64,000 nt of DNA from Hymenobacter perfusus. GTDB taxonomy: Bacteria; Bacteroidota; Bacteroidia; Cytophagales; Hymenobacteraceae. Within the stretch, counting starts at the first letter, position 1; every line of letters starts with the position of its first letter. The notes below the pieces were generated by a model, which was not told where the DNA came from, made no database searches, and worked only from the letters and a program-made list of their open reading frames with translations. Below, piece by piece: positions 1 to 64,000 of the stretch. The translations under genes were made by a program, and so were the position numbers. Location: contig NZ_RWIU01000002.1 in assembly GCF_003944765.1 (NCBI RefSeq), forward strand, positions 248,001-312,000, read 5' to 3'.

Positions 1-1470
1 CAAGGCTAGGGTTTCGGGGGAGTTATAGGAGCCCAGGTCCTGCACCAGCTGGCGCGGGTTGCCTTGGCCGGTTTGCAGGTAGTCGTTCAGGGCGAGGCAG
101 GCGGCGGCATCGGCTTCCAGGGCCACCGTGCGCAGGGCCTTCTGCTCGATGAGGTAGCGCAGTAGGCGGTGGCGCAGCTGGGCAGTTTCGCGGGAGCCGT
201 AGGTCATTTCGCCCAGGCCGATAACCTGGGCTTTACCCACCAGCTTGCCCAGCGCGGCCAGGTCTTTGGTGTCGCCGGCATCGGGCAGGGTGGTGCGCAG
301 CGGTACGGCGGTTTGCCGGAGCCAGGCCAGTTCCGCCGCCGTGGGTAGGGCCGGGGCGGCGAGGTCACGGGGCGGGGCGTAGGGCTTGCCATCTACTAGC
401 AGCTGCACGTTATCCACCCACACCGGCCCCGCGCCCGCCAGGCGCAGCCCCAGCACCAGCTGCGTGTAATAGGCATTCCAGGTGGTTGGTACTTCCACCC
501 GAAACGGCTGCCACCCGGTGCCGGGTTGGGCGGTAGTGGTCAAGGGCAGCTCTCGCAATGGCTCCCGGGCACCGCGCCGGCCTTCCGGGCCGTTGCTTTC
601 GGCCAGTAGGGTGTAGTACAGCGCGGGTGCCGGTGTAGCTGCCGCGTACCGCAGCTGGCCCTGCACTACCAGCGTTTTGCCACGCAGGGCGGAATCCAGC
701 GGGGCCTGGCCGAGGTAGGCGTAAACCGGGGCGTCAGCACGGCCAGGTTCCAGCCGCCGGCTGTACCGGCCGTGCGCGGGTCCCGCTGAGTCGGGCCGGG
801 TGCGGTAGCGCGGGTCGGGGAGGGCGGCGGGGCGGCGCTCAAAGTCCCAGTCGGGCTGGCGGGCGGCGGCGCTGAGCAGCAGCGGCTCGGTGCCGGGTAG
901 GAGCTGGTCGGGGTAGCGCTGGCCGGGACCCCACTCTATGCGCACGTCATCCAGCCACACGCGCCCCTGGCCCAGAAACCGCAACCCCAGCAGCAGACTG
1001 GTGGCTCCGGCCGGGACCGGCAGCTGAATCTGTACGCGCCGCCACTCCGAGTTGGTCGGTAGGTTTGGGGTGGAGAAGTCGTCGTTGCTGGCCAGGTTTT
1101 CGCCCGCCGTGGCCGTTTGGGCATGGGCGTAGAGAAAGGCTTTGCCGGTGAAGTTTTGCGTCCGGAGCTGCCCGCTGATGGTAACCGTGTGCCCGCGCAG
1201 GGAGTCGACGGGCGAAATGCTGGTGTACACGGCCCCGCCCACGGGCTCCTCGGCTGTACTCAGATCCAGCAGCAGACTACCCCTGCCGCTGGCGGCTTTG
1301 GTGAGCGTATCCAGCCGCAACACGCGCGCCGATAGCGCCGGAATCCGGGTATTCCACAGCAGGAGGGGCTGGTGGCGGTTGGCTTCGGGCTCAAAACTGA
1401 GGTTGAGCCGGGCCTGGGCGTACCCGAAATCCGGGACTAGAATGAGCAGCAGCAGGTATAGGTAGCGCAT
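1..1470 (-). CDS. Erythromycin-esterase-family protein with two N-terminal beta-sandwich modules (C-terminus cut by window edge)
   Basis: Open from ATG at 1470 to the left edge (490 codons), so the 3' end is missing. A signal peptide (MRYLYLLLLILVPDFGYAQA) is followed by two similar modules of about 180 residues, each ending in a G-x-V-W-[LV]-D-[DN]-V strand typical of jelly-roll carbohydrate-binding folds. From about residue 395 the sequence matches the erythromycin esterase/succinoglycan biosynthesis family: GLGEMTYGSRE, then QLRHRLLRYLIEQKALRTVALEAD. The family motif is GExTHGxxE, where the Glu and the His take part in hydrolysis; here Glu421 is present but the His position is Tyr424. The substrate is unknown, and antibiotic hydrolysis should not be assumed. 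The gene is the last of a same-strand group with the secreted proteins upstream, separated from them by a terminator. Confidence 0.8.
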   Translation of the reverse strand, partial: MRYLYLLLLILVPDFGYAQARLNLSFEPEANRHQPLLLWNTRIPALSARVLRLDTLTKAASGRGSLLLDLSTAEEPVGGAVYTSISPVDSLRGHTVTISGQLRTQNFTGKAFLYAHAQTATAGENLASNDDFSTPNLPTNSEWRRVQIQLPVPAGATSLLLGLRFLGQGRVWLDDVRIEWGPGQRYPDQLLPGTEPLLLSAAARQPDWDFERRPAALPDPRYRTRPDSAGPAHGRYSRRLEPGRADAPVYAYLGQAPLDSALRGKTLVVQGQLRYAAATPAPALYYTLLAESNGPEGRRGAREPLRELPLTTTAQPGTGWQPFRVEVPTTWNAYYTQLVLGLRLAGAGPVWVDNVQLLVDGKPYAPPRDLAAPALPTAAELAWLRQTAVPLRTTLPDAGDTKDLAALGKLVGKAQVIGLGEMTYGSRETAQLRHRLLRYLIEQKALRTVALEADAAACLALNDYLQTGQGNPRQLVQDLGSYNSPETLAL

Positions 1471-1493
1471 AGAACACGGGAAGAAGAGCAAGC

Positions 1494-1527
1494 AAAAAGG
1501 CCGCCCGGCTATTCCGAACGGCCTTTT
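1494..1527 (-). terminator. Intrinsic terminator of the type B secreted protein gene
   Basis: A perfect 9-bp inverted repeat (AAAAGGCCG at 1495-1503, CGGCCTTTT at 1519-1527) is followed on the minus strand by a T run. It lies between the stop of the 1535-aa gene and the start of the next minus-strand gene. Confidence 0.7.
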
Positions 1528-1545
1528 ACCAGGTGCTAGTATCGG

Positions 1546-4500
1546 CTAGCGCGCAATTTCAAACCATCCCTTATAGCTGGTGCCGTCCTCGAGCTTGAAC
1601 AGGTAGTAGTACATGCCCGCGCTCTGCTCCTGACCGCCGAAGTCGTTGCGGTAGTTGCGGGTTTCGTAGACCTGCTTGCCCCAGCGGGAGAAGATGGTGA
1701 GCGTATTGCGCGGGTACAGGGCCACATTATCAATCACCAGCACGTCGTTTTTACCGTCGCCGTTCGGGGTGATGATGTTGTAGAAGCCCAGCTTGTTCTC
1801 GAATGCCACGCAGGCATCATTGGACGAAGAAGTGCGGGCCGTAGCCTCGGTGCTGACAGCCTGCACCCGAAAGCACTGGTTGAAGCCGGCCGTGCTGCTG
1901 GGCAGGTCGAGGCTCAGGACGGAAGCCGCCACGGTGGCTACTACCTCCGAGGTGCCGTTATCGGCCACGCGGCTTACGCGGTATTCCTTCACCGAGAAGC
2001 CCTGGTAGGCTGACCAGTTCACCGCCACTTTCCCCACGTTGCGGCCGCCGGTGCTCTGGGTGGCGGTGGCTTTGGTGAGGATGGTGGTGTGCTGCTGGCT
2101 GCTGAGCACGGTGCCGCAGGCGTTAGTCAGGTTGATCTGGTACTGGTAGGCCTTGCTGTCGGCGTCCACCGAGTTGTCGGTGAAGGTGGTAGCCGTGTTG
2201 GTCACGTTGCCCACCGTGGTGTAAGCCCCGGTGCTGCCCGCGTCGCGTCGCAGAATCTGCACGCGGTTGGTGTTGCCCGTGTTGTTGGGAATCTGCAGTG
2301 CCAGCGTGATGCTCCGGTCACTGGCAGCGGCATCCACGGAGGCGGTGTTCAGGGCCACGGCGGCGTTGTCGGGGCGAATGGTGAAGGTGGCGGCGCAGCT
2401 CTGGCTGGTGGTTTCCGTTACGCTCAGCACAGCATTGGTAGCGCCGGCGGGTACGTCAATAGTCACGGTGCCGGTGCCCTGGCCGCTGGTAATGGTGCCG
2501 CCCGTAAGCGTCCACTGATACTGGCCACCCATGAGGGCCGCAGTAGAGAAGCTGAGGCCGGTGCGCGACTCGGGGCAGAAGCTGGCCGGGCCGGTAATAG
2601 CCAGCGGCGGTACCACCAGGAAGGTTTTGGTGTAGGGCAGGCCTACGCAGCCATTGGAGTTGGTTTCGCGGATGGTAACGGTGTAAGGCGTGGCGCTGGC
2701 GGCCGGTACGGGCAGCGTAAGCGTGTTGCCGGTACCCGTGACGGTGGTGCCGTTGAAGGTAAAGGCGTAAGTGGAGTTGGCCGCGCCGGGCAGGGCAAAC
2801 GTGAGGTTGCCGGCCCCGGCACACACGCGGCTCGGCCCACTGATAGCCAGGTTAGTGGCGGGCGCGGGCAGCACGTTTACGTAGAGCGTGTCACTGGTGC
2901 CCCGGCAGATGCCACCGGCCGGGTTGCTCGATTCCGTGACCACCAGCTTCACCAGGCCGGTACGCGTCCAGTTCACCTGCACGGCGGCCTGGTTGGTGCT
3001 TATCTGCGTGCCGCCCACAATCTGCCAGGCATACACTGAACCGTTGGTGTACTGCGTCTGGTAGGTAAACGGGCCGGCGTTGATGCATACCTGCACCGGG
3101 CCGGTGGGCCGCTGGGTAGCCAGCTGCTGATTCACGCGCACCGGCAGCGTAATGGTGTCCGATGAGCAGCCGAAGGAGTTCAGCTGGAATGCCTTTACAG
3201 CTGCCGCCGCCGTGGCCCCGCCCCAGTTGACGGTAATGCTGGGAGTACCCTGGCCGCTGGCAATAGTACCGCCCGTTACCTGCCACTGGTACGCCGTGTT
3301 GCGCGGACTTCGGATGCTGTAGGCCACGCTCTGTACCGTGGGGCACACCGATACGGAGCCCTGGATGCTGTCGGGCAGCGGCCGTGGGTTCACGGTGAGG
3401 CGTACCGTGTCGCGCGAAGCGCAGCCCAGGCCGGTAGTAGCCGTCACTACGTAGGTCAGCGTAATTGGCGACTGAGTGGCATTGCGGGCTGTGAAAACCG
3501 GCCGGGCAGCAGTGCTGCTGCTCAGGTTGGCGGCCGGGCTCCACTGGTAGGTATAGCCCGCCAGCGCCGAGGTACCGATAGTCACCTTTTTTCCGTCGCA
3601 CAGCGCCGCATCGGGGCCGGCATTGGCCACGGCGGCCGGGTTCAGGGTGATGGTTACGGTGCTGGTATTCGTGCAGCCTTGGGCCGTGGTGGCCGTAACG
3701 GTATAGGTGAATGTTTGAGCCGCGCCGGTTGTATTCGCCAGGCTGAAAACCGGTTGGGCGGCGGTGCTGCTGCTCAGACCGGTTGCCGGGCTCCACTGGT
3801 AGGTGTAGCCAGTAATGGCAGCCGAGCCCAGCGTAATGGCTTCCCCCGAGCACACGGCCCGGCTGCTGCCCGCACTGGCTACCGCCGCCGGATTAATGGT
3901 GATACGCACCGTATCCCGGCTCACGCAGCCCTGCGCCGTGGTAGCCGTCACCACGTAGCTGACCAGCTGGGGCGCGGTGCTGGTATTGGGGAGGGTGAGA
4001 ACGGGCTGAGCTGCCGTGCTGCTGCTCAGTCCGGTGGTGGGGCTCCACTGGTAGGTCTGGACGGCAATGGCGGCCGTTCCCAGCGTTACCGCAATGCCGG
4101 AGCAGGTGGCCCGGTCGGGGCCGGCATCGGTCACGGCGGCCGGGTTCAGCGTAACGGTTACGGTGCTGGTGTTGGTGCAGCCTTGGGCCGTGGTGGCCGT
4201 AACGGTATAGGTGAATGTTTGAGCCGCGCCGGTTGTATTCGTCAGACTAAAAACCGGTTGGGCGGCGGTGCTGCTGCTCAAGCCAATTGCCGGGCTCCAT
4301 TGGTACGTGTAGCCAGTAATGGCAGCCGAGCCCAGTACCGTTGTTTCCCCGGAGCATACGGCGCGGTTGCTGCCCGCATCGACTGTAGCCAGCGGATTTA
4401 CGGTTACCGTTACCTGCCGGGTAATCGTGCAGATGCCATCCGTTGTCAGTACGGTGTAGATGGTGGTCTGGGTGGGGGCTACCGTGATGCTGGTTCCCGT

Positions 4501-6153
4501 AAACGTCTGGCCGGTGCTGCTGGTCCAGGTGTACGTCTGGCCCCCGCTGGCCGTGAGGGTGGCCGAGGAGCCCACGCAGATGCTCACATCGGCACTTACG
4601 CTCAGGGTACCGGTGCGTATGTCTACGTTGCGAACTATCGAATCGGTAGGACAGCCCAGGCTGGAAACGCCGCGCAGGGTAAGCGTGCCGGTACTTGCCG
4701 TGCCCCACAGCACCTGCACCGTACCGGCAGTAGCCGTGCCCTGAATCATGCCGCCGCGCACCGTCCAGCGGTAGGAGGCGGGAGCCGGTCCGGCGGCCGT
4801 GTACGTGCGGGGTTGCGCCCGGTCACAGATGATGGAGTCACCCAGAATGCGGTTGGGGCCGGCGGCGCGGGTAATGGTAATCCGGAAAATCTCCGAAATG
4901 CTCTTGCTGCCGCAGGTATTGTCGCTCACGGTAACCACCACATCGTAGGGTGTAGCGCGGGCATTGCCACAGCGGGAGTTCAGCTGAAAGCTGCCCGTCA
5001 CGCTGCCCGTCCCCGTGATGTTTACGCTGCCCGTGGGGCTGCCCGCCGGTACCACGCCCTGGTTGCCGTTCACGCTAAAATCAAACGGGCCGGTGCCATC
5101 CAAAAGCGGGCTATTTACTTTCATTGTCAATGATTTGCCTTCAGGGTCAGTCGAGGTAACGTTGAAGGCAATGGGCCGGCCTTCCTCCACTGTGAAATCC
5201 TTGACCACTACCGAAGGCGGCGTAAATACCGGGGCCTGGTTGGGCTGGCACTGCCGGGCTACCAGTTGCACGTCGCGCCGGGTGCTTCCCACCAGTACTT
5301 CCCGCCCATTAATGGTACGGTATTCCTTCACGTCCACCGCTACCACAAACTTGCCCTGAATAGGAGCCGCGTAGCGGCTCAGGCCGGTGCTGGCATTCAG
5401 CGAAGCGAAACTGCCGGCGCCCGGCCCAAAAGGCTGGGTTACGCTGTATCCGTTGGCGTACGTGACCAGTTGAGGTGGCGGCGTGAAGCCCCCGAATGGT
5501 GAGTTGCCCTGGTAAGGGGTGCCAAAGGAATAAATCAGCCGGTCGCCGTCGGCATCGTAGGCATTATTGATGATAATACTGGTGTCCCCGGTGCAGATAA
5601 CGGCTACGGCGGTATCCGAAAAAACCGGCGACGTATTCGGAATCAGGGGTGGGGCCATGTCCGTGTACAGCGTCATGTTGGTGTTGCCGGGGTTCTGCAG
5701 GTTGGTAACATCCACGTTGCGGGCAATGTCGGTGTACACGGCGTAGTAGCCATCAAACGACAGCGGCAGGTTCACGATGGTCACGTACTTGGCCAGCGTC
5801 ACGCGGGGCGGCTGGCTGCCGGGCAGCGTGCAGCCCCCAGGCGCGGGGGGCGTGATTTCGGCAAAGCTGGTCCGCGGCACCGTCATGGTTAAAATCCGGG
5901 CCCCACCCTGCGACTTATTGTAGAAGGCAATGTCCACGCTGGGGCGGCCATCGGGCGCTGCCGAGCCGGCTTCCTTATTCAGGTAAACAAGGACCGTTAC
6001 CTGATACCGGTACTGGGCATTGGACGGACCATTGGCGTCCAGATACTTGTAGTTCATTTCGCCGCCCAGCAGGTGAGTGGCCGCCGCCGGCCGGATTCCC
6101 GCCAACAGGCAGATAAGCACCAGCAAACAGGTACGCAGTAAAGGTGTGCGCAT
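1546..6153 (-). CDS. Large secreted PKD/Ig-repeat protein with T9SS type B sorting domain
   Basis: 1535 residues. The start at 6153 gives a clean signal peptide ending in AAATHLLGGEMNY, a beginning common in large Bacteroidota surface proteins. The body is a chain of Ig/PKD-like beta-sandwich domains with regular Cys pairs, including four tandem 84-residue repeats (DNA 3391-4398). The last ~90 residues are the type B C-terminal sorting domain: NIITPNGDGKNDVLVIDN, then LTIFSRWGKQVYE, then AGMYYYLFKLEDG and a final YKGWFEIAR. Type B tails direct export through the type IX (Por) system. The protein is therefore probably secreted or held at the surface, with an adhesion or matrix role by inference. 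No catalytic motif was seen. The next gene upstream is another secreted multi-domain protein, 81 bp away. Confidence 0.9.
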   Translation of the reverse strand: MRTPLLRTCLLVLICLLAGIRPAAATHLLGGEMNYKYLDANGPSNAQYRYQVTVLVYLNKEAGSAAPDGRPSVDIAFYNKSQGGARILTMTVPRTSFAEITPPAPGGCTLPGSQPPRVTLAKYVTIVNLPLSFDGYYAVYTDIARNVDVTNLQNPGNTNMTLYTDMAPPLIPNTSPVFSDTAVAVICTGDTSIIINNAYDADGDRLIYSFGTPYQGNSPFGGFTPPPQLVTYANGYSVTQPFGPGAGSFASLNASTGLSRYAAPIQGKFVVAVDVKEYRTINGREVLVGSTRRDVQLVARQCQPNQAPVFTPPSVVVKDFTVEEGRPIAFNVTSTDPEGKSLTMKVNSPLLDGTGPFDFSVNGNQGVVPAGSPTGSVNITGTGSVTGSFQLNSRCGNARATPYDVVVTVSDNTCGSKSISEIFRITITRAAGPNRILGDSIICDRAQPRTYTAAGPAPASYRWTVRGGMIQGTATAGTVQVLWGTASTGTLTLRGVSSLGCPTDSIVRNVDIRTGTLSVSADVSICVGSSATLTASGGQTYTWTSSTGQTFTGTSITVAPTQTTIYTVLTTDGICTITRQVTVTVNPLATVDAGSNRAVCSGETTVLGSAAITGYTYQWSPAIGLSSSTAAQPVFSLTNTTGAAQTFTYTVTATTAQGCTNTSTVTVTLNPAAVTDAGPDRATCSGIAVTLGTAAIAVQTYQWSPTTGLSSSTAAQPVLTLPNTSTAPQLVSYVVTATTAQGCVSRDTVRITINPAAVASAGSSRAVCSGEAITLGSAAITGYTYQWSPATGLSSSTAAQPVFSLANTTGAAQTFTYTVTATTAQGCTNTSTVTITLNPAAVANAGPDAALCDGKKVTIGTSALAGYTYQWSPAANLSSSTAARPVFTARNATQSPITLTYVVTATTGLGCASRDTVRLTVNPRPLPDSIQGSVSVCPTVQSVAYSIRSPRNTAYQWQVTGGTIASGQGTPSITVNWGGATAAAAVKAFQLNSFGCSSDTITLPVRVNQQLATQRPTGPVQVCINAGPFTYQTQYTNGSVYAWQIVGGTQISTNQAAVQVNWTRTGLVKLVVTESSNPAGGICRGTSDTLYVNVLPAPATNLAISGPSRVCAGAGNLTFALPGAANSTYAFTFNGTTVTGTGNTLTLPVPAASATPYTVTIRETNSNGCVGLPYTKTFLVVPPLAITGPASFCPESRTGLSFSTAALMGGQYQWTLTGGTITSGQGTGTVTIDVPAGATNAVLSVTETTSQSCAATFTIRPDNAAVALNTASVDAAASDRSITLALQIPNNTGNTNRVQILRRDAGSTGAYTTVGNVTNTATTFTDNSVDADSKAYQYQINLTNACGTVLSSQQHTTILTKATATQSTGGRNVGKVAVNWSAYQGFSVKEYRVSRVADNGTSEVVATVAASVLSLDLPSSTAGFNQCFRVQAVSTEATARTSSSNDACVAFENKLGFYNIITPNGDGKNDVLVIDNVALYPRNTLTIFSRWGKQVYETRNYRNDFGGQEQSAGMYYYLFKLEDGTSYKGWFEIAR
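3391..4398 (-). repeat. Four tandem 84-aa (252-bp) Ig-like repeats inside the type B secreted protein
   Basis: Units at 4147-4398, 3895-4146, 3643-3894 and 3391-3642 (N- to C-terminal order). Each begins NP-x-A-x-x-x-AG, contains a Cys in the first strand, YQWSP, then LSSSTAA, and ends in a GC motif. Units 1 and 3 are nearly identical. Units 2 and 4 share the ending SRDTVR, so the array alternates as A-B-A-B. Confidence 0.9.
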
Positions 6154-6198
6154 ACGCCAGAATCAGGATAAGAAGTAAGGAAAGGGAAGCTGCCTGAG

Positions 6199-6232
6199 CG
6201 GCCGGCCGTGGGGCCGGAAAAAGCGCCGGCCG
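6199..6232 (-). other. GC-rich hairpin just after the GEVED/PKD gene
   Basis: An 8-bp inverted repeat (CGGCCGGC at 6199-6206, GCCGGCCG at 6225-6232) starts within 3 bp of the stop codon. The T run lies in the loop and not after the stem, so it is not a standard terminator, though it may work as one. Confidence 0.3.
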
Positions 6233-6234
6233 GG

Positions 6235-8481
6235 CTAGTCGCGCAGCACGCGGCGAATGGCACTCTGGCCGTGGCTGCCCCGCAGGCGCAGTACATACAG
6301 GCCCCGGGGCAGCCCGCTCAGGTCGATGCCGGCATCGGCGGCGGTGCCCAGGCGCAACTGGCCCCGGTACACGCAGGTGCCCAGCATGTTTTCCACCGCC
6401 ACGGAATAGGTGTCAGCGGCCCGGGCATTGGCGAGGCGCAGGTGCAGGTGTCCATCGGTGGTGGGGTTGGGAAAAACCGTCAGGGCCGGCAGGGATTGGG
6501 CCTCCTGCGTGGCCGTAGCGGGTACCACCTGCACGCTGTAGTCCTCAATCTCCGTGTTGGGCTGCGCAGTAGTACCCGTGCAGGCGTAGGCCGAGTTGTT
6601 GTTGAGGCGGGCAATGATGCGCATGCGGGTGAAGCCCACTACGCTTTGCAGGGCCGGTACCGGCACCGGAATGGTAGCGGGGTTGGTGCTGATCTGATTG
6701 GAAACCAGTTCAGAAGTAGCAAAGAATCCGTCCCGGTTCCAGTCTACCCACACCGTGGTCACGCGCTGAAAATTCGCGTTGGCGGTTACCGTAAGGGTAG
6801 AGGATTGGCCCTGGCGCAGCGTCATGATCTGGCCGGCATAGTTGCCGTAGCCGTTGGTATTGGCGCCGGAGGCGTTGCTGAACGTAGTCGCCTGCGGAGT
6901 GGTCAGGCTCACGTTGGTTATCCAGAAAGCCGCATTGTCGCCGAGGGCGGTACAGTACTGCACGCAGGGCACCGTTACCACCACGTAGTTGGCGCGCGTA
7001 ACAGTGGTGGTGCCGAAGGCGTTGGTCGCCCTCAGGCTCACAGTGTACGAGCCGGTGTTGGCGTAGGTGTGGCTGGGGTTCTGCAGGATGCTGGTGGAAC
7101 CGTCGCCAAACGTCCAGAGCCAGCCGGTAGGCGCGTTCTGGCTGATATCTGTGAACTGGATAGCGGCCTGGCAGGAGCCGGCAGTGTAGTTGGAGGTGAA
7201 GTCGGCGGTGGGCGGGCTGGTATTAGCGCGCACCGTCACGGTGTAATCCTCCGCTTGGCCATACTGAACACCGTCGCAGGCCGTGAAGGAGGAGCCTACG
7301 TAATCGGAAACGACGCGCAGGCGCAGAGGCTGGTTGAGTACCGCCGTGGCCGGCACCAGAAACGTACCGGTCGGATTGCTCGTGTTCAACGCCTGAAAAA
7401 TCTGCTCCCCGCTGCCGAAAGTCCCGTCGTTATTCAGGTCCAGCCACACCCGCGTATCCTGCGGGTTGCCGGGGCCGGTCGTCAGGCGCAGCGTATACCG
7501 GTTGCCAACGGTTACTTCCACCTTGCCGTTGCAGGTAAAATCCTCGTAGCCCGCCTGCCCATTGGCCGAAATCTGGGTGAGGGTGCCCAGAGTAAACTGC
7601 GTGATACCGTAGCCGCAACAGAACGCCGCCGTAGCCGGAGCGCAGGTCGCGGCCACCGGCACCACGTTATCATAGGTGATGTACGAGGCGCGGGTTTTGG
7701 TATTGCTGCCCACACTGTTGCTGGTGGTAAGAGTCACGGTGAACGTGCCGGCCGTAGTGTACTGGTAGCTGGGGTTCTGCAACAGGCTGGTGGTGCCGTC
7801 GCCGAAGTCCCAGCGCCAGGCAGTGGGCCCGTTCTGACTCTGGTCGGTAAACTGCACGGTGCCCGAGCAGGTACGCGTTTGGTCGGCCACAAAATCCGTT
7901 ACCGGAGCCTGAGTGCTGGCCGAGGCAATAACCGCGTAGTCTTCCGTCTGGGAGTACTGCGGCGTGGAGCAGGGAGAAGGCAGGGTCGCGTTTACGTAGT
8001 CGGCAGCCACGCGCAGCCGCAGCCGCACGCCCGTTATCGTGCCGCTGGGCAGCCGCACCGTGCCGGTATGGGTGCGTTTGGTGTTGCTGCTGAACAAGAG
8101 CTCCGACGTGGGGCTGAAGGTGCCGTCATTGTTCAAATCGGCCCACACCCGTACGTTCTCATCGGCGTTGGTATTGGTCCGGATGCTGATGGGAACATCG
8201 GCCCCGATAATGAGCGTGGCCGCCCCCAGTGTGCAGGAGTAATCCTTATAGCCGTCCTGGATGCCCGGCGTTGTGTTGTTGATGGTGCCCAGCGTGACGT
8301 TCAGAATGCCCATGCCAAACGGAATATTGGCCGTAGGGGCACTGCCGGGCGTACAGGCACTGGCGGCCGGCGGGCAACTCTGGGCCTGTGCCACCGATGA
8401 AAACAGGGGTAAAGCCAGGGCTAGTAAACCAGCGGCATAGCGCACCTTGCCACCCAAAATAGTACGTAAGGGTTGCGTCAT
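6235..8481 (-). CDS. Secreted protein with GEVED and PKD domains and T9SS type A sorting tail
   Basis: 748 residues from the ATG at 8481. An open frame continues far upstream, but it overlaps the divergent dehydrogenase and lacks a signal peptide; starting at MTQPLRTILGGK gives one ending VAQAQS. The layout is GEVED, PKD, GEVED, PKD, GEVED, then a sorting tail. GEVED domains show VWADLNNDGTF, VWLDLNNDGTF and VWVDWNRDGFF, and each of the first two ends in a [QE]AEDY/TEDY motif. PKD domains show WDFGDG and WTFGDG with NPS-x-x-Y. The last ~80 residues (ALTVFPNPTTDG through LPRGLYVLRLRG to RRVLRD) are a type A type IX secretion sorting domain. The protein is probably exported and surface-attached. 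The ligand is unknown. Confidence 0.88.
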   Translation of the reverse strand: MTQPLRTILGGKVRYAAGLLALALPLFSSVAQAQSCPPAASACTPGSAPTANIPFGMGILNVTLGTINNTTPGIQDGYKDYSCTLGAATLIIGADVPISIRTNTNADENVRVWADLNNDGTFSPTSELLFSSNTKRTHTGTVRLPSGTITGVRLRLRVAADYVNATLPSPCSTPQYSQTEDYAVIASASTQAPVTDFVADQTRTCSGTVQFTDQSQNGPTAWRWDFGDGTTSLLQNPSYQYTTAGTFTVTLTTSNSVGSNTKTRASYITYDNVVPVAATCAPATAAFCCGYGITQFTLGTLTQISANGQAGYEDFTCNGKVEVTVGNRYTLRLTTGPGNPQDTRVWLDLNNDGTFGSGEQIFQALNTSNPTGTFLVPATAVLNQPLRLRVVSDYVGSSFTACDGVQYGQAEDYTVTVRANTSPPTADFTSNYTAGSCQAAIQFTDISQNAPTGWLWTFGDGSTSILQNPSHTYANTGSYTVSLRATNAFGTTTVTRANYVVVTVPCVQYCTALGDNAAFWITNVSLTTPQATTFSNASGANTNGYGNYAGQIMTLRQGQSSTLTVTANANFQRVTTVWVDWNRDGFFATSELVSNQISTNPATIPVPVPALQSVVGFTRMRIIARLNNNSAYACTGTTAQPNTEIEDYSVQVVPATATQEAQSLPALTVFPNPTTDGHLHLRLANARAADTYSVAVENMLGTCVYRGQLRLGTAADAGIDLSGLPRGLYVLRLRGSHGQSAIRRVLRD

Positions 8482-8694
8482 AGATAAGCACGTAAAAGGC
8501 GGGGGAGGGAAAGGTCGAAGGTAACCGCAATCCGGTACAAAATACAATTTTCCCGGCCGCGAATTCAATATAGAAACCAAGGGGGAAGTAGGCTGCCACC
8601 AATCGGTAAATTGCGGCTGTACGCCGATAGGCTGCCAAAAATACCCGTAGTTTTGCCCGCCTTCTATGGCGGTTTTCTCACGCCTTCTTCCCTC
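8482..8694. promoter_or_regulatory. Divergent intergenic region
   Basis: 213 bp between two divergently transcribed genes, so it must hold both promoters. I could not place a convincing Bacteroidota -33/-7 pair. The middle (8530-8600) is richer in A+T than its surroundings. Confidence 0.4.
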
Positions 8695-9501
8695 ATGAAA
8701 GATAAAGTAGTCCTCATCACGGGCGGCACTTCCGGCATTGGTCGGGCTACCGCCCTGGCCTTCGGGCAGGCCGGGGCCCGCGTGGCCATTACCGGCCGCG
8801 ACGAAATCAAGCTCCAAAGCACCGCCGAAGAGCTGGCCCGCCTGGGCATCCAGTACCTCACCATACGCGCCGACGTAGGCGTGGAAGCCGACTCGGAGCG
8901 GGCCGTACGCGAAACCGTAGCCGCTTTCGGCCGCCTCGATGTGCTCATCAACAATGCCGGCATCAGTATGCGCGCCCTCTTCCGTGACGCCGACCTGGAC
9001 GTTATCCGGCAGCTGATGCAAACCAACTTCTTCGGAACGGTATACGCCACCAAATTCGCGCTGCCGCACATCACGCAGGCCAAAGGCTCCATTGTGGGCG
9101 TCAGCAGCATTGCGGGCTACCGGGGGCTGCCGGGCCGAACCGGATACTCGGCCTCCAAGTTTGCCATGCACGGCTTTCTGGAGGCTCTGCGCACCGAGCT
9201 GCTGCCCCAGGGAGTACATGTATTACTGGCCTGCCCCGGCTTCACGGCATCCAACATCCGCAACGTAGCCCTGGCCGCCGATGGCTCCCGGCAGGGCGAG
9301 TCGCCGCGGGACGAGCAGAAGATGATGAGTAGCGAGGAAGTGGCGGGCTACCTAGTAGCGGCCGTGCGCGAGCGGCGGCGCGACCTGGTGCTTACCAGCA
9401 CGGGCAAACTCACCGTCTTCCTCAATAAATGGCTGCCCGGGCTGGCCGATAAGCTGGTGTTGAATCACTTCCGAAAAGAAGAGCCGGATTTCGTACTGTA
9501 A
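8695..9501 (+). CDS. SDR family oxidoreductase
   Basis: 268 residues from the ATG at 8695. An upstream in-frame start at 8611 would add an unconserved leader in the divergent promoter region. This is a classical short-chain dehydrogenase: the nucleotide-binding TGGTSGIG sits at residues 9-16, NNAG at about 87-90, a catalytic Ser near 138 (VGVSSIAG), and the Tyr151-x-x-x-Lys155 pair in YSASK. It would catalyse an NAD(P)-dependent redox reaction in the cytosol on an unidentified substrate. The protein is longer than the minimal ~245 residues because of a C-terminal extension (KWLPGLADKLVLNHF), as in DHRS7-like members. It stands alone as a single gene. Confidence 0.9.
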   Translation: MKDKVVLITGGTSGIGRATALAFGQAGARVAITGRDEIKLQSTAEELARLGIQYLTIRADVGVEADSERAVRETVAAFGRLDVLINNAGISMRALFRDADLDVIRQLMQTNFFGTVYATKFALPHITQAKGSIVGVSSIAGYRGLPGRTGYSASKFAMHGFLEALRTELLPQGVHVLLACPGFTASNIRNVALAADGSRQGESPRDEQKMMSSEEVAGYLVAAVRERRRDLVLTSTGKLTVFLNKWLPGLADKLVLNHFRKEEPDFVL

Positions 9502-9883
9502 ACCAGCCGCCGCATATTTCTTTGTAGTAGGTAGCCGGAAGAACTGCCGGGTTTTGCATTCCAGTGCATTACCCGGCAGCTCTTTCTTGCTCGTGCGCAG
9601 GAGGTAGTGAGACTAGACCGCCACATGAGAAATGTGAATTCTTCAAAGAAGAAGGTCCTATAGTACATACTTGTCGGCTTACAAAAGCCGGGCTGTGGAG
9701 CAGATGCAGAAAAAGTGTTTGTATTCTGCCATAATGATAAAAGGCAGCTTAACTTGCTGGACGTTCCGGTCAATTTGCGTTGCCCTTACGGGCGCAGCGG
9801 CCGGTTACCAGAGCTTTAGCTGATCCATGCGGATATGCAGGGCCCACATTTTCTGATCAATTCCACAACCAAACCCCAACTAC
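9502..9883. other. Intergenic region between SDR and M36 peptidase genes
   Basis: 382 bp. It holds the terminator-like hairpin described separately and must contain the promoter of the peptidase gene. I saw no credible gene: the short frame beginning ATG at 9835 runs out of phase into the peptidase. Confidence 0.5.
9539..9584 (+). terminator. Terminator-like hairpin after SDR gene
   Basis: AAGAACTGCCGGGT (9539-9552) pairs with ACCCGGCAGCTCTT (9571-9584) at 13 of 14 positions. The 18-nt loop can itself pair through TGCA/TGCA. A short pyrimidine run follows. Confidence 0.5.
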
Positions 9884-12800
9884 TTGACACAACTCTACTC
9901 CTCCAACTGGCTGGCAGCGGGGCTTTTGGCGTTAGCCTGTGCCTCCCCGGTTCACGCCCAAAACAGCGCGGCTTCGGCCGGTACCGAGCAAGCCTGGCAA
10001 AGCCGGCAGCAATGGGCCGGCGGCCCCATTACCGCCGCCGACATGCGGGTGTCCAGTTCCCACACCGATGCGGCCACCGGCCTCACCTACGTGTATGTGC
10101 AGCAGCTGCATAAAGGTATTCCGGTGTACAACCGGGTGCTGACCCTGGCCTTCAAAAACCAGCAGCTCAAGCACCACGCCGGGGCATTTGTTCCGAGCCG
10201 CCAGTTCACCGGGCTTTTGGCTACGCCGGCTCTGGAAGCGGCTACGGCCGTTAACCGGGCATTGGCTCCGCTGGCTGCTGCCCGCCTGAGCAGCCCCACG
10301 GCCACCAGTGCCCGTACCGGCTCCGACCAACGGCAGACGTTTGCCGCCGCTGGGGTAGCCCGCCGCGACATTGTTGCCAGCCTGGTGTGGGTGTATGATA
10401 ACACTCAGAAGCTGCATCTGGCCTGGAACGTAAACGTAGATCTGCTGGACTCCTCTGACTGGCTCAACATCCGGGTAGATGCGGCCACGGGACAGGTGCT
10501 GGATCAGGATAACTGGACGGTGCATGAAACGGTAGCCCGGACGGCTCCGGCAGCAGGCAGCACCAGTGCTGCCCGCCCCGCCGCCTGGCAGCCCATCGGT
10601 ACGGTAGGAATTGCGGCCGTTACCCCGGCTACTTACTACGTAATACCCTATCCGCAGGAAAGCCCGGGCAGCAGCCGGCTGCAAACTGAGTCGTCGCCGT
10701 GGCTGAAAGCAGGGGGCGGCAACAACGCCACCACGCACGGCTGGCACTTCAATGGCAGTACCGACTTCGCCGACACGCGCGGCAACAACGTGTGGGCCTA
10801 CGATGACAGTCTGAAAACGAATGCTCCCGGCCGGTTTGCGGCCTCTACCGGTGCCTCCGCCAGCTCCCTGGTGTTCGATTACGTCCCTGATTTTGCGTTC
10901 AGCCCGCAACTGGGCAAAAACCGCCGGGCAGCTACCGTAAATCTGTTCTATTGGAACAACATCGTGCACGATGTTCTGTACCAGTATGGCTTTACCGAAC
11001 CCGCCGGCAATTTTCAGACGGATAACATCGGGCGCGGTGGCAGCGGGCAGGACCATGTGCGGGCCGAAGCCCAGGATGGCAACGGCGTCAACAACGCCAA
11101 CTTCAGCACCCCGCCCGACGGAGCGTCGGGGCGGATGCAGATGTTTTTGTGGAGCGCGCCCGCCAGCCGTAATCTGACGGTAACGGCCCCCGCTCCCGTG
11201 GCTGGCAGCTATACCACCGTGGAAAGCGCCTTCAGCACCAGCAACAAGCTGGTCAGCGTAGGCCCCGTAACCGGCGACCTGGTGTTCTACAACGACCCCG
11301 GCAACCCGGCTTCTCACCTGGCTTGTACCACTCCCTCCTCTACCACCCTCACCGGCAAAATTGCCCTCATTTACCGGGGCACCTGCAACTACACCGATAA
11401 GGTGCTGAACGCGCAGAACGCCGGGGCCCGGGCCGTTATCATGGTGAACAATGCCGGCGCTCCAGTGGCTATGGGCGGCTCCAACAATGCCCTGACCATT
11501 CCGGCCGTCATGGTTTCTACCACCGACGGCAACCTGCTGGCCGCCCAGCTGACTGCCGGTGCTACCGTGAGCCTGACCATCGGGCTGCCCGCGCCGCAGC
11601 TGGATGGGGATTTTGATAACGGCATTGTGGTGCACGAATACGGCCACGGTGTGTCGAACCGCCTCACCGGCGGGCCGGCCAACGCCAGCTGCCTCGGTAA
11701 TGCGGAGCAGGGCGGCGAAGGCTGGAGTGATTACCTGGCCCTGATGCTGAATACCAACTGGCAAACTGCCCAGCTGACAGATGGCCCTACGGGTCGGGCC
11801 GTGGGTACGTACGCCTCCGGACAAGCACCTACGGGTGGTGGTATCCGTCGGTATCCATATTCTACCAGCCTGAGTGTCAATCCGCTTACCTACAGCAACG
11901 TTGCTGCCAGCCCCGAGTCGCACGCTATTGGCGAGGTGTGGTGCGCTGCGCTGTGGGACATGACCTGGGCCCTGATCCAGCAGCAGGGCCGCATCGAGCC
12001 GAACCTGTACACCGGTACCAGCACCGGTGGCAATGCCATTGCGCTTCAGTTGGTAATGCAGGGCATGAAGCTGCAGCCCTGCCAGCCAGGTTTCCTCGAT
12101 TCGCGCGACGCTATTCTGGCCGCCGACTCCCTGCTGTATAACGGCCGGTACCATTGCCTGATCTGGAGCGCGTTTGCCCGCCGGGGTATGGGCGCCAGCG
12201 CTGTCCAGGGCCTCTCTACCAGTGCCACCGACCAAACGGCCGCTTTTGACCTGCCCGGCGTACGCCTGAGCAAAAACACCGAGCTGCTGACGGGTAACCA
12301 GTTTGCCATCAACATCTCGGCTACCTGCGAGTGCCAGGCCCAGCAGGCTCCATACTCTATCAAGGCGCAGTTGCCGGCTGATTTGAGCTACGTGAGCAGC
12401 ACCAGTGGCGGTACGCTGGGGAGCAACAATACCGTCACGTTTGCCAACCTGGCCTTCACGCCCGGCCAGACGCGCACGTTCCAGGTTCAGGCCGTAACGG
12501 CGGCTGGCAAAGGTTGCAACACGACTACGGTGGTAAACGACAACCGCGAAACCAGCACCGTAGGCGGCTTCACGCCGGCCGTACTGACCGGTAGCAGCCC
12601 CTGGGCACCCAGCACCGCCCGGGCGTACAGCGGCACTACTTCCTGGAAGGCCGTTGAGCCCATTACCCCTTCCGATGCCACGCTTACTTCGGCGGCTTTC
12701 ACGCCGGTAGACTTCTCCCTGCTGTCGTTCTATCATTATTACAACACGGAGCCCTCGTATGATGGCGGCATGGTGGCTATTTCCACTGATAACGGCGCTA

Positions 12801-13438
12801 CCTGGATTGACGCGGCCCCGTACTTCCTCCAGAACGGCTACAATTCCGTGTTCGATGCCTCCACAGCTTCGCCTGATAAACCCTGCTTCTCGGGAATTTC
12901 GTCCACGGAAACCGGCGCAGCGGCTTTCATTCGCACTACGCTCAATCTGTCGTCCTTCAGCGGCCAGAGTATTCGGTTGCGTTTCCAGGCCCAGTCGGAT
13001 GAGGGGACGGCCTATGAAGGCTGGTATATAGATGATATCCAGGTAATAAACGGCTGCGGCGGTATTCAGCAGGTTCAACTGTTTACCAACGCCAACGCGC
13101 TGGCGGGCTCGTATCAGAACCCCATTTTCCTTACGCCTGCTGGTCCGCTCAGCACCCAGCAAGCGAAGAATGGCCTGCTGATGTCAGCCGTGCCAACTCC
13201 CTTCGGAGCCGAAGGCGTGCGGCTGGTGCTCTCGACGCCCGTTGCCCAGCCCGGCCTCGTGCTGGTGCTTACCGATGCTACCGGCCGGTTGCTGCACCGG
13301 CAGCAACTGAATGCTGTAACGGCTGGCACTACCACCATCACCTGGCCCCATACGGCTACTCTGCCGGCCGGCCTATATCTGGTGCAGGCTCAGTTCCCGA
13401 ACGGACAACGGATGGTGCTGCGCGTGGTGCGGGAGTAA
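9884..13438 (+). CDS. Secreted M36 (fungalysin-like) zinc metallopeptidase with PA domain and T9SS type A tail
   Basis: 1184 residues. The start must be TTG at 9884: the frame has a stop at 9854 and no ATG between, and this start gives a signal peptide MTQLYSSNWLAAGLLALACA ending at VHAQ. An FTP-type propeptide (about 35-210) precedes the catalytic domain. The zinc motif HEYGH is at 584-588, and the third ligand is probably Glu612 in GGEGWSDYLAL. A PA domain is inserted at about 460-560 (GKIALIYRGTCNY). Beta-sandwich modules follow, one with DDIQVINGCGG as in choice-of-anchor J domains. The end (AVPTPFGAEGVRLVLSTP to LPAGLYLVQAQF and VLRVVRE) is a type A sorting domain. It should act outside the cell in protein or peptide degradation. 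A strong terminator follows. Confidence 0.92.
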   Translation: MTQLYSSNWLAAGLLALACASPVHAQNSAASAGTEQAWQSRQQWAGGPITAADMRVSSSHTDAATGLTYVYVQQLHKGIPVYNRVLTLAFKNQQLKHHAGAFVPSRQFTGLLATPALEAATAVNRALAPLAAARLSSPTATSARTGSDQRQTFAAAGVARRDIVASLVWVYDNTQKLHLAWNVNVDLLDSSDWLNIRVDAATGQVLDQDNWTVHETVARTAPAAGSTSAARPAAWQPIGTVGIAAVTPATYYVIPYPQESPGSSRLQTESSPWLKAGGGNNATTHGWHFNGSTDFADTRGNNVWAYDDSLKTNAPGRFAASTGASASSLVFDYVPDFAFSPQLGKNRRAATVNLFYWNNIVHDVLYQYGFTEPAGNFQTDNIGRGGSGQDHVRAEAQDGNGVNNANFSTPPDGASGRMQMFLWSAPASRNLTVTAPAPVAGSYTTVESAFSTSNKLVSVGPVTGDLVFYNDPGNPASHLACTTPSSTTLTGKIALIYRGTCNYTDKVLNAQNAGARAVIMVNNAGAPVAMGGSNNALTIPAVMVSTTDGNLLAAQLTAGATVSLTIGLPAPQLDGDFDNGIVVHEYGHGVSNRLTGGPANASCLGNAEQGGEGWSDYLALMLNTNWQTAQLTDGPTGRAVGTYASGQAPTGGGIRRYPYSTSLSVNPLTYSNVAASPESHAIGEVWCAALWDMTWALIQQQGRIEPNLYTGTSTGGNAIALQLVMQGMKLQPCQPGFLDSRDAILAADSLLYNGRYHCLIWSAFARRGMGASAVQGLSTSATDQTAAFDLPGVRLSKNTELLTGNQFAINISATCECQAQQAPYSIKAQLPADLSYVSSTSGGTLGSNNTVTFANLAFTPGQTRTFQVQAVTAAGKGCNTTTVVNDNRETSTVGGFTPAVLTGSSPWAPSTARAYSGTTSWKAVEPITPSDATLTSAAFTPVDFSLLSFYHYYNTEPSYDGGMVAISTDNGATWIDAAPYFLQNGYNSVFDASTASPDKPCFSGISSTETGAAAFIRTTLNLSSFSGQSIRLRFQAQSDEGTAYEGWYIDDIQVINGCGGIQQVQLFTNANALAGSYQNPIFLTPAGPLSTQQAKNGLLMSAVPTPFGAEGVRLVLSTPVAQPGLVLVLTDATGRLLHRQQLNAVTAGTTTITWPHTATLPAGLYLVQAQFPNGQRMVLRVVRE

Positions 13439-13463
13439 AGGTCCGGCCGTACTTCCGGCAACT

Positions 13464-13506
13464 ACCAAAGAAGGCTCTTCCACCAAGTGGAAGAGCCTTC
13501 TTTGGT
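13464..13506 (+). terminator. Intrinsic terminator of M36 peptidase gene
   Basis: A perfect 20-bp inverted repeat (13464-13483 with 13487-13506) closes on a 3-nt loop. The stem contains AAGGCTCTTCCAC and its complement. Confidence 0.85.
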
Positions 13507-13653
13507 GTCAGTTTATAGCCTTTTGGCAGCAAGTAGAGCCGAAGTTAAGCGCTTCGGCCCGCCGATAGGGTATATCTTCGGCCGGCTTGGCAGCGTACAA
13601 GCCGCGCAGCAGCCGTGGTAGCGTTGAGTTGCCACAGCCCTTTTTTCTCCAGC

Positions 13654-14406
13654 ATGAATCAACACCTCCAACAAATCCTCGATAACCCGCTGGCGGCCCT
13701 GGCGGTAGTCGGTAACCTCATCATCATCGAAAGCCTGCTTTCCGTGGATAACGCGGCCGTGCTGGCCACCATGGTAGGCGACCTGCCCAGGGAACAGCGC
13801 CAGAAAGCCCTCCGCTATGGCATCATCGGGGCCTACGTGTTCCGGGGCATCTGCATTCTGTTTGCCTCGTACTTGGTGGAAGTCTGGTTTCTCAAGCCCC
13901 TGGGCGGTTTGTACCTGCTCTACCTCGTTTTTGACCACTTCCGTGACAAGAATGCTCCTGGGGAGGAAGGCGTGGATAAGCAGCAGAGTTGGGTGTACCG
14001 CAATACGCTGGGTCTGTTTGGGCAGTTCTGGGCCACGGTGGCCCTCATTGAGCTGATGGACCTGGCCTTTTCCATCGACAACGTGTTTGCCGTGGTAGCC
14101 TTCACCGATAATCTGATCCTGATCTGTACCGGCGTGTTTATCGGCATTCTGGCCATGCGGCTGGTGGCGCAGGCCTTTGTGCTGCTGATGGGCAAATACC
14201 CGTTCCTGGAAACGGCTGCCTTCGTGGTGATCGGGCTGCTGGGCCTCAAGCTGCTGCTTTCCCTGTTCGAGCACTACTTCCCGGCGCACCCGTTCAGCCA
14301 CTTCCTGAGCAGCGAAACCGCCGAAGCCGGCCTGACCATCCTCACGGTAGCCATCTTTGCCGTGCCGCTGCTTATTTCCTGGACGCGGCAGCGTGCCGCC
14401 CGCTAA
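13654..14406 (+). CDS. TerC family integral membrane protein
   Basis: 250 residues from MNQHLQQIL; an upstream ATG at 13615 adds a leader with no family support. It has seven or so hydrophobic segments and the two hallmark TerC repeats: ESLLSVDNAAVLATMV near residue 25 and DLAFSIDNVFAVVAF near 147. The paired Asp-Asn motifs are thought to bind metal ions in the membrane. TerC/Alx relatives take part in manganese and calcium homeostasis and in tellurite resistance when encoded with other ter genes. No ter partners lie nearby, so a metal-homeostasis role is the better guess. It is transcribed alone and ends at a bidirectional terminator shared with pckA. Confidence 0.88.
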   Translation: MNQHLQQILDNPLAALAVVGNLIIIESLLSVDNAAVLATMVGDLPREQRQKALRYGIIGAYVFRGICILFASYLVEVWFLKPLGGLYLLYLVFDHFRDKNAPGEEGVDKQQSWVYRNTLGLFGQFWATVALIELMDLAFSIDNVFAVVAFTDNLILICTGVFIGILAMRLVAQAFVLLMGKYPFLETAAFVVIGLLGLKLLLSLFEHYFPAHPFSHFLSSETAEAGLTILTVAIFAVPLLISWTRQRAAR

Positions 14407-14422
14407 TCAGCTGACAAGACGG

Positions 14423-14461
14423 AAAAAGGCCGGCTTTCCGTAACGGAAAGCCGGCCTTTTT
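14423..14461. terminator. Bidirectional terminator between terC-like gene and pckA
   Basis: A perfect 18-bp stem (AAAAAGGCCGGCTTTCCG at 14423-14440 with 14444-14461) has a 3-nt loop and T runs on both strands. It serves two convergent genes. Confidence 0.9.
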
Positions 14462-14479
14462 CATACAGTAAGTGCTGTC

Positions 14480-16090
<1,611 letters not shown>

Positions 16091-16144
16091 ACGAGTGGGA
16101 GGGAAGTGAGGTGGGAGGGAAAATGTGGGAAATAAGGCAGAAAT

Positions 16145-16184
16145 CCGCGTTGCGGCGGCCGGGTGGCTGCCCGCCGCAACGCGG
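16145..16184 (-). promoter_or_regulatory. Strong hairpin in the pckA 5' leader
   Basis: A perfect 14-bp inverted repeat (CCGCGTTGCGGCGG at 16145-16158, CCGCCGCAACGCGG at 16171-16184) has a 12-nt loop, 54 bp upstream of the pckA start codon. If it is transcribed it would form a very stable leader stem. It has no T run, so it is not an ordinary terminator. Its function is unknown. Confidence 0.5.
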
Positions 16185-16392
16185 ACAAACAAAACATGCT
16201 CCGAACTGTACCGCAACCGACGAATAGTGGCTAAGGAGGCGGTAGCAGGAAAAGAGCTACTGGATTGCTACACAAAACTAACGTCGCCGCGCCGGATCGA
16301 ATGAGATGTTTCGGTATATTACCAGGACAAAACAAACATTTTCAGGCGGCCGTTGCCCGTCGGGCCGCTGCTGGCCTTTCACTATTCCGCGT

Positions 16393-17394
16393 ATGCCCAA
16401 GGACATTGCCCACTACAACGGCCTGTATGGCGACGATAAGGCCCAGGTTTCGCACACCTACGTGTACAGCCAGCTGATTGCGCCCCGCCCCCGCACCACC
16501 AACTGGGGCCTCAAGCCGCACGTGCACGGCAACCTCTACCAACTATTTTTCCTGGAAGCCGGGCAGGCTTCCCTGGATGCCGGGGCCGACTCGGAGGAGC
16601 TGATTACGCCCTGCGTGGTGCTGATTCCGGCCAACACGGTGCACGGCTTCACGTTCAGCCCCCAGGTAAAGGGCCGTTCCCTGACTATTGCCGAGGCGCT
16701 GCTGGACACGATTCTGCAGGTGAGCCCCTCCATTCTCATCGAGCTCAACAGCCTATATGTCCTCACCGAGTTTACCGAGGAGGAAAGCTTTGCCGAGCTG
16801 CTGGCCCTGGAGCGGCTGATTCACGCCGAAATGCACTCCCAGCTACCGGAGCGCCAGCTGGCCCTCAATGCCTATTTTAAACTGCTGTTCGTGAAGCTGT
16901 TCCGTCTGCTCAAGCACCAGCAGAACAAGGCCGACGGCAGCTCCAACCGCAACTTGCACTACTTCCACGAGTTCCAGAAAAGCGTGGCCCGGGCCGCACC
17001 CTTCGAGAAGAAAATTTCGGACTACGCCCGCGAGCTGAACATCACGCCCGTGCACCTGAACCGCATCTGTCAGGCGGTGAAAGGCAAATCGGCCCTGGAA
17101 ATCGTGAATGCCAACACCATCCGGCGCGCCCACAACCATTTGGTGTACACGTCCTCCTCGATTTCGGAAATTGCCTACACCCTGCAGTTTGCCGATTCCG
17201 GCTATTTCACGCGCTTCTTCCGCAAGCACACCGGCCTCTCGCCCGTGGCCTACCGTGCCCGCGCCTACCGCGACGAAACCTACCCCGCCGCCGCCCGCCC
17301 CGAAGTCCCGGAACCAGACGGCCCAGCAGTCAGTAAAGGGTCGGGGCAGGCTCCCCGTCATTCCACCAGTAGCAAATCGGGACGACGGATATAG
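16393..17394 (+). CDS. AraC family transcriptional regulator
   Basis: 333 residues from MPKDIAHYNG; the earlier in-frame ATG at 16306 adds a low-quality leader. The N-terminal ~100 residues form a cupin-type ligand-binding domain (GLKPHVHGNLYQLFFLEAG, then VLIPANTVHGF). The C-terminal third is a double helix-turn-helix DNA-binding domain: ISDYARELNITPVHLNRICQ, then ISEIAYTLQFADSGYFTRFF and FRKHTGLSPVAYR. This architecture resembles PobR-type regulators that respond to small aromatic or sugar ligands. It is divergent from pckA with 302 bp between, so pckA is a possible but unproven target. Its last 37 bp overlap the convergent TPR/SH3 gene. Confidence 0.9.
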   Translation: MPKDIAHYNGLYGDDKAQVSHTYVYSQLIAPRPRTTNWGLKPHVHGNLYQLFFLEAGQASLDAGADSEELITPCVVLIPANTVHGFTFSPQVKGRSLTIAEALLDTILQVSPSILIELNSLYVLTEFTEEESFAELLALERLIHAEMHSQLPERQLALNAYFKLLFVKLFRLLKHQQNKADGSSNRNLHYFHEFQKSVARAAPFEKKISDYARELNITPVHLNRICQAVKGKSALEIVNANTIRRAHNHLVYTSSSISEIAYTLQFADSGYFTRFFRKHTGLSPVAYRARAYRDETYPAAARPEVPEPDGPAVSKGSGQAPRHSTSSKSGRRI

Positions 17395-18077
17395 GCGTCG
17401 CGGCCCTGCCACTGCACCCGGAACCAGATATCCTGCTGGCCCTGCACTTCAAACCGGTCACCGGCCGCCGCCGTGGTCAGCCACGCCGAGCCGGCACTGG
17501 GCCCGGTCATGAGCGGGGCGCGGGGCCGGGCGACCAGCCCTACCCGGCCGGGGGCCAGTAGGTTTAGAAACAGCCCGACCAACAGCAAGTATACCGCGTA
17601 CGTGGCCCACCAGGCCCGATCAGCAGTGCGCCGGCGTAATAGCAGTAAAATGCCAACCACTACGGCCAGCAGCAGCAGCCCCTGCAGCAAACGGTAATAA
17701 TAGCGTTGGATGGTGATGGCCAGATTTTGCCGCCACGTATCGGGGTAACCAGTGAGGCGATGCTCCTGTGCTACTGCCACCATTTTGCGCCATGTGCTAT
17801 ACTGGGGCTGCCATGCCTGTGCTACACTCAGGTAATAGAGGGCTGCCGGATAATGGCCCAGCCCTTCCTGAACATACGCCATGCGTAATAGCTGCCGAAT
17901 TGACTGCTCACCGCCCACCTGCTCCCGGGCCTGGCGGTACAGCGGGTAGGATTGCTCCACCTGGCCAGCCTGAAACAGGGAATCGGCTTTTGGGAGTACG
18001 GAAGTAACTTTTTGTGCCTGAACGGATTGGAGAAATACCGCCGGAAGTAGGAAAAAAAGGTGTGCTTTTTTCAGCAA
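17358..18077 (-). CDS. TPR-containing membrane protein with C-terminal SH3-like domain (BatE-like)
   Basis: 239 residues. A signal peptide (MLKKAHLFFLLPAVFLQSV) is followed by TPR-like helices at about 28-110, including ADSLFQAGQVEQSYPLYRQA and EGLGHYPAALYYLSVAQAW. Two transmembrane helices follow at about 130-147 and 157-175 with a basic connector RRRTADR, then a bacterial SH3-like domain (GDRFEVQGQQDIWFRVQWQG, ending YIRRPDLLLVE). The order TPR, two membrane helices, SH3 resembles BatE of the Bacteroides aerotolerance operon, but no other bat gene is nearby. The gene converges on the AraC-type regulator with a 37-bp overlap. Confidence 0.75.
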   Translation of the reverse strand: MLKKAHLFFLLPAVFLQSVQAQKVTSVLPKADSLFQAGQVEQSYPLYRQAREQVGGEQSIRQLLRMAYVQEGLGHYPAALYYLSVAQAWQPQYSTWRKMVAVAQEHRLTGYPDTWRQNLAITIQRYYYRLLQGLLLLAVVVGILLLLRRRTADRAWWATYAVYLLLVGLFLNLLAPGRVGLVARPRAPLMTGPSAGSAWLTTAAAGDRFEVQGQQDIWFRVQWQGRDAYIRRPDLLLVE

Positions 18078-18155
18078 AACAGTTGCACGGTTAAATTCGG
18101 TCCTCTACTTTTGTGCCACAATCAGCGGGAAACGCCCACTGGTTACAAAGAAACT

Positions 18156-18231
18156 GATTCTGTAGCTCAGCTGGTAGAGCAATACACTTTTAATGTATGG
18201 GTCCTGGGTTCGAATCCCAGCGGGATCACCA
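18156..18231 (+). tRNA. tRNA-Lys (anticodon TTT)
   Basis: A complete 76-nt cloverleaf with encoded CCA. The acceptor is GATTCTG/CGGGATC with two G-T pairs, the D arm is GCTC-AGCTGGTA-GAGC, and the anticodon stem ATACA/TGTAT holds loop CTTTTAA with anticodon TTT at 18189-18191. The T arm is CTGGG-TTCGAAT-CCCAG. A terminator follows directly. Confidence 0.97.
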
Positions 18232-18266
18232 AAAACCCTCACTGCGTAGCGTAGTGAGGGTTTTTT
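18232..18266 (+). terminator. Terminator of tRNA-Lys
   Basis: AAAACCCTCACTGCG pairs with CGTAGTGAGGGTTTT around a TAG loop with one G-T pair. A T6 run follows, immediately after the tRNA CCA. Confidence 0.9.
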
Positions 18267-18368
18267 ATTTACTGGGTCCGAGAGTAGGATTGCTGGTTAT
18301 GCGTAAGCCACCAATAAACAGCGCAGTTTTTATTTGGATAGGTCCGAGAATAGGATTGCGGCTGATGC
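18260..18368. repeat. Two 43-bp imperfect direct repeats downstream of tRNA-Lys
   Basis: The copies lie at 18260-18302 and 18326-18368. Both read G-T-run-ATTT, then GGTCCGAGA[GA]TAGGATTGC, then G-x-T[TG]ATGC. The unit spacing is 66 bp. No coding potential is seen. They sit at the point where ordinary gene spacing gives way to the AT-rich island. Confidence 0.7.
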
Positions 18369-18702
18369 ATCAACTGGCCTGCAACGGTGCTCCGGCTGGC
18401 GACCCGGTAACAAAAGGTAATTATCTGCGAAGCAACAAACAGCCGCGAAGGCGCAGGGGCTTCTGCGCACTATTCAGCACTGCCCGGGTTTTGCGCGGAT
18501 AGGAACTCAGCAGAGCAGCAGCCCGAAGACATCCTGGGCTTTTTTGAACATGTCAGGCTTCCTGCCCGGCGCACCTTATGGCCTTTACCGTGCATTGGTG
18601 CTGCCCCGCCGGTTGGTGCTGCTATGGCAGAAGAAATAATATCTTCCGGCATGGCCATACCGTCTCAGCCTGCCGGGACTGGAATAGCGCAGATGAAAGC
18701 AA
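18369..18702. other. Intergenic region without recognisable gene
   Basis: 334 bp after the direct repeats up to the stop of the DCC-family gene. Short frames here lack codon bias or family resemblance. I see no structural element. Confidence 0.5.
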
Positions 18703-19107
18703 TTAGGATAAAAACCGCCGCCGTAATGCAGGAGAGGGGATTCGGCAGGCGTCCTCGCGCCCCAGAATGCGGTAGCGGTTACGGGCGACCAGCTCATACC
18801 CCCAGTCGCGCAGCGGGCGGGGTATGTAACGCAGCAGCGCAGTATAGCGCCAGTTGGAGCGTAGTTGCTGGAGAATAAGCAAAACGGCTTCGGAGCGCTG
18901 ATACACCTGCCCATCCCGCAGCAGGTAAATAGTAGAGGGGAGGGTGTTCAGGGGAAGTACCCGCCCGTGCTGGGCCAGCAGCTTACGGGCGGGTTCCGCC
19001 TGCAATGAGACAAAGGTAAAACGTTCTGCCGGGTCACGGTCAATCACGAAATTGACGAACCCGTCGCACAAATTGCAGACACCATCAAAAAGTATTACAT
19101 CGTTCAT
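18703..19107 (-). CDS. DCC family thiol-disulfide oxidoreductase (DUF393)
   Basis: 134 residues from MNDVILFDGVCNLC; the extended frame to 19230 runs through AT-rich noncoding sequence. The hallmark DGVCNLCDG (residues 9-17, a CxxC pair) and the later VSLQAEPARKLL, YLLRDGQVYQRSEAVLLILQQL and RYRILGREDACRIP segments define the DCC1-like family. Its members have a thioredoxin-like fold and presumably reduce or exchange disulfides in the cytosol. DCC proteins are often encoded beside or fused to HTTM membrane proteins. An HTTM gene lies 2.8 kb away on the other strand, beyond three small exported proteins. A functional tie is inferred. Confidence 0.9.
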   Translation of the reverse strand: MNDVILFDGVCNLCDGFVNFVIDRDPAERFTFVSLQAEPARKLLAQHGRVLPLNTLPSTIYLLRDGQVYQRSEAVLLILQQLRSNWRYTALLRYIPRPLRDWGYELVARNRYRILGREDACRIPSPALRRRFLS

Positions 19108-19929
19108 GTTAAATTTTTTAATGTAAAGATTTGGCGTTGCGCTCAGGTTTGCATGCGTAGGGCTTATCAGGTATGCTATTAACTGATAAATACGCGTAAT
19201 TAAAAATAATAAAACGAATGTCGCTAGCAAACAGGTGTCAATACATCATTGATGCCTGTTTTAGGTGTTTGGTAGTTGATATTAGATTTGATGGATAGTA
19301 GAAATAAAATAATATTATCTCTGTTCGCTTGACTGCTATGTAGAATAGTTGTTATTTGGCCTCAGTAGATCACTGCTCGCTTATCCATCAGGCAACTGCT
19401 CACACCGGCGGGTCTGATAACCTTTGGCGTATCTCGCGCCCTCTGCTCCCTATTCATGCTGGTACGCCCGGAGATGCTCTCCCTGGGCTAATGATGCCCT
19501 GAGTTCAGGAATTACTGTGAGTAAGTCTATGGGTACGCCCGTAGTTTCCAGATTTCTGCACCAGGCAGCTCCGGTTTTCGATCTGGTCCGCGCTCTACTA
19601 CCCACCTTATTTCTTCCGCACCTGCTGCGCGGCTGTTTAAAAAAAGCAACTGCGTATTACGCGCCACTAGTACATTTTTCACTTCGCATGAAAATGCGAA
19701 TCGGAAGACTATTGCCTGAATATTATGGCAATAAATAAAAGAAATAAAGTGTTGATTCTGCGGTTAAATACGCAGTAGAAAGAGTCTGTAGCGTTTTCTG
19801 GAACAAGTGCTTATTTCCGTGTGAATAAGTGCGCTGAACTGTCATGTCCCTGCCCTGCGAAAACAGATTTCACATAATAACCCTCCTGGTCAATTGTCCA
19901 TTTTTCAATCCTTAAAGCCCTTCAAGAAG
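19108..19929. other. Long AT-rich intergenic region upstream of the small exported protein genes
   Basis: 822 bp with far lower G+C than the flanks and no credible gene. It holds an imperfect 13-bp stem (19230-19242 with 19248-19260) followed by TTTTA, and a 7-bp stem with a GAAA tetraloop (TTCGCAT at 19683-19689, ATGCGAA at 19694-19700). It should contain the promoters of the DCC gene and of the peptide cluster. I could not fix a -7 box. Confidence 0.5.
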
Positions 19930-20286
19930 ATGAAAAAAGTACGCAATATGAAACGGCCGTTTGCAGTAGCAATACTGAGTCTGACGTTGTTCCAGTTTTC
20001 GGCGCAGAGCGCGGTTGCCGTGGGCACTTACAGCAACGCCAGAACCTACGTTTCGGCCAATGAGCAGCAGATGCAGGCCGCTATTGGCTGGGCCGCTATT
20101 GCCGCTGGTGTAGCCGTAGTGGGAGCGGCCGTGGGGGCCGTGGTGGGGGCCTATGAAGTAGGCACTATTGTGGGCCATGCCGCCCACGACCTGTTTGGTA
20201 AGCAAACGGAAGTTTCCTATGATTTTGAGCGGGCCAATTATGCGGCCAGCGACTTCTCGGAATTCGACCGAACCGCTGCTAACTGA
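19930..20286 (+). CDS. Small Sec-exported protein 1 with glycine-zipper hydrophobic core
   Basis: 118 residues from MKKVRNMKRP; a second ATG at 19948 is also possible. A signal peptide ends after residue 30 (SAVA-VG), followed by GTYSNARTY. A long hydrophobic stretch (about 50-83) carries regularly spaced glycines at 65, 69, 73, 78 and 82. A polar tail ends ASDFSEFDRTAAN. There are no cysteines in the mature part. It shares the cleavage-site position, the G[ST]Y[ST] start and the [SND]DF[ST]xFD tail with the next two genes, so the three are paralogues. I do not recognise a named family. Beside DUF5819- and HTTM-type genes it may be the precursor of an exported membrane-active peptide; that is inference. 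Confidence 0.8.
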   Translation: MKKVRNMKRPFAVAILSLTLFQFSAQSAVAVGTYSNARTYVSANEQQMQAAIGWAAIAAGVAVVGAAVGAVVGAYEVGTIVGHAAHDLFGKQTEVSYDFERANYAASDFSEFDRTAAN

Positions 20287-20329
20287 TTTTTTCTCACGCA
20301 CAATCAAGCTTAAAAACAACTTGCTGACC

Positions 20330-20665
20330 ATGAAAAAATTACACAAAACCCCACGTGTTATCGCCACTTGCCTGCTGATGTTGCTGCTGCTCACGGCTTC
20401 TCTCCAGAACGCCGTAGCCTTCGGGAGTTACACGCACATAAGTGCTCCAAACGCCACGCAAAGCCAGATGGCACCCGCAGTGTTCCCGGCCGTGGCTGCC
20501 GTAGCCTTTGGCGTGGTGGTAGTGGGAGCCTTTGCTTACGGCGTATACACTGGCTACACGGAAGCATCCAGAGGCAAGGAAGCAGAGGTAATCAGTTCCG
20601 TTTCCCTGGACATGTACCAGAGTGATGATTTTTCCCGGTTCGACCTGAATCAAGCCGCTATTTAG
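20330..20665 (+). CDS. Small Sec-exported protein 2, paralogue of protein 1
   Basis: 111 residues. The signal peptide (MKKLHKTPRVIATCLLMLLL) cleaves after residue 30 (NAVA-FG), followed by FGSYTHIS. A hydrophobic core lies at about 48-76 with glycines at 61, 66, 71 and 75. A charged linker (EASRGKEAEV) leads to the tail QSDDFSRFDLNQAAI. It lies 43 bp after protein 1 and is probably cotranscribed. There is no cysteine after the signal peptide. The family is not recognised. Confidence 0.8.
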   Translation: MKKLHKTPRVIATCLLMLLLLTASLQNAVAFGSYTHISAPNATQSQMAPAVFPAVAAVAFGVVVVGAFAYGVYTGYTEASRGKEAEVISSVSLDMYQSDDFSRFDLNQAAI

Positions 20666-20825
20666 CCGGCATCCTCCCAACAAACTTTCCTGACCAGGAG
20701 GGTTTTGGGCAGGTAGCCAGCAGTATCGCCTTACTGCCGCATTCCTTATTTCTGCGCATAGCATCAACGCATACGTCCCGACCCGGGCTGGCGCACTTGT
20801 TCCTCTCTTCTATACGACTTCTTCC

Positions 20826-21167
20826 ATGAAACAGACTTCCTCCCTGTCCCGTCTTGCTGCCAGTGGCCTGCTGACGGTTGCCTTGCTAACCATTTCGGCC
20901 CGGAGCACCGTGGCCCTCGGCAGCTACAGCCAGGCCTCAGGCACTGCCCAGGCCCCAACGGCTACTTCCTGGCTTTCCCTGCTGAGTATCGGTACGTTCC
21001 AGGCTCACAACGCCTATCCTGGGCCGGGTGATACTACGGCCATGCAATACATAATCGGGCCTCTGCAGGCGGCCACCTTCACCATAGGCGGCACTCAACC
21101 CACCATCCCTGATAACTACAGCAGCAACGACTTTACGGAGTTCGACCACGAAGCCGCCGCAAGGTAA
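20826..21167 (+). CDS. Small Sec-exported protein 3, diverged paralogue
   Basis: 113 residues. The signal peptide cleaves after residue 30 (STVA-LG), followed by LGSYSQAS. The middle is less hydrophobic than in proteins 1 and 2: WLSLLSIGTF near 49-58, a PGPGDTT turn, then YIIGPLQAATFTIGG. The C-terminus SSNDFTEFDHEAAAR keeps the shared tail motif. It sits 50 bp before the DUF5819-type gene. The loss of the continuous glycine-rich core may mean a different role, for example partner or immunity; this is untested. Confidence 0.78.
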   Translation: MKQTSSLSRLAASGLLTVALLTISARSTVALGSYSQASGTAQAPTATSWLSLLSIGTFQAHNAYPGPGDTTAMQYIIGPLQAATFTIGGTQPTIPDNYSSNDFTEFDHEAAAR

Positions 21168-21217
21168 CTCCAGGCTCCGGCTCTGGTACTTTATCCGTTC
21201 ATTTCCAGCCCTGCTCT

Positions 21218-21928
21218 ATGAAACTGACTTTCCTGGCCCGCTTGTTTCCCCGGCGTTACTGGTGGTTACTGCACGCGGTACTGGTTACGCTGCTGGTCGG
21301 CCACTTCTCGGTGGTGGCATTCAGCATGCTGCCGGCTAACCCGCTCAGTCACCAGTACAAATATCAGTTGCAGGCGTACATGAATCCGTGGTTTTCACAA
21401 ACCTGGAATCTGTTTGCGCCCAACCCCATTGCCTCCAACCAGCGGCTGCTGTTCCAGTACGAAATTTACCAGAAGGGCCAGGCGCAGCGCACCGGCTGGG
21501 TTGATGTGGTTGAGCCGCTCACTACCCTTAAAAAGGGCAGCTACTGGTCGCCGGTGCAGCGAATACTCAAGCACATTTCGGCCTCTACCAACGAGGTAAT
21601 CGAGGTGCAAAACAAGGCCATCAAATTTGCGGCCCAGCAGGATACGCTGGCCAAGGATACGGTTAAGACCAGGCGGTTTCTGCGGGCCGTTGTGAGCAGC
21701 TCGCCGGGGCATCGGGCCATTCTGCAGTATTCGCGGCATACGTTTCGCCGCCTGGCCGCCACCAACCCGGCTTGGGCCAGTCCCGATTCGGTGCGCGTGG
21801 TGTACCAGGTGCTCAATCAGGAGTTTCCCCGCTTCTCCAAACGGGAGCTGGATTACTTCGATGAGCGCAACTCTCGCTACTCTCACCTGACCAGTGAGCC
21901 TCACCGCCTGTATCTGGTGCGCCACTGA
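21218..21928 (+). CDS. DUF5819 family protein (SdpA-like position)
   Basis: 236 residues. One membrane helix lies at about 16-38, followed by a soluble domain. The signature NPWFSQTWNLFAPNP (56-70) and LLFQYEIYQKGQ match the DUF5819 family as I know it; proteins of that type are commonly encoded with HTTM proteins. The rest (residues 75-236) is soluble with several RHTFRRLA-like basic patches, and no catalytic motif is evident. In Bacillus, SdpA and the HTTM protein SdpB together convert the exported SdpC precursor into the SDP toxin. The arrangement here (small exported proteins, this gene, HTTM gene) parallels that system. The gene is 50 bp after protein 3 and 27 bp before the HTTM gene. 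Confidence 0.75.
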   Translation: MKLTFLARLFPRRYWWLLHAVLVTLLVGHFSVVAFSMLPANPLSHQYKYQLQAYMNPWFSQTWNLFAPNPIASNQRLLFQYEIYQKGQAQRTGWVDVVEPLTTLKKGSYWSPVQRILKHISASTNEVIEVQNKAIKFAAQQDTLAKDTVKTRRFLRAVVSSSPGHRAILQYSRHTFRRLAATNPAWASPDSVRVVYQVLNQEFPRFSKRELDYFDERNSRYSHLTSEPHRLYLVRH

Positions 21929-21955
21929 TGTTCCGTCACCTAATTCCTTCCTCCC

Positions 21956-22894
21956 ATGCTTCCCACTACTGATTCGCTGCGCAATTCCATCGGGCTGTCG
22001 GCATTCCGGTGCCTGTTGGCCGGGCTGGTCATGAAAAACATGATTTTCTACCTCCCCATGGCCGATAATCTGCTGGGAGCCGAAGCCATTGTTGATTACG
22101 ACACGTATCTGGGCACCATGTACGCGCAGGGCCTGCACTACTTCATCTACCCGTTTCACGCGCCCTACGCGCCGCAGCTGTTTGTCATTCTCACCTTCTG
22201 CGTCGCCTTTCTGCTGTTCTTCGGCATTTTTGGCCGGATAACGGCCCTGGTACTCTGGCTGCTGCTGGTGCTGTTCAAGCTGCGCAACGGGTTTATTCTT
22301 GATGGTTCCGACAACGTGATTGAGGTGACCCTGCCTTTCCTGATTCTGGCCGACGCGTACCGCTACAACACGCTCAGCTCCACTACGGCCGCCCCCAAAA
22401 CGGGTACGCTGGCCGAAATGGGACGACTGGTGATGCGCTACGCGTCGCTGGCGTTACTGATTCAGGTCTGCTTCGTGTACTTTTTCACCGCCCTGGCCAA
22501 GTTGCAGGGTGATTTGTGGCTCAATGGCACGGCCACTTACTACACAATGCGGGTCGACGAGTTCCGGCAAACCGACTGGAATATTGCCCTGACCCAGAAC
22601 CACTATTTCGTGGTTCTGAGCACGTATTTCACCATTCTCTGGGAGCTTTCTTTTGCCTTCCTGATCTGGTTCCGCAAAACCCGCTGGGTGGTGATAGTAG
22701 GCGGCTTTCTGCTACATGTGGGCATCTGGTACTTCATGCGGATTGACAATTTCTCCTGGATTATGATTGGCTCCTACGCCATGTTCATCACCAACCGTGA
22801 CTACGTGCGGCTGCTGGCTTATGTGCGGCAACTGGTAGGGCGGCAGAGCCGCTCCCGGGAGCTTGCGCCGGCTGCCGGCCAGCTTACCACCTGA
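21956..22894 (+). CDS. HTTM domain membrane protein (SdpB-like)
   Basis: 312 residues with about seven hydrophobic segments. Features of the HTTM family (horizontally transferred transmembrane domain, related to vitamin K-dependent gamma-carboxylase and to SdpB) are the N-terminal LSAFRCLLAGLVMKNMIFYL, the central LVLFKLRNGFILDGSDNV, then VCFVYFFTALAKLQGDLWLNGTA, and a C-terminal block with LHVGIWYFMRIDNFSW. It would act in the inner membrane. SdpB in Bacillus is needed to mature the SDP killing peptide. The gene follows the DUF5819-type gene by 27 bp. Its last codons form the left arm of a 22-bp perfect hairpin. Confidence 0.85.
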   Translation: MLPTTDSLRNSIGLSAFRCLLAGLVMKNMIFYLPMADNLLGAEAIVDYDTYLGTMYAQGLHYFIYPFHAPYAPQLFVILTFCVAFLLFFGIFGRITALVLWLLLVLFKLRNGFILDGSDNVIEVTLPFLILADAYRYNTLSSTTAAPKTGTLAEMGRLVMRYASLALLIQVCFVYFFTALAKLQGDLWLNGTATYYTMRVDEFRQTDWNIALTQNHYFVVLSTYFTILWELSFAFLIWFRKTRWVVIVGGFLLHVGIWYFMRIDNFSWIMIGSYAMFITNRDYVRLLAYVRQLVGRQSRSRELAPAAGQLTT

Positions 22895-22943
22895 AGCAGG
22901 CATGCGGGGAGCGGGCCGTCACCCGCATGCCTGCTTCAGGTGG
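22887..22943 (+). terminator. Very strong hairpin overlapping the HTTM stop codon
   Basis: A perfect 22-bp inverted repeat (22887-22908 with 22922-22943) has a 13-nt loop. The left arm includes the stop codon of the HTTM gene. There is no T run after the stem, so it may be a U-independent terminator, a 3'-end stabiliser or a processing site. It divides the peptide/HTTM group from the next gene. Confidence 0.6.
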
Positions 22944-23058
22944 TGCCGGAGTGGGCCTCGGCCGCTTCTTTTCTGTCCTGTCTGGCTACCTGCTGCACAG
23001 TACCTGCCAGCCAATATTGCGCGGCGCGGGCCGCAACCGTTCCTAACCTCCCCATTCG

Positions 23059-23604
23059 ATGAAAAAAAACCTGCTACTCCCTTTGTTTACCTGGACGCTG
23101 TTCACCACGCTGGTGTATCTGGTGGTGCTGTACACGGTGCTCTACGGCTGGATTGATAACGAAACCGGCCTTTTTCCGGCCGACAAAATGATTCTGCTCC
23201 CGGTGCTGCCCGGTCTGCTTATGCTGCTGATAGAAGGCATTATGCATGCCATTCCCATTTATCAGCACCGTCTGGAAGCGTTCCGAACGGGGGAAAGCCC
23301 CGCCCGGTGGTTCTGGCTGGTACCGCTCCTCTCGCTCGGGGTGCTGGTGTTTTGCGCGGGCCTCGACCTGCTTTACTGCCAGCTGGTGGATGCCACTATT
23401 CCGCATTCGTACGCCGAGACAGTAGCACAGATTTCGGTTAACAGCGGCAGCGTGCCGAAGGACTCGGTTGTGCGCTCGTTCGCGCAGCTGCCTTTCTTCG
23501 CTCAGAATATCTTTCTCAATACCATTACCATTGTGCTGGGTAACTTCTTAGCCTTGCTGGTGGGCCGCAGTATCGCCAAACCATTGGCGGTAAAGCTTAC
23601 TTAG
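23059..23604 (+). CDS. DUF4199-like four-helix membrane protein
   Basis: 181 residues with four predicted membrane helices at about 8-30, 46-64, 84-105 and 150-172. The extramembrane loop between helices 3 and 4 (LLYCQLVDATIPHSY to VVRSFAQLPFF) and the final GNFLALLVGRSIAKP resemble the Bacteroidota DUF4199 family. Its function is unknown. It lies 164 bp after the HTTM gene, beyond the strong hairpin, so it may have its own promoter. A multi-helix membrane protein at this place could protect the producer, as SdpI does in Bacillus, but there is no sequence evidence for that. Confidence 0.7.
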   Translation: MKKNLLLPLFTWTLFTTLVYLVVLYTVLYGWIDNETGLFPADKMILLPVLPGLLMLLIEGIMHAIPIYQHRLEAFRTGESPARWFWLVPLLSLGVLVFCAGLDLLYCQLVDATIPHSYAETVAQISVNSGSVPKDSVVRSFAQLPFFAQNIFLNTITIVLGNFLALLVGRSIAKPLAVKLT

Positions 23605-23884
23605 CCCGCTGCCATTACCGGAGCTAGTTCCTACGTGCCCGATTATGTGCTGACCAAACATAGGATACGGGAAGCAACTTTGGTAAGCAGCGCAAAGAAC
23701 CTGAGTACAGCCCACCGCCGCATGGCAGCAGGAAGCTGCCAGGTAGCCCCGACCAGTAAGGCAGTGCCGATGGTGGGTAGAATAGTCAATAGAATGAAGG
23801 ATGTGCTGAGTTGAATACCGCGTAGCTGGTCAAAAAAAGTGGCTTACAGAGAATATAAAACGGCCCAATGTGGCGGGGAATAGT

Positions 23885-24070
23885 AACCCAAGTTGCGGAG
23901 CAGGTTCCGGTCCGGCGGCTTTTTCAGCCGTCGGACCGGTCGTAGGGCGAACGAGGTGGCGTGGCCGAAAAGACGTGCCGTATGCGCTTACGGCGACCGG
24001 TCCGGCGGCTGAAAAAAGCCGCCGGACCGGAACCCAGGCCAGTCGTCCTGCATCCTCCACAACTTGGGTT
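23885..24070. mobile_element. MITE-like palindromic element (186 bp)
   Basis: The terminal inverted repeats are AACCCAAGTTGCGG (23885-23898) and CCACAACTTGGGTT (24057-24070), 13 of 14 matching. Just inside the left end and near the right end lie two long hairpins built on CCGGTCCGGCGGCT and its complement; the right-hand one is perfect over 14 bp with a GAAAAA loop. No coding capacity. The ends match the TIR of the transposase remnant that starts 4 bp further on (AACCTAAGTTGCGG), so the element was probably mobilised by that family. The 280 bp before it (23605-23884) hold nothing recognisable. Confidence 0.7.
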
Positions 24071-24074
24071 ATCT

Positions 24075-24480
24075 AACCTAAGTTGCGGAAGGTTATAGGA
24101 CGCACCGGTCCAGTGCCTGTACGAAGACGAATAGTCCAATGCTGAGCGCAAAGCCTGCGGCGGACGTGGTACGAAACTTCTTCGGGAAGCGGGCTGTATG
24201 CTGGCTGAAGCAGGTTTCGCTGCCGTGACGGGAATGCTGAATGAGAAACGAGTCGATGACGTAGCGGGCTCCCGTGTGCAGGGCCTGGAGCACCTAGTCG
24301 AAGGTGGCGAATAACTTGTTCAGCACGTCTTTGAGCGGGTGCAACCGTTGGAAAGCACCACTCTCGTCCAGCTCACGCTGCCCCCAATGCGCCTGCATAT
24401 ACTGCCGAGCTTGGTCCATGTTGCCGCCAAAGTAAAGTGCCTCAATCAGCGCCGTCGTGGCAACCTACATGTCGGACAGG
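24075..24480 (-). mobile_element. Decayed IS982-family insertion sequence (transposase pseudogene)
   Basis: Minus-strand reading from about 24465 gives TALIEALYFGGNMDQARQYM, then RLHPLKDVLNKLFATF, an in-frame stop near 24293, then VLQALHTGARYVIDSF, directly joined to ETCFSQHTARFPKKF and AAGFALSIGLFVFVQALDR before a stop. These match N-terminal, central (yxIDSxP) and C-terminal blocks of IS982-type transposases. The roughly 150 residues that should separate VIDSF from ETCFSQ are gone. The reading ends within about 20 bp of the inverted repeat AACCTAAGTTGCGG (24075-24088), as expected for an IS end. The element is inactive. Confidence 0.7.
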
Positions 24481-24520
24481 TGCCGGCGCGGATCCGGTGC
24501 GGGTGTCCATGCTGGATGAC

Positions 24521-24661
24521 GGACTAAACACATTTGAAAAACGGTCCTGCGTTTCCAGCGTCTGGAGCCACTTCAGGTTTTGGCAACCAGAAATGGCTCA
24601 CACCCAAAATGCCTTTTGCGTGCCTGTTGAATGGTCGAGCATTTTCAAATGCGTTTAGTCT
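24521..24661. mobile_element. Second MITE-like element (141 bp)
   Basis: The ends are 20-bp inverted repeats matching at 18 positions: GGACTAAACACATTTGAAAA (24521-24540) and TTTTCAAATGCGTTTAGTCT (24642-24661). The interior is noncoding. The TIR is unlike that of the neighbouring IS982-type remnant, so it belongs to another family. No clear target duplication was seen. Confidence 0.55.
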
Positions 24662-24707
24662 GGGGCGGGTTTGCGGACTTGTTGAAATTGAAACGTAGTT
24701 TCGAAGG

Positions 24708-27470
24708 ATGGTTACCCGCTTCCTGGTTCGTTTTTGGTTGTGTTGCAGTTTGTACGCCGGCATTGGTGGGCTGGCGGGCTGCACGCAGGCCGCGCCGAAG
24801 CGGCAGTACACCATCGGCTTTTCGCAGTGTACCAACGGCGACGCCTGGCGGCAGGCCATGCTGGCTGGCATGCAGAAGGAACTGAGCTTCCACCCCGAGG
24901 TGCGCTTCCGCATGAAGGATGCCCGGTACAGCTCGGCTTTGCAGCAGCAGCAGATCCGGGAGTTTCTGCGGGAAGGCATCGACCTGCTCATTGTATCGGC
25001 CAACGAAACCGAGCCGGTGACGCCCATTGTGGAGGAGGCCTACAACCGGGGCATTCCGGTGGTGATTCTGGACCGGCGCACCACCTCCAAGCTCTACACC
25101 GCCTACGTGGGTGGTAACAACCTGGAGGTGGGCCAGACGGCGGCCCGCTACGCCGCCGGCCTGCTGGGCGGGCGGGGCCAGGTGCTGGAAGTGCTGGGCG
25201 CGCCCGGCTCCAGTCCCGCCATCGACCGGCACCGGGGCTTCGCGCAGGCCCTGGCCGAGTATCCGGGGATGCAGCTGGTGGCCCGGGTGAACAGCAACTG
25301 GGAGCGGCCCTCGGTGCTGACGCAACTGCCCGCCGTGCTGCGGCAGCACCCCGAAGTTGACCTCATTTTTGCCCACAACGACCGGCTGGCGCTGGGGGCC
25401 TACCAGGTGTGTAAGCAGCTGGGCCGGGAGCGGCAGGTGCGCATTGTGGGCGTGGATGGTCTGCCGGGGCCGCACGGCGGTATTCAGCTGGTGCAGGATG
25501 GCATCATCAACTCCACGCTGCTGTATTCGCCGGGCGGGGAGGAGGCCATCCGCACGGCCATGCGCATTTTGCAGCACCAGCCCTTCGAGAAGGAAAACCC
25601 GCTCAGCACGATGGTTATCGACTCGACCAACGTGCTGACGATGAAGCTGCAGACCGAAAAGCTCAGCAGTCAGCAGCAGGATATCCGGCGGCAGCAGCGG
25701 CTGTTGCAGCAGCAGCGGGCCACGTACGCCAGTCAGCAGACGGTATTGTACGTGCTGGCGGCGGCCTTGCTGGGCGCGGCCGGGCTGGGCGTGCTGGTGT
25801 GGCGGGCCTTCCGGGCCAACCGGCGCATTACGCGGCGGCTGGCCTTGCAGAACGAGGAAATCAGGGCGCAGCGCAACCAGATTCAGGAGTTTGCCGAGCA
25901 GGCCCGGGTGGAAACCGAGGCCAAGCTGCGCTTCTTCACCAACTTCAGCCACGAGCTGCGCACCCCGCTCACCCTCATTCTGGGGCCGGTGGAGGAAATG
26001 CTTACCAGCGGCCCGAACCTGCCCGCCGCCCAGCGCCACGACCTGAGCCTGGTGCGTCGCAATGCCCAGCGGCTGCTGCAACTGGTCAATCAGCTCATGG
26101 ATTTCCGCAAGATTGACGTGGGCAAGATGCCGGTGCGCGCTACCGAGGGCAACCTGGTGGTCTTCGTGCGCGAGATTATGGACGTGTTTGAGCGGCCGGC
26201 CCGGCAGCGCGGTATCCGTCTCCGGTTTCTGCCTGCCGAGCCGGCCCTGTTGCTCTGGTTCGATGCCAACGTGCTTGATAAGGTGTTCTTCAACCTGCTC
26301 AGCAACTCCCTCAAATTCACGCCCGAAGGTGGCCAGATTACCGTGAGCATGCAGCGCGTGCCCGCTGAAAACGCCGTGCGCGTGAGCGTGGAGGACACCG
26401 GCCGGGGCATTTCGGAGCAGGACCGGGCCCACATTTTCGAGTGGTTTTACCAGGGGCAGCAGTCGGTGGCGAAGGGCTCGGGCATGGGGTTGGCGCTGGC
26501 TCTGGGCCTCACCCGGCTGCACCAAGGCACGCTTTCGTTTACCAGTCAGCCCGGCCGGGGCAGCACGTTTGTGGTCACGCTGCCGCTGGAACTGCCCCAG
26601 GAACTGAAATCGGCGGAAGCCGTAGTGCCACTCAACCTGGGCTTCTCGGTGGAAGAGGACCTGCTGCCCGCCCTGCGCCCCGAGCCCGAGGCGGCCGTGA
26701 GCGGGAGTGAAGCCCTGGTTTTGGTCATTGAGGACAATCCCGAAGTCAACGCCTTTCTGGTACAGAAGCTGCGACCCCACTTTCAGGTTAGCGCGGCGTT
26801 TGATGGAGCCCGGGGCCTGGAGCTGGCCGCCGACAGCATCCCCGACCTGATTATCTGCGACGTGATGCTGCCCGAGCTGAGCGGCCTGGAAGTGGTGGCC
26901 CGCTTGAAAAGCGACTGGCGCACCTCCCACATTCCGGTGGTGCTGCTTACGGCCCGGGGCGCTTCGGAGCAGCAGGTGGAAGGCGTGCAGGCCGGCGCCG
27001 ATTTGTACCTGACCAAGCCTTTCAACCCCACCTTCCTGCTGGAAAGCGTGCGGACGCTGCTCAGCAACCGCGAGAAGCAGCGGGAGCATTTCCGCCGGGA
27101 GCTGTCGGTGCAGACGGCCACCGTGGCCCCGCAGCGCGTGGACCAGAAGTTCCTGGCCGACCTCACCGCCATTGTGGAAGCCAACCTCTCGCGCTCCGAG
27201 CTGAACGTGGAGGACGTGGCCCGCAGCCTGGGCATCTCGCGGGTGCAGCTCTACCGCAAGGTGAAGGCCGTGCTGGGCACCGGCGTCACGGATTTCATCC
27301 AGGGCATCCGCCTCACCAAGGCCCGCCAGCTGCTGCTCTCCGACGAGCTGACCATTGCCGAAGTGGCCTACCAGCTGGGCTTCTCTTCGCCCTCGTACTT
27401 CTCCACCAGCTTCAAGGCCCGCTACCAGGTGTCGCCCTCCGAGTTCCGGGCTTTGCATACCACGGCGTAA
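24708..27470 (+). CDS. Hybrid two-component sensor/regulator with periplasmic sugar-binding domain (fructan locus)
   Basis: 920 residues. After a signal with a possible lipobox (GLAGC), residues 33-310 form a periplasmic-binding-protein fold of the ribose/LacI type (YTIGFSQCTNGDAWRQAM, then IPVVILDRR and FAHNDRLALGAY). A membrane helix at about 346-366 follows, then a histidine kinase with His415 in NFSHELRTPL, an N box (NLLSNSLKFTPEGG) and G boxes (DTGRGIS, GSGMGLAL). A receiver has Asp718 in ICDVMLPELSG. A C-terminal AraC-type DNA-binding domain includes VEDVARSLGISRVQLYRKV and IAEVAYQLGFSSPSYF. This domain order matches BT1754 of Bacteroides thetaiotaomicron, which binds fructose and activates a fructan locus. 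The neighbouring SusCD, GH32, porter and fructokinase genes fit the same role. A GAAAC/GTTTC mini-hairpin sits 5 bp before the start. Confidence 0.93.
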   Translation: MVTRFLVRFWLCCSLYAGIGGLAGCTQAAPKRQYTIGFSQCTNGDAWRQAMLAGMQKELSFHPEVRFRMKDARYSSALQQQQIREFLREGIDLLIVSANETEPVTPIVEEAYNRGIPVVILDRRTTSKLYTAYVGGNNLEVGQTAARYAAGLLGGRGQVLEVLGAPGSSPAIDRHRGFAQALAEYPGMQLVARVNSNWERPSVLTQLPAVLRQHPEVDLIFAHNDRLALGAYQVCKQLGRERQVRIVGVDGLPGPHGGIQLVQDGIINSTLLYSPGGEEAIRTAMRILQHQPFEKENPLSTMVIDSTNVLTMKLQTEKLSSQQQDIRRQQRLLQQQRATYASQQTVLYVLAAALLGAAGLGVLVWRAFRANRRITRRLALQNEEIRAQRNQIQEFAEQARVETEAKLRFFTNFSHELRTPLTLILGPVEEMLTSGPNLPAAQRHDLSLVRRNAQRLLQLVNQLMDFRKIDVGKMPVRATEGNLVVFVREIMDVFERPARQRGIRLRFLPAEPALLLWFDANVLDKVFFNLLSNSLKFTPEGGQITVSMQRVPAENAVRVSVEDTGRGISEQDRAHIFEWFYQGQQSVAKGSGMGLALALGLTRLHQGTLSFTSQPGRGSTFVVTLPLELPQELKSAEAVVPLNLGFSVEEDLLPALRPEPEAAVSGSEALVLVIEDNPEVNAFLVQKLRPHFQVSAAFDGARGLELAADSIPDLIICDVMLPELSGLEVVARLKSDWRTSHIPVVLLTARGASEQQVEGVQAGADLYLTKPFNPTFLLESVRTLLSNREKQREHFRRELSVQTATVAPQRVDQKFLADLTAIVEANLSRSELNVEDVARSLGISRVQLYRKVKAVLGTGVTDFIQGIRLTKARQLLLSDELTIAEVAYQLGFSSPSYFSTSFKARYQVSPSEFRALHTTA

Positions 27471-27479
27471 GGTAGAGCA

Positions 27480-27842
27480 TTAGGAAATGGTTGCCTGAGC
27501 TACTGCATTGGTAAATACCAGACAACCAACGAAAGCACAGGTCAGCTCGAAAATTAGGGTTACTTGAAACACGCGAATTGGCTTTGCCCATCGGGTACCA
27601 AATCCTAAACGGGTAGCCAGCAAACTTAAAAGTCCAATAGTACCTGCCGCCAAGCTACCGAGTATCGCAAACCCTACGAAGCGCGAAAAAAAGATGAGTA
27701 GCAGTCCTCTTGATGCTACCATTACCTGCATTGTCTCTGTGCTCCCGATAAAGAAAACGGCAGACCAGAATGCAATACCACTACCACTCAAGACAGCCAA
27801 CAAGATATAGATAGGATGTGGCCAAGACGTAGGCTGATACAT
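27480..27842 (-). CDS. Hypothetical small membrane protein
   Basis: 120 residues if it starts at MYQPTSWPHP; the frame runs on to 27902. There are three or four hydrophobic segments (IYILLAVLSGSGIAFWSAVFF, LIFFSRFVGFAILGSLAAGTIGLLSLLA in part, and VTLIFELTCAFVGCLVF). Base composition is visibly lower in G+C than both neighbours. It lies antisense between the regulator and susC genes, with its stop 9 bp past the regulator stop. No family was recognised. It may be a recent insertion into the locus. Confidence 0.55.
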   Translation of the reverse strand: MYQPTSWPHPIYILLAVLSGSGIAFWSAVFFIGSTETMQVMVASRGLLLIFFSRFVGFAILGSLAAGTIGLLSLLATRLGFGTRWAKPIRVFQVTLIFELTCAFVGCLVFTNAVAQATIS

Positions 27843-28283
27843 TATGAAGGTGTTGGTGGGCGAAGAAGTACATCTGTATACTTTATCAGGCAAGCAGGTC
27901 ACCTGTTACTTCAGCTAAGGCTTGTCGAAAGATTAACTTTTGCCTTGTTCTTTTTTCAAAAGTGAGGTATCAAAACTGAAAGTCGGGCTGAAATAATTAT
28001 TCAGGTATTCATATTAAGTAGTTGTATATCAGATTTTTGATCGAATATCTGGCTGTGAATCAATAGCTAAACACTTTGAGCGAATAGGAGAAGGGGAAAG
28101 AGCAGGATAGGGTGACATTTGAGCAGCAAGTCAGGCTGGCCGCCGGCCGCTAACAGTCGGTTGGCCGGCTCCGGCCGGTGGGTGAGTACCTACCTACCGG
28201 CCACCTGACCGGGGCCGGCCGGCCATTCCCCAGACGGCGCCGACCTGCCCGCAGAATCCCCACCTTCCCAATTCCCACTCCTT
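27843..28283. promoter_or_regulatory. AT-rich upstream region of the fructan susC gene
   Basis: 441 bp without a gene. The part at 27930-28080 is AT-rich, and the last ~150 bp are GC-rich with repeated GGCCGG runs, probably the long 5' leader of susC. The hybrid regulator should bind here. I could not identify its operator. Confidence 0.45.
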
Positions 28284-31200
28284 ATGAAAGACAGGTACCC
28301 CCTCCTGCGTCCGGCAGCTGGCCTGACGCTGCTGGCCGCCCTCACGGCCGCACCTGCCCTGCCGGCCACGGCTGCCCCGGCCGAAACCCGTACCGCCACC
28401 ACCGCCGCCGATGTGAAAGTAGCGGGCCGGGTGCTGGATGAGAACGGGGCCGGCATGCCCGGCGTCACGGTGGTAGCCAAGGGCACGGCCATCGGCACCT
28501 CTACTGATAACGACGGCAACTTCACGCTCTCCGTTCCTGATAACGTAACCACGTTGCTGTTTTCCTTCGTGGGGTATAAGTCGCAGGAAGTGGCGGTGAG
28601 CGGCGCGGTTATCAGCGTGACGCTGGCCCCTGATGCTGCGGCCCTGGATGAGGTAGTCGTAACCGGCTACCAGACCCAGCGCAAGGCCGACCTGACCGGC
28701 GCGGTGGCCGTGGTGAAGACCGAGGAAATCCGGGACATGGCCTCCAACGACGTGACGCGCAACCTGCAGGGCCGCGTACCAGGCGTGCAGATTACCACCG
28801 ACGGCGCGCCGGGCAGCGCCGCCACCGTACGCATCCGGGGCTTCGGCACGCTGGGCAACAACGACCCGCTGTACGTCATCGACGGTATCCCGACCAAGGA
28901 AGGCATCAACCAGATCAACCAGAACGACATCGAGAGCATTCAGGTGCTCAAGGATGCCTCGGCGGCCAGCATCTACGGCTCCCGGGCCGGCAACGGCGTG
29001 ATTATCATCACCACCAAAAAGGCCAAAAAGGGTGCTACCCGGGTTGATTTCTCCACGTTTTTCAGCGTGCAGACGCCGGGTCCGAACCTGCGGATGCTGA
29101 ACACGCAGGACTACGGCACGGTGTACGCCCGGGCCGCCATCAACGACGGCAAAGTACCCAGCCTGCCGTACTACAACTTCCAGACCTCGCGCGACGCGGC
29201 CGGCAACCTCGTCCTGAACGGGGTGAGCACGCCGGAATTCATTGACGCCGACCGCACCATGCGGGCCGCCGATACCGACTGGGCCAAGGAAACCCAGCAG
29301 AACGCCCTCATCCAGAGCTACAACCTGAACGTGAGCAGCGGCAGTGAGCGGGGCGGGGCTTTGTTCTCGCTGAACTACTACGACAACTCCGGCACGCTGA
29401 AATACTCCGGCTTCGACCGGATGACGGCCCGCCTGAACTCCGACTACAACTTCCTGGGCGGCAAGCTGAAGGTAGGCGAAAACCTGACCATCGTGAAGTC
29501 GCAGCGGGCCGAGTTTGACCTGAACCTGGTGCGCGACCGGACCACCCAGCTGCCCTCCATCGTGCCGGTGCGCACCGTGGACGGCGTGGGCTGGGGTGGC
29601 CCCGTGGCCGGCATGAGCGACCGGGACAACCCCCTGCGCCTGCTCACCGACAACCAGCAGAACCGCTCCAACACCGGCCGCGCCTTTGGTAACCTGTTCG
29701 CCGACGCCGAAATACTGAAGGGCCTGCACCTGCGCAGCAGCTTCGGCATTGATTACAGCATTTACCGGTTCCGCCAGATCTACAAGACCTACAAGGCCGG
29801 CTTCCTCTCCGAGCAGAACAACCGCGTGACCAACAACGAGCGGTTTTGGGGCAACTGGGTGTGGCAGAATACGCTGAACTACGACGTGCTGCTGGGCGGC
29901 AAGCACCAACTAGGCGTGCTGGCCGGGGCCGAGCGCATCAGCTACTACGACGAGAGTAGTTACGCCTCGCGTACCAACTTCGCCTCCGAAGACCCCGACT
30001 ACGCCTACCTCGACGGCGGCGCGGCCAACAAGGACAACGGCGGCGGGGCCACGGCCTACCGGCTCGCCTCGTACTTCGGCAAGATCAACTACAGCTTTGC
30101 CGACCGGTACCTGCTCTCGGCCACCCTGCGCCGCGACGGCTCCTCCCGCTTCGGGGCCGATAACCGCTTTGGGGTGTTCCCGGCGCTGTCAGCGGGCTGG
30201 CGTTTGAGCGAGGAAACCTTCGTGAAGGACAAGGCTGGGTTCTTTTCCGACCTGAAGCTGCGGGCCGGCTGGGGCCAGACCGGCAATCAGGATATTGCCA
30301 ACTTCGCGTCCCTGGGCCTGTACCAGTCGTTGCTGGGCACGCTGGACCCCAACTTCGAGTACGACCGGGGCACGGCCTACGACATCTACGGCAACGATAC
30401 CAGCCTGCCCTCGGGCTACCGCCGCTTCCAGCGCCCCAACCCCGCGCTGAAGTGGGAAACCACCACCCAAACCAACGTGGGCGTGGACTTCGGTTTCCTG
30501 GAGAATCGGCTGTCGGGCTCGGTGGATTACTTCGTGAAGAACAGCAAAGACATCCTCGTGAACCTGCCGTTTCTGGCGGTAGTGGGGGAGGGCGGCGACC
30601 AGTTCGTGAACGGGGCCTCCATCGAGAACAAAGGCTGGGAATTTTTGCTCGGCTACCAGAACAAACTGGAAAACGGCATCAGCTACACTATTTCGGGCAA
30701 CCTGGCCAGCTACCGGAACAAGCTCACCTACCTGCCTGCTGAGGTAATCAATGCCTACGGTGGCAACGGCCAGGACGTAACGCGCCTGGGCCACTCCATC
30801 AACGCGGTGTTCGGTTACGTGGCCGATGGCCTCTACCAGAACACCACCGAGGTAAACGAAGGCCCCACCCAGATTGGCGCCGCCCCCGGCCGCATCCGCT
30901 ACAAGGACCTGAACAACGACGGCAAGGTGGACAACTTCGACCAGACCTGGATTACGGAAGGGGTGCCCGACTTCAACTACGGCCTGAACCTGGGCGCGGG
31001 CTTCAAGGGCTTTGATGTGCAGGTGTTCTTGCAGGGCGTGCAGGGCTTGGAGGCCTTCAACAACTCCAAGTTCCGCACCGATTTCGCGTCCCTGGCGACG
31101 GGTGAGAACTGGGGCCAGCGCCTGCTCGATGCCTGGACGCCCACCAACGCCGGCTCCGGCATTCCGGCCGCCACGCTCCTCAACACCAACAACGAGGGCC

Positions 31201-31442
31201 GCGCCTCCACTTATTTCATCGAAAACGCTTCGTACCTGAAGCTGCGCAACGTGCAGGTGGGCTACTCGCTGCCGGAAGGCCTCACCAGTAAGCTGAAGCT
31301 CCAGGGCGTGCGGGTGTACGTGCAGGGCCAGAACCTGCTGACTTTCAAAAGCGACGAGTTTACCGGCCCCGACCCCGAGGTGACCAACTACCAGTATCCG
31401 GTGCCCCGCATTTTCTCCACCGGCCTCAACGTGACTTTTTAA
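28284..31442 (+). CDS. SusC/RagA family TonB-linked outer membrane protein
   Basis: 1052 residues. The signal peptide is followed by a carboxypeptidase-regulatory-like domain (VAGRVLDENGAGMPGVTVV, then TSTDNDGNFTL and FSFVGYKSQEV), the SusC signature LDEVVVTGYQTQRKADLTGA, a plug domain (GRVPGVQITTDGAPGSAATV, then IRGFGTL and PLYVIDGIP, and VLKDASAASIYGSRAGNGVI) and a 22-strand-type barrel ending PRIFSTGLNVTF. It would import fructan oligosaccharides across the outer membrane using TonB energy, with SusD as the lid. The genes for the partner, sugar porter, kinase and GH32 enzyme follow on the same strand, separated by octamer-repeat elements. Confidence 0.95.
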   Translation: MKDRYPLLRPAAGLTLLAALTAAPALPATAAPAETRTATTAADVKVAGRVLDENGAGMPGVTVVAKGTAIGTSTDNDGNFTLSVPDNVTTLLFSFVGYKSQEVAVSGAVISVTLAPDAAALDEVVVTGYQTQRKADLTGAVAVVKTEEIRDMASNDVTRNLQGRVPGVQITTDGAPGSAATVRIRGFGTLGNNDPLYVIDGIPTKEGINQINQNDIESIQVLKDASAASIYGSRAGNGVIIITTKKAKKGATRVDFSTFFSVQTPGPNLRMLNTQDYGTVYARAAINDGKVPSLPYYNFQTSRDAAGNLVLNGVSTPEFIDADRTMRAADTDWAKETQQNALIQSYNLNVSSGSERGGALFSLNYYDNSGTLKYSGFDRMTARLNSDYNFLGGKLKVGENLTIVKSQRAEFDLNLVRDRTTQLPSIVPVRTVDGVGWGGPVAGMSDRDNPLRLLTDNQQNRSNTGRAFGNLFADAEILKGLHLRSSFGIDYSIYRFRQIYKTYKAGFLSEQNNRVTNNERFWGNWVWQNTLNYDVLLGGKHQLGVLAGAERISYYDESSYASRTNFASEDPDYAYLDGGAANKDNGGGATAYRLASYFGKINYSFADRYLLSATLRRDGSSRFGADNRFGVFPALSAGWRLSEETFVKDKAGFFSDLKLRAGWGQTGNQDIANFASLGLYQSLLGTLDPNFEYDRGTAYDIYGNDTSLPSGYRRFQRPNPALKWETTTQTNVGVDFGFLENRLSGSVDYFVKNSKDILVNLPFLAVVGEGGDQFVNGASIENKGWEFLLGYQNKLENGISYTISGNLASYRNKLTYLPAEVINAYGGNGQDVTRLGHSINAVFGYVADGLYQNTTEVNEGPTQIGAAPGRIRYKDLNNDGKVDNFDQTWITEGVPDFNYGLNLGAGFKGFDVQVFLQGVQGLEAFNNSKFRTDFASLATGENWGQRLLDAWTPTNAGSGIPAATLLNTNNEGRASTYFIENASYLKLRNVQVGYSLPEGLTSKLKLQGVRVYVQGQNLLTFKSDEFTGPDPEVTNYQYPVPRIFSTGLNVTF

Positions 31443-31560
31443 GATAAGAAATTAGAAATGAGAGCTTAGAGCCAAGGATTTTCATTATCAAAAGTCTGTG
31501 TCTAGGCCCTGGTATCTCAGTTCTATCCTCTCAGTTCTAAGCTCTACTTCCCACCATCCC
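31443..31560. repeat. Intergenic inverted octamer-repeat element, TTCTA subfamily (copy 1)
   Basis: 118 bp filling the susC-susD gap. The left arm is purine-rich (GAAATTAGAAATGAGAGCTTAG), the right arm pyrimidine-rich (TTCTATCCTCTCAGTTCTAA from 31521). Core pairing: AGAGCTTAG at 31461-31469 with CTAAGCTCT at 31537-31545. The right arm is nearly identical to that of the element at 34738-34860. Confidence 0.7.
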
Positions 31561-33282
31561 ATGAAATTCCTCAAACCCACCATGCTGGCCCTGGGCCTGC
31601 TGGCTTCGGCCACCGGCTGCAACGATAGTAAGTTCCTGGAAGTGGCCCCCATCGGCGCGCTCAGCGACGAGCAGCTGAACACGCCGGAAAACATTGAAAA
31701 ACAGGTTATTTCCGCCTATTCCCAGCTCGGCAACGACGTGTACCGCGCCCCCTACACCAGCATGTGGCCCTACGGCAACGTGCGCGGCGGCGACGCCTAC
31801 AAAGGCGGCAACGGTACGGCCGACGTAGACGCGTTCCACTTCTACGAAACTTTCTCGTTCAACCGCGTGGACGTGGGCAACACCGACGAGCTGTGGTTTC
31901 TGATCTACATCGGGGTGTCGCGCTGCAATGACGCGCTGCGCCGGCTGGATGCGGTGGATGCCGCCGCCATGCCCACCAAGGCGGTGCGCCAGGGCGAAAT
32001 GCGCTTTTTGCGCGGGCACTACTACTTCCTGCTGAAAGAGCTGTTCAAGCGCGTGCCTTACATCGACCAGGCCGTGCCCACCGACAAGTACGGTGAGGTA
32101 TCGAACGTGGCGCTGACCAATGACGAGCTGTGGACGAAGATTGCCGATGACTTCCGCTTCGCCGCCGCCAACCTGCCCGAAACCCAGCCCGAAATCGGGC
32201 GCGCCACCAAGTCGGCGGCCCAGGCCTACCTGGCTAAAACGCTGTTGTACCAGGCCTACGGACAGAGCGAAACCCACGCCGTAACCACCACCGACCAGGC
32301 TAAGCTCCAGGAAGTAGTCACCCTGACCAACGCCGTTATCAGCTCGGGTAAATATTCCCTGCACCCGGATTTTGCCACCAACTTCCTGACCACCGGCGAC
32401 AACGGGGTGGAGTCGGTATTTGCCATCCAGTTTTCGCGCAACGACGGTACGCCTAAGGGCCGGGTGCAGCGCGGCAACGCGCTGGCCTACCCCATGAACC
32501 CCGACTACGGCTGCTGCGGCTTCCACCAGCCCAGCCAGAACCTGGTAAACTCCTTCCGGACCGATGCCCAGGGCCTACCGCTGTTTACCACCTTCAACAA
32601 CGCCGACCTGACCACGCCCCAGGACTTCCAGATCAACACCGTAGATCCGCGCCTCGACCACACGGTGGCCATTCCTTCGCACCCTTATAAATACTCGCCG
32701 TCGTTTATTTTCGCTACGTCCTGGCTGCGCGACCAGAACACCTACGGCGTGTACATGTCGATGAAGGAAACGGTGTTGCCCTCCGACCCCAGCTTCCAGA
32801 AAACGCCGCCCTTCATGGGTTCTTCCAAGAACTGGACCCTCATTCGCTACGCCGATGTGCTGCTCTGGAAAGCCGAAGCCCTGATTGAGCTGGGCCGGCC
32901 GGCGGAGGCGCTGCCCCTCATCAACCAGATCCGGCAGCGGGCCGCCAACAGCACCGCCCGCCTCAAAACCACGGCTGGCACCAATACGTCCAACTACCGC
33001 ATCGGGCAGTACCAGAGCGGCCAGTGGACGCAGCAATACGCCCGTGAGGCCCTACGCTTCGAGCGGCGCCTGGAGTTTGCCATGGAGGGCTACCGGTTCT
33101 TTGATTTGGTGCGCTGGGGCATTGCCGGCCCGTACCTGAACACCTACTTCGATAAGGAGAAAACCAAGCGCCAGTACCTGCAAACCGCCCGCTTCACCGT
33201 CGGCCGCGACGAGTACCTGCCAATTCCGCTGAACCAAATCAACTTCAGCAAAGGACTCTATAAGCAAAACCCGGGCTGGTAG
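31561..33282 (+). CDS. SusD/RagB family outer membrane nutrient-binding lipoprotein
   Basis: 573 residues from MKFLKPTML; the in-frame ATG at 31498 lies in the repeat element. The lipobox LASATGC puts the lipidated Cys at residue 20. It shows the SusD pattern: an N-terminal FLEVAPIGALSDEQLNTPEN region, TPR-like helices (RQGEMRFLRGHYYFLLKELF, VPYIDQAVPTDKYGEV), and the C-terminal LIRYADVLLWKAEALIELGR and EALRFERRLEFAMEGYRFFDL blocks. It binds the polysaccharide at the cell surface and feeds SusC. Linkage to GH32 and fructokinase genes suggests levan or inulin oligosaccharides. There is no SusE/SusF-like gene. Confidence 0.94.
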   Translation: MKFLKPTMLALGLLASATGCNDSKFLEVAPIGALSDEQLNTPENIEKQVISAYSQLGNDVYRAPYTSMWPYGNVRGGDAYKGGNGTADVDAFHFYETFSFNRVDVGNTDELWFLIYIGVSRCNDALRRLDAVDAAAMPTKAVRQGEMRFLRGHYYFLLKELFKRVPYIDQAVPTDKYGEVSNVALTNDELWTKIADDFRFAAANLPETQPEIGRATKSAAQAYLAKTLLYQAYGQSETHAVTTTDQAKLQEVVTLTNAVISSGKYSLHPDFATNFLTTGDNGVESVFAIQFSRNDGTPKGRVQRGNALAYPMNPDYGCCGFHQPSQNLVNSFRTDAQGLPLFTTFNNADLTTPQDFQINTVDPRLDHTVAIPSHPYKYSPSFIFATSWLRDQNTYGVYMSMKETVLPSDPSFQKTPPFMGSSKNWTLIRYADVLLWKAEALIELGRPAEALPLINQIRQRAANSTARLKTTAGTNTSNYRIGQYQSGQWTQQYAREALRFERRLEFAMEGYRFFDLVRWGIAGPYLNTYFDKEKTKRQYLQTARFTVGRDEYLPIPLNQINFSKGLYKQNPGW

Positions 33283-33405
33283 TAAGGTGAAGTTGTGAAA
33301 TGGTGAAGTTGTGAAGTGGCGTGGCCTCATTATGACACAGCAGCACCACCACTCACCATTCCACAAACTCACAAGTTCACCACTTCACAATTTGAATTCT
33401 CCGCC
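33283..33405. repeat. Intergenic inverted octamer-repeat element, GTGAA subfamily (copy 1)
   Basis: The left arm (33286-33319) is four 8-bp units of type GTGAAGTT/GTGAAATG. The right arm (about 33348-33390) is the complementary type, with units such as ACAAGTTC, ACCACTTC. It runs from the susD stop to the porter start codon. Confidence 0.8.
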
Positions 33406-34737
33406 GTGAAAAATAACAACGTATTCTTCTGGTCCCTGGTCGTGGCGCTCGGCGGCTTTCTGTTCGGCTTTGATACGGCCGTGATATCCGGGGCCGAGAA
33501 AGCCATTCAGCAGCTCTGGGGACTTGATGCCCTGGAGCACGGCTTCACCATTGCCGTGGCCCTGATTGGCACCGTATTCGGGGCCATGTTTGGCGGCATT
33601 CCATCGGATAAGCTGGGCCGGCGGCAAACCCTCATCTGGATTGCGGTGTTGTACTTCGTATCGGCGCTGGGGGCGGCGGTTACCTCCAACTGGGTGCTGT
33701 TTATGGCGTTCCGGTTTCTGGGCGGGCTGGGGGTAGGGGCCTCGTCGGTGACGGCTCCGCTCTACATTTCGGAAGTAGCCCCGGCCGCCCAGCGCGGCAA
33801 AATGGTGGCCATGTTCCAGTTCAACATCGTGTTCGGGATTCTGGCTGCCTACCTCTCCAACTACCTGCTCACGGGCGTGGGGGACAACGACTGGCGCTGG
33901 ATGCTGGGCGTGCAGGCGGTGCCGGCCCTGGCGTTTTTCCTGCTGCTGTTCCGCGTGCCCGAAAGCCCCCGCTGGCTGATTGGCCGGGGCCGGGTGGAGG
34001 AAGGCCGCGCCGTGCTCCGCCGCGTAGACCCCGCCACCGCCGACCAGCTCACCACCGATATCCTGACCACCAACGCCGCCGATGAAGCCGGCGGCACCTC
34101 TCTGCTGGCCCCGCAGTACCGCACGCCCGTGCTGCTGGCGGTGCTGTTTGCGGTGTTCAATCAGGTGTCGGGCATCAACGCCATTATCTACTACGCCCCG
34201 CGCATTTTCGAAATGACCGGTTTGGGCAAAAGCTCGGCTTTGCTGTCGTCGGCGGGGCTGGGGCTGGTGAACTTCATCTTCACGCTGCTGGGCCGCCAGG
34301 TCATCGACCAGTTTGGCCGCCGCAAGCTTATGCTCATTGGCTCCTTTGGGTTGATTGTGACGCTGGCGCTGGTGTCGTGGGCGTTTTACTCGGAGAACTT
34401 CCAGGCCTTCGGGGGTATGTTGGTGCCGGGGCTGCTGTTCGTGTACATTGCCTTTTTTGCCTTCTCGCAGGGCGCGGTTATCTGGGTGTTCATCTCCGAA
34501 ATCTTCCCCAATACGGTGCGGGCTAAAGGCCAAGCGCTGGGGTCCAGCACGCACTGGGTCATGGCCGCCGCTATTGCCTTCGCCTTCCCGCCTTTGGCCG
34601 AAAAACTAGGCGGCGGCCACACCTTCGCCTTTTTCTGCGCCATGATGGTGCTGCAGCTCCTGTTTGTGTGGCGCCTAATGCCAGAAACCAAAGGCACCAG
34701 CCTGGAGCAGATGGATAAGGCCCTAGTACTGCACTAA
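33406..34737 (+). CDS. MFS sugar porter (probable fructose importer)
   Basis: 443 residues starting at GTG 33406, directly after the repeat element; the in-frame ATG at 33316 would translate the repeat. It has twelve membrane helices with sugar-porter family signatures: GFDTAVISGAEKAIQ, DKLGRRQTL, RFLGGLGVGASS, PLYISEVAPAAQRG, PESPRWLIGRGR, NQVSGINAIIYYAP, FGRRKLM and the terminal PETKGTSLEQMD. It would import a monosaccharide by proton symport across the inner membrane. Its position between SusD and fructokinase genes points to fructose, comparable to BT1758 in Bacteroides. Confidence 0.93.
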   Translation: MKNNNVFFWSLVVALGGFLFGFDTAVISGAEKAIQQLWGLDALEHGFTIAVALIGTVFGAMFGGIPSDKLGRRQTLIWIAVLYFVSALGAAVTSNWVLFMAFRFLGGLGVGASSVTAPLYISEVAPAAQRGKMVAMFQFNIVFGILAAYLSNYLLTGVGDNDWRWMLGVQAVPALAFFLLLFRVPESPRWLIGRGRVEEGRAVLRRVDPATADQLTTDILTTNAADEAGGTSLLAPQYRTPVLLAVLFAVFNQVSGINAIIYYAPRIFEMTGLGKSSALLSSAGLGLVNFIFTLLGRQVIDQFGRRKLMLIGSFGLIVTLALVSWAFYSENFQAFGGMLVPGLLFVYIAFFAFSQGAVIWVFISEIFPNTVRAKGQALGSSTHWVMAAAIAFAFPPLAEKLGGGHTFAFFCAMMVLQLLFVWRLMPETKGTSLEQMDKALVLH

Positions 34738-34860
34738 ACCAGAAGTTAGAAAATAGAAGCAAGAGCCTAGACAGGGCCGATACAAGATTGAAAGTTACTG
34801 TCACGCTCCGGTTTTCGTTCTTCTAAGTTCTATCCTCTACGTTCTAAGCTCTTACTTCTC
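34738..34860. repeat. Intergenic inverted octamer-repeat element, TTCTA subfamily (copy 2)
   Basis: The left arm starts AGAAGTTAGAAAATAGAAGC. The right arm at 34828-34858 reads TTCTATCCTCTACGTTCTAA followed by GCTCTTACTTC, which matches the right arm at 31521-31550 almost base for base. It abuts the fructokinase ATG. Confidence 0.7.
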
Positions 34861-35751
34861 ATGTCTGATACCATAGTCTGCTTTGGCGAAATTCTCTGGG
34901 ACGTGCTGCCTACCGGCAAGCAGCCCGGCGGCGCGCCTTTCAACGTGGCCGTACACCTGCACCAACTGGGCCTGCCGGTGGAGCTCATCAGCCGCGTGGG
35001 CGACGACGAACTGGGCCAGGAGCTGACGGCTTTTGTGGCCGGGAAAGGCCTCAGTACTGACTTCGTACAGCAGGGCAAAACCCACCTCACTGGCGTGGTG
35101 AAAGCCAACGTAGACGATACCAACGAGGTGACCTACAAAATTGTGCAGCCCGTAGCCTGGGACTATATCCAGTACGAGCCGGCCCTGGAGCAGCTGGTGG
35201 CCCAGGCCGATGTATTCGTGTTTGGCTCCCTGGCCGCCCGCCAGGCTGGCACCCGCGAAACCCTGTACCGCCTGCTGGAGCACGCCCGCTTCAAGGTATT
35301 CGACGTGAACATGCGGCCCCCACACTACACGAAAGAGGTGGTGAAATACCTGCTCGAAAAGGCCGACCTGGTCAAGATGAACCACCACGAGCTGGCCGAA
35401 ATCATGGCCTGGTTTACCCCCGAAACCAACCGGGAGGTTGCCATGCAGTGGCTGGCCGAGCGGTTCAATCTGGCCGCCGTGTGCGTCACCTGCGGGGCCG
35501 ACGGGGCGCTACTCTGGACCAACGGCCGCCTTTACCGCGCCCCCGGCGTACCGGTATCAGTGCGCGACACCATCGGCAGCGGCGACGCGTTTCTGGCGGC
35601 GCTGCTCAAGGGCTGGCAGGCGGGCCAGGAGCCCGGCGAGGCGTTGCGTTTCGCCTGCGCCACCGGGGCGCTGGTGGCTACCCACCAGGGTGCCACGCCG
35701 GCCTTCACGGAAACCGATGTGCGGCAGTTACTGGCCGGACAGGCGGTTTAG
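34861..35751 (+). CDS. scrK: Fructokinase (PfkB family)
   Basis: 296 residues. It has the PfkB N-terminal signature CFGEILWDVLPTG, with GGAPFNVAVHLHQLG and SRVGDDELG, an ATP-site region VTCGADGALLW, and the C-terminal DTIGSGDAFLAALLKGW carrying the catalytic Asp of the (G/A)xGD motif. It would phosphorylate fructose to fructose 6-phosphate in the cytosol. The gene sits between the porter and the GH32 enzyme, so it completes fructan catabolism. The length is normal for bacterial fructokinases. Confidence 0.93.
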   Translation: MSDTIVCFGEILWDVLPTGKQPGGAPFNVAVHLHQLGLPVELISRVGDDELGQELTAFVAGKGLSTDFVQQGKTHLTGVVKANVDDTNEVTYKIVQPVAWDYIQYEPALEQLVAQADVFVFGSLAARQAGTRETLYRLLEHARFKVFDVNMRPPHYTKEVVKYLLEKADLVKMNHHELAEIMAWFTPETNREVAMQWLAERFNLAAVCVTCGADGALLWTNGRLYRAPGVPVSVRDTIGSGDAFLAALLKGWQAGQEPGEALRFACATGALVATHQGATPAFTETDVRQLLAGQAV

Positions 35752-35763
35752 GGCGCTTTTGTT

Positions 35764-35815
35764 GTTTGTAGGACGTCATTCCGGGCCCCGCGAGGAATCT
35801 CGCATGCTGACACTG
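35764..35815. repeat. Short palindromic sequence, possible dispersed repeat
   Basis: In the 148-bp gap before the GH32 gene, GCGAG-GAAT-CTCGC (35790-35803) forms a perfect 5-bp hairpin in the context GTCATTCCGGGCCCC. It resembles dispersed intergenic sequences I associate with Hymenobacter genomes; only one copy is in this window. Confidence 0.3.
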
Positions 35816-35899
35816 CCCCAGCCGCCCGCCGATGGTGCGCAAGCTGCTTCGGCTGCGCCCCTGCGCGCTATTGTTTCTGTTCTTTCCCCACCCACTGAT

Positions 35900-37417
35900 A
35901 TGAAAAAATCCTTCCTGCTCGCGCTGGCGCTGGCCTTCGGAACCCAACTGGCCCCGGCGCAAACCCAGCCGGCCAGACCGGTGCCGCCCGCTACGCCCCA
36001 ATACCGCCCCAGCTACCACTTCACGCCCGCCGCTCACTGGATGAACGACCCCAACGGCATGGTGTACGTGAACGGCACCTACCACCTGTTTTTCCAGCAT
36101 TACCCCGAGGGCATGGAGTGGGGCCCGATGCACTGGGGCCACGCCACCAGCCGCGACCTAGTGAGCTGGCAGGAGCAGCCCATTGCTTTGTTTCCGGATA
36201 AGCTGGGGATGATTTTCTCGGGTTCGGCTGTGCTCGATGCCAACAATACGGCCGGCTTCGGCAAGAATGCCCTAGTGGCCATCTTCACCTACCACAATCC
36301 CGAGGAGGAGAAGAAAAACACCAACAAGCATCAGTACCAGGGTCTGGCTTACAGCCTCGACAAAGGCAAAACCTGGACGAAATACACCGCCAACCCCGTG
36401 CTGCCCAACCCCGGCATCCAGGACTTTCGCGACCCGAAAGTGAGCTGGAACCCGGTGGCCAAGCAGTGGGTGATGACGCTGGCTACTAAGGACCGCATCA
36501 CGTTCTATGGCTCGCCCAACCTGAAAACCTGGACCAAACTCAGCGAGTTTGGCGCGCAGCTGGGGGCCCACGGCGGCGTGTGGGAGTGCCCCGATTTATT
36601 CCCGCTCACGCTGAACGGTAAAACCCATTGGGTGCTGCTGGTGAGCATCAACCCCGGCGGCCCCAACGGCGGCTCGGCCACGCAGTATTTTGTAGGGCAG
36701 TTTGATGGCAAAACCTTCACGCCCACCACTACCACCCAGAAATGGGTAGACTGGGGCAAGGACAACTACGCCGGCGTAACCTGGGCCAATACCGGTGCCC
36801 GCAAAATTTTTCTGGGCTGGATGAGCAACTGGGACTATGCCAACCAGGTACCCACTTCCCCCTGGCGCAGCGCCATGACGGCTCCCCGCGACTTGGCCCT
36901 GCGGCAGGTAGGCGCGGAAATATACCTGACGTCTACGCCCTCCCCGGAGCTGGTTAAGCTGGCCCAGCCCGCCCAGAAGCTCACTAACCTGACGGTGAAA
37001 AACGAGCTGAGCCTGGCCGGTAAGCTGCCCGCCCCGGGGCCGCAGTTTCAGCTAAAAATGAGCATGAAGCAACTGCGGGATTTTCAGCTGGTATTCGGTA
37101 ACTCCCAGGGAGAGGAGCTGGTAATCGGTTTCGACAAGGCCAAAAACGAGTATTACCTCGACCGGAGCAACGTGGGCGACAACAGCTTCAGCCCGAAATT
37201 TGCCGGCCGGGCTCCCGGGCCGCGCCTGGCAACCGGCCCCGCCGCCGACCTTACGCTGCTCTTCGATGCGGCCTCGGTTGAAATGTTTGCCGATGGCGGC
37301 CTGACCACGCTCACCGACATCTTCTTCCCCCGCCACCCTCTGACCACGCTCACTCTACGTACCCCCGACGGCCTCGCGGTGGAGGCGCTGACCTATGCTC
37401 GTCTGAAAGGCAAATAA
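35900..37417 (+). CDS. GH32 fructan hydrolase (exo-levanase/inulinase type)
   Basis: 505 residues from MKKSFLLALALAFG; a longer open frame begins inside the fructokinase gene. The signal peptide ends near LAPAQTQ. The five-bladed propeller shows the three GH32 acidic residues in context: the nucleophile in HWMNDPNG, the stabiliser in FRDPKVSW and the acid/base Glu in WECPDLFPL. A C-terminal beta-sandwich follows (FDAASVEMFADGGLTTLTDI). It releases fructose from levan, inulin or sucrose, probably in the periplasm or outside, since no lipobox is seen. It is the last gene of the fructan locus. Substrate specificity cannot be read from the sequence alone. Confidence 0.95.
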   Translation: MKKSFLLALALAFGTQLAPAQTQPARPVPPATPQYRPSYHFTPAAHWMNDPNGMVYVNGTYHLFFQHYPEGMEWGPMHWGHATSRDLVSWQEQPIALFPDKLGMIFSGSAVLDANNTAGFGKNALVAIFTYHNPEEEKKNTNKHQYQGLAYSLDKGKTWTKYTANPVLPNPGIQDFRDPKVSWNPVAKQWVMTLATKDRITFYGSPNLKTWTKLSEFGAQLGAHGGVWECPDLFPLTLNGKTHWVLLVSINPGGPNGGSATQYFVGQFDGKTFTPTTTTQKWVDWGKDNYAGVTWANTGARKIFLGWMSNWDYANQVPTSPWRSAMTAPRDLALRQVGAEIYLTSTPSPELVKLAQPAQKLTNLTVKNELSLAGKLPAPGPQFQLKMSMKQLRDFQLVFGNSQGEELVIGFDKAKNEYYLDRSNVGDNSFSPKFAGRAPGPRLATGPAADLTLLFDAASVEMFADGGLTTLTDIFFPRHPLTTLTLRTPDGLAVEALTYARLKGK

Positions 37418-37457
37418 CAACCGATAAAACAGCCGCTTCGAGCGGGCAACTGCTTGG

Positions 37458-37883
37458 TTATTGCGTGCACTCCCGGCACACGCCGGCCAGCAGATAGTCG
37501 CGCGAATCAGCGGCGAAACCAGTGGGCAGTGCTACGGCCGGAATAGCTACCTGGTTGAGGCAGTAAATATGCTGGCAGTTGGTGCATTTGAAATGCACAT
37601 GGTCATCGAAGTGCGCGTGGGCGCTGCACTCTACGGAGCAGGCCGCGTAACGCACGGTGTCGCTGGTATCAATAACACGGTGAATCAGGCCGCTTTCCTC
37701 AAAGGTTTTGAGTGTGCGATATAGCGTAATCCGGTCTACCTCACCGCCAATCTGTTGCTCTACCTCGTGGCCTGACAACGCAAATGGGGAGGCCGACAAT
37801 GCCTGCAGTACCGCCCGGCGCACGGGGGTATGCCGCAGCTTGTGGTGAGTAAGCGTCTGGGAAATACGGTCGGGGCTTGCCAT
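37458..37883 (-). CDS. Fur family transcriptional regulator
   Basis: 141 residues. An N-terminal winged helix (LTHHKLRHTPVRRAVLQAL, DRITLYRTLKTFEESGLI) is followed by the dimerisation and metal domain with HAHFDDHVHFKCTNC and a terminal CRECTQ; the two CxxC pairs form a structural zinc site. Members sense iron, zinc, manganese or peroxide. The His-rich HAHFDDHVHF is common in Zur- and Fur-like proteins of Bacteroidota, and I cannot decide the metal. It is convergent with the GH32 gene (40 bp between) and is probably not part of the fructan locus. Confidence 0.9.
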   Translation of the reverse strand: MASPDRISQTLTHHKLRHTPVRRAVLQALSASPFALSGHEVEQQIGGEVDRITLYRTLKTFEESGLIHRVIDTSDTVRYAACSVECSAHAHFDDHVHFKCTNCQHIYCLNQVAIPAVALPTGFAADSRDYLLAGVCRECTQ

Positions 37884-37960
37884 AGGAAGACAAAGATACG
37901 CGGAATACGCCGGCCGGATAATGCCTCAATGACGCCTCAAGGGATGTGACTGATCCATAA

Positions 37961-37990
37961 AAAAGGCCCCGACTCGTCAGCCAGGGCCTT
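37961..37990 (-). terminator. Minus-strand terminator-like hairpin
   Basis: AAGGCCC (37963-37969) pairs with GGGCCTT (37984-37990). On the minus strand a T6 run follows. It would end transcripts from the decayed minus-strand fragment at 38222-38420, 230 bp upstream. Confidence 0.5.
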
Positions 37991-38221
37991 CATATTGCAA
38001 TAGGTGCAGCTCTTGCCGACAGACACACACCTGTAACCAGTCGGCAAGGCGAAACTACGTAAAACCTCGTTAAAACGTTCGTGCATCGGGTTGAATTATA
38101 TTAGTAAAACTAAATAATAATTGATTGTCAATGCTTTAGCAAATAAGATGCTTTTGCCAGTTGAGGCGGCCTTAGGCGCGGGTTTCTCAACGGCTTTTAC
38201 ACAGAGTGCCGGGCCGGTATT

Positions 38222-38420
38222 TTATTGCGCGCCCTTGAAGCCGGTCGTGGCCGTAGCATCGTTGGGCCGGATGAGCAGGGCCTTGCCGTACAGCATCCAG
38301 GCCTCATTTTTTTGCCCAGGTTGAAGCAGGTCCAGACCAGTGACACGTTGGCATCGTAATCGAAGGGGTAGAGGTTCCCCACCTTCCCGAAGTAGCGGAC
38401 GGCCTGGGTATAGCCTCTAC
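38222..38420 (-). pseudogene. C-terminal fragment of a TPR protein, frameshifted
   Basis: Minus-strand reading gives GYTQAVRYFGKVGNLYPFDY, then DANVSLVWTCFNLGK. A frame change at a run of seven A follows, then NEAWMLYGKALLIRPNDATA and TTGFKGAQ before a stop at 38222-38224. The alternation of small and aromatic residues fits tetratricopeptide helices. No start or N-terminal part is present. Confidence 0.5.
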
Positions 38421-38432
38421 CACATTACGGCC

Positions 38433-38528
38433 GTTACACGCGGCACGGTGCATATCTAGGACGTGACCATCCCTGTCAGCGACGAATACCGGGAGCAGTA
38501 CGATCAGTTTTTCAGCCGCTGGAAGTAG
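38433..38528 (+). pseudogene. Decayed coding fragment of unknown family
   Basis: Plus-strand reading gives TRGTVHI, an in-frame TAG at 38457-38459, then DVTIPVSDEYREQYDQFFSR followed by WK and a stop. Codon use is gene-like, but the fragment is too short to name. Confidence 0.3.
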
Positions 38529-38781
38529 GTGGCGGTACCTACGCTGGCTATAGCTGCAAAACCCGCTTTCCGCGCCAGGAGGGAATGTTTTTTGCGTGCA
38601 AAGGGTTCATATAAAACAGAACCATTTTGATTTATTTTAGAATTTATATTATAAATAGTCATATAAATTATTGTTTAAAACATAAATAATGTTTCCTTTG
38701 TATAGACGAAAGTTGCTACGCTCTGATCTGTACCCACCTGTTCTGTCTGAGTTTCCTGCGCACACCACACTCCCCTGCCAC

Positions 38782-40185
38782 ATGGAACGTTACCGGCACT
38801 ACACTGACACTTCCCGCATTATTCTGCCGCTGGCCGATATGCTGCTCATTTTCGGAGCTTTCCGGCTGGCCGGTTTCCAGCAGCTGGGTAACTGGCACTT
38901 TGGTGGCTATTATCCCTTCTTCTACGTCATTTTTGCGCTGCTCTGGTGGATTCTCTCGGGGCAGTTTGCCAACATCTACCGCACTGACCGGCTCATTACC
39001 TACCCCGAGAAGCTGCTGTACCTCATGCGCACTTTTGTGTTGCATGCGGGGGTAATACTGCTGACCATTCTGCTGCTGGAACTCTACTGGCCGCCTGCCC
39101 GGTACCTGTTTGCGGTGTACGCCTTCTCGGTGACGGCCGTGGTGGCGGGGCGATTCCTCATGACGTTTCTGTATCGCACCTACCACCGTCATCTGGCCCG
39201 GCCCCACAGTCGCTTCGTGATTCTGGGCAGTGGCCCCAGCGGCCAGGAGCTGTACCGCTTTCTGGAATCGCACGACCCAATTGCCAACCAGTTCATGGGC
39301 TTCTTCACCGATACGCCCCACACGCTGCCTACCGAGCTGCGCCCGTTGGTACGTGGCCGCTTGGCCGAGCTGAAGAACTATTGCCTGCACGAGCAGGTGG
39401 ATGAAATCTACTTCGCCATGCCCCTCGACCGGCGGCAACTCATCGAAGACCTGTCCCGCTTCGCCGACGAACATTTCCTTTCCTTCCGTATCGTACCTGA
39501 TTTTCGCGGTACCGTCCGCAAAGACGTGAACGTTTATTTCTACGACCATCTGCCTATCCTCACCATCCGGCACGAGCCGCTGGGCATCCGTGCCAACCTG
39601 GCCGTGAAGCGGGTGTTTGATATCGTCTTCTCCCTGACGGTTATTCTCCTGATTTTTCCGGTGGTGCTCACGGCGCTGGCCGCCCTGATCAAGCTTGATT
39701 CGCCGGGCCCGGTGTTCTTCCGGCAGATGCGCCCCGGTAAGCGCAACCAGTTGTTTCCGTGCTTCAAGCTGCGCACCATGCGTACCAACCACGGCCAGAG
39801 CGAGCTGCAGGCCACCAAAGGCGACTCCCGCATCACCCGCGTGGGCCAATACCTGCGCAAATACAACCTCGATGAGTTGCCCCAGTTCTTCAATGTGCTA
39901 CTGGGCCACATGTCCGTGGTCGGCCCCCGGCCCAACATGATTTCGCAGCTGGAAGAGTACAGCAAGCACATTCGCACCTACCAGATGCGCCACGCCGTGA
40001 CGCCCGGCATCACGGGTTACGCGCAGGTGAACGGCTTCCGGGGCGAAACCCGGGAGGCCGGAACCATGGAAAAGCGGGTGGAATACGACCTGAAATACGT
40101 AGAAAACTGGTCGTTTGGGCTGGATATGAAAATCATCTTCCTCACCGTCTGGAATATGGTGCGCGGCGAGAAAAATGCCTACTAA
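38782..40185 (+). CDS. Undecaprenyl-phosphate sugar phosphotransferase (WcaJ/exopolysaccharide priming transferase)
   Basis: 467 residues from MERYRHYTDT; an upstream in-frame ATG at 38689 is possible but adds an atypical leader. Four N-terminal membrane helices are followed by a CoA-binding-like domain (RFVILGSGPSGQELYRFLES). After a fifth helix comes the C-terminal bacterial sugar transferase domain: VKRVFDIVFSL, LIKLDSPGPVFFRQMRPGKR, FKLRTMR, ITRVGQYLRKYNLDELPQFF, GHMSVVGPRPNM and PGITGYAQVNGFRGET. It transfers a sugar 1-phosphate (glucose or galactose type) from a nucleotide sugar to undecaprenyl phosphate at the inner membrane, starting repeat-unit assembly. It is the first gene of the plus-strand polysaccharide cluster. 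Confidence 0.93.
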   Translation: MERYRHYTDTSRIILPLADMLLIFGAFRLAGFQQLGNWHFGGYYPFFYVIFALLWWILSGQFANIYRTDRLITYPEKLLYLMRTFVLHAGVILLTILLLELYWPPARYLFAVYAFSVTAVVAGRFLMTFLYRTYHRHLARPHSRFVILGSGPSGQELYRFLESHDPIANQFMGFFTDTPHTLPTELRPLVRGRLAELKNYCLHEQVDEIYFAMPLDRRQLIEDLSRFADEHFLSFRIVPDFRGTVRKDVNVYFYDHLPILTIRHEPLGIRANLAVKRVFDIVFSLTVILLIFPVVLTALAALIKLDSPGPVFFRQMRPGKRNQLFPCFKLRTMRTNHGQSELQATKGDSRITRVGQYLRKYNLDELPQFFNVLLGHMSVVGPRPNMISQLEEYSKHIRTYQMRHAVTPGITGYAQVNGFRGETREAGTMEKRVEYDLKYVENWSFGLDMKIIFLTVWNMVRGEKNAY

Positions 40186-40297
40186 CGGTGAAATGGTGAG
40201 GTGGTGAAATGGTGAGTTTTCGTGCTATGTACGTGGTTCACGCCATCAGATCAATCACTTTACCACTTCACAAACTCACCACTTCACTACTTCCCCG
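40186..40297. repeat. Intergenic inverted octamer-repeat element, GTGAA subfamily (copy 2)
   Basis: The left arm 40187-40216 is built of units GTGAAATG and GTGAGGTG. The right arm at about 40254-40294 has units such as CCACTTCA and CAAACTCA. It fills the gap between two polysaccharide genes and ends 3 bp before the next ATG. Confidence 0.8.
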
Positions 40298-41083
40298 ATG
40301 CTGCCCAAGCTGCCTGTTCTGGATTCGTGGATTTCGACTGGGTCGCCGTCGGAGTTCGTGGCGGCCATTCTGAAGCTGGGCGCGATGCGCACTTCCGCTT
40401 ACGTCTGCTTCGCCAACGTGCATATGGTGGTGGAAGCTCAGCAGGATGCCGATTTCCGGCAGATCCTGAAAGAGGCCGCGCTGGTAGCCCCCGATGGTAG
40501 CCCGGTAGCGGCCGCAGTGCAGTGGCTGAACCCGGGGCATGCGGCCCCGCAGCCCCGGGTAGCGGGTATGGATCTGTTGCCTGCGTTGCTGGAAGCCGCC
40601 GCCGCCAGCGGGCAGTCGGTGTACTTTTATGGCACCACGGAAGAAGTATTGCAGGCCATGGTAGCCCGCGCCCGGCGCGAGCTGCCCACCCTGCGCGTTG
40701 CGGGTACCTGCTCGCCGCCGTTCCGCCCACTTACGCCCGCTGAGGACGCCGCCGAAGTAGCCGCCATCAATTCCGCTGACCCCGATCTGCTGTTTGTGGC
40801 CCTGGGCTGCCCCCGGCAGGAGCGGTGGATGGCTGCCCACCGCGGCCGCATCCGGGCCTGTATGCTGGGCGTGGGCCAGGCGTTTCCGGTCTACGCCGGC
40901 CTGGAGAACCGGCTGCCCGCCTGGGCCCGGCGGCTATGGCTGGAGTGGGCTTACCGCCTGTGGCTGGAGCCGCGTCGGTTGTGGCGGCGCTACCTGATTA
41001 CTAATTCCCGCTTTCTGTATCTGCTGACTCGTCGGGCTGCTGCCCAGCTGGCTGGCCGGCCCACGCCCCGTGCTACCGCTTAG
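40298..41083 (+). CDS. WecG/TagA/CpsF family glycosyltransferase
   Basis: 261 residues. Family blocks are visible: AYVCFANVHMVVEAQQD, ALVAPDGSPVAAAVQWL, VAGMDLLPALLEAA, VYFYGTTEEVLQAM, LLFVALGCPRQERWM, and a C-terminal GQAFPVYAGLENRLPAWARR leading into LEWAYRLWLEPRRLWRRYL, the amphipathic membrane-binding tail. The family (GT26) adds the second sugar, often ManNAc or ManNAcA, to the undecaprenyl-linked primer. The exact donor is unknown. A 266-bp AT-rich gap separates it from the nucleotide-sugar genes. Confidence 0.9.
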   Translation: MLPKLPVLDSWISTGSPSEFVAAILKLGAMRTSAYVCFANVHMVVEAQQDADFRQILKEAALVAPDGSPVAAAVQWLNPGHAAPQPRVAGMDLLPALLEAAAASGQSVYFYGTTEEVLQAMVARARRELPTLRVAGTCSPPFRPLTPAEDAAEVAAINSADPDLLFVALGCPRQERWMAAHRGRIRACMLGVGQAFPVYAGLENRLPAWARRLWLEWAYRLWLEPRRLWRRYLITNSRFLYLLTRRAAAQLAGRPTPRATA

Positions 41084-41349
41084 CGGTACTACGCTTCCCC
41101 CATCTACCGCCTGCTGTTCAATCGGTCCTCCCATCTGTGATGGGCGGTGGCAGTATGCGTAAATGCCAACAGGATAATTATAATCTTATGTTTAAATATT
41201 TTAAAAAATAGTAATAAAAAATATTGACAAGATTATAATAAACTCTATATTTCTGAAACTTTAGCCTAACCAGATAAGAGCGCAAAAGCTGTCTGGGGTG
41301 CTTCTCGCTGACTTCTCTTTGATATAGTCTTTCTCCAACTCTGACCCTT
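41084..41349 (+). promoter_or_regulatory. AT-rich promoter region of the CDP-sugar operon with inverted repeat
   Basis: The sequence drops sharply in G+C between 41165 and 41270. A perfect 11-bp inverted repeat, ATTATAATCTT (41177-41187) and AAGATTATAAT (41229-41239), encloses 41 bp of mostly A/T. A TTGACA hexamer occurs at 41224-41229. It is a likely promoter with an operator- or attenuator-like palindrome, but its function is inferred. Confidence 0.5.
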
Positions 41350-42243
41350 ATGAAAGCAGTAATTCTGGCAGGTGGCTACGGCACCCGCATCAGCGAGGAA
41401 AGCGGCGTACGGCCCAAACCCATGGTAGAAGTAGGCGGTAAGCCCATCCTATGGCACATTATGAAGATTTATGCCCACCACGGCATCCGGGATTTTGTGG
41501 TGTGCTGCGGCTACAAAGGCCATATGATCAAGCAGTACTTCTCTGATTATTTTCTGCACAACTCCGATGTGACGTTCCGGATGGACCGTAACGAGATGCA
41601 GATTCACCGCAACCACGCCGAGCCCTGGACCGTGACGCTGGTAGATACCGGCCAGGAAACCATGACCGGCGGCCGTTTGCGCCGGGTGCGCGACTACCTG
41701 ACGCCCGGGGAGCCGTTCTGCCTGACCTACGGCGACGGGGTGGGGGACGTGGATATTCGGGCGGCTGTGCGCTACCACCGGCAGCAGGGCGCGCTGGCCA
41801 CGCTCACGGCCGTGCGCCAACCCGGCCGCTTTGGCGTCTTCAACCTCGCTGATACCAGCAACATGGTGGGCAGCTTCACCGAAAAGCCCGAGGGCGGCGA
41901 AACGCCCTGGATCAACGGGGGATTCTTCGTGCTGGAGCCGGAAGTGCTCGATTACATTGCCGACGACGATACCGTGTGGGAAAAGGCGCCGTTGGAGCGC
42001 CTGGCCGCCGAAGGCCACTTGGCCGCGTTCCGGCACACAGGTTTCTGGCAGCCCATGGATACCCTGCGCGATAAAAACATGCTGGAGGAAATGTGGCAGC
42101 AGGGCCGCGCCAAGTGGAAAGTGTGGGATAACGCCCCCGAACCTATTGAGCCGGACCCCGTGCTGGCCGAAATCCTGGCCTCCCCGCTGGTGGCCCCGCC
42201 CACGGAGCGCGTGGCCGCCCCCACCATCATGCCCGCCGACTAA
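41350..42243 (+). CDS. rfbF: Glucose-1-phosphate cytidylyltransferase
   Basis: 297 residues. The nucleotidyltransferase fold begins [18 protein letters not shown], with [18 protein letters not shown], the RfbF-specific [48 protein letters not shown] and [13 protein letters not shown]. It makes CDP-glucose from glucose 1-phosphate and CTP, the first step of CDP-deoxysugar synthesis. The usual next enzyme, CDP-glucose 4,6-dehydratase, is not in the window. It heads a nine-gene same-strand set running to 51280. Confidence 0.95.
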
Positions 42244-42357
42244 GCGGTGAACTTGTGAAGTAGTGAAATAAAGAGTTTGCCGTCCTGTCGGATCAAACTG
42301 CGCTAAGTCACTACCGAACATCAAACTCACCATTTCACCACTTCACCATTTCACTGT
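42244..42357. repeat. Intergenic inverted octamer-repeat element, GTGAA subfamily (copy 3)
   Basis: The left arm 42244-42269 has units GTGAACTT, GTGAAGTA, GTGAAAT. The right arm at about 42315-42355 has AAACTCAC, CATTTCAC, CACTTCAC, CATTTCAC. The element spans the whole gap from stop to start. Confidence 0.8.
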
Positions 42358-43452
42358 ATGCAACGCATTCTTATCACGGGTAATATGGGCTACGTGGGGC
42401 CCGGCGTGGTGCGCCACCTGCGCCAGCAATTTCCGCAGGCCGAGCTTATCGGCTACGACATGGGCTACTTTTCGCACTGCCTCACCGGCGCGCAGCGGCT
42501 GCCCGAGTCGCGGCTGGACCGCCAGATTTTTGGGGATGTGCGCTACCTGCCGGCTGGTCTGCTCGATGGCATTGATGCCGTGGTGAGCCTGGCCGCCATC
42601 AGCAACGACCCCATGGGCCAGACCTACGAGGACGCCACCCTGGACGTAAACTACCGCGCCAACATTGAGCTGGCGCGCCAGGCCAAAGCTGCCGGCGTGA
42701 GCAGTTTCATATTCGCCTCTTCGTGCAGCATGTACGGAGCTGGCGGGGACGGTGCCAAAACCGAAAGCTCGCAGCTGAACCCCCTGACGGCATATGCCCG
42801 CTCTAAAGTACTGAGCGAAGTGGACCTGCGCCCGCTGGCCGATGAGAACTTTCTGGTGACCTGTCTGCGCTTTGCCACTGCCTGTGGCTGGAGCGACCGG
42901 CTGCGGCTGGATCTGGTAGTCAACGACTTTGTGGCCGGAGCCGTAGCGGCCGGCGAAATCAGCATCCTGAGCGACGGTACGCCCTGGCGGCCCCTGATTC
43001 ATGTACAGGATATGGCCCGCGCCATTGAGTGGGCCATTGGCCGGCCGGCTGAAGTGGGCGGCACCTTTCTGGCCGTCAACACCGGCTCCGACCAGTGGAA
43101 CTACCAGGTGCGCGACCTGGCCTACGCCGTGGCCGACGCTCTGCCCGGCACCCGCGTGAGCCTCAACGCCGATGCACCGCCGGATAAACGCTCTTACCGC
43201 GTCGATTTTAGCTTGTACCAGGAACTTGCCCCTGCCCACCAGCCCCGCCGCACCCTCACCGATGCCATTGCCGAACTGCGTGACGGCTTGCTGCGGATGA
43301 ACTTCCGGGATGCCGCCTTCCGGTCGTCGGAGCTGATGCGCCTTCGGGTACTCACCAGCCTGCGCGACACGCACGAGCTGGGCGACGACCTGAGCTGGGT
43401 CCGCAACGTTAGCGCCCGGCCACTGGTGGTACCGGTGCCCGTTGTGGCCTGA
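42358..43452 (+). CDS. NAD-dependent epimerase/dehydratase (extended SDR)
   Basis: 364 residues. The Rossmann start MQRILITGNMGYVGPGVVRH is followed by the extended-SDR active site, a Ser in FASSCSMYG and the Tyr-x-x-x-Lys of TAYARSKVLSE. The C-terminal sugar-binding half includes RPLIHVQDMARAIEWAI. The sequence between the two (NDPMGQTYEDATLDVNYRAN) is typical of SDRs in C-methylated or branched sugar clusters. It probably oxidises, epimerises or dehydrates the CDP-sugar made by the preceding gene. The reaction cannot be fixed from sequence, and it is not an obvious RfbG. Confidence 0.85.
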   Translation: MQRILITGNMGYVGPGVVRHLRQQFPQAELIGYDMGYFSHCLTGAQRLPESRLDRQIFGDVRYLPAGLLDGIDAVVSLAAISNDPMGQTYEDATLDVNYRANIELARQAKAAGVSSFIFASSCSMYGAGGDGAKTESSQLNPLTAYARSKVLSEVDLRPLADENFLVTCLRFATACGWSDRLRLDLVVNDFVAGAVAAGEISILSDGTPWRPLIHVQDMARAIEWAIGRPAEVGGTFLAVNTGSDQWNYQVRDLAYAVADALPGTRVSLNADAPPDKRSYRVDFSLYQELAPAHQPRRTLTDAIAELRDGLLRMNFRDAAFRSSELMRLRVLTSLRDTHELGDDLSWVRNVSARPLVVPVPVVA

Positions 43453-43509
43453 GGCTTTCTTCTTCCTGTCCTGTCACCACCGTTCTACCAACTTTAACCG
43501 CCACGATCC

Positions 43510-44061
43510 ATGATTTTCACCGAAACAGAGCTGCCCGGCGCTTTCATCATCGACGTTGACCGGATGGCCGACGAGCGCGGCTTTTTTGCCCGTTCCTGGT
43601 GCGAAGACGAGTTTGCCGCCCACGGCATTCTCATGCCGCCCCTGCAGGCCAACGTCTCCTCCAATCCGCACCGGGGCACGCTGCGCGGCATGCACTTTCA
43701 ACTCTCGCCCCACGAGGAAACCAAGCTGATACGCTGCACGCGCGGCTCCATTCTCGATGTGATTGTGGACCTGCGGGAAGAGTCGCCTACGTACGGGCAG
43801 TGGCTGGGTGTGGAGCTGACTGCCGACTCGTTCCGGATGCTGTTTGTGCCCGGTCGCTTCGCCCACGGCTTCCTTACGCTGCAGGACAACACGGATGTGT
43901 GCTACCAGGTATCGGCCAAGTATGCGCCCGGCCATGAGCGGGGGTTGCGCTGGAATGACCCGGCCATCGGGATTCAGTGGCCTTTCGAGCCCCTGCTCGT
44001 TTCGGAGAAGGACCAGCACCACCCCGATTTCTACTTGCGGGTACCCGAGCCGGTAGAATAG
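43510..44061 (+). CDS. RfbC-type nucleotide-sugar 3,5-epimerase
   Basis: 183 residues, normal for the family. A cupin-fold enzyme with RGFFARSWCEDEFAAHG, the catalytic His context in TLRGMHFQLSPHEETKLIRC, ILDVIVDLREESPTYGQWLG, FAHGFLTLQDNTDVCYQVS and RGLRWNDPAIGIQWP. The characterised RfbC acts on dTDP-4-keto-6-deoxyglucose, but relatives in CDP-sugar and C-methyl-sugar clusters (3- or 5-epimerases such as TylX/EvaD types) look the same. With no rfbA, rfbB or rfbD here, a 4-keto CDP-sugar substrate is more likely. Confidence 0.88.
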   Translation: MIFTETELPGAFIIDVDRMADERGFFARSWCEDEFAAHGILMPPLQANVSSNPHRGTLRGMHFQLSPHEETKLIRCTRGSILDVIVDLREESPTYGQWLGVELTADSFRMLFVPGRFAHGFLTLQDNTDVCYQVSAKYAPGHERGLRWNDPAIGIQWPFEPLLVSEKDQHHPDFYLRVPEPVE

Positions 44062-44087
44062 CCGGGAACTGAAAAGTAAGGGCTAGG

Positions 44088-44126
44088 AATTGGGGCCAGC
44101 CCCGGCCGCCGGAGGCGGCCCCAATT
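44088..44126 (+). other. Intra-operon hairpin
   Basis: AATTGGGGCC (44088-44097) and GGCCCCAATT (44117-44126) form a perfect 10-bp stem followed by TCTTCTCC, between the 3,5-epimerase and oxidoreductase genes. It may be a weak attenuator or a processing site. Confidence 0.4.
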
Positions 44127-44163
44127 TCTTCTCCATACCTCAACTTCATAATTCCAGAAACCC

Positions 44164-45504
44164 ATGCTCATCATTGATACTGCTTTACAACAGCGCCAGC
44201 GCGAAGGCCGCCCGATTCGGGTAGCCATGGTGGGCGCGGGCTTCATGGCTCGGGGGGTAGCCCGCCAGATTTGCCGCTATGTGCCCGGGATGGAACTGGT
44301 AGCCATTGCCAACCGCACCCCCGAAAAAGCCCGCGCCATTTATGCCGAAGCCGGCGTTACGGATGTGGTGGAAGTAGGCTCCGTGGCCCAGCTAGAGGCC
44401 TGCCTGGCGCAGGGCCGCCCCGCCATTACCGATGATGCCCTGCTATTGAGCCGCGCCGCCGGTATCGAGGCTATTATTGAGGTGACCGGGGCCGTGGAGC
44501 ACGGAGCGCGCGTAGTGCTGGAAGCCATTCGGCACGGCAAGCACATCATCCTGCTCAACGCCGAGCTGGACGGCACGGTGGGACCGATTCTGAAAGTGTA
44601 CGCCGACCGGGCCGGCGTGGTATACACCGTGGCCGACGGCGACCAGCCGGGCGTAACCCTCAACCTAGCCCGCTTCGTGAAGGGCCTGGGCGTAACGCCG
44701 GTACTCTGCGGCAACATCAAAGGCCTGCACGACCCCTACCGCAACCCCACCACCCAGGAAGGTTTTGCCCGCCAGTGGGGCCAGAACCCCAGCATGGTTA
44801 CCAGCTTCGCCGATGGTAGCAAAATCAGCTTCGAGCAGGCTGTAGTGGCCAACGCGTTGGGCATGCAGGTGGCGCGCCGGGGTATGCTGGGGCCCACCGT
44901 GGAAGCCGGTACGCCCATAACCAAGGCCGCCGACTGGTACCCGCACGAGCTGCTGCTGAATGGCGGCCCCGGCATAGTAGACTACGTGGTGGGTGCCGAG
45001 CCCGGCCCCGGCATATTTGTGCTGGGTACCATTGATGACCCTGTGCAGCAGCATTACCTCAAGCTGTATAAGTTGGGGCCGGGGCCGCTGTACTGCTTCT
45101 ACACGCCTTACCACCTGTGCCACTTTGAAACGCCCACTACCGTGGCGCGGGCCGTGCTGTTTCAGGATGCGGCCCTGGCTCCGGCCGGCCCCATGTGCGT
45201 GGAAGTAATAACGGCTGCCAAAATCCCGCTCTTCGCCGGGCAGGTGCTCGACGGCATCGGGCACTACCACACGTACGGGCTGGCCGAAAATGCTGACGTG
45301 ACCCGCCGCGAAAATCTGCTGCCGATTGGGGTGGCCGAGGGCTGTATTCTGCGCCACGATGTGCCCAAGGACCAGGCCCTCACCTACGATGACGTACTGC
45401 TCCCGGAAGGCCGGCTGATTGACCAGCTGCGCCGCGAGCAGGAAGAGTATTTCCGGCTGACCGTTGCGCCCTTCGATCAAGCCATTTCCCGGTCGGTCAT
45501 GTAG
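44164..45504 (+). CDS. NAD(P)-dependent oxidoreductase with SAF-like C-terminal domain
   Basis: 446 residues. An N-terminal Rossmann domain (IRVAMVGAGFMARGVARQIC, then VAIANRTPEKARAIYAEAGV) resembles homoserine dehydrogenase and Gfo/Idh folds. The centre includes GKHIILLNAELDGTVGPILK and GDQPGVTLNLARFVKGLG. The C-terminal part (AEGCILRHDVPKDQALTYDD) looks like a SAF domain as in sialic-acid-synthase-like and altronate-dehydratase-like proteins. Such proteins are found in sugar and polyol pathways, but I know of no fixed reaction. It belongs to the CDP-sugar operon by strand and spacing. Confidence 0.75.
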   Translation: MLIIDTALQQRQREGRPIRVAMVGAGFMARGVARQICRYVPGMELVAIANRTPEKARAIYAEAGVTDVVEVGSVAQLEACLAQGRPAITDDALLLSRAAGIEAIIEVTGAVEHGARVVLEAIRHGKHIILLNAELDGTVGPILKVYADRAGVVYTVADGDQPGVTLNLARFVKGLGVTPVLCGNIKGLHDPYRNPTTQEGFARQWGQNPSMVTSFADGSKISFEQAVVANALGMQVARRGMLGPTVEAGTPITKAADWYPHELLLNGGPGIVDYVVGAEPGPGIFVLGTIDDPVQQHYLKLYKLGPGPLYCFYTPYHLCHFETPTTVARAVLFQDAALAPAGPMCVEVITAAKIPLFAGQVLDGIGHYHTYGLAENADVTRRENLLPIGVAEGCILRHDVPKDQALTYDDVLLPEGRLIDQLRREQEEYFRLTVAPFDQAISRSVM

Positions 45505-45564
45505 CCGGTTCCCGGCCGGTTAAACCGCTTTCATCTCCTTCCCCCTTTCCCTCCATCAAAGGCT

Positions 45565-46908
45565 ATGGAACAGATATCCTCGTTCTCGCCCACTGTAGCA
45601 TTAGCTGTTGCCGATACCCGGCCTGTTCTGCTGACCAACCCGGATACCCTGCGGTCTGCCCCGGTGGAGCCGCCGGCTAGTCCGTGCCGGTTCTGCGGGG
45701 CCCCGCTCGATTTCACGTTTGTGAACCTGGGCACTTCCCCGCTGTGCCAGGACCATGTGCGCCCCCACGCCTTTAACCGGGCCGAAGCCTTTTACCCGTT
45801 GCACGCCCGCGTGTGCCGTGACTGCTTTCTGGTGCAGCTGGATGAGTTTGTGACCTCCGAGGAAATCTTCCAGAACGATTACGCCTATTTCTCTTCCTAC
45901 TCGGCCTCTTGGCTGCGCCATGCCCGCCGCTACACCGATATGGCCACGGAGCGGTTTGGCCTTACCAAGGATAGTCTGGTAGTAGAGGTGGCCTCCAACG
46001 ACGGGTACCTGCTGCAGTATTTTGTGGAGAAGGAAATTCCGGTGCTGGGTATCGAGCCGGCGGCCAACGTAGCCGGCCACGCTCAGGCGAAAGGCATCAA
46101 TACGCTGGTGCGCTTTTTCGGGCTTGACACGGCCCGCTACGTGGCCGAGCTGAGCGGGCAGGCCGATTTGCTGTTGGGAAACAACGTGCTGGCCCACGTT
46201 CCCAACATCAACGACTTTGTGGCCGGAATGCAGATACTGCTGAAACCGAGCGGCGTTATCACCATGGAGTTTCCGCATTTGCTGCGGCTCATGGAAGGCA
46301 ACCAGTTCGACACGATTTACCACGAGCATTTCAGCTACCTCTCGTTCTATACCGTGGAGCGCATTTTTGCCCATCATGGCCTCACCCTGTTTGATGTGGA
46401 GGAGTTGCCCACGCACGGCGGCTCGCTGCGCATCTTCGCCCGCCACACCGCCGATACGACGCACCCCGTAACTCGCCGGGTACGGGCCCTGCGGGAGCAG
46501 GAGTTGGAAGCCGGTATTACGGACCTGACGTATTATGCTGATTTCGAGGAGAAGGCCAAGGAAACGAAGCGCAAACTGCTTGAGTTTCTGATTGAGGCTA
46601 AGCGCGAAGGCAAAACGGTGGTGGGCTACGGCGCGCCGGGCAAAGGCAACACGCTGCTCAACTACTGCGGCATCCGCACCGATTTTATGGAATATACCGT
46701 GGATGTAAGTCCGCACAAGCAGGGCAACTTCCTGCCCGGCACGCGCATTCCCATCTGCCACCCCGACCTGATCCGCCAGACCCGGCCCGACTACGTGCTG
46801 ATTCTGCCCTGGAACCTACGGGAGGAAATTATGGAGCAGATGCAGGATATCCGCGAGTGGGGCGGCCGTTTCGTAGTGCCCATTCCGGAGGTGCAGGTGT
46901 ACCAATAG
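45565..46908 (+). CDS. Sugar C-methyltransferase (class I SAM-dependent, TylCIII/NovU type)
   Basis: 447 residues with the three-part layout of nucleotide-sugar C-methyltransferases. First comes an N-terminal zinc-binding part with CRFCGAPLDF, SPLCQDH and RVCRDCFLVQ. A SAM-binding domain follows with the motif VVEVASNDGYLLQYF, plus GNNVLAHVPNINDFV and the active-site segment EHFSYLSFYTVERIF. The C-terminal substrate-binding part holds VVGYGAPGKGNTLLNYC and TVDVSPHKQGNFLPGT. Such enzymes add a methyl to C3 of a 4-keto deoxysugar. Its presence means that the operon product is probably a branched (C-methyl) sugar. It lies 60 bp after the oxidoreductase gene. Confidence 0.9.
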   Translation: MEQISSFSPTVALAVADTRPVLLTNPDTLRSAPVEPPASPCRFCGAPLDFTFVNLGTSPLCQDHVRPHAFNRAEAFYPLHARVCRDCFLVQLDEFVTSEEIFQNDYAYFSSYSASWLRHARRYTDMATERFGLTKDSLVVEVASNDGYLLQYFVEKEIPVLGIEPAANVAGHAQAKGINTLVRFFGLDTARYVAELSGQADLLLGNNVLAHVPNINDFVAGMQILLKPSGVITMEFPHLLRLMEGNQFDTIYHEHFSYLSFYTVERIFAHHGLTLFDVEELPTHGGSLRIFARHTADTTHPVTRRVRALREQELEAGITDLTYYADFEEKAKETKRKLLEFLIEAKREGKTVVGYGAPGKGNTLLNYCGIRTDFMEYTVDVSPHKQGNFLPGTRIPICHPDLIRQTRPDYVLILPWNLREEIMEQMQDIREWGGRFVVPIPEVQVYQ

Positions 46909-46973
46909 CCACTCATTGACTACCATCCGGGCCGCTGCCGGGCCGGTTTCTACTCATTTTCTCTCTCCCCACG

Positions 46974-47816
46974 ATGAAAGTAGTTCTATTCTGCGGCGGG
47001 CAAGGTATGCGCCTGCGTGAGTTCTCCGAGAACACCCCCAAGCCGATGGTGCCGCTGGGCTACCGGCCCATGCTCTGGCACATTATGCGCTATTACGCGC
47101 ATTTCGGCCACAAAGACTTTATCCTGTGCCTGGGCTACAAAGCCGATTCGGTGAAGCAATATTTCATGAACTACAACGAGTGCCTGTCCAACGACTTCGT
47201 ATTCTCTAAGGGCGGGCAGCAGGTAAAGCTGCTCAGCTCCGATATCGACGACTGGAACATCACGTTCGTAGATACGGGCTTGCACAGCAACGTGGGCCAG
47301 CGGCTCCGGGCCGTGCAGCCGTTTCTGGAAGGCGAGGAAATGTTTCTGGCCAACTATGCCGACGGCCTGACTGACCTGGACCTGGATCAGCAGGTAGCCG
47401 ATTTTACGGCTTCCGAAGCCGTGGGCAGCTTCATGGCTTACCAGCCGCCGCATAGCTTCCACGTGGTGGCTTTGAGCGAAGAAAATCAGGTGGAGTACAT
47501 CAGCCCCATTGCTAAATCGGGACTCTGGATCAACGCGGGCTATTTTGCGTTTCGCTCGGAAGTATTTGACTACCTGGGTGAAGGCGAAGAGCTGGTGGAA
47601 GAGCCGTTCCAGCGGCTCATTGGGGAAGGCCGCCTGCAGGCCCACCGACACGCCGGATTCTGGGCCGCCATGGACACGTTCAAAGACAAGCAGCAGCTGG
47701 ATGAGCTGAGCGCCCGGGGCAACGCACCCTGGGAGGTGTGGCGCACGCCCGCCGAGCCAGTGCAGTATCTGCAGCGGCGCGCCAAACTCCCTACAGCAGC
47801 AGCGGCCGCATGCTGA
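46974..47816 (+). CDS. Second sugar-1-phosphate nucleotidyltransferase (RfbF-like)
   Basis: 280 residues. The start MKVVLFCGGQGMRLREFSEN and TPKPMVPLGYRPMLWHIMRY are nucleotidyltransferase motifs. Then come KDFILCLGYKADSVKQYF, VDTGLHSNVGQRLRAVQPFL and FLANYADGLTDLDLD. It is clearly related to the rfbF product 5.6 kb upstream but diverged: the first motif is FCGGQG in place of LAGGYG, and the acceptor loop differs. It probably activates a different sugar 1-phosphate. Its last 7 bp overlap the start of the PIG-L gene, which implies translational coupling. Confidence 0.88.
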   Translation: MKVVLFCGGQGMRLREFSENTPKPMVPLGYRPMLWHIMRYYAHFGHKDFILCLGYKADSVKQYFMNYNECLSNDFVFSKGGQQVKLLSSDIDDWNITFVDTGLHSNVGQRLRAVQPFLEGEEMFLANYADGLTDLDLDQQVADFTASEAVGSFMAYQPPHSFHVVALSEENQVEYISPIAKSGLWINAGYFAFRSEVFDYLGEGEELVEEPFQRLIGEGRLQAHRHAGFWAAMDTFKDKQQLDELSARGNAPWEVWRTPAEPVQYLQRRAKLPTAAAAAC

Positions 47817-48454
47817 GCCTGAGCCCAACGGCTCCGTTACGGCTGCTGTGCCTGGGCGCGCACTGCGACGATATTGAGATTGGGGCCGGTGGCGCCATTT
47901 TGCGGTGGCTCCGGGAGGGCGGCGTGGAGGCCGTGCACTGGGTGGTGTGGGCTGCCACCGATGAGCGGGCCCGCGAGGCCGAAGCCAGCGCCCGGCTGTT
48001 TCTGGCCGCTGCCCCGGCCGGCACGGTTTCCATTACGGTACACCGCTTCGCCGACGGCTCTTTGTTGGCAGAGCGGGCCGCTATCAAAAGCGAGTTTGAA
48101 CGCCTGAAGGGCTTCCAGCCCAACCTGATTCTGACCCATTACCAGCACGATTTGCACCAGGACCACCGCTTGGTGTCGGAACTGACCTGGAATACGTTTC
48201 GCAGCCACCTGATTCTGGAGTACGAGATACCCAAATACGACGGCGACCTGGGCAATCCGGCCGCTTTTGTGGAGCTGCCAGCCGCCGTACTCGACGAGAA
48301 GCTGCGGTTGCTCCGGGAAGGGTTTCCCAGTCAGGCCGGCAAGCACTGGTACGATGACGAAACGTTTCGGGCGTTGCCCCGGCTGCGCGGTATTCAAAGT
48401 GCCACCCGCTACGCGGAGGCATTTTATCTGCGCAAGCTGGTGCTGGGCGGGTGA
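47810..48454 (+). CDS. PIG-L family deacetylase
   Basis: 214 residues from the ATG at 47810 inside the end of the preceding gene (ATGCTGA overlap). The family metal motif is AHCDDIEIGAGG (His18, Asp20, Asp21; the canonical form is PHPDDE), and the second half is HYQHDLHQDHR with the third ligand. Also visible are RLKGFQPNLILTHY and YEIPKYDGDL. PIG-L proteins are zinc-dependent N-deacetylases acting on GlcNAc-PI, mycothiol or bacillithiol precursors or sugars. Here an N-acyl sugar or an intermediate made with the downstream aminotransferase is a plausible substrate. Confidence 0.88.
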   Translation: MLSLSPTAPLRLLCLGAHCDDIEIGAGGAILRWLREGGVEAVHWVVWAATDERAREAEASARLFLAAAPAGTVSITVHRFADGSLLAERAAIKSEFERLKGFQPNLILTHYQHDLHQDHRLVSELTWNTFRSHLILEYEIPKYDGDLGNPAAFVELPAAVLDEKLRLLREGFPSQAGKHWYDDETFRALPRLRGIQSATRYAEAFYLRKLVLGG

Positions 48455-48509
48455 AAAGCCCGGATCGGTTTTCGCATATCTGCTTGACGTTCTTTTCTGC
48501 CTTACCCTC

Positions 48510-49838
48510 ATGCAACCGGCCGCTCCCCTCGTTTCTTTACCTCCCGATGCCGCCCCCACGCCGGGGGCGGCTATGCACGCGCTGCTGGAACGCCTGTTCC
48601 CAATTTGCCGCAGCATCACGGGCGAAGGGGTACGCCAGACGCTGAGCATCCTGCGCGAGTATCTGCCCGCCCTGCGCGTACACGAGGTGCCCAGCGGCAC
48701 CCCGGCCCTCGACTGGACGGTGCCGGCCGAGTGGACCATCCGCGACGCCTGGGTGAAAAACGCGGCCGGAGAGCGGGTCATTGATTTTCAGCAGCACAAC
48801 CTGCATATTTTGCAGTATAGCACGCCAGTGCACGGCTGGTTTTCGCGGCAGGAGCTGCATGACCACCTGTTCTCCCTCCCTGAGCAGCCCGAGCTGATTC
48901 CGTACCGCACGAGCTACTACCAGGCCAATTGGGGTTTCTGCTTGAGCCACCAACACCGCGAAACCCTGCAGGATGATTACTACGAAGTCTGCATCGACAG
49001 CACGCTGGATGAGCAGGGCAGCCTGACCTACGGCGAACTGGTGCTGCCGGGAGCCTGCGAGGAAGAAGTGCTGCTTTCCTGCCACTGCTGCCACCCGTCG
49101 CTGGCCAATGACAACCTCTCGGGGCTGGTGGTGGCCGTGTTTCTGGCCCGCGAACTGGCCCGACAGCCGCGCCGCTACACCTACCGGTTTGTATTCGGGC
49201 CGGGCACTATCGGCTCGATTGTATGGCTGAGCCGCCACCGTGACACTGTGGGCTTGATCCGGCACGGGCTGGTGCTCACGCTGCTGGGCGGCCCCGGCCG
49301 CTTCACCTACAAGCAAAGCCGGCGAGGCGCCGCCGAAGTAGACCGGGCCGTGGCCGTGGTGTTGCGCGAGACAGGTGCACCGCATACCGTGCGCCCCTGG
49401 CTGCCCTATGGCTACGACGAGCGGCAATATTGCTCTCCGGGCTTTAACCTGCCGGTGGGTTGTCTTTCGCGCACGCCGTTCGGGGAATTTGCCGAGTACC
49501 ATACCTCTGCCGATAACCTGGAATTTGTGCGCCCCGAGCAGCTGACCGAAAGTCTGGGGCTGGTCATGAACATCTGCACCGCTTTGGAACACAACCGTAC
49601 CTACCGCAACCTCAGCCCCTACGGCGAGCCGCAACTGGGCCGCCGGGGCCTGTACAAGGGCGTAGGCGGCGGGCAGGAGGGAGCCGACTGGCAAATGGCT
49701 CTGCTCTGGCTCCTCAACCTCTCCGACGGTACCCACAACCTGCTCGATGTGGCCGAAAAAGCCGCGTTACCCTTCCCTTTGCTGCACCGCGCCGCGGTAG
49801 CTCTGGAAGGTGCCGGACTGCTGCAACCCATTTCCTGA
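48510..49838 (+). CDS. DUF4910 family aminopeptidase-like protein
   Basis: 442 residues from MQPAAPLVSLPPD; the longer frame overlaps the PIG-L gene. DUF4910 blocks are LFPICRSITGEGVRQTLSIL, VPAEWTIRDAWVKN, IDFQQHNLHILQYSTPVHGW, the metal-site region LLSCHCCHPSLANDNLSGLV, FVFGPGTIGSIVWL, GYDERQYCSPGFNLPVGCL and EYHTSADNLEFV, then a C-terminal winged-helix-like part. The fold resembles M28 zinc aminopeptidases (His, Asp and Glu ligands visible). Members often sit in surface-polysaccharide clusters with PIG-L and aminotransferase genes, and their reaction is not known to me. It may cleave an amide on a sugar intermediate. Confidence 0.85.
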   Translation: MQPAAPLVSLPPDAAPTPGAAMHALLERLFPICRSITGEGVRQTLSILREYLPALRVHEVPSGTPALDWTVPAEWTIRDAWVKNAAGERVIDFQQHNLHILQYSTPVHGWFSRQELHDHLFSLPEQPELIPYRTSYYQANWGFCLSHQHRETLQDDYYEVCIDSTLDEQGSLTYGELVLPGACEEEVLLSCHCCHPSLANDNLSGLVVAVFLARELARQPRRYTYRFVFGPGTIGSIVWLSRHRDTVGLIRHGLVLTLLGGPGRFTYKQSRRGAAEVDRAVAVVLRETGAPHTVRPWLPYGYDERQYCSPGFNLPVGCLSRTPFGEFAEYHTSADNLEFVRPEQLTESLGLVMNICTALEHNRTYRNLSPYGEPQLGRRGLYKGVGGGQEGADWQMALLWLLNLSDGTHNLLDVAEKAALPFPLLHRAAVALEGAGLLQPIS

Positions 49839-49903
49839 TGACTTTCCGGCCGTGCTGCTTATAGCGTGTGCACCTCAACTGCTCGTTGTCAAGAGCCTCT
49901 ATC

Positions 49904-51280
49904 ATGCCAGATCCTTCCACCTTGGCCCCCGCCGCACCGCTCGCCGGAGCTACTTCTTTTTCGCAGCAGCCCCGCAGCTTCACCCGCTCCAGGCTGCTCA
50001 GAAGCCGGTTCAACCGCGTAATACCGGGCGGCGCGCACACTTATGCCAAAGGCGACGACCAGTTTCCCGAGTTCATGGCCCCTTACCTCGTGCGGGGGCA
50101 GGGGGCACACGTCTGGGATGTAGATGGCAACCAGTTCGTGGAGTTTGGGGCGGGGTTGCGGTCCGTGACGCTGGGTCATGCATACGAGCCCGTGGTGCAG
50201 GCCGCTCAGCGGCAGATGGAGCTGGGTACCAACTTCGGTCGGCCCGCGCTGCTGGAGCTGGAAGCAGCCGAGGAGTTTCTGGCTTTCACGCAGGCCGGCG
50301 ATATGGTGAAATTCGCTAAAAACGGCTCCGACGTGACCAGCGCCGCCATTAAGCTGGCCCGGGCCTATACGGGCCGCAGTCTGGTGGCGGTCTGCCAGGA
50401 CCATCCGTTTTTTTCCGTTGATGACTGGTTTATGGGTACCACGCCGCTGCAGGCCGGTATTCCGGAAGCCATCAGCCACCTCAGCCTGAAGTTTCGCTAC
50501 AACGACCTGGCCAGTCTGGAAACCCTGCTGGCGGCGCACCCAGGCCAGGTGGCCTGCGTGATTATGGAAGTGGAGAAGGACCAAGCGCCGCTGCCCGGCT
50601 ACCTGGCCGGCGTACAGGCCCTGTGCCGCCGCGAAGGTGTCGTACTCATCTTCGATGAGATTATCACCGGATTCCGCTGGCATAACCAGGGTGCCCAGTA
50701 CTGCCACGGCATCCGGCCCGATTTATCTACCTTCGGCAAGGCCTTGGGCAACGGGTTCAGCTTGGCCGCCCTGGCAGGCCGCCGTGAGCTGATGGAGCGG
50801 GGAGGACTGGAACACGCGCACGAGCGGGTATTCCTGCTTTCCACTACGTATGGAGCCGAAACCCACGCCCTGGCCGCCGCCCGCGCCGTGATGCAGGTAT
50901 ACCGGCAGGAGCCGGTAGTGGAGCGGCTCTATGAACTGGGCGAGCGGCTGGCCCTGGGCTTCAACCAAAGCATTGCAAGCCACGGCCTGGCCCCCTACGT
51001 GCAGCTGATGGGCCGGCCCTGCTGCTTATCGTATGCCACGCGGGATGCGGCCGGGCAGCCTTCCCAGGCTATGCGGGCCTTGTTTCTGCAGGAAACTACG
51101 CGGCGCGGTATGCTGTGCCCGTCCTTCATCACCAATTATTCCATGACCGACGAAATCATTGACCAGACTGTGGATAGCCTGCACGAAGTGCTGGGCATCT
51201 ACCGCCGGGCCCTGGATGAAGGCGTGGAAAACTACCTGGAAGGCCGGCCGCTGAAAGTGGTGTACCGGCGTTATAATTAA
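49904..51280 (+). CDS. PLP-dependent aminotransferase/aminomutase (glutamate-1-semialdehyde aminomutase-like)
   Basis: 458 residues from [12 protein letters not shown]. Class III aminotransferase features: NRVIPGGAHTYAKGDDQFPE near the start, VWDVDGNQFVEFGAGL, KFAKNGSDVTSAAIKLARAY, the Asp251-Glu252 pair in VLIFDEIITGFRW, the PLP lysine 279 in STFGKALGNGFS, and STTYGAETHALAA. It resembles HemL, but the operon context argues for a sugar or side-chain aminotransferase or mutase. It is the last of nine genes and ends at a strong bidirectional terminator. Confidence 0.88.
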   Translation: MPDPSTLAPAAPLAGATSFSQQPRSFTRSRLLRSRFNRVIPGGAHTYAKGDDQFPEFMAPYLVRGQGAHVWDVDGNQFVEFGAGLRSVTLGHAYEPVVQAAQRQMELGTNFGRPALLELEAAEEFLAFTQAGDMVKFAKNGSDVTSAAIKLARAYTGRSLVAVCQDHPFFSVDDWFMGTTPLQAGIPEAISHLSLKFRYNDLASLETLLAAHPGQVACVIMEVEKDQAPLPGYLAGVQALCRREGVVLIFDEIITGFRWHNQGAQYCHGIRPDLSTFGKALGNGFSLAALAGRRELMERGGLEHAHERVFLLSTTYGAETHALAAARAVMQVYRQEPVVERLYELGERLALGFNQSIASHGLAPYVQLMGRPCCLSYATRDAAGQPSQAMRALFLQETTRRGMLCPSFITNYSMTDEIIDQTVDSLHEVLGIYRRALDEGVENYLEGRPLKVVYRRYN

Positions 51281-51297
51281 CCGGCCTTTATACAGCT

Positions 51298-51333
51298 AAA
51301 AAAGCCTGTTCCGAAACCGGAACAGGCTTTTTT
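51298..51333. terminator. Bidirectional terminator between the two convergent polysaccharide gene groups
   Basis: A perfect 16-bp stem (AAAAAAGCCTGTTCCG at 51298-51313 with 51318-51333) has an AAAC loop and T runs in both directions. Confidence 0.92.
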
Positions 51334-51348
51334 GTGGAAAGATGACAA

Positions 51349-53313
51349 CTACACGGAGGGCCGGAGCCAGGCGGCCCCATCATAAGCGGGAGGCGTCCAG
51401 CGGAAGCGGGCCGCCAGCCCGAGGCCCAGCCGGGCTGGTAGCCACCGCAGCGAAACCGGTAGCTGGCGCAACTCCGGTAGCTCCAGCAGCCGCAATATCC
51501 GGCGGGCCCCGGCGGCATCATGGTTCCGGAGGGCGCGGTAAGCTCCGGCCAGCACAAACTGGTGGAAGAAGTTAGCGGCCGCCCGGCGCAGGCGTGGTTC
51601 CGGCAAAAGCTGCTGGCCCCGCGCCTTCTGGAAGATGCGTAGCAGCAGCTGCACGTTGCGCTCCTGAAACATGGTGCTCGTGAGGGCTGCTTCATGCACG
51701 GTGTAAGCGGCCGTGCAGGTGGGCTCCAGCTGCACTCCGGTGCGGGCAAAAATGCGCAGCCAGAGGTCGGTATCATCGGTGTCCTGTTGGCTGGGGTCAG
51801 GGCCGCCGGCTTGCAGGTACGCATCTTTGCTGACCACCAGGGCGGGTACCCGAACCAGGGAAGAATTAGTGAGCAGGGCTTCCACCGCCTGAGCGGGTGC
51901 CAGCCAGCGGGAGCGGGCGGGTACCTGGCGCTGCAACTCGTGCCGTTGCGCATTCACAATACTCACCCCGAACAGCACGGCGTGGTGCTGCTCCGGGAGC
52001 TGGCGGTGCAATACGTGCAATATAGCCGCCAGGCCCCCGGGCAGCAGATAATCATCATCATGCAGCATGAGAATGTAGCGGCCCCGGGCGCGGCCTACGC
52101 AGGCCTGCCAGTTGGTGGAGGCATTGCCACCGGGCGGATTGCGGTAATATTGCCACCGGGCCGTGGGCTGTTCGCTGAGCACATGGGTAGTAACCCGCTC
52201 GCTGAAGTCGTTGGCCGTGGAATTGTCGGATACCAGCAACTCTACTTCCGGCGGCAGGATGCCTACCGAGCGCAGGGTCCGGGCCAGTAGTTCGGGCCGA
52301 TGATACGTAGGGATGCAGATGCTCAGCAGCGGGGGCGCACTCGCATCAGGAAAGGGCGGCGGCGTCCAGCCACGGCGGGCTCGTTCCTGCACCAGCTGCC
52401 GACTCACTAATACGTCACGCCAGTTACGCCACAGGTAGCCGACGGCCTTAAGGGAAGCTCGCTCCGCCAGCAGGGAGTAGGCCAGGATGCCCAGCTGGCG
52501 GGGCAGGGCCCGCGCTGCCAATCGGGGAATCTGACTGGTGGTGGTGTTTTTCAGCAGCAGCAGCCACTGATTTTTCACGGCATCGGTTTTGATAGCTCCG
52601 CTCAGGCGGCGGCGTAGGCGCAGGTTGGCCGGCAGAAACTGGCGCGGATGCAGCGCCCGGCAGGCGGGCTCAAACAGGGTGCGCCACCCGTACAGACGGC
52701 CCCGCCAGGCAATATCCCAGTCCTCTTTGTGCGCGAAAAAACGGGAGTCAAAAAATTCGCCCTGCACCCGTAAGTCATTAATGAACCGCCGCCGAAACAG
52801 AGGTAGCGCCCCATCGGCCCCATCCACGTAGGCCGCCGTCAGCGGGCCGACTTCGCTCAGGTGCTGGCCGTGCAGCCGCAGGCTGAAGCGGCCATCGGGG
52901 AGGGCTGTCATGCCGGCACTATCAATGCGCGGGTCGTCTTCCTGGCTTTGAATCAGGAGGCCGCATACCGTGCCAATCTGCTCATCCTGCCCGATGGCGG
53001 CTACGGCACGGGTCAGGTAATTGGGCTCCATTTCCACATCGGGGTTTACCAGCAGCACCAGTTCGGTCGTGGTACGGTCGAGCGAGTAGTTGTGGCCCCC
53101 GCAGAAACCCGTGTTGCGAGGCAGCGCGTGCAGCTGCACCCGGGCATCGGTGGCGGCCAGGGCAGCTACCCGGGCACAGGTATCGTCGTGCGAATTGTTG
53201 TCGACCACCCAGACCTCGAAATCGGGGTAAGACTGGGCCAGCACGGAGTGCAGGCACGCCTCAATGGAATCGGCACTGTTCCAGGTAACTACGGAAAGCA
53301 GAACGGAAGGCAT
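51349..53313 (-). CDS. Two-domain family 2 glycosyltransferase
   Basis: 654 residues with two GT2 (GT-A) domains in tandem. Domain 1 (about 1-290): LLSVVTWNSADSIEACLHSV, VWVVDNNSHDDT, LVNPDVEMEPNY and FFAHKEDWDIAWRG. Domain 2 (about 325-600): LLSICIPTYHRPELLARTL, ELLVSDNSTANDF, ILMLHDDDYLLPGGL and DPSQQDTDDTDLWLRI. DxD-type motifs are present in both (NPDV in the first, HDDD in the second). It would add two sugars, or act as a bifunctional transferase, in polysaccharide assembly in the cytosol. It is last in the minus-strand group, 52 bp after the GT61 gene. Confidence 0.9.
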   Translation of the reverse strand: MPSVLLSVVTWNSADSIEACLHSVLAQSYPDFEVWVVDNNSHDDTCARVAALAATDARVQLHALPRNTGFCGGHNYSLDRTTTELVLLVNPDVEMEPNYLTRAVAAIGQDEQIGTVCGLLIQSQEDDPRIDSAGMTALPDGRFSLRLHGQHLSEVGPLTAAYVDGADGALPLFRRRFINDLRVQGEFFDSRFFAHKEDWDIAWRGRLYGWRTLFEPACRALHPRQFLPANLRLRRRLSGAIKTDAVKNQWLLLLKNTTTSQIPRLAARALPRQLGILAYSLLAERASLKAVGYLWRNWRDVLVSRQLVQERARRGWTPPPFPDASAPPLLSICIPTYHRPELLARTLRSVGILPPEVELLVSDNSTANDFSERVTTHVLSEQPTARWQYYRNPPGGNASTNWQACVGRARGRYILMLHDDDYLLPGGLAAILHVLHRQLPEQHHAVLFGVSIVNAQRHELQRQVPARSRWLAPAQAVEALLTNSSLVRVPALVVSKDAYLQAGGPDPSQQDTDDTDLWLRIFARTGVQLEPTCTAAYTVHEAALTSTMFQERNVQLLLRIFQKARGQQLLPEPRLRRAAANFFHQFVLAGAYRALRNHDAAGARRILRLLELPELRQLPVSLRWLPARLGLGLAARFRWTPPAYDGAAWLRPSV

Positions 53314-53365
53314 AGGCAGAAGGAAATGACAGGAGATAGGAACAACACTCCGTGCGAAGGAAAAG

Positions 53366-54601
53366 CTAGGCCGGCAGAGGTTGTGGCTGGCGCTTGATGG
53401 CCGTTTTCAGTAAAGTCCGAAGGGCATCCAGGTCCACCAGCAGGTCGTCGCGCTGCGCCCCCGCCCGTGATGTGCTGGCGTTGGGAGTCTCGCACACCAG
53501 ATAGTGGTGCCCGATGCCCAGGCGGGAAGTGACTTCCAGGTAATCAGCCACCACAAAGCTGGTGGGAAACAACTCAATGAGCTGCGCCCCAACCGGGCTG
53601 ACTACGATGTTGGCCAGCCCGGCCCCCACCGAGGAAACGATAATGCGGGCCTGGGCAAACAGCGCCGTTTTTTCGTCCTGGGAATACGGTGTCAATACAT
53701 GGCTTTCAAACCCGAATTCCTGCAATAGGGCTTCTACCGCCGGCTCGTTGAGAATATGACGCCCCGGCGCGTCGCGTCGGCTGATGTAGATATAGGGGCT
53801 GAACTGACGGGCTACTACGGGTGCTGGAAGCAGAATGCTGCGCAGGAAGTCGCAGGCCCAGTTGGGAGTATGCGTGAGGTTACCCCGCACGCTGGAGGTT
53901 GCCAGCAGAGAGCGGGCGCGCACATGCTGCCGCTCGGTTACATCCAATAGCCGCTCGGGTCCAATGCCCAACGCCCGCATCGTATCCTGCACAAACCGTT
54001 TCGATTTGTCATAGACCAGGAAAAAATCCACGGCATCCAGCAGGCCGGCCGCCTGCACTAGGTGCAGGCGGGGCAGCGAGTCAATCAGCCAGTGGTAGTA
54101 GTTGCCACTGGCCGCGCCGCCGCCCGAAAGCAGGCTGCACACCGTGCCGGGTACATCCAGCGGCTCCTGAAAATAGAGCTGCTGAAAGATGTTGTTTTCC
54201 TGGGGCGGGGTAATGTTCCATTGCTGCCCATTGTACTGAAAAGAGACGTCGCCTACCAGTTTGCCATCGGCGGCTAGTATGGCTACGCTGTTGAAATTGT
54301 CGGCGTACACCCGGCCATCCAGCAACTCTACCACAAAGGCCGGCGGCACCTTTTCCTGGCGGTTGGGTTTGCCGTGCAGCCCTTGGTACACGGTAGCGTG
54401 CTGGTAGAAATCATCAGGAATAGCCAAGTGAGAAATATAGCCGGGCACTACGCCGAAATAGGCGGCCCCGCTGCCTGGCTGCGCCGCTAGTGTCCGGCTG
54501 CTGGCATGCACCCCGGCAGGTCGGTAGTGACTGTGATACGGAACCCACTCGCGGAGTAGCCGGCCCGCTTTGCGCTGGGCCCGCAGAAGAACATCGTGCA
54601 T
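53366..54601 (-). CDS. Glycosyltransferase family 61 protein
   Basis: 411 residues. GT61 features are SGNYYHWLIDSLPRLHLVQ, DFFLVYDKSKRFVQDTMRAL, YIYISRRDAPGRHILNEPA, and IIVSSVGAGLANIVVSPVGA, which corresponds to the GAGLxN motif of the family, followed by LIELFPTSF. Bacterial GT61 proteins occur in capsule and exopolysaccharide clusters. Donor and acceptor are unknown. It lies 35 bp after fcl and 52 bp before the two-domain transferase, which implies one transcript. Confidence 0.88.
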   Translation of the reverse strand: MHDVLLRAQRKAGRLLREWVPYHSHYRPAGVHASSRTLAAQPGSGAAYFGVVPGYISHLAIPDDFYQHATVYQGLHGKPNRQEKVPPAFVVELLDGRVYADNFNSVAILAADGKLVGDVSFQYNGQQWNITPPQENNIFQQLYFQEPLDVPGTVCSLLSGGGAASGNYYHWLIDSLPRLHLVQAAGLLDAVDFFLVYDKSKRFVQDTMRALGIGPERLLDVTERQHVRARSLLATSSVRGNLTHTPNWACDFLRSILLPAPVVARQFSPYIYISRRDAPGRHILNEPAVEALLQEFGFESHVLTPYSQDEKTALFAQARIIVSSVGAGLANIVVSPVGAQLIELFPTSFVVADYLEVTSRLGIGHHYLVCETPNASTSRAGAQRDDLLVDLDALRTLLKTAIKRQPQPLPA

Positions 54602-54636
54602 AGTAACCGGGGCTGGATTGGTAGAAATCAGGTCAT

Positions 54637-55593
54637 TCAGGCAAATTGGGGTTCGGGGCGCTGGGTGGCCTGCTGCCAGTCGGCCGACTGCAGCACGGCC
54701 GTGATGCCCTCGCGCAACCCAATGGAGTGCTGCCAGCCCAGCTTGTGCAGCTTATGCACATCCAGCAGCTTGCGCGGCGTACCGTCGGGCTTGGAGAAGT
54801 CGAACAGGATTTCACCCGCGTAGCCCGTGAGTTCGGCCACTAAGTCGGCCAGTTCCTGAATACTAATGTCGCGGCCGGTGCCAATGTTGACGGGTTCGGC
54901 CTCGTTATAGTGCAGCAGCAGGTGCAGGCAGGCATCGGCCAGATCATCGACGTGCAGAAACTCGCGGCGCGGCGTGCCGGTGCCCCACACCGGCACCCGG
55001 GGCAGGCCTAATGCAACAGCCTCGGAAAACTTGCGTAGCAGGGCCGGCAGCACATGCGAGTTCTGCAGGTCATAGTTGTCGCCGGGGCCGTAGAGGTTGG
55101 TGGGCATGGCCGAGATAAAATTGCAGCCGTACTGACTACGGTAGGCTTCGCAGAGCTTGAGGCCGGCAATTTTGGCAATGGCGTAGGGCTCGTTGGTAGG
55201 TTCCAGCAGGCCGGTCAGCAGGTATTCCTCCTTGATGGGCTGCGGGGCTAGTTTGGGGTAAATGCAGGAGGAGCCCAGAAACAATAGTTTCTTCACTCCG
55301 TGCCGTTGGCTTTCCCGCAGCACGTTGCTCTGAATCATGAGGTTATCGTACAGGAAATCGGCCCGGTACACATTGTTGGCCTGGATGCCGCCCACTTTGG
55401 CGGCGGCCAGCAACACGTAATCGGGGTTTTCCAGCGCGAAGAAATCTTCCACGGCGGCCTGGTCGCGCAGGTCCAGCTCCTGAGAGGTGCGGGTAACGAG
55501 GTTGTGGTAGCCTGCTGCCTTGAGGCGACGCACCAGGGCCGCGCCCACCATGCCCCGGTGGCCGGCCACGTATAGTTTGGCGTTATGTTCCAT
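54637..55593 (-). CDS. fcl: GDP-L-fucose synthase
   Basis: 318 residues from [14 protein letters not shown]; the longer frame to 55674 translates the repeat element. An extended SDR with [42 protein letters not shown], the active-site SSCIYP and the Tyr-x-x-x-Lys in [17 protein letters not shown], then [20 protein letters not shown] and [18 protein letters not shown]. It epimerises and reduces GDP-4-keto-6-deoxymannose to GDP-L-fucose. Together with gmd just upstream it supplies GDP-fucose for the polysaccharide. Confidence 0.96.
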
Positions 55594-55724
55594 GAGGAAA
55601 AGTAAGAGTATGTGGGTAGGAGGGTAGGAGGGTAGGAGGGTATGGGGGTAGGGGTATGATAAGGTGTCGGTCAATTACCAGTGCTGACTCCTACCCTCCA
55701 ACCCTCATACCCACTCACCCTATG
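55594..55724. repeat. Intergenic inverted octamer-repeat element, GGGTAGGA subfamily
   Basis: 131 bp spanning the gmd-fcl gap. One arm (about 55612-55655) is tandem GGGTAGGA units; the other (55687-55719) has the complementary CTCCTACCCTCCAACCCTCA type. The plan matches the GTGAA and TTCTA elements, but the unit sequence differs. Confidence 0.75.
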
Positions 55725-56837
55725 CTACTCATCGTGGTACATGATCTGGTGGCCGGCTTCCAGCAGCACGGCGTCGCGGCGGAACAGGCGCAGGTCGGCC
55801 TGCACCATGTCCTGCACCAGGGCCGGCAGGTCGTACTGCGGCTCCCAACCCAGCTCGGTTTTGGCCCGCGTGGGGTCGCCGATAAGCAGCTCTACTTCCG
55901 TGGGGCGGAAATACGCCTTGTCCACCGCTACCACTTCCTGGCCCACGGCCAGCTGAAAATCGGGGTGGTGGCAAGCCACCACGAAGCCGGTTTCCTGCGC
56001 GCCCTGGCCGCTAAAGCCCACCTCAATGCCCAGCTCGGCAAACGCCAGCCGCACAAACTCGCGCACGGTGGTGGTTACGCCGGTGGCCACCACGTAGTCG
56101 CGGGGCTGGTCCTGCTGGAGCATGCGCCACATGGCTTCCACGTAGTCCTTGGCGTGGCCCCAGTCGCGCTTGGCGTCCAGGTTACCCAGGTACAGCTTGT
56201 CCTGCAGGCCCAGGGCAATGCGGGTGGCGGCGCGGGTGATTTTGCGCGTCACGAAGGTTTCGCCGCGCTGGGGGCTTTCGTGATTGAACAGGATGCCGTT
56301 GCAGGCATACATGCCGTAGGCCTCGCGGTAGTTCACCGTAATCCAGAAGCCGTAGAGCTTGGCCACGGCGTAAGGCGAGCGGGGATAGAAGGGCGTGGTT
56401 TCGCGCTGGGGCACTTCCTGCACCAACCCGTACAGCTCGGAGGTGCTGGCCTGATAGATGCGCGTTTTGTGGGTGAGACCCAGAATCCGGATGGCTTCCA
56501 GCAGGCGCAGCGTGCCGATGCCGTCCACGTCGGCCGTGTACTCGGGCGTATCAAACGACACTTTCACGTGCGACATGGCCCCCAGATTGTAAATCTCGTC
56601 GGGCTGTACTTCTTGCACGATGCGGATCAGGTTAGTAGAGTCCGTAAGGTCGCCGTAGTGCAGCTTGAAGCGCACGTTCCGCTCGTGGGGGTCTTGGTAC
56701 AGATGGTCAATCCGCTCGGTGTTGAACATGGACGAACGGCGCTTGATGCCGTGGACTTCGTAGCCCTTGCTCAAGAGTAATTCGGCGAGGTAGGAGCCAT
56801 CCTGGCCCGTGATGCCCGTAATGAGTGCGCGCTTCAT
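55725..56837 (-). CDS. gmd: GDP-mannose 4,6-dehydratase
   Basis: 370 residues. It begins [20 protein letters not shown], with [56 protein letters not shown], the catalytic region STSELYG and [33 protein letters not shown] and [20 protein letters not shown]. It converts GDP-mannose to GDP-4-keto-6-deoxymannose, the fcl substrate. It is the first gene of a minus-strand group after a terminator and an AT-rich promoter region. Confidence 0.97.
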
Positions 56838-57000
56838 AGAGGTGAGAATAGAAAGTGAGACAGCAGCATCGGCGCAAACCTGCGCGTAGAACTTTTACGA
56901 CAAATTATTGTATTATAAATTACATATCCAATACATTTTACTGAAATATTTATTTTTAAACTTGAATAATTGAAATAAGAGCTGCTCATAGCGTTGCTGC
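56838..57000 (-). promoter_or_regulatory. AT-rich promoter region of gmd
   Basis: The stretch 56895-56980 is strongly A/T-rich, in contrast to the ~60% G+C around it, and lies between the terminator of the upstream beta-helix gene and the gmd start. It probably holds the promoter; no box was assigned. Confidence 0.45.
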
Positions 57001-57005
57001 CAACG

Positions 57006-57040
57006 CAAAAAGCCAGACTCCGTCAGGAGTCTGGCTTTTG
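57006..57040 (-). terminator. Intrinsic terminator of the large beta-helix protein gene
   Basis: A perfect 14-bp stem, AAAAGCCAGACTCC (57008-57021) with GGAGTCTGGCTTTT (57026-57039), has loop GTCA and T runs on both strands. It lies 41 bp after the stop of the upstream minus-strand gene. Confidence 0.9.
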
Positions 57041-57080
57041 TTGAGCTTTTTGTTGCTGCTCAGATCTGGCAGCTAACGAA

Positions 57081-60000
57081 CTAGCTTAGGCGAGGGGCCA
57101 CGCGCTGGCGCGAAGCCGGTGCCAGCGTGGCAACCAGGGCCGGCCGCAGAACTGCCGCTGCCGAAGCATCACCCGAGGCTGGGTTCAGTACGGCCGCCAT
57201 GGTGGCCGGAGCCGGCTGGAAGGGGTTCAGCGACTGGAAGGCGGTGCTGCCTTTGCTCCATACTTCCACCCCCGAGAGGTTCAGGTCGCCGCCGCTGCCT
57301 ACCAGCTGAATGGTGCCGTTGGTAACGGTTACCGCGTACGGGCCAATCTTCTTCCAGGAGCCGGCCGTGCCGGTATTGTAGTTGCTCAGGGCCGGCTGAC
57401 CGTTTACCGTGATGCTCACCGTCTGGGCCGCATTATCTTCCCAGACGTAGGCATATACGTCGTACGAGCCATTCGGGACGCTGGTCATCGTGACGGTCAG
57501 GTTGCGGCCGTACACCGAAGAGCGGATCATCTGGGCCCGGGCCGTGGTGGTAGCCGGGTTCAGCGTTACACCCTGGTTGGCGAAGGTAGTGCCATTGGTG
57601 GTATAGTTTGCCGCATTGCTGCCCTGCCAGGCGTTACCGTCCAGCGTGGTGGCCGAGCCGTTGAGGTTGATGGCCCGGTAGAACGTGGCCGTTGCAGCCG
57701 CATTTACGGTTACGCTAACGGCGGCAGAGGTGGTAGTAGCTCCGGCGTTATCGGTGGCTTTGGCCGCGAGCGAAACGGTGCCGCTGGCAGTGGGCGTCCA
57801 GCTCAGCTGGTAGGGGGCCGAGGTGTCTTCGCCCAGCTTGGTGGCGCCGTTGAAGAACTCCACTTTGGCCACCGAGCCATCAGCGTCGGCGGCGGTGGCC
57901 GTCAGAGCCAGGGCCGAGTTGACGGTCACGGCGGTGCTGGCGGCGGCCAGGCTCACCGTGGGGGCTTGGTTCTGGGTGGCGGTGTTCGACTTCCAGATTT
58001 CAATGCCTGACAGGTTGGGGTGGCCGCCTGAAGTTACCAGCGTGATGTTGCCATCGGTGACGTTGGCCGTGAACGGCCCCAGGCGGCTCCAATTACCGGC
58101 CGCGCCGGTGTTATAATTGCTCTGCACCGTCTGGCCTTCTACCACGATGCTGGTGGTTTCCGGCGCGTTATCTTCCCAGATGTAGGCGTACACGCTATAC
58201 GTGCCGTTGGTCACGTTACTGATGGTAGCGCCCACGGTGCTGCCCCCCACGGCCGAGGTAATCATACCGGCGCGGGTAGCATCGGCTGTTGGGTTCAGAA
58301 CGGAGGCCGTATTGCTAAAGGCCATACCGGTAATCTGCACGTTGGCAGCGCCGGACGAGGCCTCCCAGGAGCGGCCATCCAGCGTCAGGGCCGGGCCGTT
58401 GATGTTGACGGCCCGGAAGAAGGTGGAGTTAGCCGGGCCCGAGAACGTAGGAGCCGGCGCGGTGTTGGCGGCGTTAACGGTTACGCTGACGGCCGCCGAG
58501 GTAGTGGCAGCGCCGGCATTATCGGTGGCGCGGGCGGTGAGGGCAACGGTACCGGCGGCAGTGGGCGTCCAGCTCAGCTGATAGGGGGCCGAGGTGTCTT
58601 CGCCCAGCTTGGTGGCGCCGTTGAAGAACTCCACTTTGGCCACCGAGCCATCAGCGTCGGCGGCGGTGGCCGTCAGGGCCAGGGCCGAGTTGACGGTCAC
58701 GGCGGTGCTGGCGGCGGCCAGGCTTACCGTGGGGGCCTGGTTGGCGGCCGTAGTGCCGGCCCGCCAGATTTCAATACCCGACAGATTAGCATCACCACCC
58801 GAAGTAGTCAGGGTAATGGTACCATCGGTGACGTTGGCCGTGAACGGCCCCAGGCGGCTCCAGCTGCCGGCCGCGCCACTGTTGTGGTTGCTTTGTACCG
58901 TCTGGCCTTCCAGGGTTACGCTGAACGTAGCGGCGTTATTATCTTCCCATACATACGCATACACCAAGTAGGTGCCATTACTCACGCTCACGTTGGCCGA
59001 CAGCGCGTTGCTGTACACTGATGACCGGATCATGGCCGCGCGGGCAGCGTCGGTAGCGGGGTTCAGGGTAACGCCCTGATTGGCGAACGGCGTACCGTTA
59101 GTCTGGAAGCCCGTAGCAGCGCTGCCGGCTTCCCAGCTCTTACCATCAATGGTAGCAGCTTCGCCATTCACGTTGATAGCTCGTACGAAGACGGCGTTGG
59201 TGGGGTCAATGGGGGCTGGAGCCGGGGTAGGAGCGGGGGTAGGCGTCGGGGCTGGAGCAGGCGTAGTAGTGCCGCCCGAGTTAGTACCACCCGAGCCCAG
59301 CGTAATACCGTTCTGCTGCAGCTTCTGCTGCCACAGCGTCAGCTCATTCTGCTCCGTCTGCAGGGTAATGGGGTTGGGCAGGTGGTTGGTGCCGGTGCAG
59401 GTGGCACAGGCTCCCGAGCTCAGGTCGTGGCGGTTAGCGAAGGGCACGTTGTACCCATTCTTCACAAACCCGATGGTATTGTTTACCGTGCGGTTGTTAT
59501 AGAAAACGTTGCCGGGCTGCTGGTAGGCGTTGAATACCGCAGTAGCCGCGTACGTAGCATTCAGGGGCGTGCCATTCGGCATCAGCGCGCTGGTTACCAT
59601 GCGGTTATCATGGTAGTAGATGTCGTGGCCGGCGGCAATGTTCATGGCCGCGTTGCAGGTCGAAATGAACTGGTTGTTGTACGCCTCAATGAAGGCGGCC
59701 GTAGTAGTCGGCGAAGAGCCATCCCCATCGGTAGTCATGCCCGTACCCGTGAAGGTGTTGCCGTTGGCGGGGTAGGGATAGGCGCCCTGCACGTAGTTAT
59801 CGTGCACCCGAGCCGGGCTCTGCTGCACGCCACCGGAGTTGTAGAAGTTGATGTTGTCTTCTACTAGGCTGTTGTTGGGCTCATTGACCACCTGGTTCCA
59901 GGCAATTTCTATGTTGCCCACGTTGCGCACCTGGTTCAGGCCGCAGAACTGCACGTACTGGCCTCCGCCGTTGCGGTAGCGGCCGTCAATATTCTTGGCC

Positions 60001-60488
60001 TGGTTGAAGCGTACCGTTAGGGTTTGCGAGGCTGAGCCGTCGCCACCCCACTGGTAAGCGGCAATACCGGACGTATGCTCGAAGTAGTTGTTTTCCACCC
60101 GTACTGAGCGGCCGGAGTTGACCTCCAGAAAGCGGCCGTGGCGGCGGTTATCCACGCTCTGCTGCGTGCCGTAGCCTTTGTTGTTGGTAATCACCAGCGT
60201 CGAGCCGCCATTTTTGGCGTCAATCAGGTCGCCGGCACCAACCAGGGTGCAGCCGGTAATGGTAACAGGCTGGGTAGTCTGAATGCGGATACATGGGGTG
60301 TTCGAGTCAGTGCTGCGAAAGTTGCCCGTGTACGTTCCTCCCTGGGTGATGGTGATAGGAGCCGCGTACGTGATGTTGGTTGGAAACTGACCTTGTGCCT
60401 GCATTGAAGAGGGCACCAGATTCAGAAGAGAAAATACTGCCGTCGATAACGACAGGAGGCGAGCACCAGAGCGGTTGCGTTGAGTCAT
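57081..60488 (-). CDS. Secreted right-handed beta-helix protein with three carbohydrate-binding-like and two Ig-like modules
   Basis: 1135 residues from MTQRNRSGAR; an ATG 11 codons upstream (60521) is also open. Signal peptide about 1-31. Residues 35-375 form a parallel beta-helix of the kind seen in polysaccharide lyases and carbohydrate epimerases (repeated N-N-x-F/Y and turn Asn: VRVENNYFEHTSGI, IEIAWNQVVNEPNNS, VHDNYVQGAYPYP). A Pro/Ala/Thr linker (about 408-428) is followed by three malectin/CBM-like modules (AINVNG to LSGIEIW) alternating with two Ig-like domains (SLAAASTAVTVNSALALTAT). No standard type A or B sorting tail is seen at the C-terminus. The N-terminal 375 residues are paralogous to the lipoprotein gene at 61126. 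Its place in the polysaccharide cluster suggests it binds, cuts or modifies the exported polymer. Confidence 0.85.
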   Translation of the reverse strand: MTQRNRSGARLLSLSTAVFSLLNLVPSSMQAQGQFPTNITYAAPITITQGGTYTGNFRSTDSNTPCIRIQTTQPVTITGCTLVGAGDLIDAKNGGSTLVITNNKGYGTQQSVDNRRHGRFLEVNSGRSVRVENNYFEHTSGIAAYQWGGDGSASQTLTVRFNQAKNIDGRYRNGGGQYVQFCGLNQVRNVGNIEIAWNQVVNEPNNSLVEDNINFYNSGGVQQSPARVHDNYVQGAYPYPANGNTFTGTGMTTDGDGSSPTTTAAFIEAYNNQFISTCNAAMNIAAGHDIYYHDNRMVTSALMPNGTPLNATYAATAVFNAYQQPGNVFYNNRTVNNTIGFVKNGYNVPFANRHDLSSGACATCTGTNHLPNPITLQTEQNELTLWQQKLQQNGITLGSGGTNSGGTTTPAPAPTPTPAPTPAPAPIDPTNAVFVRAINVNGEAATIDGKSWEAGSAATGFQTNGTPFANQGVTLNPATDAARAAMIRSSVYSNALSANVSVSNGTYLVYAYVWEDNNAATFSVTLEGQTVQSNHNSGAAGSWSRLGPFTANVTDGTITLTTSGGDANLSGIEIWRAGTTAANQAPTVSLAAASTAVTVNSALALTATAADADGSVAKVEFFNGATKLGEDTSAPYQLSWTPTAAGTVALTARATDNAGAATTSAAVSVTVNAANTAPAPTFSGPANSTFFRAVNINGPALTLDGRSWEASSGAANVQITGMAFSNTASVLNPTADATRAGMITSAVGGSTVGATISNVTNGTYSVYAYIWEDNAPETTSIVVEGQTVQSNYNTGAAGNWSRLGPFTANVTDGNITLVTSGGHPNLSGIEIWKSNTATQNQAPTVSLAAASTAVTVNSALALTATAADADGSVAKVEFFNGATKLGEDTSAPYQLSWTPTASGTVSLAAKATDNAGATTTSAAVSVTVNAAATATFYRAINLNGSATTLDGNAWQGSNAANYTTNGTTFANQGVTLNPATTTARAQMIRSSVYGRNLTVTMTSVPNGSYDVYAYVWEDNAAQTVSITVNGQPALSNYNTGTAGSWKKIGPYAVTVTNGTIQLVGSGGDLNLSGVEVWSKGSTAFQSLNPFQPAPATMAAVLNPASGDASAAAVLRPALVATLAPASRQRVAPRLS
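57790..58741 (-). repeat. Duplicated Ig-like/CBM coding module
   Basis: Two copies of about 181 bp, 57790-57970 and 58561-58741, are almost identical (GTGGGCGTCCAGCTCAGCTG at both starts) and spaced 771 bp (257 codons) apart. They encode the two Ig-like domains. The near identity at the DNA level points to a recent duplication or gene conversion. Confidence 0.85.
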
Positions 60489-61042
60489 CAGGGAAAAATT
60501 TGATCCGAGGCCTTTTTGCATTCTGTGAGCCTTTAAAAGAAAAAAACTATATAGGAATGTTTGTTAAACTACTTCCCAAAAACAATTCGTTCCAAATGGC
60601 CGAATGATTTTTATGCTATTGGTGAAACCTGCCTGCGTTGCCTTTCGGTAAAGCGGTTTGCCGGGTCTGAGAAGCAGCATCCGGCACCTGATGCTGCGGG
60701 TGGCCACTGTGAAGGCCCTCTGTCCCGACGTATACTCGCTTACCTGAAAAGGTGCTTAAATGCTGTGGCAAACCTGCTTATTCTTCCGCACAATCCCATC
60801 TGCAGCCACCAGGGGTTAAGCCTAACCCGCTGAACGTTCGGTTCTCTTTTAGATGCAATCCAAATTCCGCAAACTGGCGTGTATGGACTGTTTCTGAGAA
60901 AACCAGCTCAACCTGTAACTTGTTAAAGTGCTAGATTGATACCTGAGGTTCATTGCAAATGTATAAAATAGATTGAATATGTAAGGCTGATTGATGAGAA
61001 ATGAAATTGTATTATTATTATAAGTAATATACGCTGAAATAA
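60489..61042. other. Intergenic region upstream of the large beta-helix gene
   Basis: 554 bp. No convincing gene is present; short frames lack family resemblance. The part at 60935-61042 is AT-rich. The region must contain the promoter of the large beta-helix gene (minus strand). Confidence 0.5.
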
Positions 61043-61077
61043 AAAAAAGGCTCGTCACTAGTTGACGAGCCTTTTTT
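61043..61077 (-). terminator. Intrinsic terminator of the beta-helix lipoprotein gene
   Basis: A perfect 15-bp stem, AAAAAAGGCTCGTCA (61043-61057) with TGACGAGCCTTTTTT (61063-61077), has loop CTAGT. It lies 49 bp after the stop codon. Confidence 0.92.
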
Positions 61078-61125
61078 GGGCTTTTGCCCAAGGTCAAAAA
61101 ATTACACGTATTGGTAGTCAATTAG

Positions 61126-62331
61126 TTACTGCTGGTTGCTGCGGGTGGCTATGGGTGCTTTCGTTCCTGGGCGTGGCCCTGCCCGAAACCCCCGTGCCAG
61201 CAAACTATTCTGCCAATTAGCCAGCTCCCGGGTTTCCTGGGCCCGCGAAACAGGATTGGGCAGGTGTTGTGTGCCGGTGCAGGCCATGCAGGCATTGGTA
61301 CTCAGGTCGTGACGGTCAGGAAGTGGCGCTTGGCGTCCCCAACTGACGTAGCCAACGGTATTATCGGTTATCCGGTTGGCAAAAAAAACCGTGGTGGGTT
61401 TCTTGTAGGCATTGAAAATGGCCATACCGGCGTAGCTGGCCGGCAAATGGCTGCCATCGGGCAGCAGGCTACTCTGTATGATGCGATTATGGTAGTAGTG
61501 GTTGTGATGGCCGGCCGCGATATTCATGGCCGCGTTACAAGTGCTTACGATGGAGTTTTCGTACGCTTCGACGTAAGCGGTAGTGGTGAGGGCCGAGGAG
61601 GCGTCGCCATCAGTGGTGATGCCGGAGCCGGTAAAATGCGGGGCGGTGGCTGGTACCGGGTAGGCTCCCTGAATGTAGTTGTGATGCACCCGCAACGGGC
61701 GGGCGGCCGTACCGGAGGAGTTATGCAGGTTAATGTTATCCTCCACCATGCTTTGGTTGGGCTCATTGATAACCTGATTCCAGCCGATATCGATACCAGC
61801 CAGCCCGTGCACCTCATTGAGTTGCAGAAAGCTGACTTTCGCGCCGCTGCCGTTACGGAAGCGGCCGTCGATATTGCGGGCTTGGTTAAAGCGCACCACA
61901 ATGGTTTGCTGCGGCGTACCATCGCCCTGCCAACGGTACACCAACAGGCCCGCCGTGTGCTCCAGGTAGTTGTTTTCGGCCAGCAGGCTTACGCCGTCGT
62001 TGATTTCCAGAAAGCGGCCCCGGGCCCGGTTATCAGTAGCCGGCAGCAGGCCCAGGCCCCGGCAGTTGCGCACCGTGAGGCGGGCCCCGCCGTTGGTGGC
62101 GTCAATCAGGCGGCCGGGCCCCCGCAACTCGCAGCCGTCCAGCACCACGGGCTCGGTGGTGGCAATACGGATGCAGGGCTGATCCGGGTCGGTGCTTTCG
62201 TAGCGGCCGGAGTAGGTGCCTCCCTGCCGGATAACCAGCACCCCGTTCTGGCCGGAACTCAGCGTACAGCCAGTTCCGCTCAGTAAAATGCCCAGCACAC
62301 TCAGAAGCTGCAGAAGTGAATAGCCGGGCAT
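61126..62331 (-). CDS. Right-handed beta-helix lipoprotein, paralogue of the large beta-helix protein
   Basis: 401 residues from MPGYSLLQLL; the longer frame overlaps the upstream glycosyltransferase stop. The lipobox LSGTGC puts the lipid Cys at residue 22. The rest follows the N-terminal half of the 57081-60488 product segment by segment: GGTYSGRYESTDPDQPCIRI, RGRFLEINDGVSLLAENNYL, RNIDGRFRNGSGAKV, VINEPNQSMVEDNIN, NYIQGAYPVPA, ITTDGDASS, STCNAAMNIAAGH and DRHDLSTNACMACTGTQHLP. Both keep a C-terminal CxxC-type segment (ACMACTG, ACATCTG). It is probably a membrane-anchored enzyme or binding protein acting on the polysaccharide in the periplasm or outer membrane. No catalytic residue can be assigned. 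Confidence 0.85.
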   Translation of the reverse strand: MPGYSLLQLLSVLGILLSGTGCTLSSGQNGVLVIRQGGTYSGRYESTDPDQPCIRIATTEPVVLDGCELRGPGRLIDATNGGARLTVRNCRGLGLLPATDNRARGRFLEINDGVSLLAENNYLEHTAGLLVYRWQGDGTPQQTIVVRFNQARNIDGRFRNGSGAKVSFLQLNEVHGLAGIDIGWNQVINEPNQSMVEDNINLHNSSGTAARPLRVHHNYIQGAYPVPATAPHFTGSGITTDGDASSALTTTAYVEAYENSIVSTCNAAMNIAAGHHNHYYHNRIIQSSLLPDGSHLPASYAGMAIFNAYKKPTTVFFANRITDNTVGYVSWGRQAPLPDRHDLSTNACMACTGTQHLPNPVSRAQETRELANWQNSLLARGFRAGPRPGTKAPIATRSNQQ

Positions 62332-62362
62332 GAGCAGGAAGGGAAAAAGCCGTAGCGGCTGG

Positions 62363-63202
62363 TTAGTGAAGGAAGTAGCCGACCAGCCGGCGGGCATAAC
62401 CGTTCAGCAGAAAGTAGGGCAGATAAGGCCGGGGACAGTTTTTGAGGCTGAAATGGGTGAAGTTGCGCAGGTTGCCGCCCCCCCGGATGCCGAACAGGTG
62501 CTGATAATACCCGCGCAGGCTACGCTGGCGGCGGGTTATTTCCTGGCCGCTTTCCTCGGGGTAGGTGCTGAGGCGGGCGGCATAGTTACAATACACCGGG
62601 AAGCCGTGCCGGCGGGCTACGCTGGTATAGTCGAAGTCGGCGAGGTAGTGGGGCAGGCGTTTCTCATCGAACAGGCCGATGGTTTCTAGCACTTGGCGCG
62701 GAATCAGCAGGCCCCGGCCCGGTAGGTAGGTAACCGGGTGCAGGCCCCGCCGCTGCTCCGGGGGCAGGGTTTCCAGCAGGTCGCGGCGGGTGTTGGTGCG
62801 CCAGTCCAGGGTTTCGCCGCCGTACACGGGCTGGCCGGTGCTGACATCCAGTTCCAGCGCCCCCAGCACGGCCGTGGGGTGTTGGGCGGCTACGGCCTGC
62901 ATCTGGGCCACAAAGTCGGGGGCCGTCAGCACATCGTTGTTGAGGGTCATGACCTGGGTGGCTCCTTCTGCCAGCGCCCGGCGGATACCCAGGTTCACCC
63001 CCGCCGTCCAGAACAGGTTACCGTCGCCTTCTTCCAGGAGTACCTCCGGAAAGTCCTGGCGTAGCATCTGGCCGGTACCGTCGGTAGAGCCATCGTCTAC
63101 CACCACTACCCGAAACGCCGGGGTAGTCTGCTGCCGCAAGGAATTGAGGCACGCCCGGGTAAAGTCTTTGCGGTTAAAAACCGGGATGACAATGTACAGC
63201 AT
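62363..63202 (-). CDS. Family 2 glycosyltransferase (rhamnosyltransferase-like)
   Basis: 279 residues from MLYIVIPVFNRKDF; the ORF can extend 20 codons upstream. GT2 features are IPVFNRKDFTRACLNSLRQQ, VVVVDDGSTDGTGQML, NLFWTAGVNLGIRRALAEGA, TLNNDVLTAPDFVAQM with the Asp-x-Asp-like NND, TYLPGRGLLIPRQV and HYLADFDYTSVARRHGF. It adds one sugar during repeat-unit synthesis at the cytosolic face of the membrane. The gene is 60 bp after the GT4 gene and 31 bp before the beta-helix lipoprotein gene, in one operon. Confidence 0.9.
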   Translation of the reverse strand: MLYIVIPVFNRKDFTRACLNSLRQQTTPAFRVVVVDDGSTDGTGQMLRQDFPEVLLEEGDGNLFWTAGVNLGIRRALAEGATQVMTLNNDVLTAPDFVAQMQAVAAQHPTAVLGALELDVSTGQPVYGGETLDWRTNTRRDLLETLPPEQRRGLHPVTYLPGRGLLIPRQVLETIGLFDEKRLPHYLADFDYTSVARRHGFPVYCNYAARLSTYPEESGQEITRRQRSLRGYYQHLFGIRGGGNLRNFTHFSLKNCPRPYLPYFLLNGYARRLVGYFLH

Positions 63203-63262
63203 ATGAACAAGTAGAAAGTAGACCGGAAGGGGGATGATAGAAACTACGACTGGCCGTCCCAA

Positions 63263-64000
63263 TCAGGCCCGGGCCAGCTGAGGGGAGCCAGCCGCGGCAT
63301 CCTCGTGTTCAAGGGGCGCTGCCATACGGTGCGCTGCAGGCTGCTGGAGCAAGGGGGTGACCAAGGATTGCAGGCGGGCTGCCCGGGCCGTCCAGGTCTG
63401 GGTAAGGGCGAATTCGTAGCCGGCCTGGCCGGCGGCCCGGCGTTCCAGGGGGTGATGGTAGAAGTATGCTACCGCCCGGGCCAGCGCATGGGCAGTAACT
63501 ACGGGCGTCGTAACCGGCACTTTCAGACCGGCGGCGGCCGGAATAAAGTCGTGGGCACCCTGGTGGTCGAGGGTAATGATGGGCAGGCCGGTGGCCATGG
63601 CTTCGAGAAACTGCGAGGCGAACGAGTCGCGCAGGCTACCGAACAGAAAGGCATCGTGGGTGAGAAAGGCCGTGCGTACTTCCGGCCACGAGACGGCCCC
63701 GCGCCAGGTCACGCGGCCTTCAAGGCCGTAGCGGGCAATCCAGCCCGGAATCTGTGGGCCGAGCGGGCCGTCCCCGATGATGGTGAGGTGAAAGGGAATC
63801 CGCCGGTCTACCCGGCTCAGCGCATCGAGGGCCAGCTGCAAAGCTTTGCGCGGAAACAGCCGGCCCAGCCACAGCAGACGCAGGGTAGGGGAGGCTTCAC
63901 GCTCCGGAAACACTGCCGGGAAGAAGGACTCCGGTAGACCCGAATCCAGAAACAGCTCTACCCGCCGCGCCCCCAGCCGGCGGGCCAGGTCGGCGGTTTC
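63263..64000 (-). CDS. Family 4 glycosyltransferase (N-terminus beyond window)
   Basis: The frame is open from the right edge to the stop at 63263 (245 residues visible). GT4 C-terminal domain motifs: LLWLGRLFPRKALQLALDAL, FHLTIIGDGPLGPQIPGWI, GRVTWRGAVSWPEV, and the nucleotide-sugar site FGSLRDSFASQFLEAMATGL followed by PIITLDHQGAHDF. The E-x7-E motif reads D-S-F-A-S-Q-F-L-E. It is a retaining transferase using an NDP-sugar. It opens the part of the minus-strand cluster visible here, and more genes are expected to the right. Confidence 0.9.
   Translation of the reverse strand, partial: ETADLARRLGARRVELFLDSGLPESFFPAVFPEREASPTLRLLWLGRLFPRKALQLALDALSRVDRRIPFHLTIIGDGPLGPQIPGWIARYGLEGRVTWRGAVSWPEVRTAFLTHDAFLFGSLRDSFASQFLEAMATGLPIITLDHQGAHDFIPAAAGLKVPVTTPVVTAHALARAVAYFYHHPLERRAAGQAGYEFALTQTWTARAARLQSLVTPLLQQPAAHRMAAPLEHEDAAAGSPQLARA

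Follow-up and report, generated by a model that had tools for sequence, protein, structure and literature searches.

The question raised by this locus of Hymenobacter perfusus is what becomes of the three small signal-peptide proteins encoded upstream of a DUF5819 gene and an HTTM gene. The locus lies in a 64,000-nucleotide stretch of DNA that was analyzed as a whole (the window). The preferred answer, to which a probability of roughly 0.6 is assigned, is that the cassette makes SDP-like antibacterial peptides through DUF5819-HTTM maturation of tail-bearing exported small proteins. The cassette is read as SDP-type maturation of peptides in a new form, its substrates carrying a tail as tag. The features are collected in Table 1.

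Table 1. Features of the cassette in window coordinates; the starts of open reading frames were set by rule.
Feature	Position	Strand	Basis
DCC1-like thiol-disulfide oxidoreductase	18703..19107	-	Pfam PF04134, motif DGVCNLC
Precursor 1 (118 aa), signal peptide predicted, hydrophobic core rich in Gly/Ala, tail DFSEFD	19930..20286	+	
Phe-Asp tail DFSEFD, precursor 1	20251..20268	+	near-invariant alignment columns D108, F109, F112, D113
Precursor 2, 111 aa, layout as precursor 1, tail DFSRFD	20330..20665	+	
Phe-Asp tail DFSRFD, precursor 2	20627..20644	+	sequence reading and alignment
Precursor 3, 113 aa, layout as precursor 1, tail DFTEFD	20826..21167	+	
Phe-Asp tail DFTEFD, precursor 3	21129..21146	+	sequence reading and alignment
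DUF5819 protein, SdpA-like position and motif region	21218..21928	+	PF19136, AlphaFold2, hhalign
SdpB-like HTTM membrane protein, predicted vitamin K carboxylase fold	21956..22894	+	PF05090, sub-threshold TIGR04033, hhalign, GGCX fold
Codon of Lys182 (HTTM)	22499..22501	+	aligned to GGCX active base Lys218
Codon of His254 (HTTM)	22715..22717	+	aligned to GGCX His287; invariant in 46/46 rows
Perfect 23-bp inverted repeat, 13-base loop, spanning the HTTM stop codon	22886..22944	+	
Hydrophobic multi-helix (by eye) protein, candidate immunity protein	23059..23604	+	homologues weakly DUF4199-like

The first-pass annotation had proposed a cassette of small proteins, DUF5819, HTTM and a divergent DCC gene, and had set two checks, the DUF5819 assignment and the co-occurrence of small proteins with HTTM in other genomes; both turned out in its favor. 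The cassette proved to be real on both Pfam scores and recurrence. The protein encoded at 21218 matches PF19136 with 75.1 bits (gathering cut-off 27.1), the HTTM protein matches PF05090 with 34.1 bits (gathering cut-off 27.7), and the DCC protein matches PF04134 with 102.1 bits (cut-off 27.8). Translation of the DCC gene probably begins at the ATG at 19107, the TTG at 19230 giving too long a protein. The small proteins are paralogous, as had been claimed (BLASTP against the ORFs of the same genome, E 5.5e-12 to 7.3e-06), and none of them reaches the cut-off of a Pfam or NCBIfam family.

Among 200 genomes from the family, 11 (the genome under study included) carry the cassette, which is therefore not a chance arrangement. 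The small proteins, DUF5819, HTTM and a homologue of the 23059 protein are present at 11/11 Hymenobacter loci and DCC at 8/11. The genomes that carry DUF5819 are the same 11 of 200 that carry an HTTM of the cassette type. The HTTM frame directly follows DUF5819 in 82 of the 83 loci numbered L067-L149, the remaining one (L098) stopping at a contig edge, and in 10/10 further Bacillales loci. A tie between the cassette and the tRNA-Lys gene upstream was dropped, the tRNA being found only at the window's own locus among the 11 from Hymenobacter. A Bacteroidota promoter pattern has 0 matches within the window, and sigma-70-like sites occur at chance level and support no promoter. Because neither search gave support, membership of a putative operon is read from spacing alone.

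Between two and five small signal-peptide proteins, 28 in total, are encoded upstream at each of the 11 Hymenobacter loci. Their variable cores are long, hydrophobic and glycine-rich, each locus contains several diverged paralogues, and all share one tail, [DE]F[STA]xFD. This Phe-Asp tail is absent from the first-pass annotation. At Bacillales loci, similar peptides with an FD or FGR end were seen (15/15 by eye, 14/15 by script), so that the small proteins do co-occur with HTTM elsewhere. The first listing found the peptides by the tail pattern itself, and the later count therefore took all small signal-peptide ORFs. Of such ORFs in Hymenobacter, 28 of 31 lying at most 2.3 kb upstream of DUF5819 have an FD end, compared with 1 of 77 in the rest of these loci (Fisher 2.1e-21). 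The corresponding Bacillales values for FD or FGR are 16/24 and 1/61 (1.4e-10), FGR having been joined to the definition after three loci had been seen; with FD alone they are 12/24 and 1/61. When the Hymenobacter and Bacillales peptide profiles were compared, the tail alone aligned (80%, E 1.4e-05), in a comparison that is not independent since the rows were chosen with the tail known. The truncated row L050:10965-11255 of alignment A1 was substituted in alignment A10. Tail counts by group exclude L146 (Thermoleophilaceae) and three distant Bacteroidota loci; DCC counts by group exclude L146.

If the peptides are matured and exported, they could serve as pheromone signals sensed by kin, made by the same maturation, with the 23059 protein as a receptor or an unrelated protein. 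The tail and the cassette evidence would suit any matured exported peptide, and a Phr pheromone model weakly matches the N-terminus of one Bacillales peptide (E 0.00067, 19.8 of 35 bits). A sensor-kinase-like gene lies at 24708-27470 in the window, and ORFs resembling it (22-28% identity, E 6e-13 to 5e-06) were found at five of the ten other Hymenobacter loci (L042, L044, L045, L048 and L049). The placement of these ORFs varies, however, and such genes are common, and the long, hydrophobic, glycine-rich cores in diverged paralogous sets are more like membrane-active peptides. A signalling role is judged unlikely.

In the HTTM protein the parallel with SDP goes beyond a common gene arrangement. 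It matches the SdpB model TIGR04033 with 60.6 bits (E 1.8e-16, under the cut-off of 178.4), as do 25/25 scanned HTTM rows at E ≤ 0.001, and it is homologous to SdpB over the full length (hhalign 99.7%, E 4e-25). Homology to GGCX, the vitamin K carboxylase that acts in blood clotting, was found as well, the fold of the GGCX membrane domain being present in the predicted HTTM structure. GGCX is the sole significant PDB fold match of the predicted HTTM structure; by sequence, an HTTM profile from Hymenobacter alone gave no match in the PDB and a wider profile found GGCX. The active base of GGCX, Lys218, aligns with HTTM Lys182, a position occupied by K in 32/38 DUF5819-linked HTTM rows and by Q in 6/38. 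The equivalents of the quinone-pocket residues Trp223 and Phe299 are invariant in 46/46 rows, as is the His aligned with GGCX His287, and in the alignment the window protein has Leu and Met at Phe286 and Phe294 of the same pocket. HTTM differs from GGCX in having no large lumenal propeptide-binding part and in its replaced Glu pocket: Asn158/Asn159/His160 fall on DG(G/S)DN, the predominant form in HTTM relatives, with G117 and S118 at Asn159/His160 in the window HTTM. HTTM is likely to be the modifying enzyme of the cassette, and its predicted GGCX-like fold hints at the chemistry of the maturation step.

The DUF5819 protein is predicted to have one N-terminal hydrophobic helix followed by a domain outside the membrane, and was modeled by AlphaFold2 with a pLDDT of 90.4. 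A sequence search of the PDB gave nothing convincing (ubiquitin-conjugating enzymes reached E 0.25 at best), and no PDB fold match was obtained at E ≤ 0.001; no fold is therefore claimed. No mention of DUF5819 was found in the literature searched. No match to the SdpA model TIGR04034 was detected at E ≤ 1, and the similarity to SdpA found by hhalign (74%, E 2.8e-05) covers a short region of 61 columns only. The parallel with SDP drawn in the first-pass annotation thus stands for HTTM over its full length and for DUF5819 over those 61 columns only. In 348 genomes of one Bacillus order, DUF5819 occurs in 11, SdpA in 10 and both in 0.

SdpC processing requires SdpA and SdpB, and the part of the source available gives no mechanism for it (PMC6818787). 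The SdpABC and YitPOM systems of Bacillus subtilis, which make the SDP and YIT toxins, share with the cassette the SdpB/HTTM homology, the short SdpA motif region and a precursor with a signal peptide and a hydrophobic region that varies between homologues; differing hydrophobic C-terminal domains are kept by SdpC homologues according to the available part of PMC6818787. A DCC gene is nearby in 6/10 SdpABC loci and is thus linked to both types of system. The gene order had been called the same as in the Bacillus SDP operon, which is incorrect: the precursors stand first here, in tandem before DUF5819, whereas the precursor is last in sdpABC. An SdpC-like ORF follows SdpB in 6/10 SdpABC loci, those where it is visible by position, and no FD tail was seen in SdpC proteins called in this way. 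The cassette also differs in that its HTTM falls under the SdpB cut-off and that it contains no SdpA or SdpI match. The precursors had been described as unlike SdpC and without its Cys pair. The three small proteins have no SdpC-family NCBIfam match at E ≤ 1, and a single Cys after residue 30 occurs in 1/28 Hymenobacter peptides and two in 0/28, whereas mature SDP contains a Cys pair.

A DCC gene is present at 12/15 Bacillales loci, in six of which it is fused to HTTM, and DCC is likely to be the redox partner of HTTM. In the proposed pathway Sec would export the small proteins, and their tails, as recognition elements, would hold them at a complex of DUF5819 and HTTM on the outer side of the inner membrane. 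There they would be modified and trimmed to release the hydrophobic cores. DUF5819 would hold the substrate, by analogy with the role envisaged for SdpA, HTTM would apply menaquinol chemistry to the peptide, and DCC would support this redox step. Points that count against the SDP-like reading are the precursor order, the precursors' lack of an SdpC model match, the FD tail not seen in SdpC, the SdpA similarity confined to 61 columns, the missing PDB fold match of DUF5819, the Lys182 to Gln replacement in 6/38 rows, the 67 actinobacterial and Thermoactinomycetaceae loci and three distant Bacteroidota loci at which no tagged peptide was seen, and the lack of a supported promoter. A more specific proposal, possible but doubtful, is a vitamin K-type maturation common to SDP, YIT and the tail-tagged peptides in two phyla. 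SdpB/HTTM would burn menaquinol to create a strong base at Lys182, and this base would act on a peptide that its C-terminal Phe-Asp tail keeps docked; DUF5819 or SdpA would clamp the substrate, and DCC would be the redox partner. The processing of SdpC by SdpA and SdpB gains a testable form from this comparison, which offers, across bacteria of two phyla, a conserved fold with its base and some of the quinone-pocket residues, a tail motif on the substrate, a partner protein and a DCC gene.

DUF5819, HTTM and DCC could instead form a general quinone-linked redox module, with the peptides serving as its accessory regulators or subunits and confined to two lineages. Tagged peptides were detected within 2.3 kb upstream at 0/8 Thermoactinomycetaceae and 0/59 actinobacterial loci, DCC accompanies the pair in 7/8 of the former, and no tagged peptide was seen at three distant Bacteroidota loci; the DUF5819-HTTM pair can therefore occur without them. 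Against such a module, tagged peptides accompany the pair at 25/26 Hymenobacter and Bacillales loci (by script), and SdpB, the nearest characterized relative, is needed for peptide maturation according to the part of PMC6818787 available. The module reading is considered improbable. A structural role, in which HTTM and DUF5819 insert or modify the small proteins as components of the membrane or the surface (pilin-like, or a membrane stress protein) and nothing is secreted, is hardly likely. The patchy spread (11/200 genomes), the tandem diverged copies and the HTTM-SdpB homology do not point to such a role; on its side are the DUF4134 label on 3/21 relatives in UniRef and matches of precursor 1, all weak and under cut-off, to the pilin family TrbC/VirB2 (E 0.014), to PsaL (E 0.0096) and to PdsO (E 6e-05, 22.8 of 152.2 bits). 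These and similar Pfam/NCBIfam matches were set aside as composition matches.

Under the SDP-like reading, DUF5819 would serve as a marker by which to find exported peptides that lack annotation and have no curated-family match in the present searches. HTTM also occurs in linaridin maturation clusters (e.g., crdG of corynaridin), where its mechanism is described as unclear in the available part of PMC9927463; linaridins are another precursor class, set beside the cassette by description. An SdpABC-like system on a mobile element was already reported in Bacteroidota, in 'Candidatus Ornithobacterium hominis' (PMC6421346), and is likened to the cassette by description; DUF5819 and the tail are unnamed in the part of that source available. 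The tag type tracks the HTTM clade, the three FGR loci grouping together (98/99), and vertical descent of both explains this as well as pairing does.

The peptide product may kill, with the 23059 protein giving immunity. Immunity by SdpI and YitQ is specific (PMC6818787, as far as available), and the SdpI family in Pfam is matched by none of the seven cassette proteins. The label DUF4199-like given earlier to the 23059 protein fails for the window protein, for which Pfam gave nothing at E ≤ 1, and holds weakly for 4/11 homologues (best E 3.6e-05); homologues of the 23059 protein lie downstream at 11/11 Hymenobacter loci. The 23-bp inverted repeat may separate the 23059 gene from the upstream cassette genes.

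The cassette lies between a tRNA-Lys gene and a gene that resembles, by eye, a hybrid sensor kinase. The DCC gene is on the minus strand; the plus strand encodes three small proteins, a DUF5819 protein, an HTTM protein and a hydrophobic protein (multi-helix by eye). The gaps from precursor 1 to the HTTM gene are 43, 160, 50, and 27 bases, and 164 bases separate the HTTM and 23059 genes. A perfect 23-bp inverted repeat spans the HTTM stop codon with no T-run directly after it, and is a possible terminator or attenuator ahead of the 23059 gene. The three small proteins reached no curated family above the cut-off in Pfam or NCBIfam. The window derives from a Hymenobacter-type genome, its DUF5819 protein sharing 97% identity with a protein named Hymenobacter swuensis.

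Features of the cassette and its flanks in window positions
Feature	Position	Strand	Remark
tRNA-Lys	18156-18231		upstream flank
Direct repeat	18260-18368		two copies of 43 bases, 77% alike
DCC protein	18703-19107	-	
Precursor 1	19930-20286	+	
Precursor 2	20330-20665	+	
Precursor 3	20826-21167	+	
DUF5819 protein	21218-21928	+	
HTTM protein	21956-22894	+	
Inverted repeat	22886-22944		
Hydrophobic protein	23059-23604	+	
Nested inverted repeats and 19-bp inverted pair	23884-24089, 24522-24660		perhaps mobile-element remnants
Hybrid sensor kinase-like gene	24708-27470		downstream flank

The cassette is a real, recurring gene set. DUF5819 (Pfam) was found in 11/200 genomes of the family, and an HTTM orthologue in the same 11 (E 5.4e-99 or better); the next-best HTTM matches have E 6e-14 or worse and are mostly frames of ~500 residues. 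Each of these 11 loci contains the peptides together with DUF5819, HTTM, and a homologue of the 23059 protein; not all are independent, since two of the genomes, the window's own included, are nearly identical. Screening 120 genomes of the genus with a wider DUF5819 profile revealed a twelfth DUF5819-HTTM pair, a distant one (genome G053, E 7.5e-05; L069:7660-9106, L numbers denoting compared loci), where no tagged peptides were found. Across Bacteroidota, DUF5819 was matched in only 4/395 genomes, two from the window's genus. Among 558 confirmed loci in named genomes, the 80 best belong to Hymenobacter, Bacillota, and many actinobacteria. When these 80 are combined with three distant Bacteroidota loci, an HTTM frame lies directly 3' of DUF5819 in 82/83, the exception stopping at a contig edge.

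Each carrier genome in Hymenobacter encodes 2 to 5 of the peptides, 28 in all, with a common layout: a basic start is followed by a hydrophobic segment, then an invariant Gly, a variable core, and a C-terminal tail. The tail [DE]F[STA]xFD is present in 28/28, followed by 0-8 residues, and the stricter DF[ST]xFD in 26/28. Over 341 pairs <50% identical overall, mean identity versus shuffled was 0.39 versus 0.26 for the signal part, 0.30 versus 0.25 for the core, and 0.60 versus 0.36 for the tail. Because the tail had served as a filter in the first peptide listing, the count was widened to every signal-peptide-like ORF of 70-130 residues; FD occurs on 28/31 within 2.3 kb upstream of DUF5819 and on 1/77 elsewhere in the same loci. 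A protein database search with a peptide profile that itself includes the tail returned 21 relatives among the best 7992 candidates scored. All those with an organism name are Hymenobacter, and the tail terminates 14/14 of the relatives inspected.

DUF5819 was also detected in 11/348 genomes of the Bacillus chungangensis order, loosely labeled Bacillales here with its kin. Together with loci among the best 80 of 558, these provide 15 distinct loci, two from one Virgibacillus genome. A predicted exported peptide with a Gly/Ala-rich stretch adjoins DUF5819-HTTM in each; by eye, 12 loci show an FD ending and 3 an FGR ending, the latter forming a single HTTM clade (98/99). Script detection recovered 14/15, the one missed probably being L098, where the peptide start was read differently by eye. 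When Hymenobacter and Bacillales peptide profiles were compared using hhalign, only the last 13 columns, the tail, aligned (80%, E 1.4e-05), a match that is not independent because the profile rows were chosen with the tail known. By eye, a transglutaminase-like gene follows the HTTM or DCC gene in three Bacillales loci (L088:8596-9792, L093:8587-9792, L090:9543-10451).

No tagged peptide was found upstream of DUF5819-HTTM in 8 Thermoactinomycetaceae or 59 actinobacterial loci, and none was seen in the three distant Bacteroidota loci. The untagged pair in Thermoactinomycetaceae L077, L080, and L083 adjoins a long opposite-strand ORF of 410-422 aa whose start looks signal-like by eye.

DCC genes accompany DUF5819 in 8/11 Hymenobacter, 12/15 Bacillales (HTTM-fused in 6), and 7/8 Thermoactinomycetaceae loci (fused in 3), and were found in 0/3 distant Bacteroidota and 0/59 actinobacterial loci. 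The background is 4/19 among shorter loci that contain other HTTM proteins. DCC is present in 6/10 SdpABC loci (L182-L186, L188), a link not mentioned in the portions of the SDP literature consulted.

Earlier reports describe SDP-like systems from Bacillus, Brevibacterium (PMC5719810), and one genome of the Bacteroidota (PMC6421346). SdpC processing needs SdpA and SdpB, and the hydrophobic C-terminal domain varies among SdpC homologues (PMC6818787). SdpA (TIGR04034) was found in 10/348 genomes of the Bacillus chungangensis order, none carrying DUF5819, and their SdpABC loci provided the alignments (SdpA, n = 10; SdpB, n = 8). Profile comparison of HTTM with SdpB gave 99.7% (E 4e-25, 258 columns), and of DUF5819 with SdpA 74% (E 2.8e-05) over 61 columns that take in the hydrophobic helix together with the motif P-x-N-P ... 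Q-x-W-x-x-F; a Hymenobacter-only profile gave 47.7%. These sequence comparisons are suggestive, not proof, of a DUF5819-SdpA relationship. The parallel in gene order with SDP drawn in the first-pass annotation does not hold, since the SdpC-like ORF comes last in the 6/10 SdpABC loci where it is visible, whereas the precursors precede DUF5819 in the window.

Most likely, the precursors would be exported and docked by their tails at DUF5819-HTTM, where a quinone-driven step would change them before cleavage, and the freed hydrophobic core would then disturb competitor membranes. The 23059 protein may protect the producer. That SdpB/HTTM is a vitamin K-type enzyme maturing exported killing peptides by menaquinol chemistry is a tentative reading, with a probability of roughly 0.28. 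In the literature library searched, no mention of DUF5819 was found, and bacterial HTTM/SdpB with vitamin K gave one review of GGCX, the vitamin K carboxylase. HTTM position 182, aligned with the GGCX base Lys218, is Gln in six loci (L088, L093, L161, L162, L163, L168). The Lys base is therefore not needed in every HTTM member, which weakens strict GGCX chemistry; the missing equivalents of Phe286 and Phe294 weaken it a little more. Visual inspection of those six loci gave peptide tails of the form [DEN]L[DE]xxFD, which differ from the tails at loci with Lys in this position.
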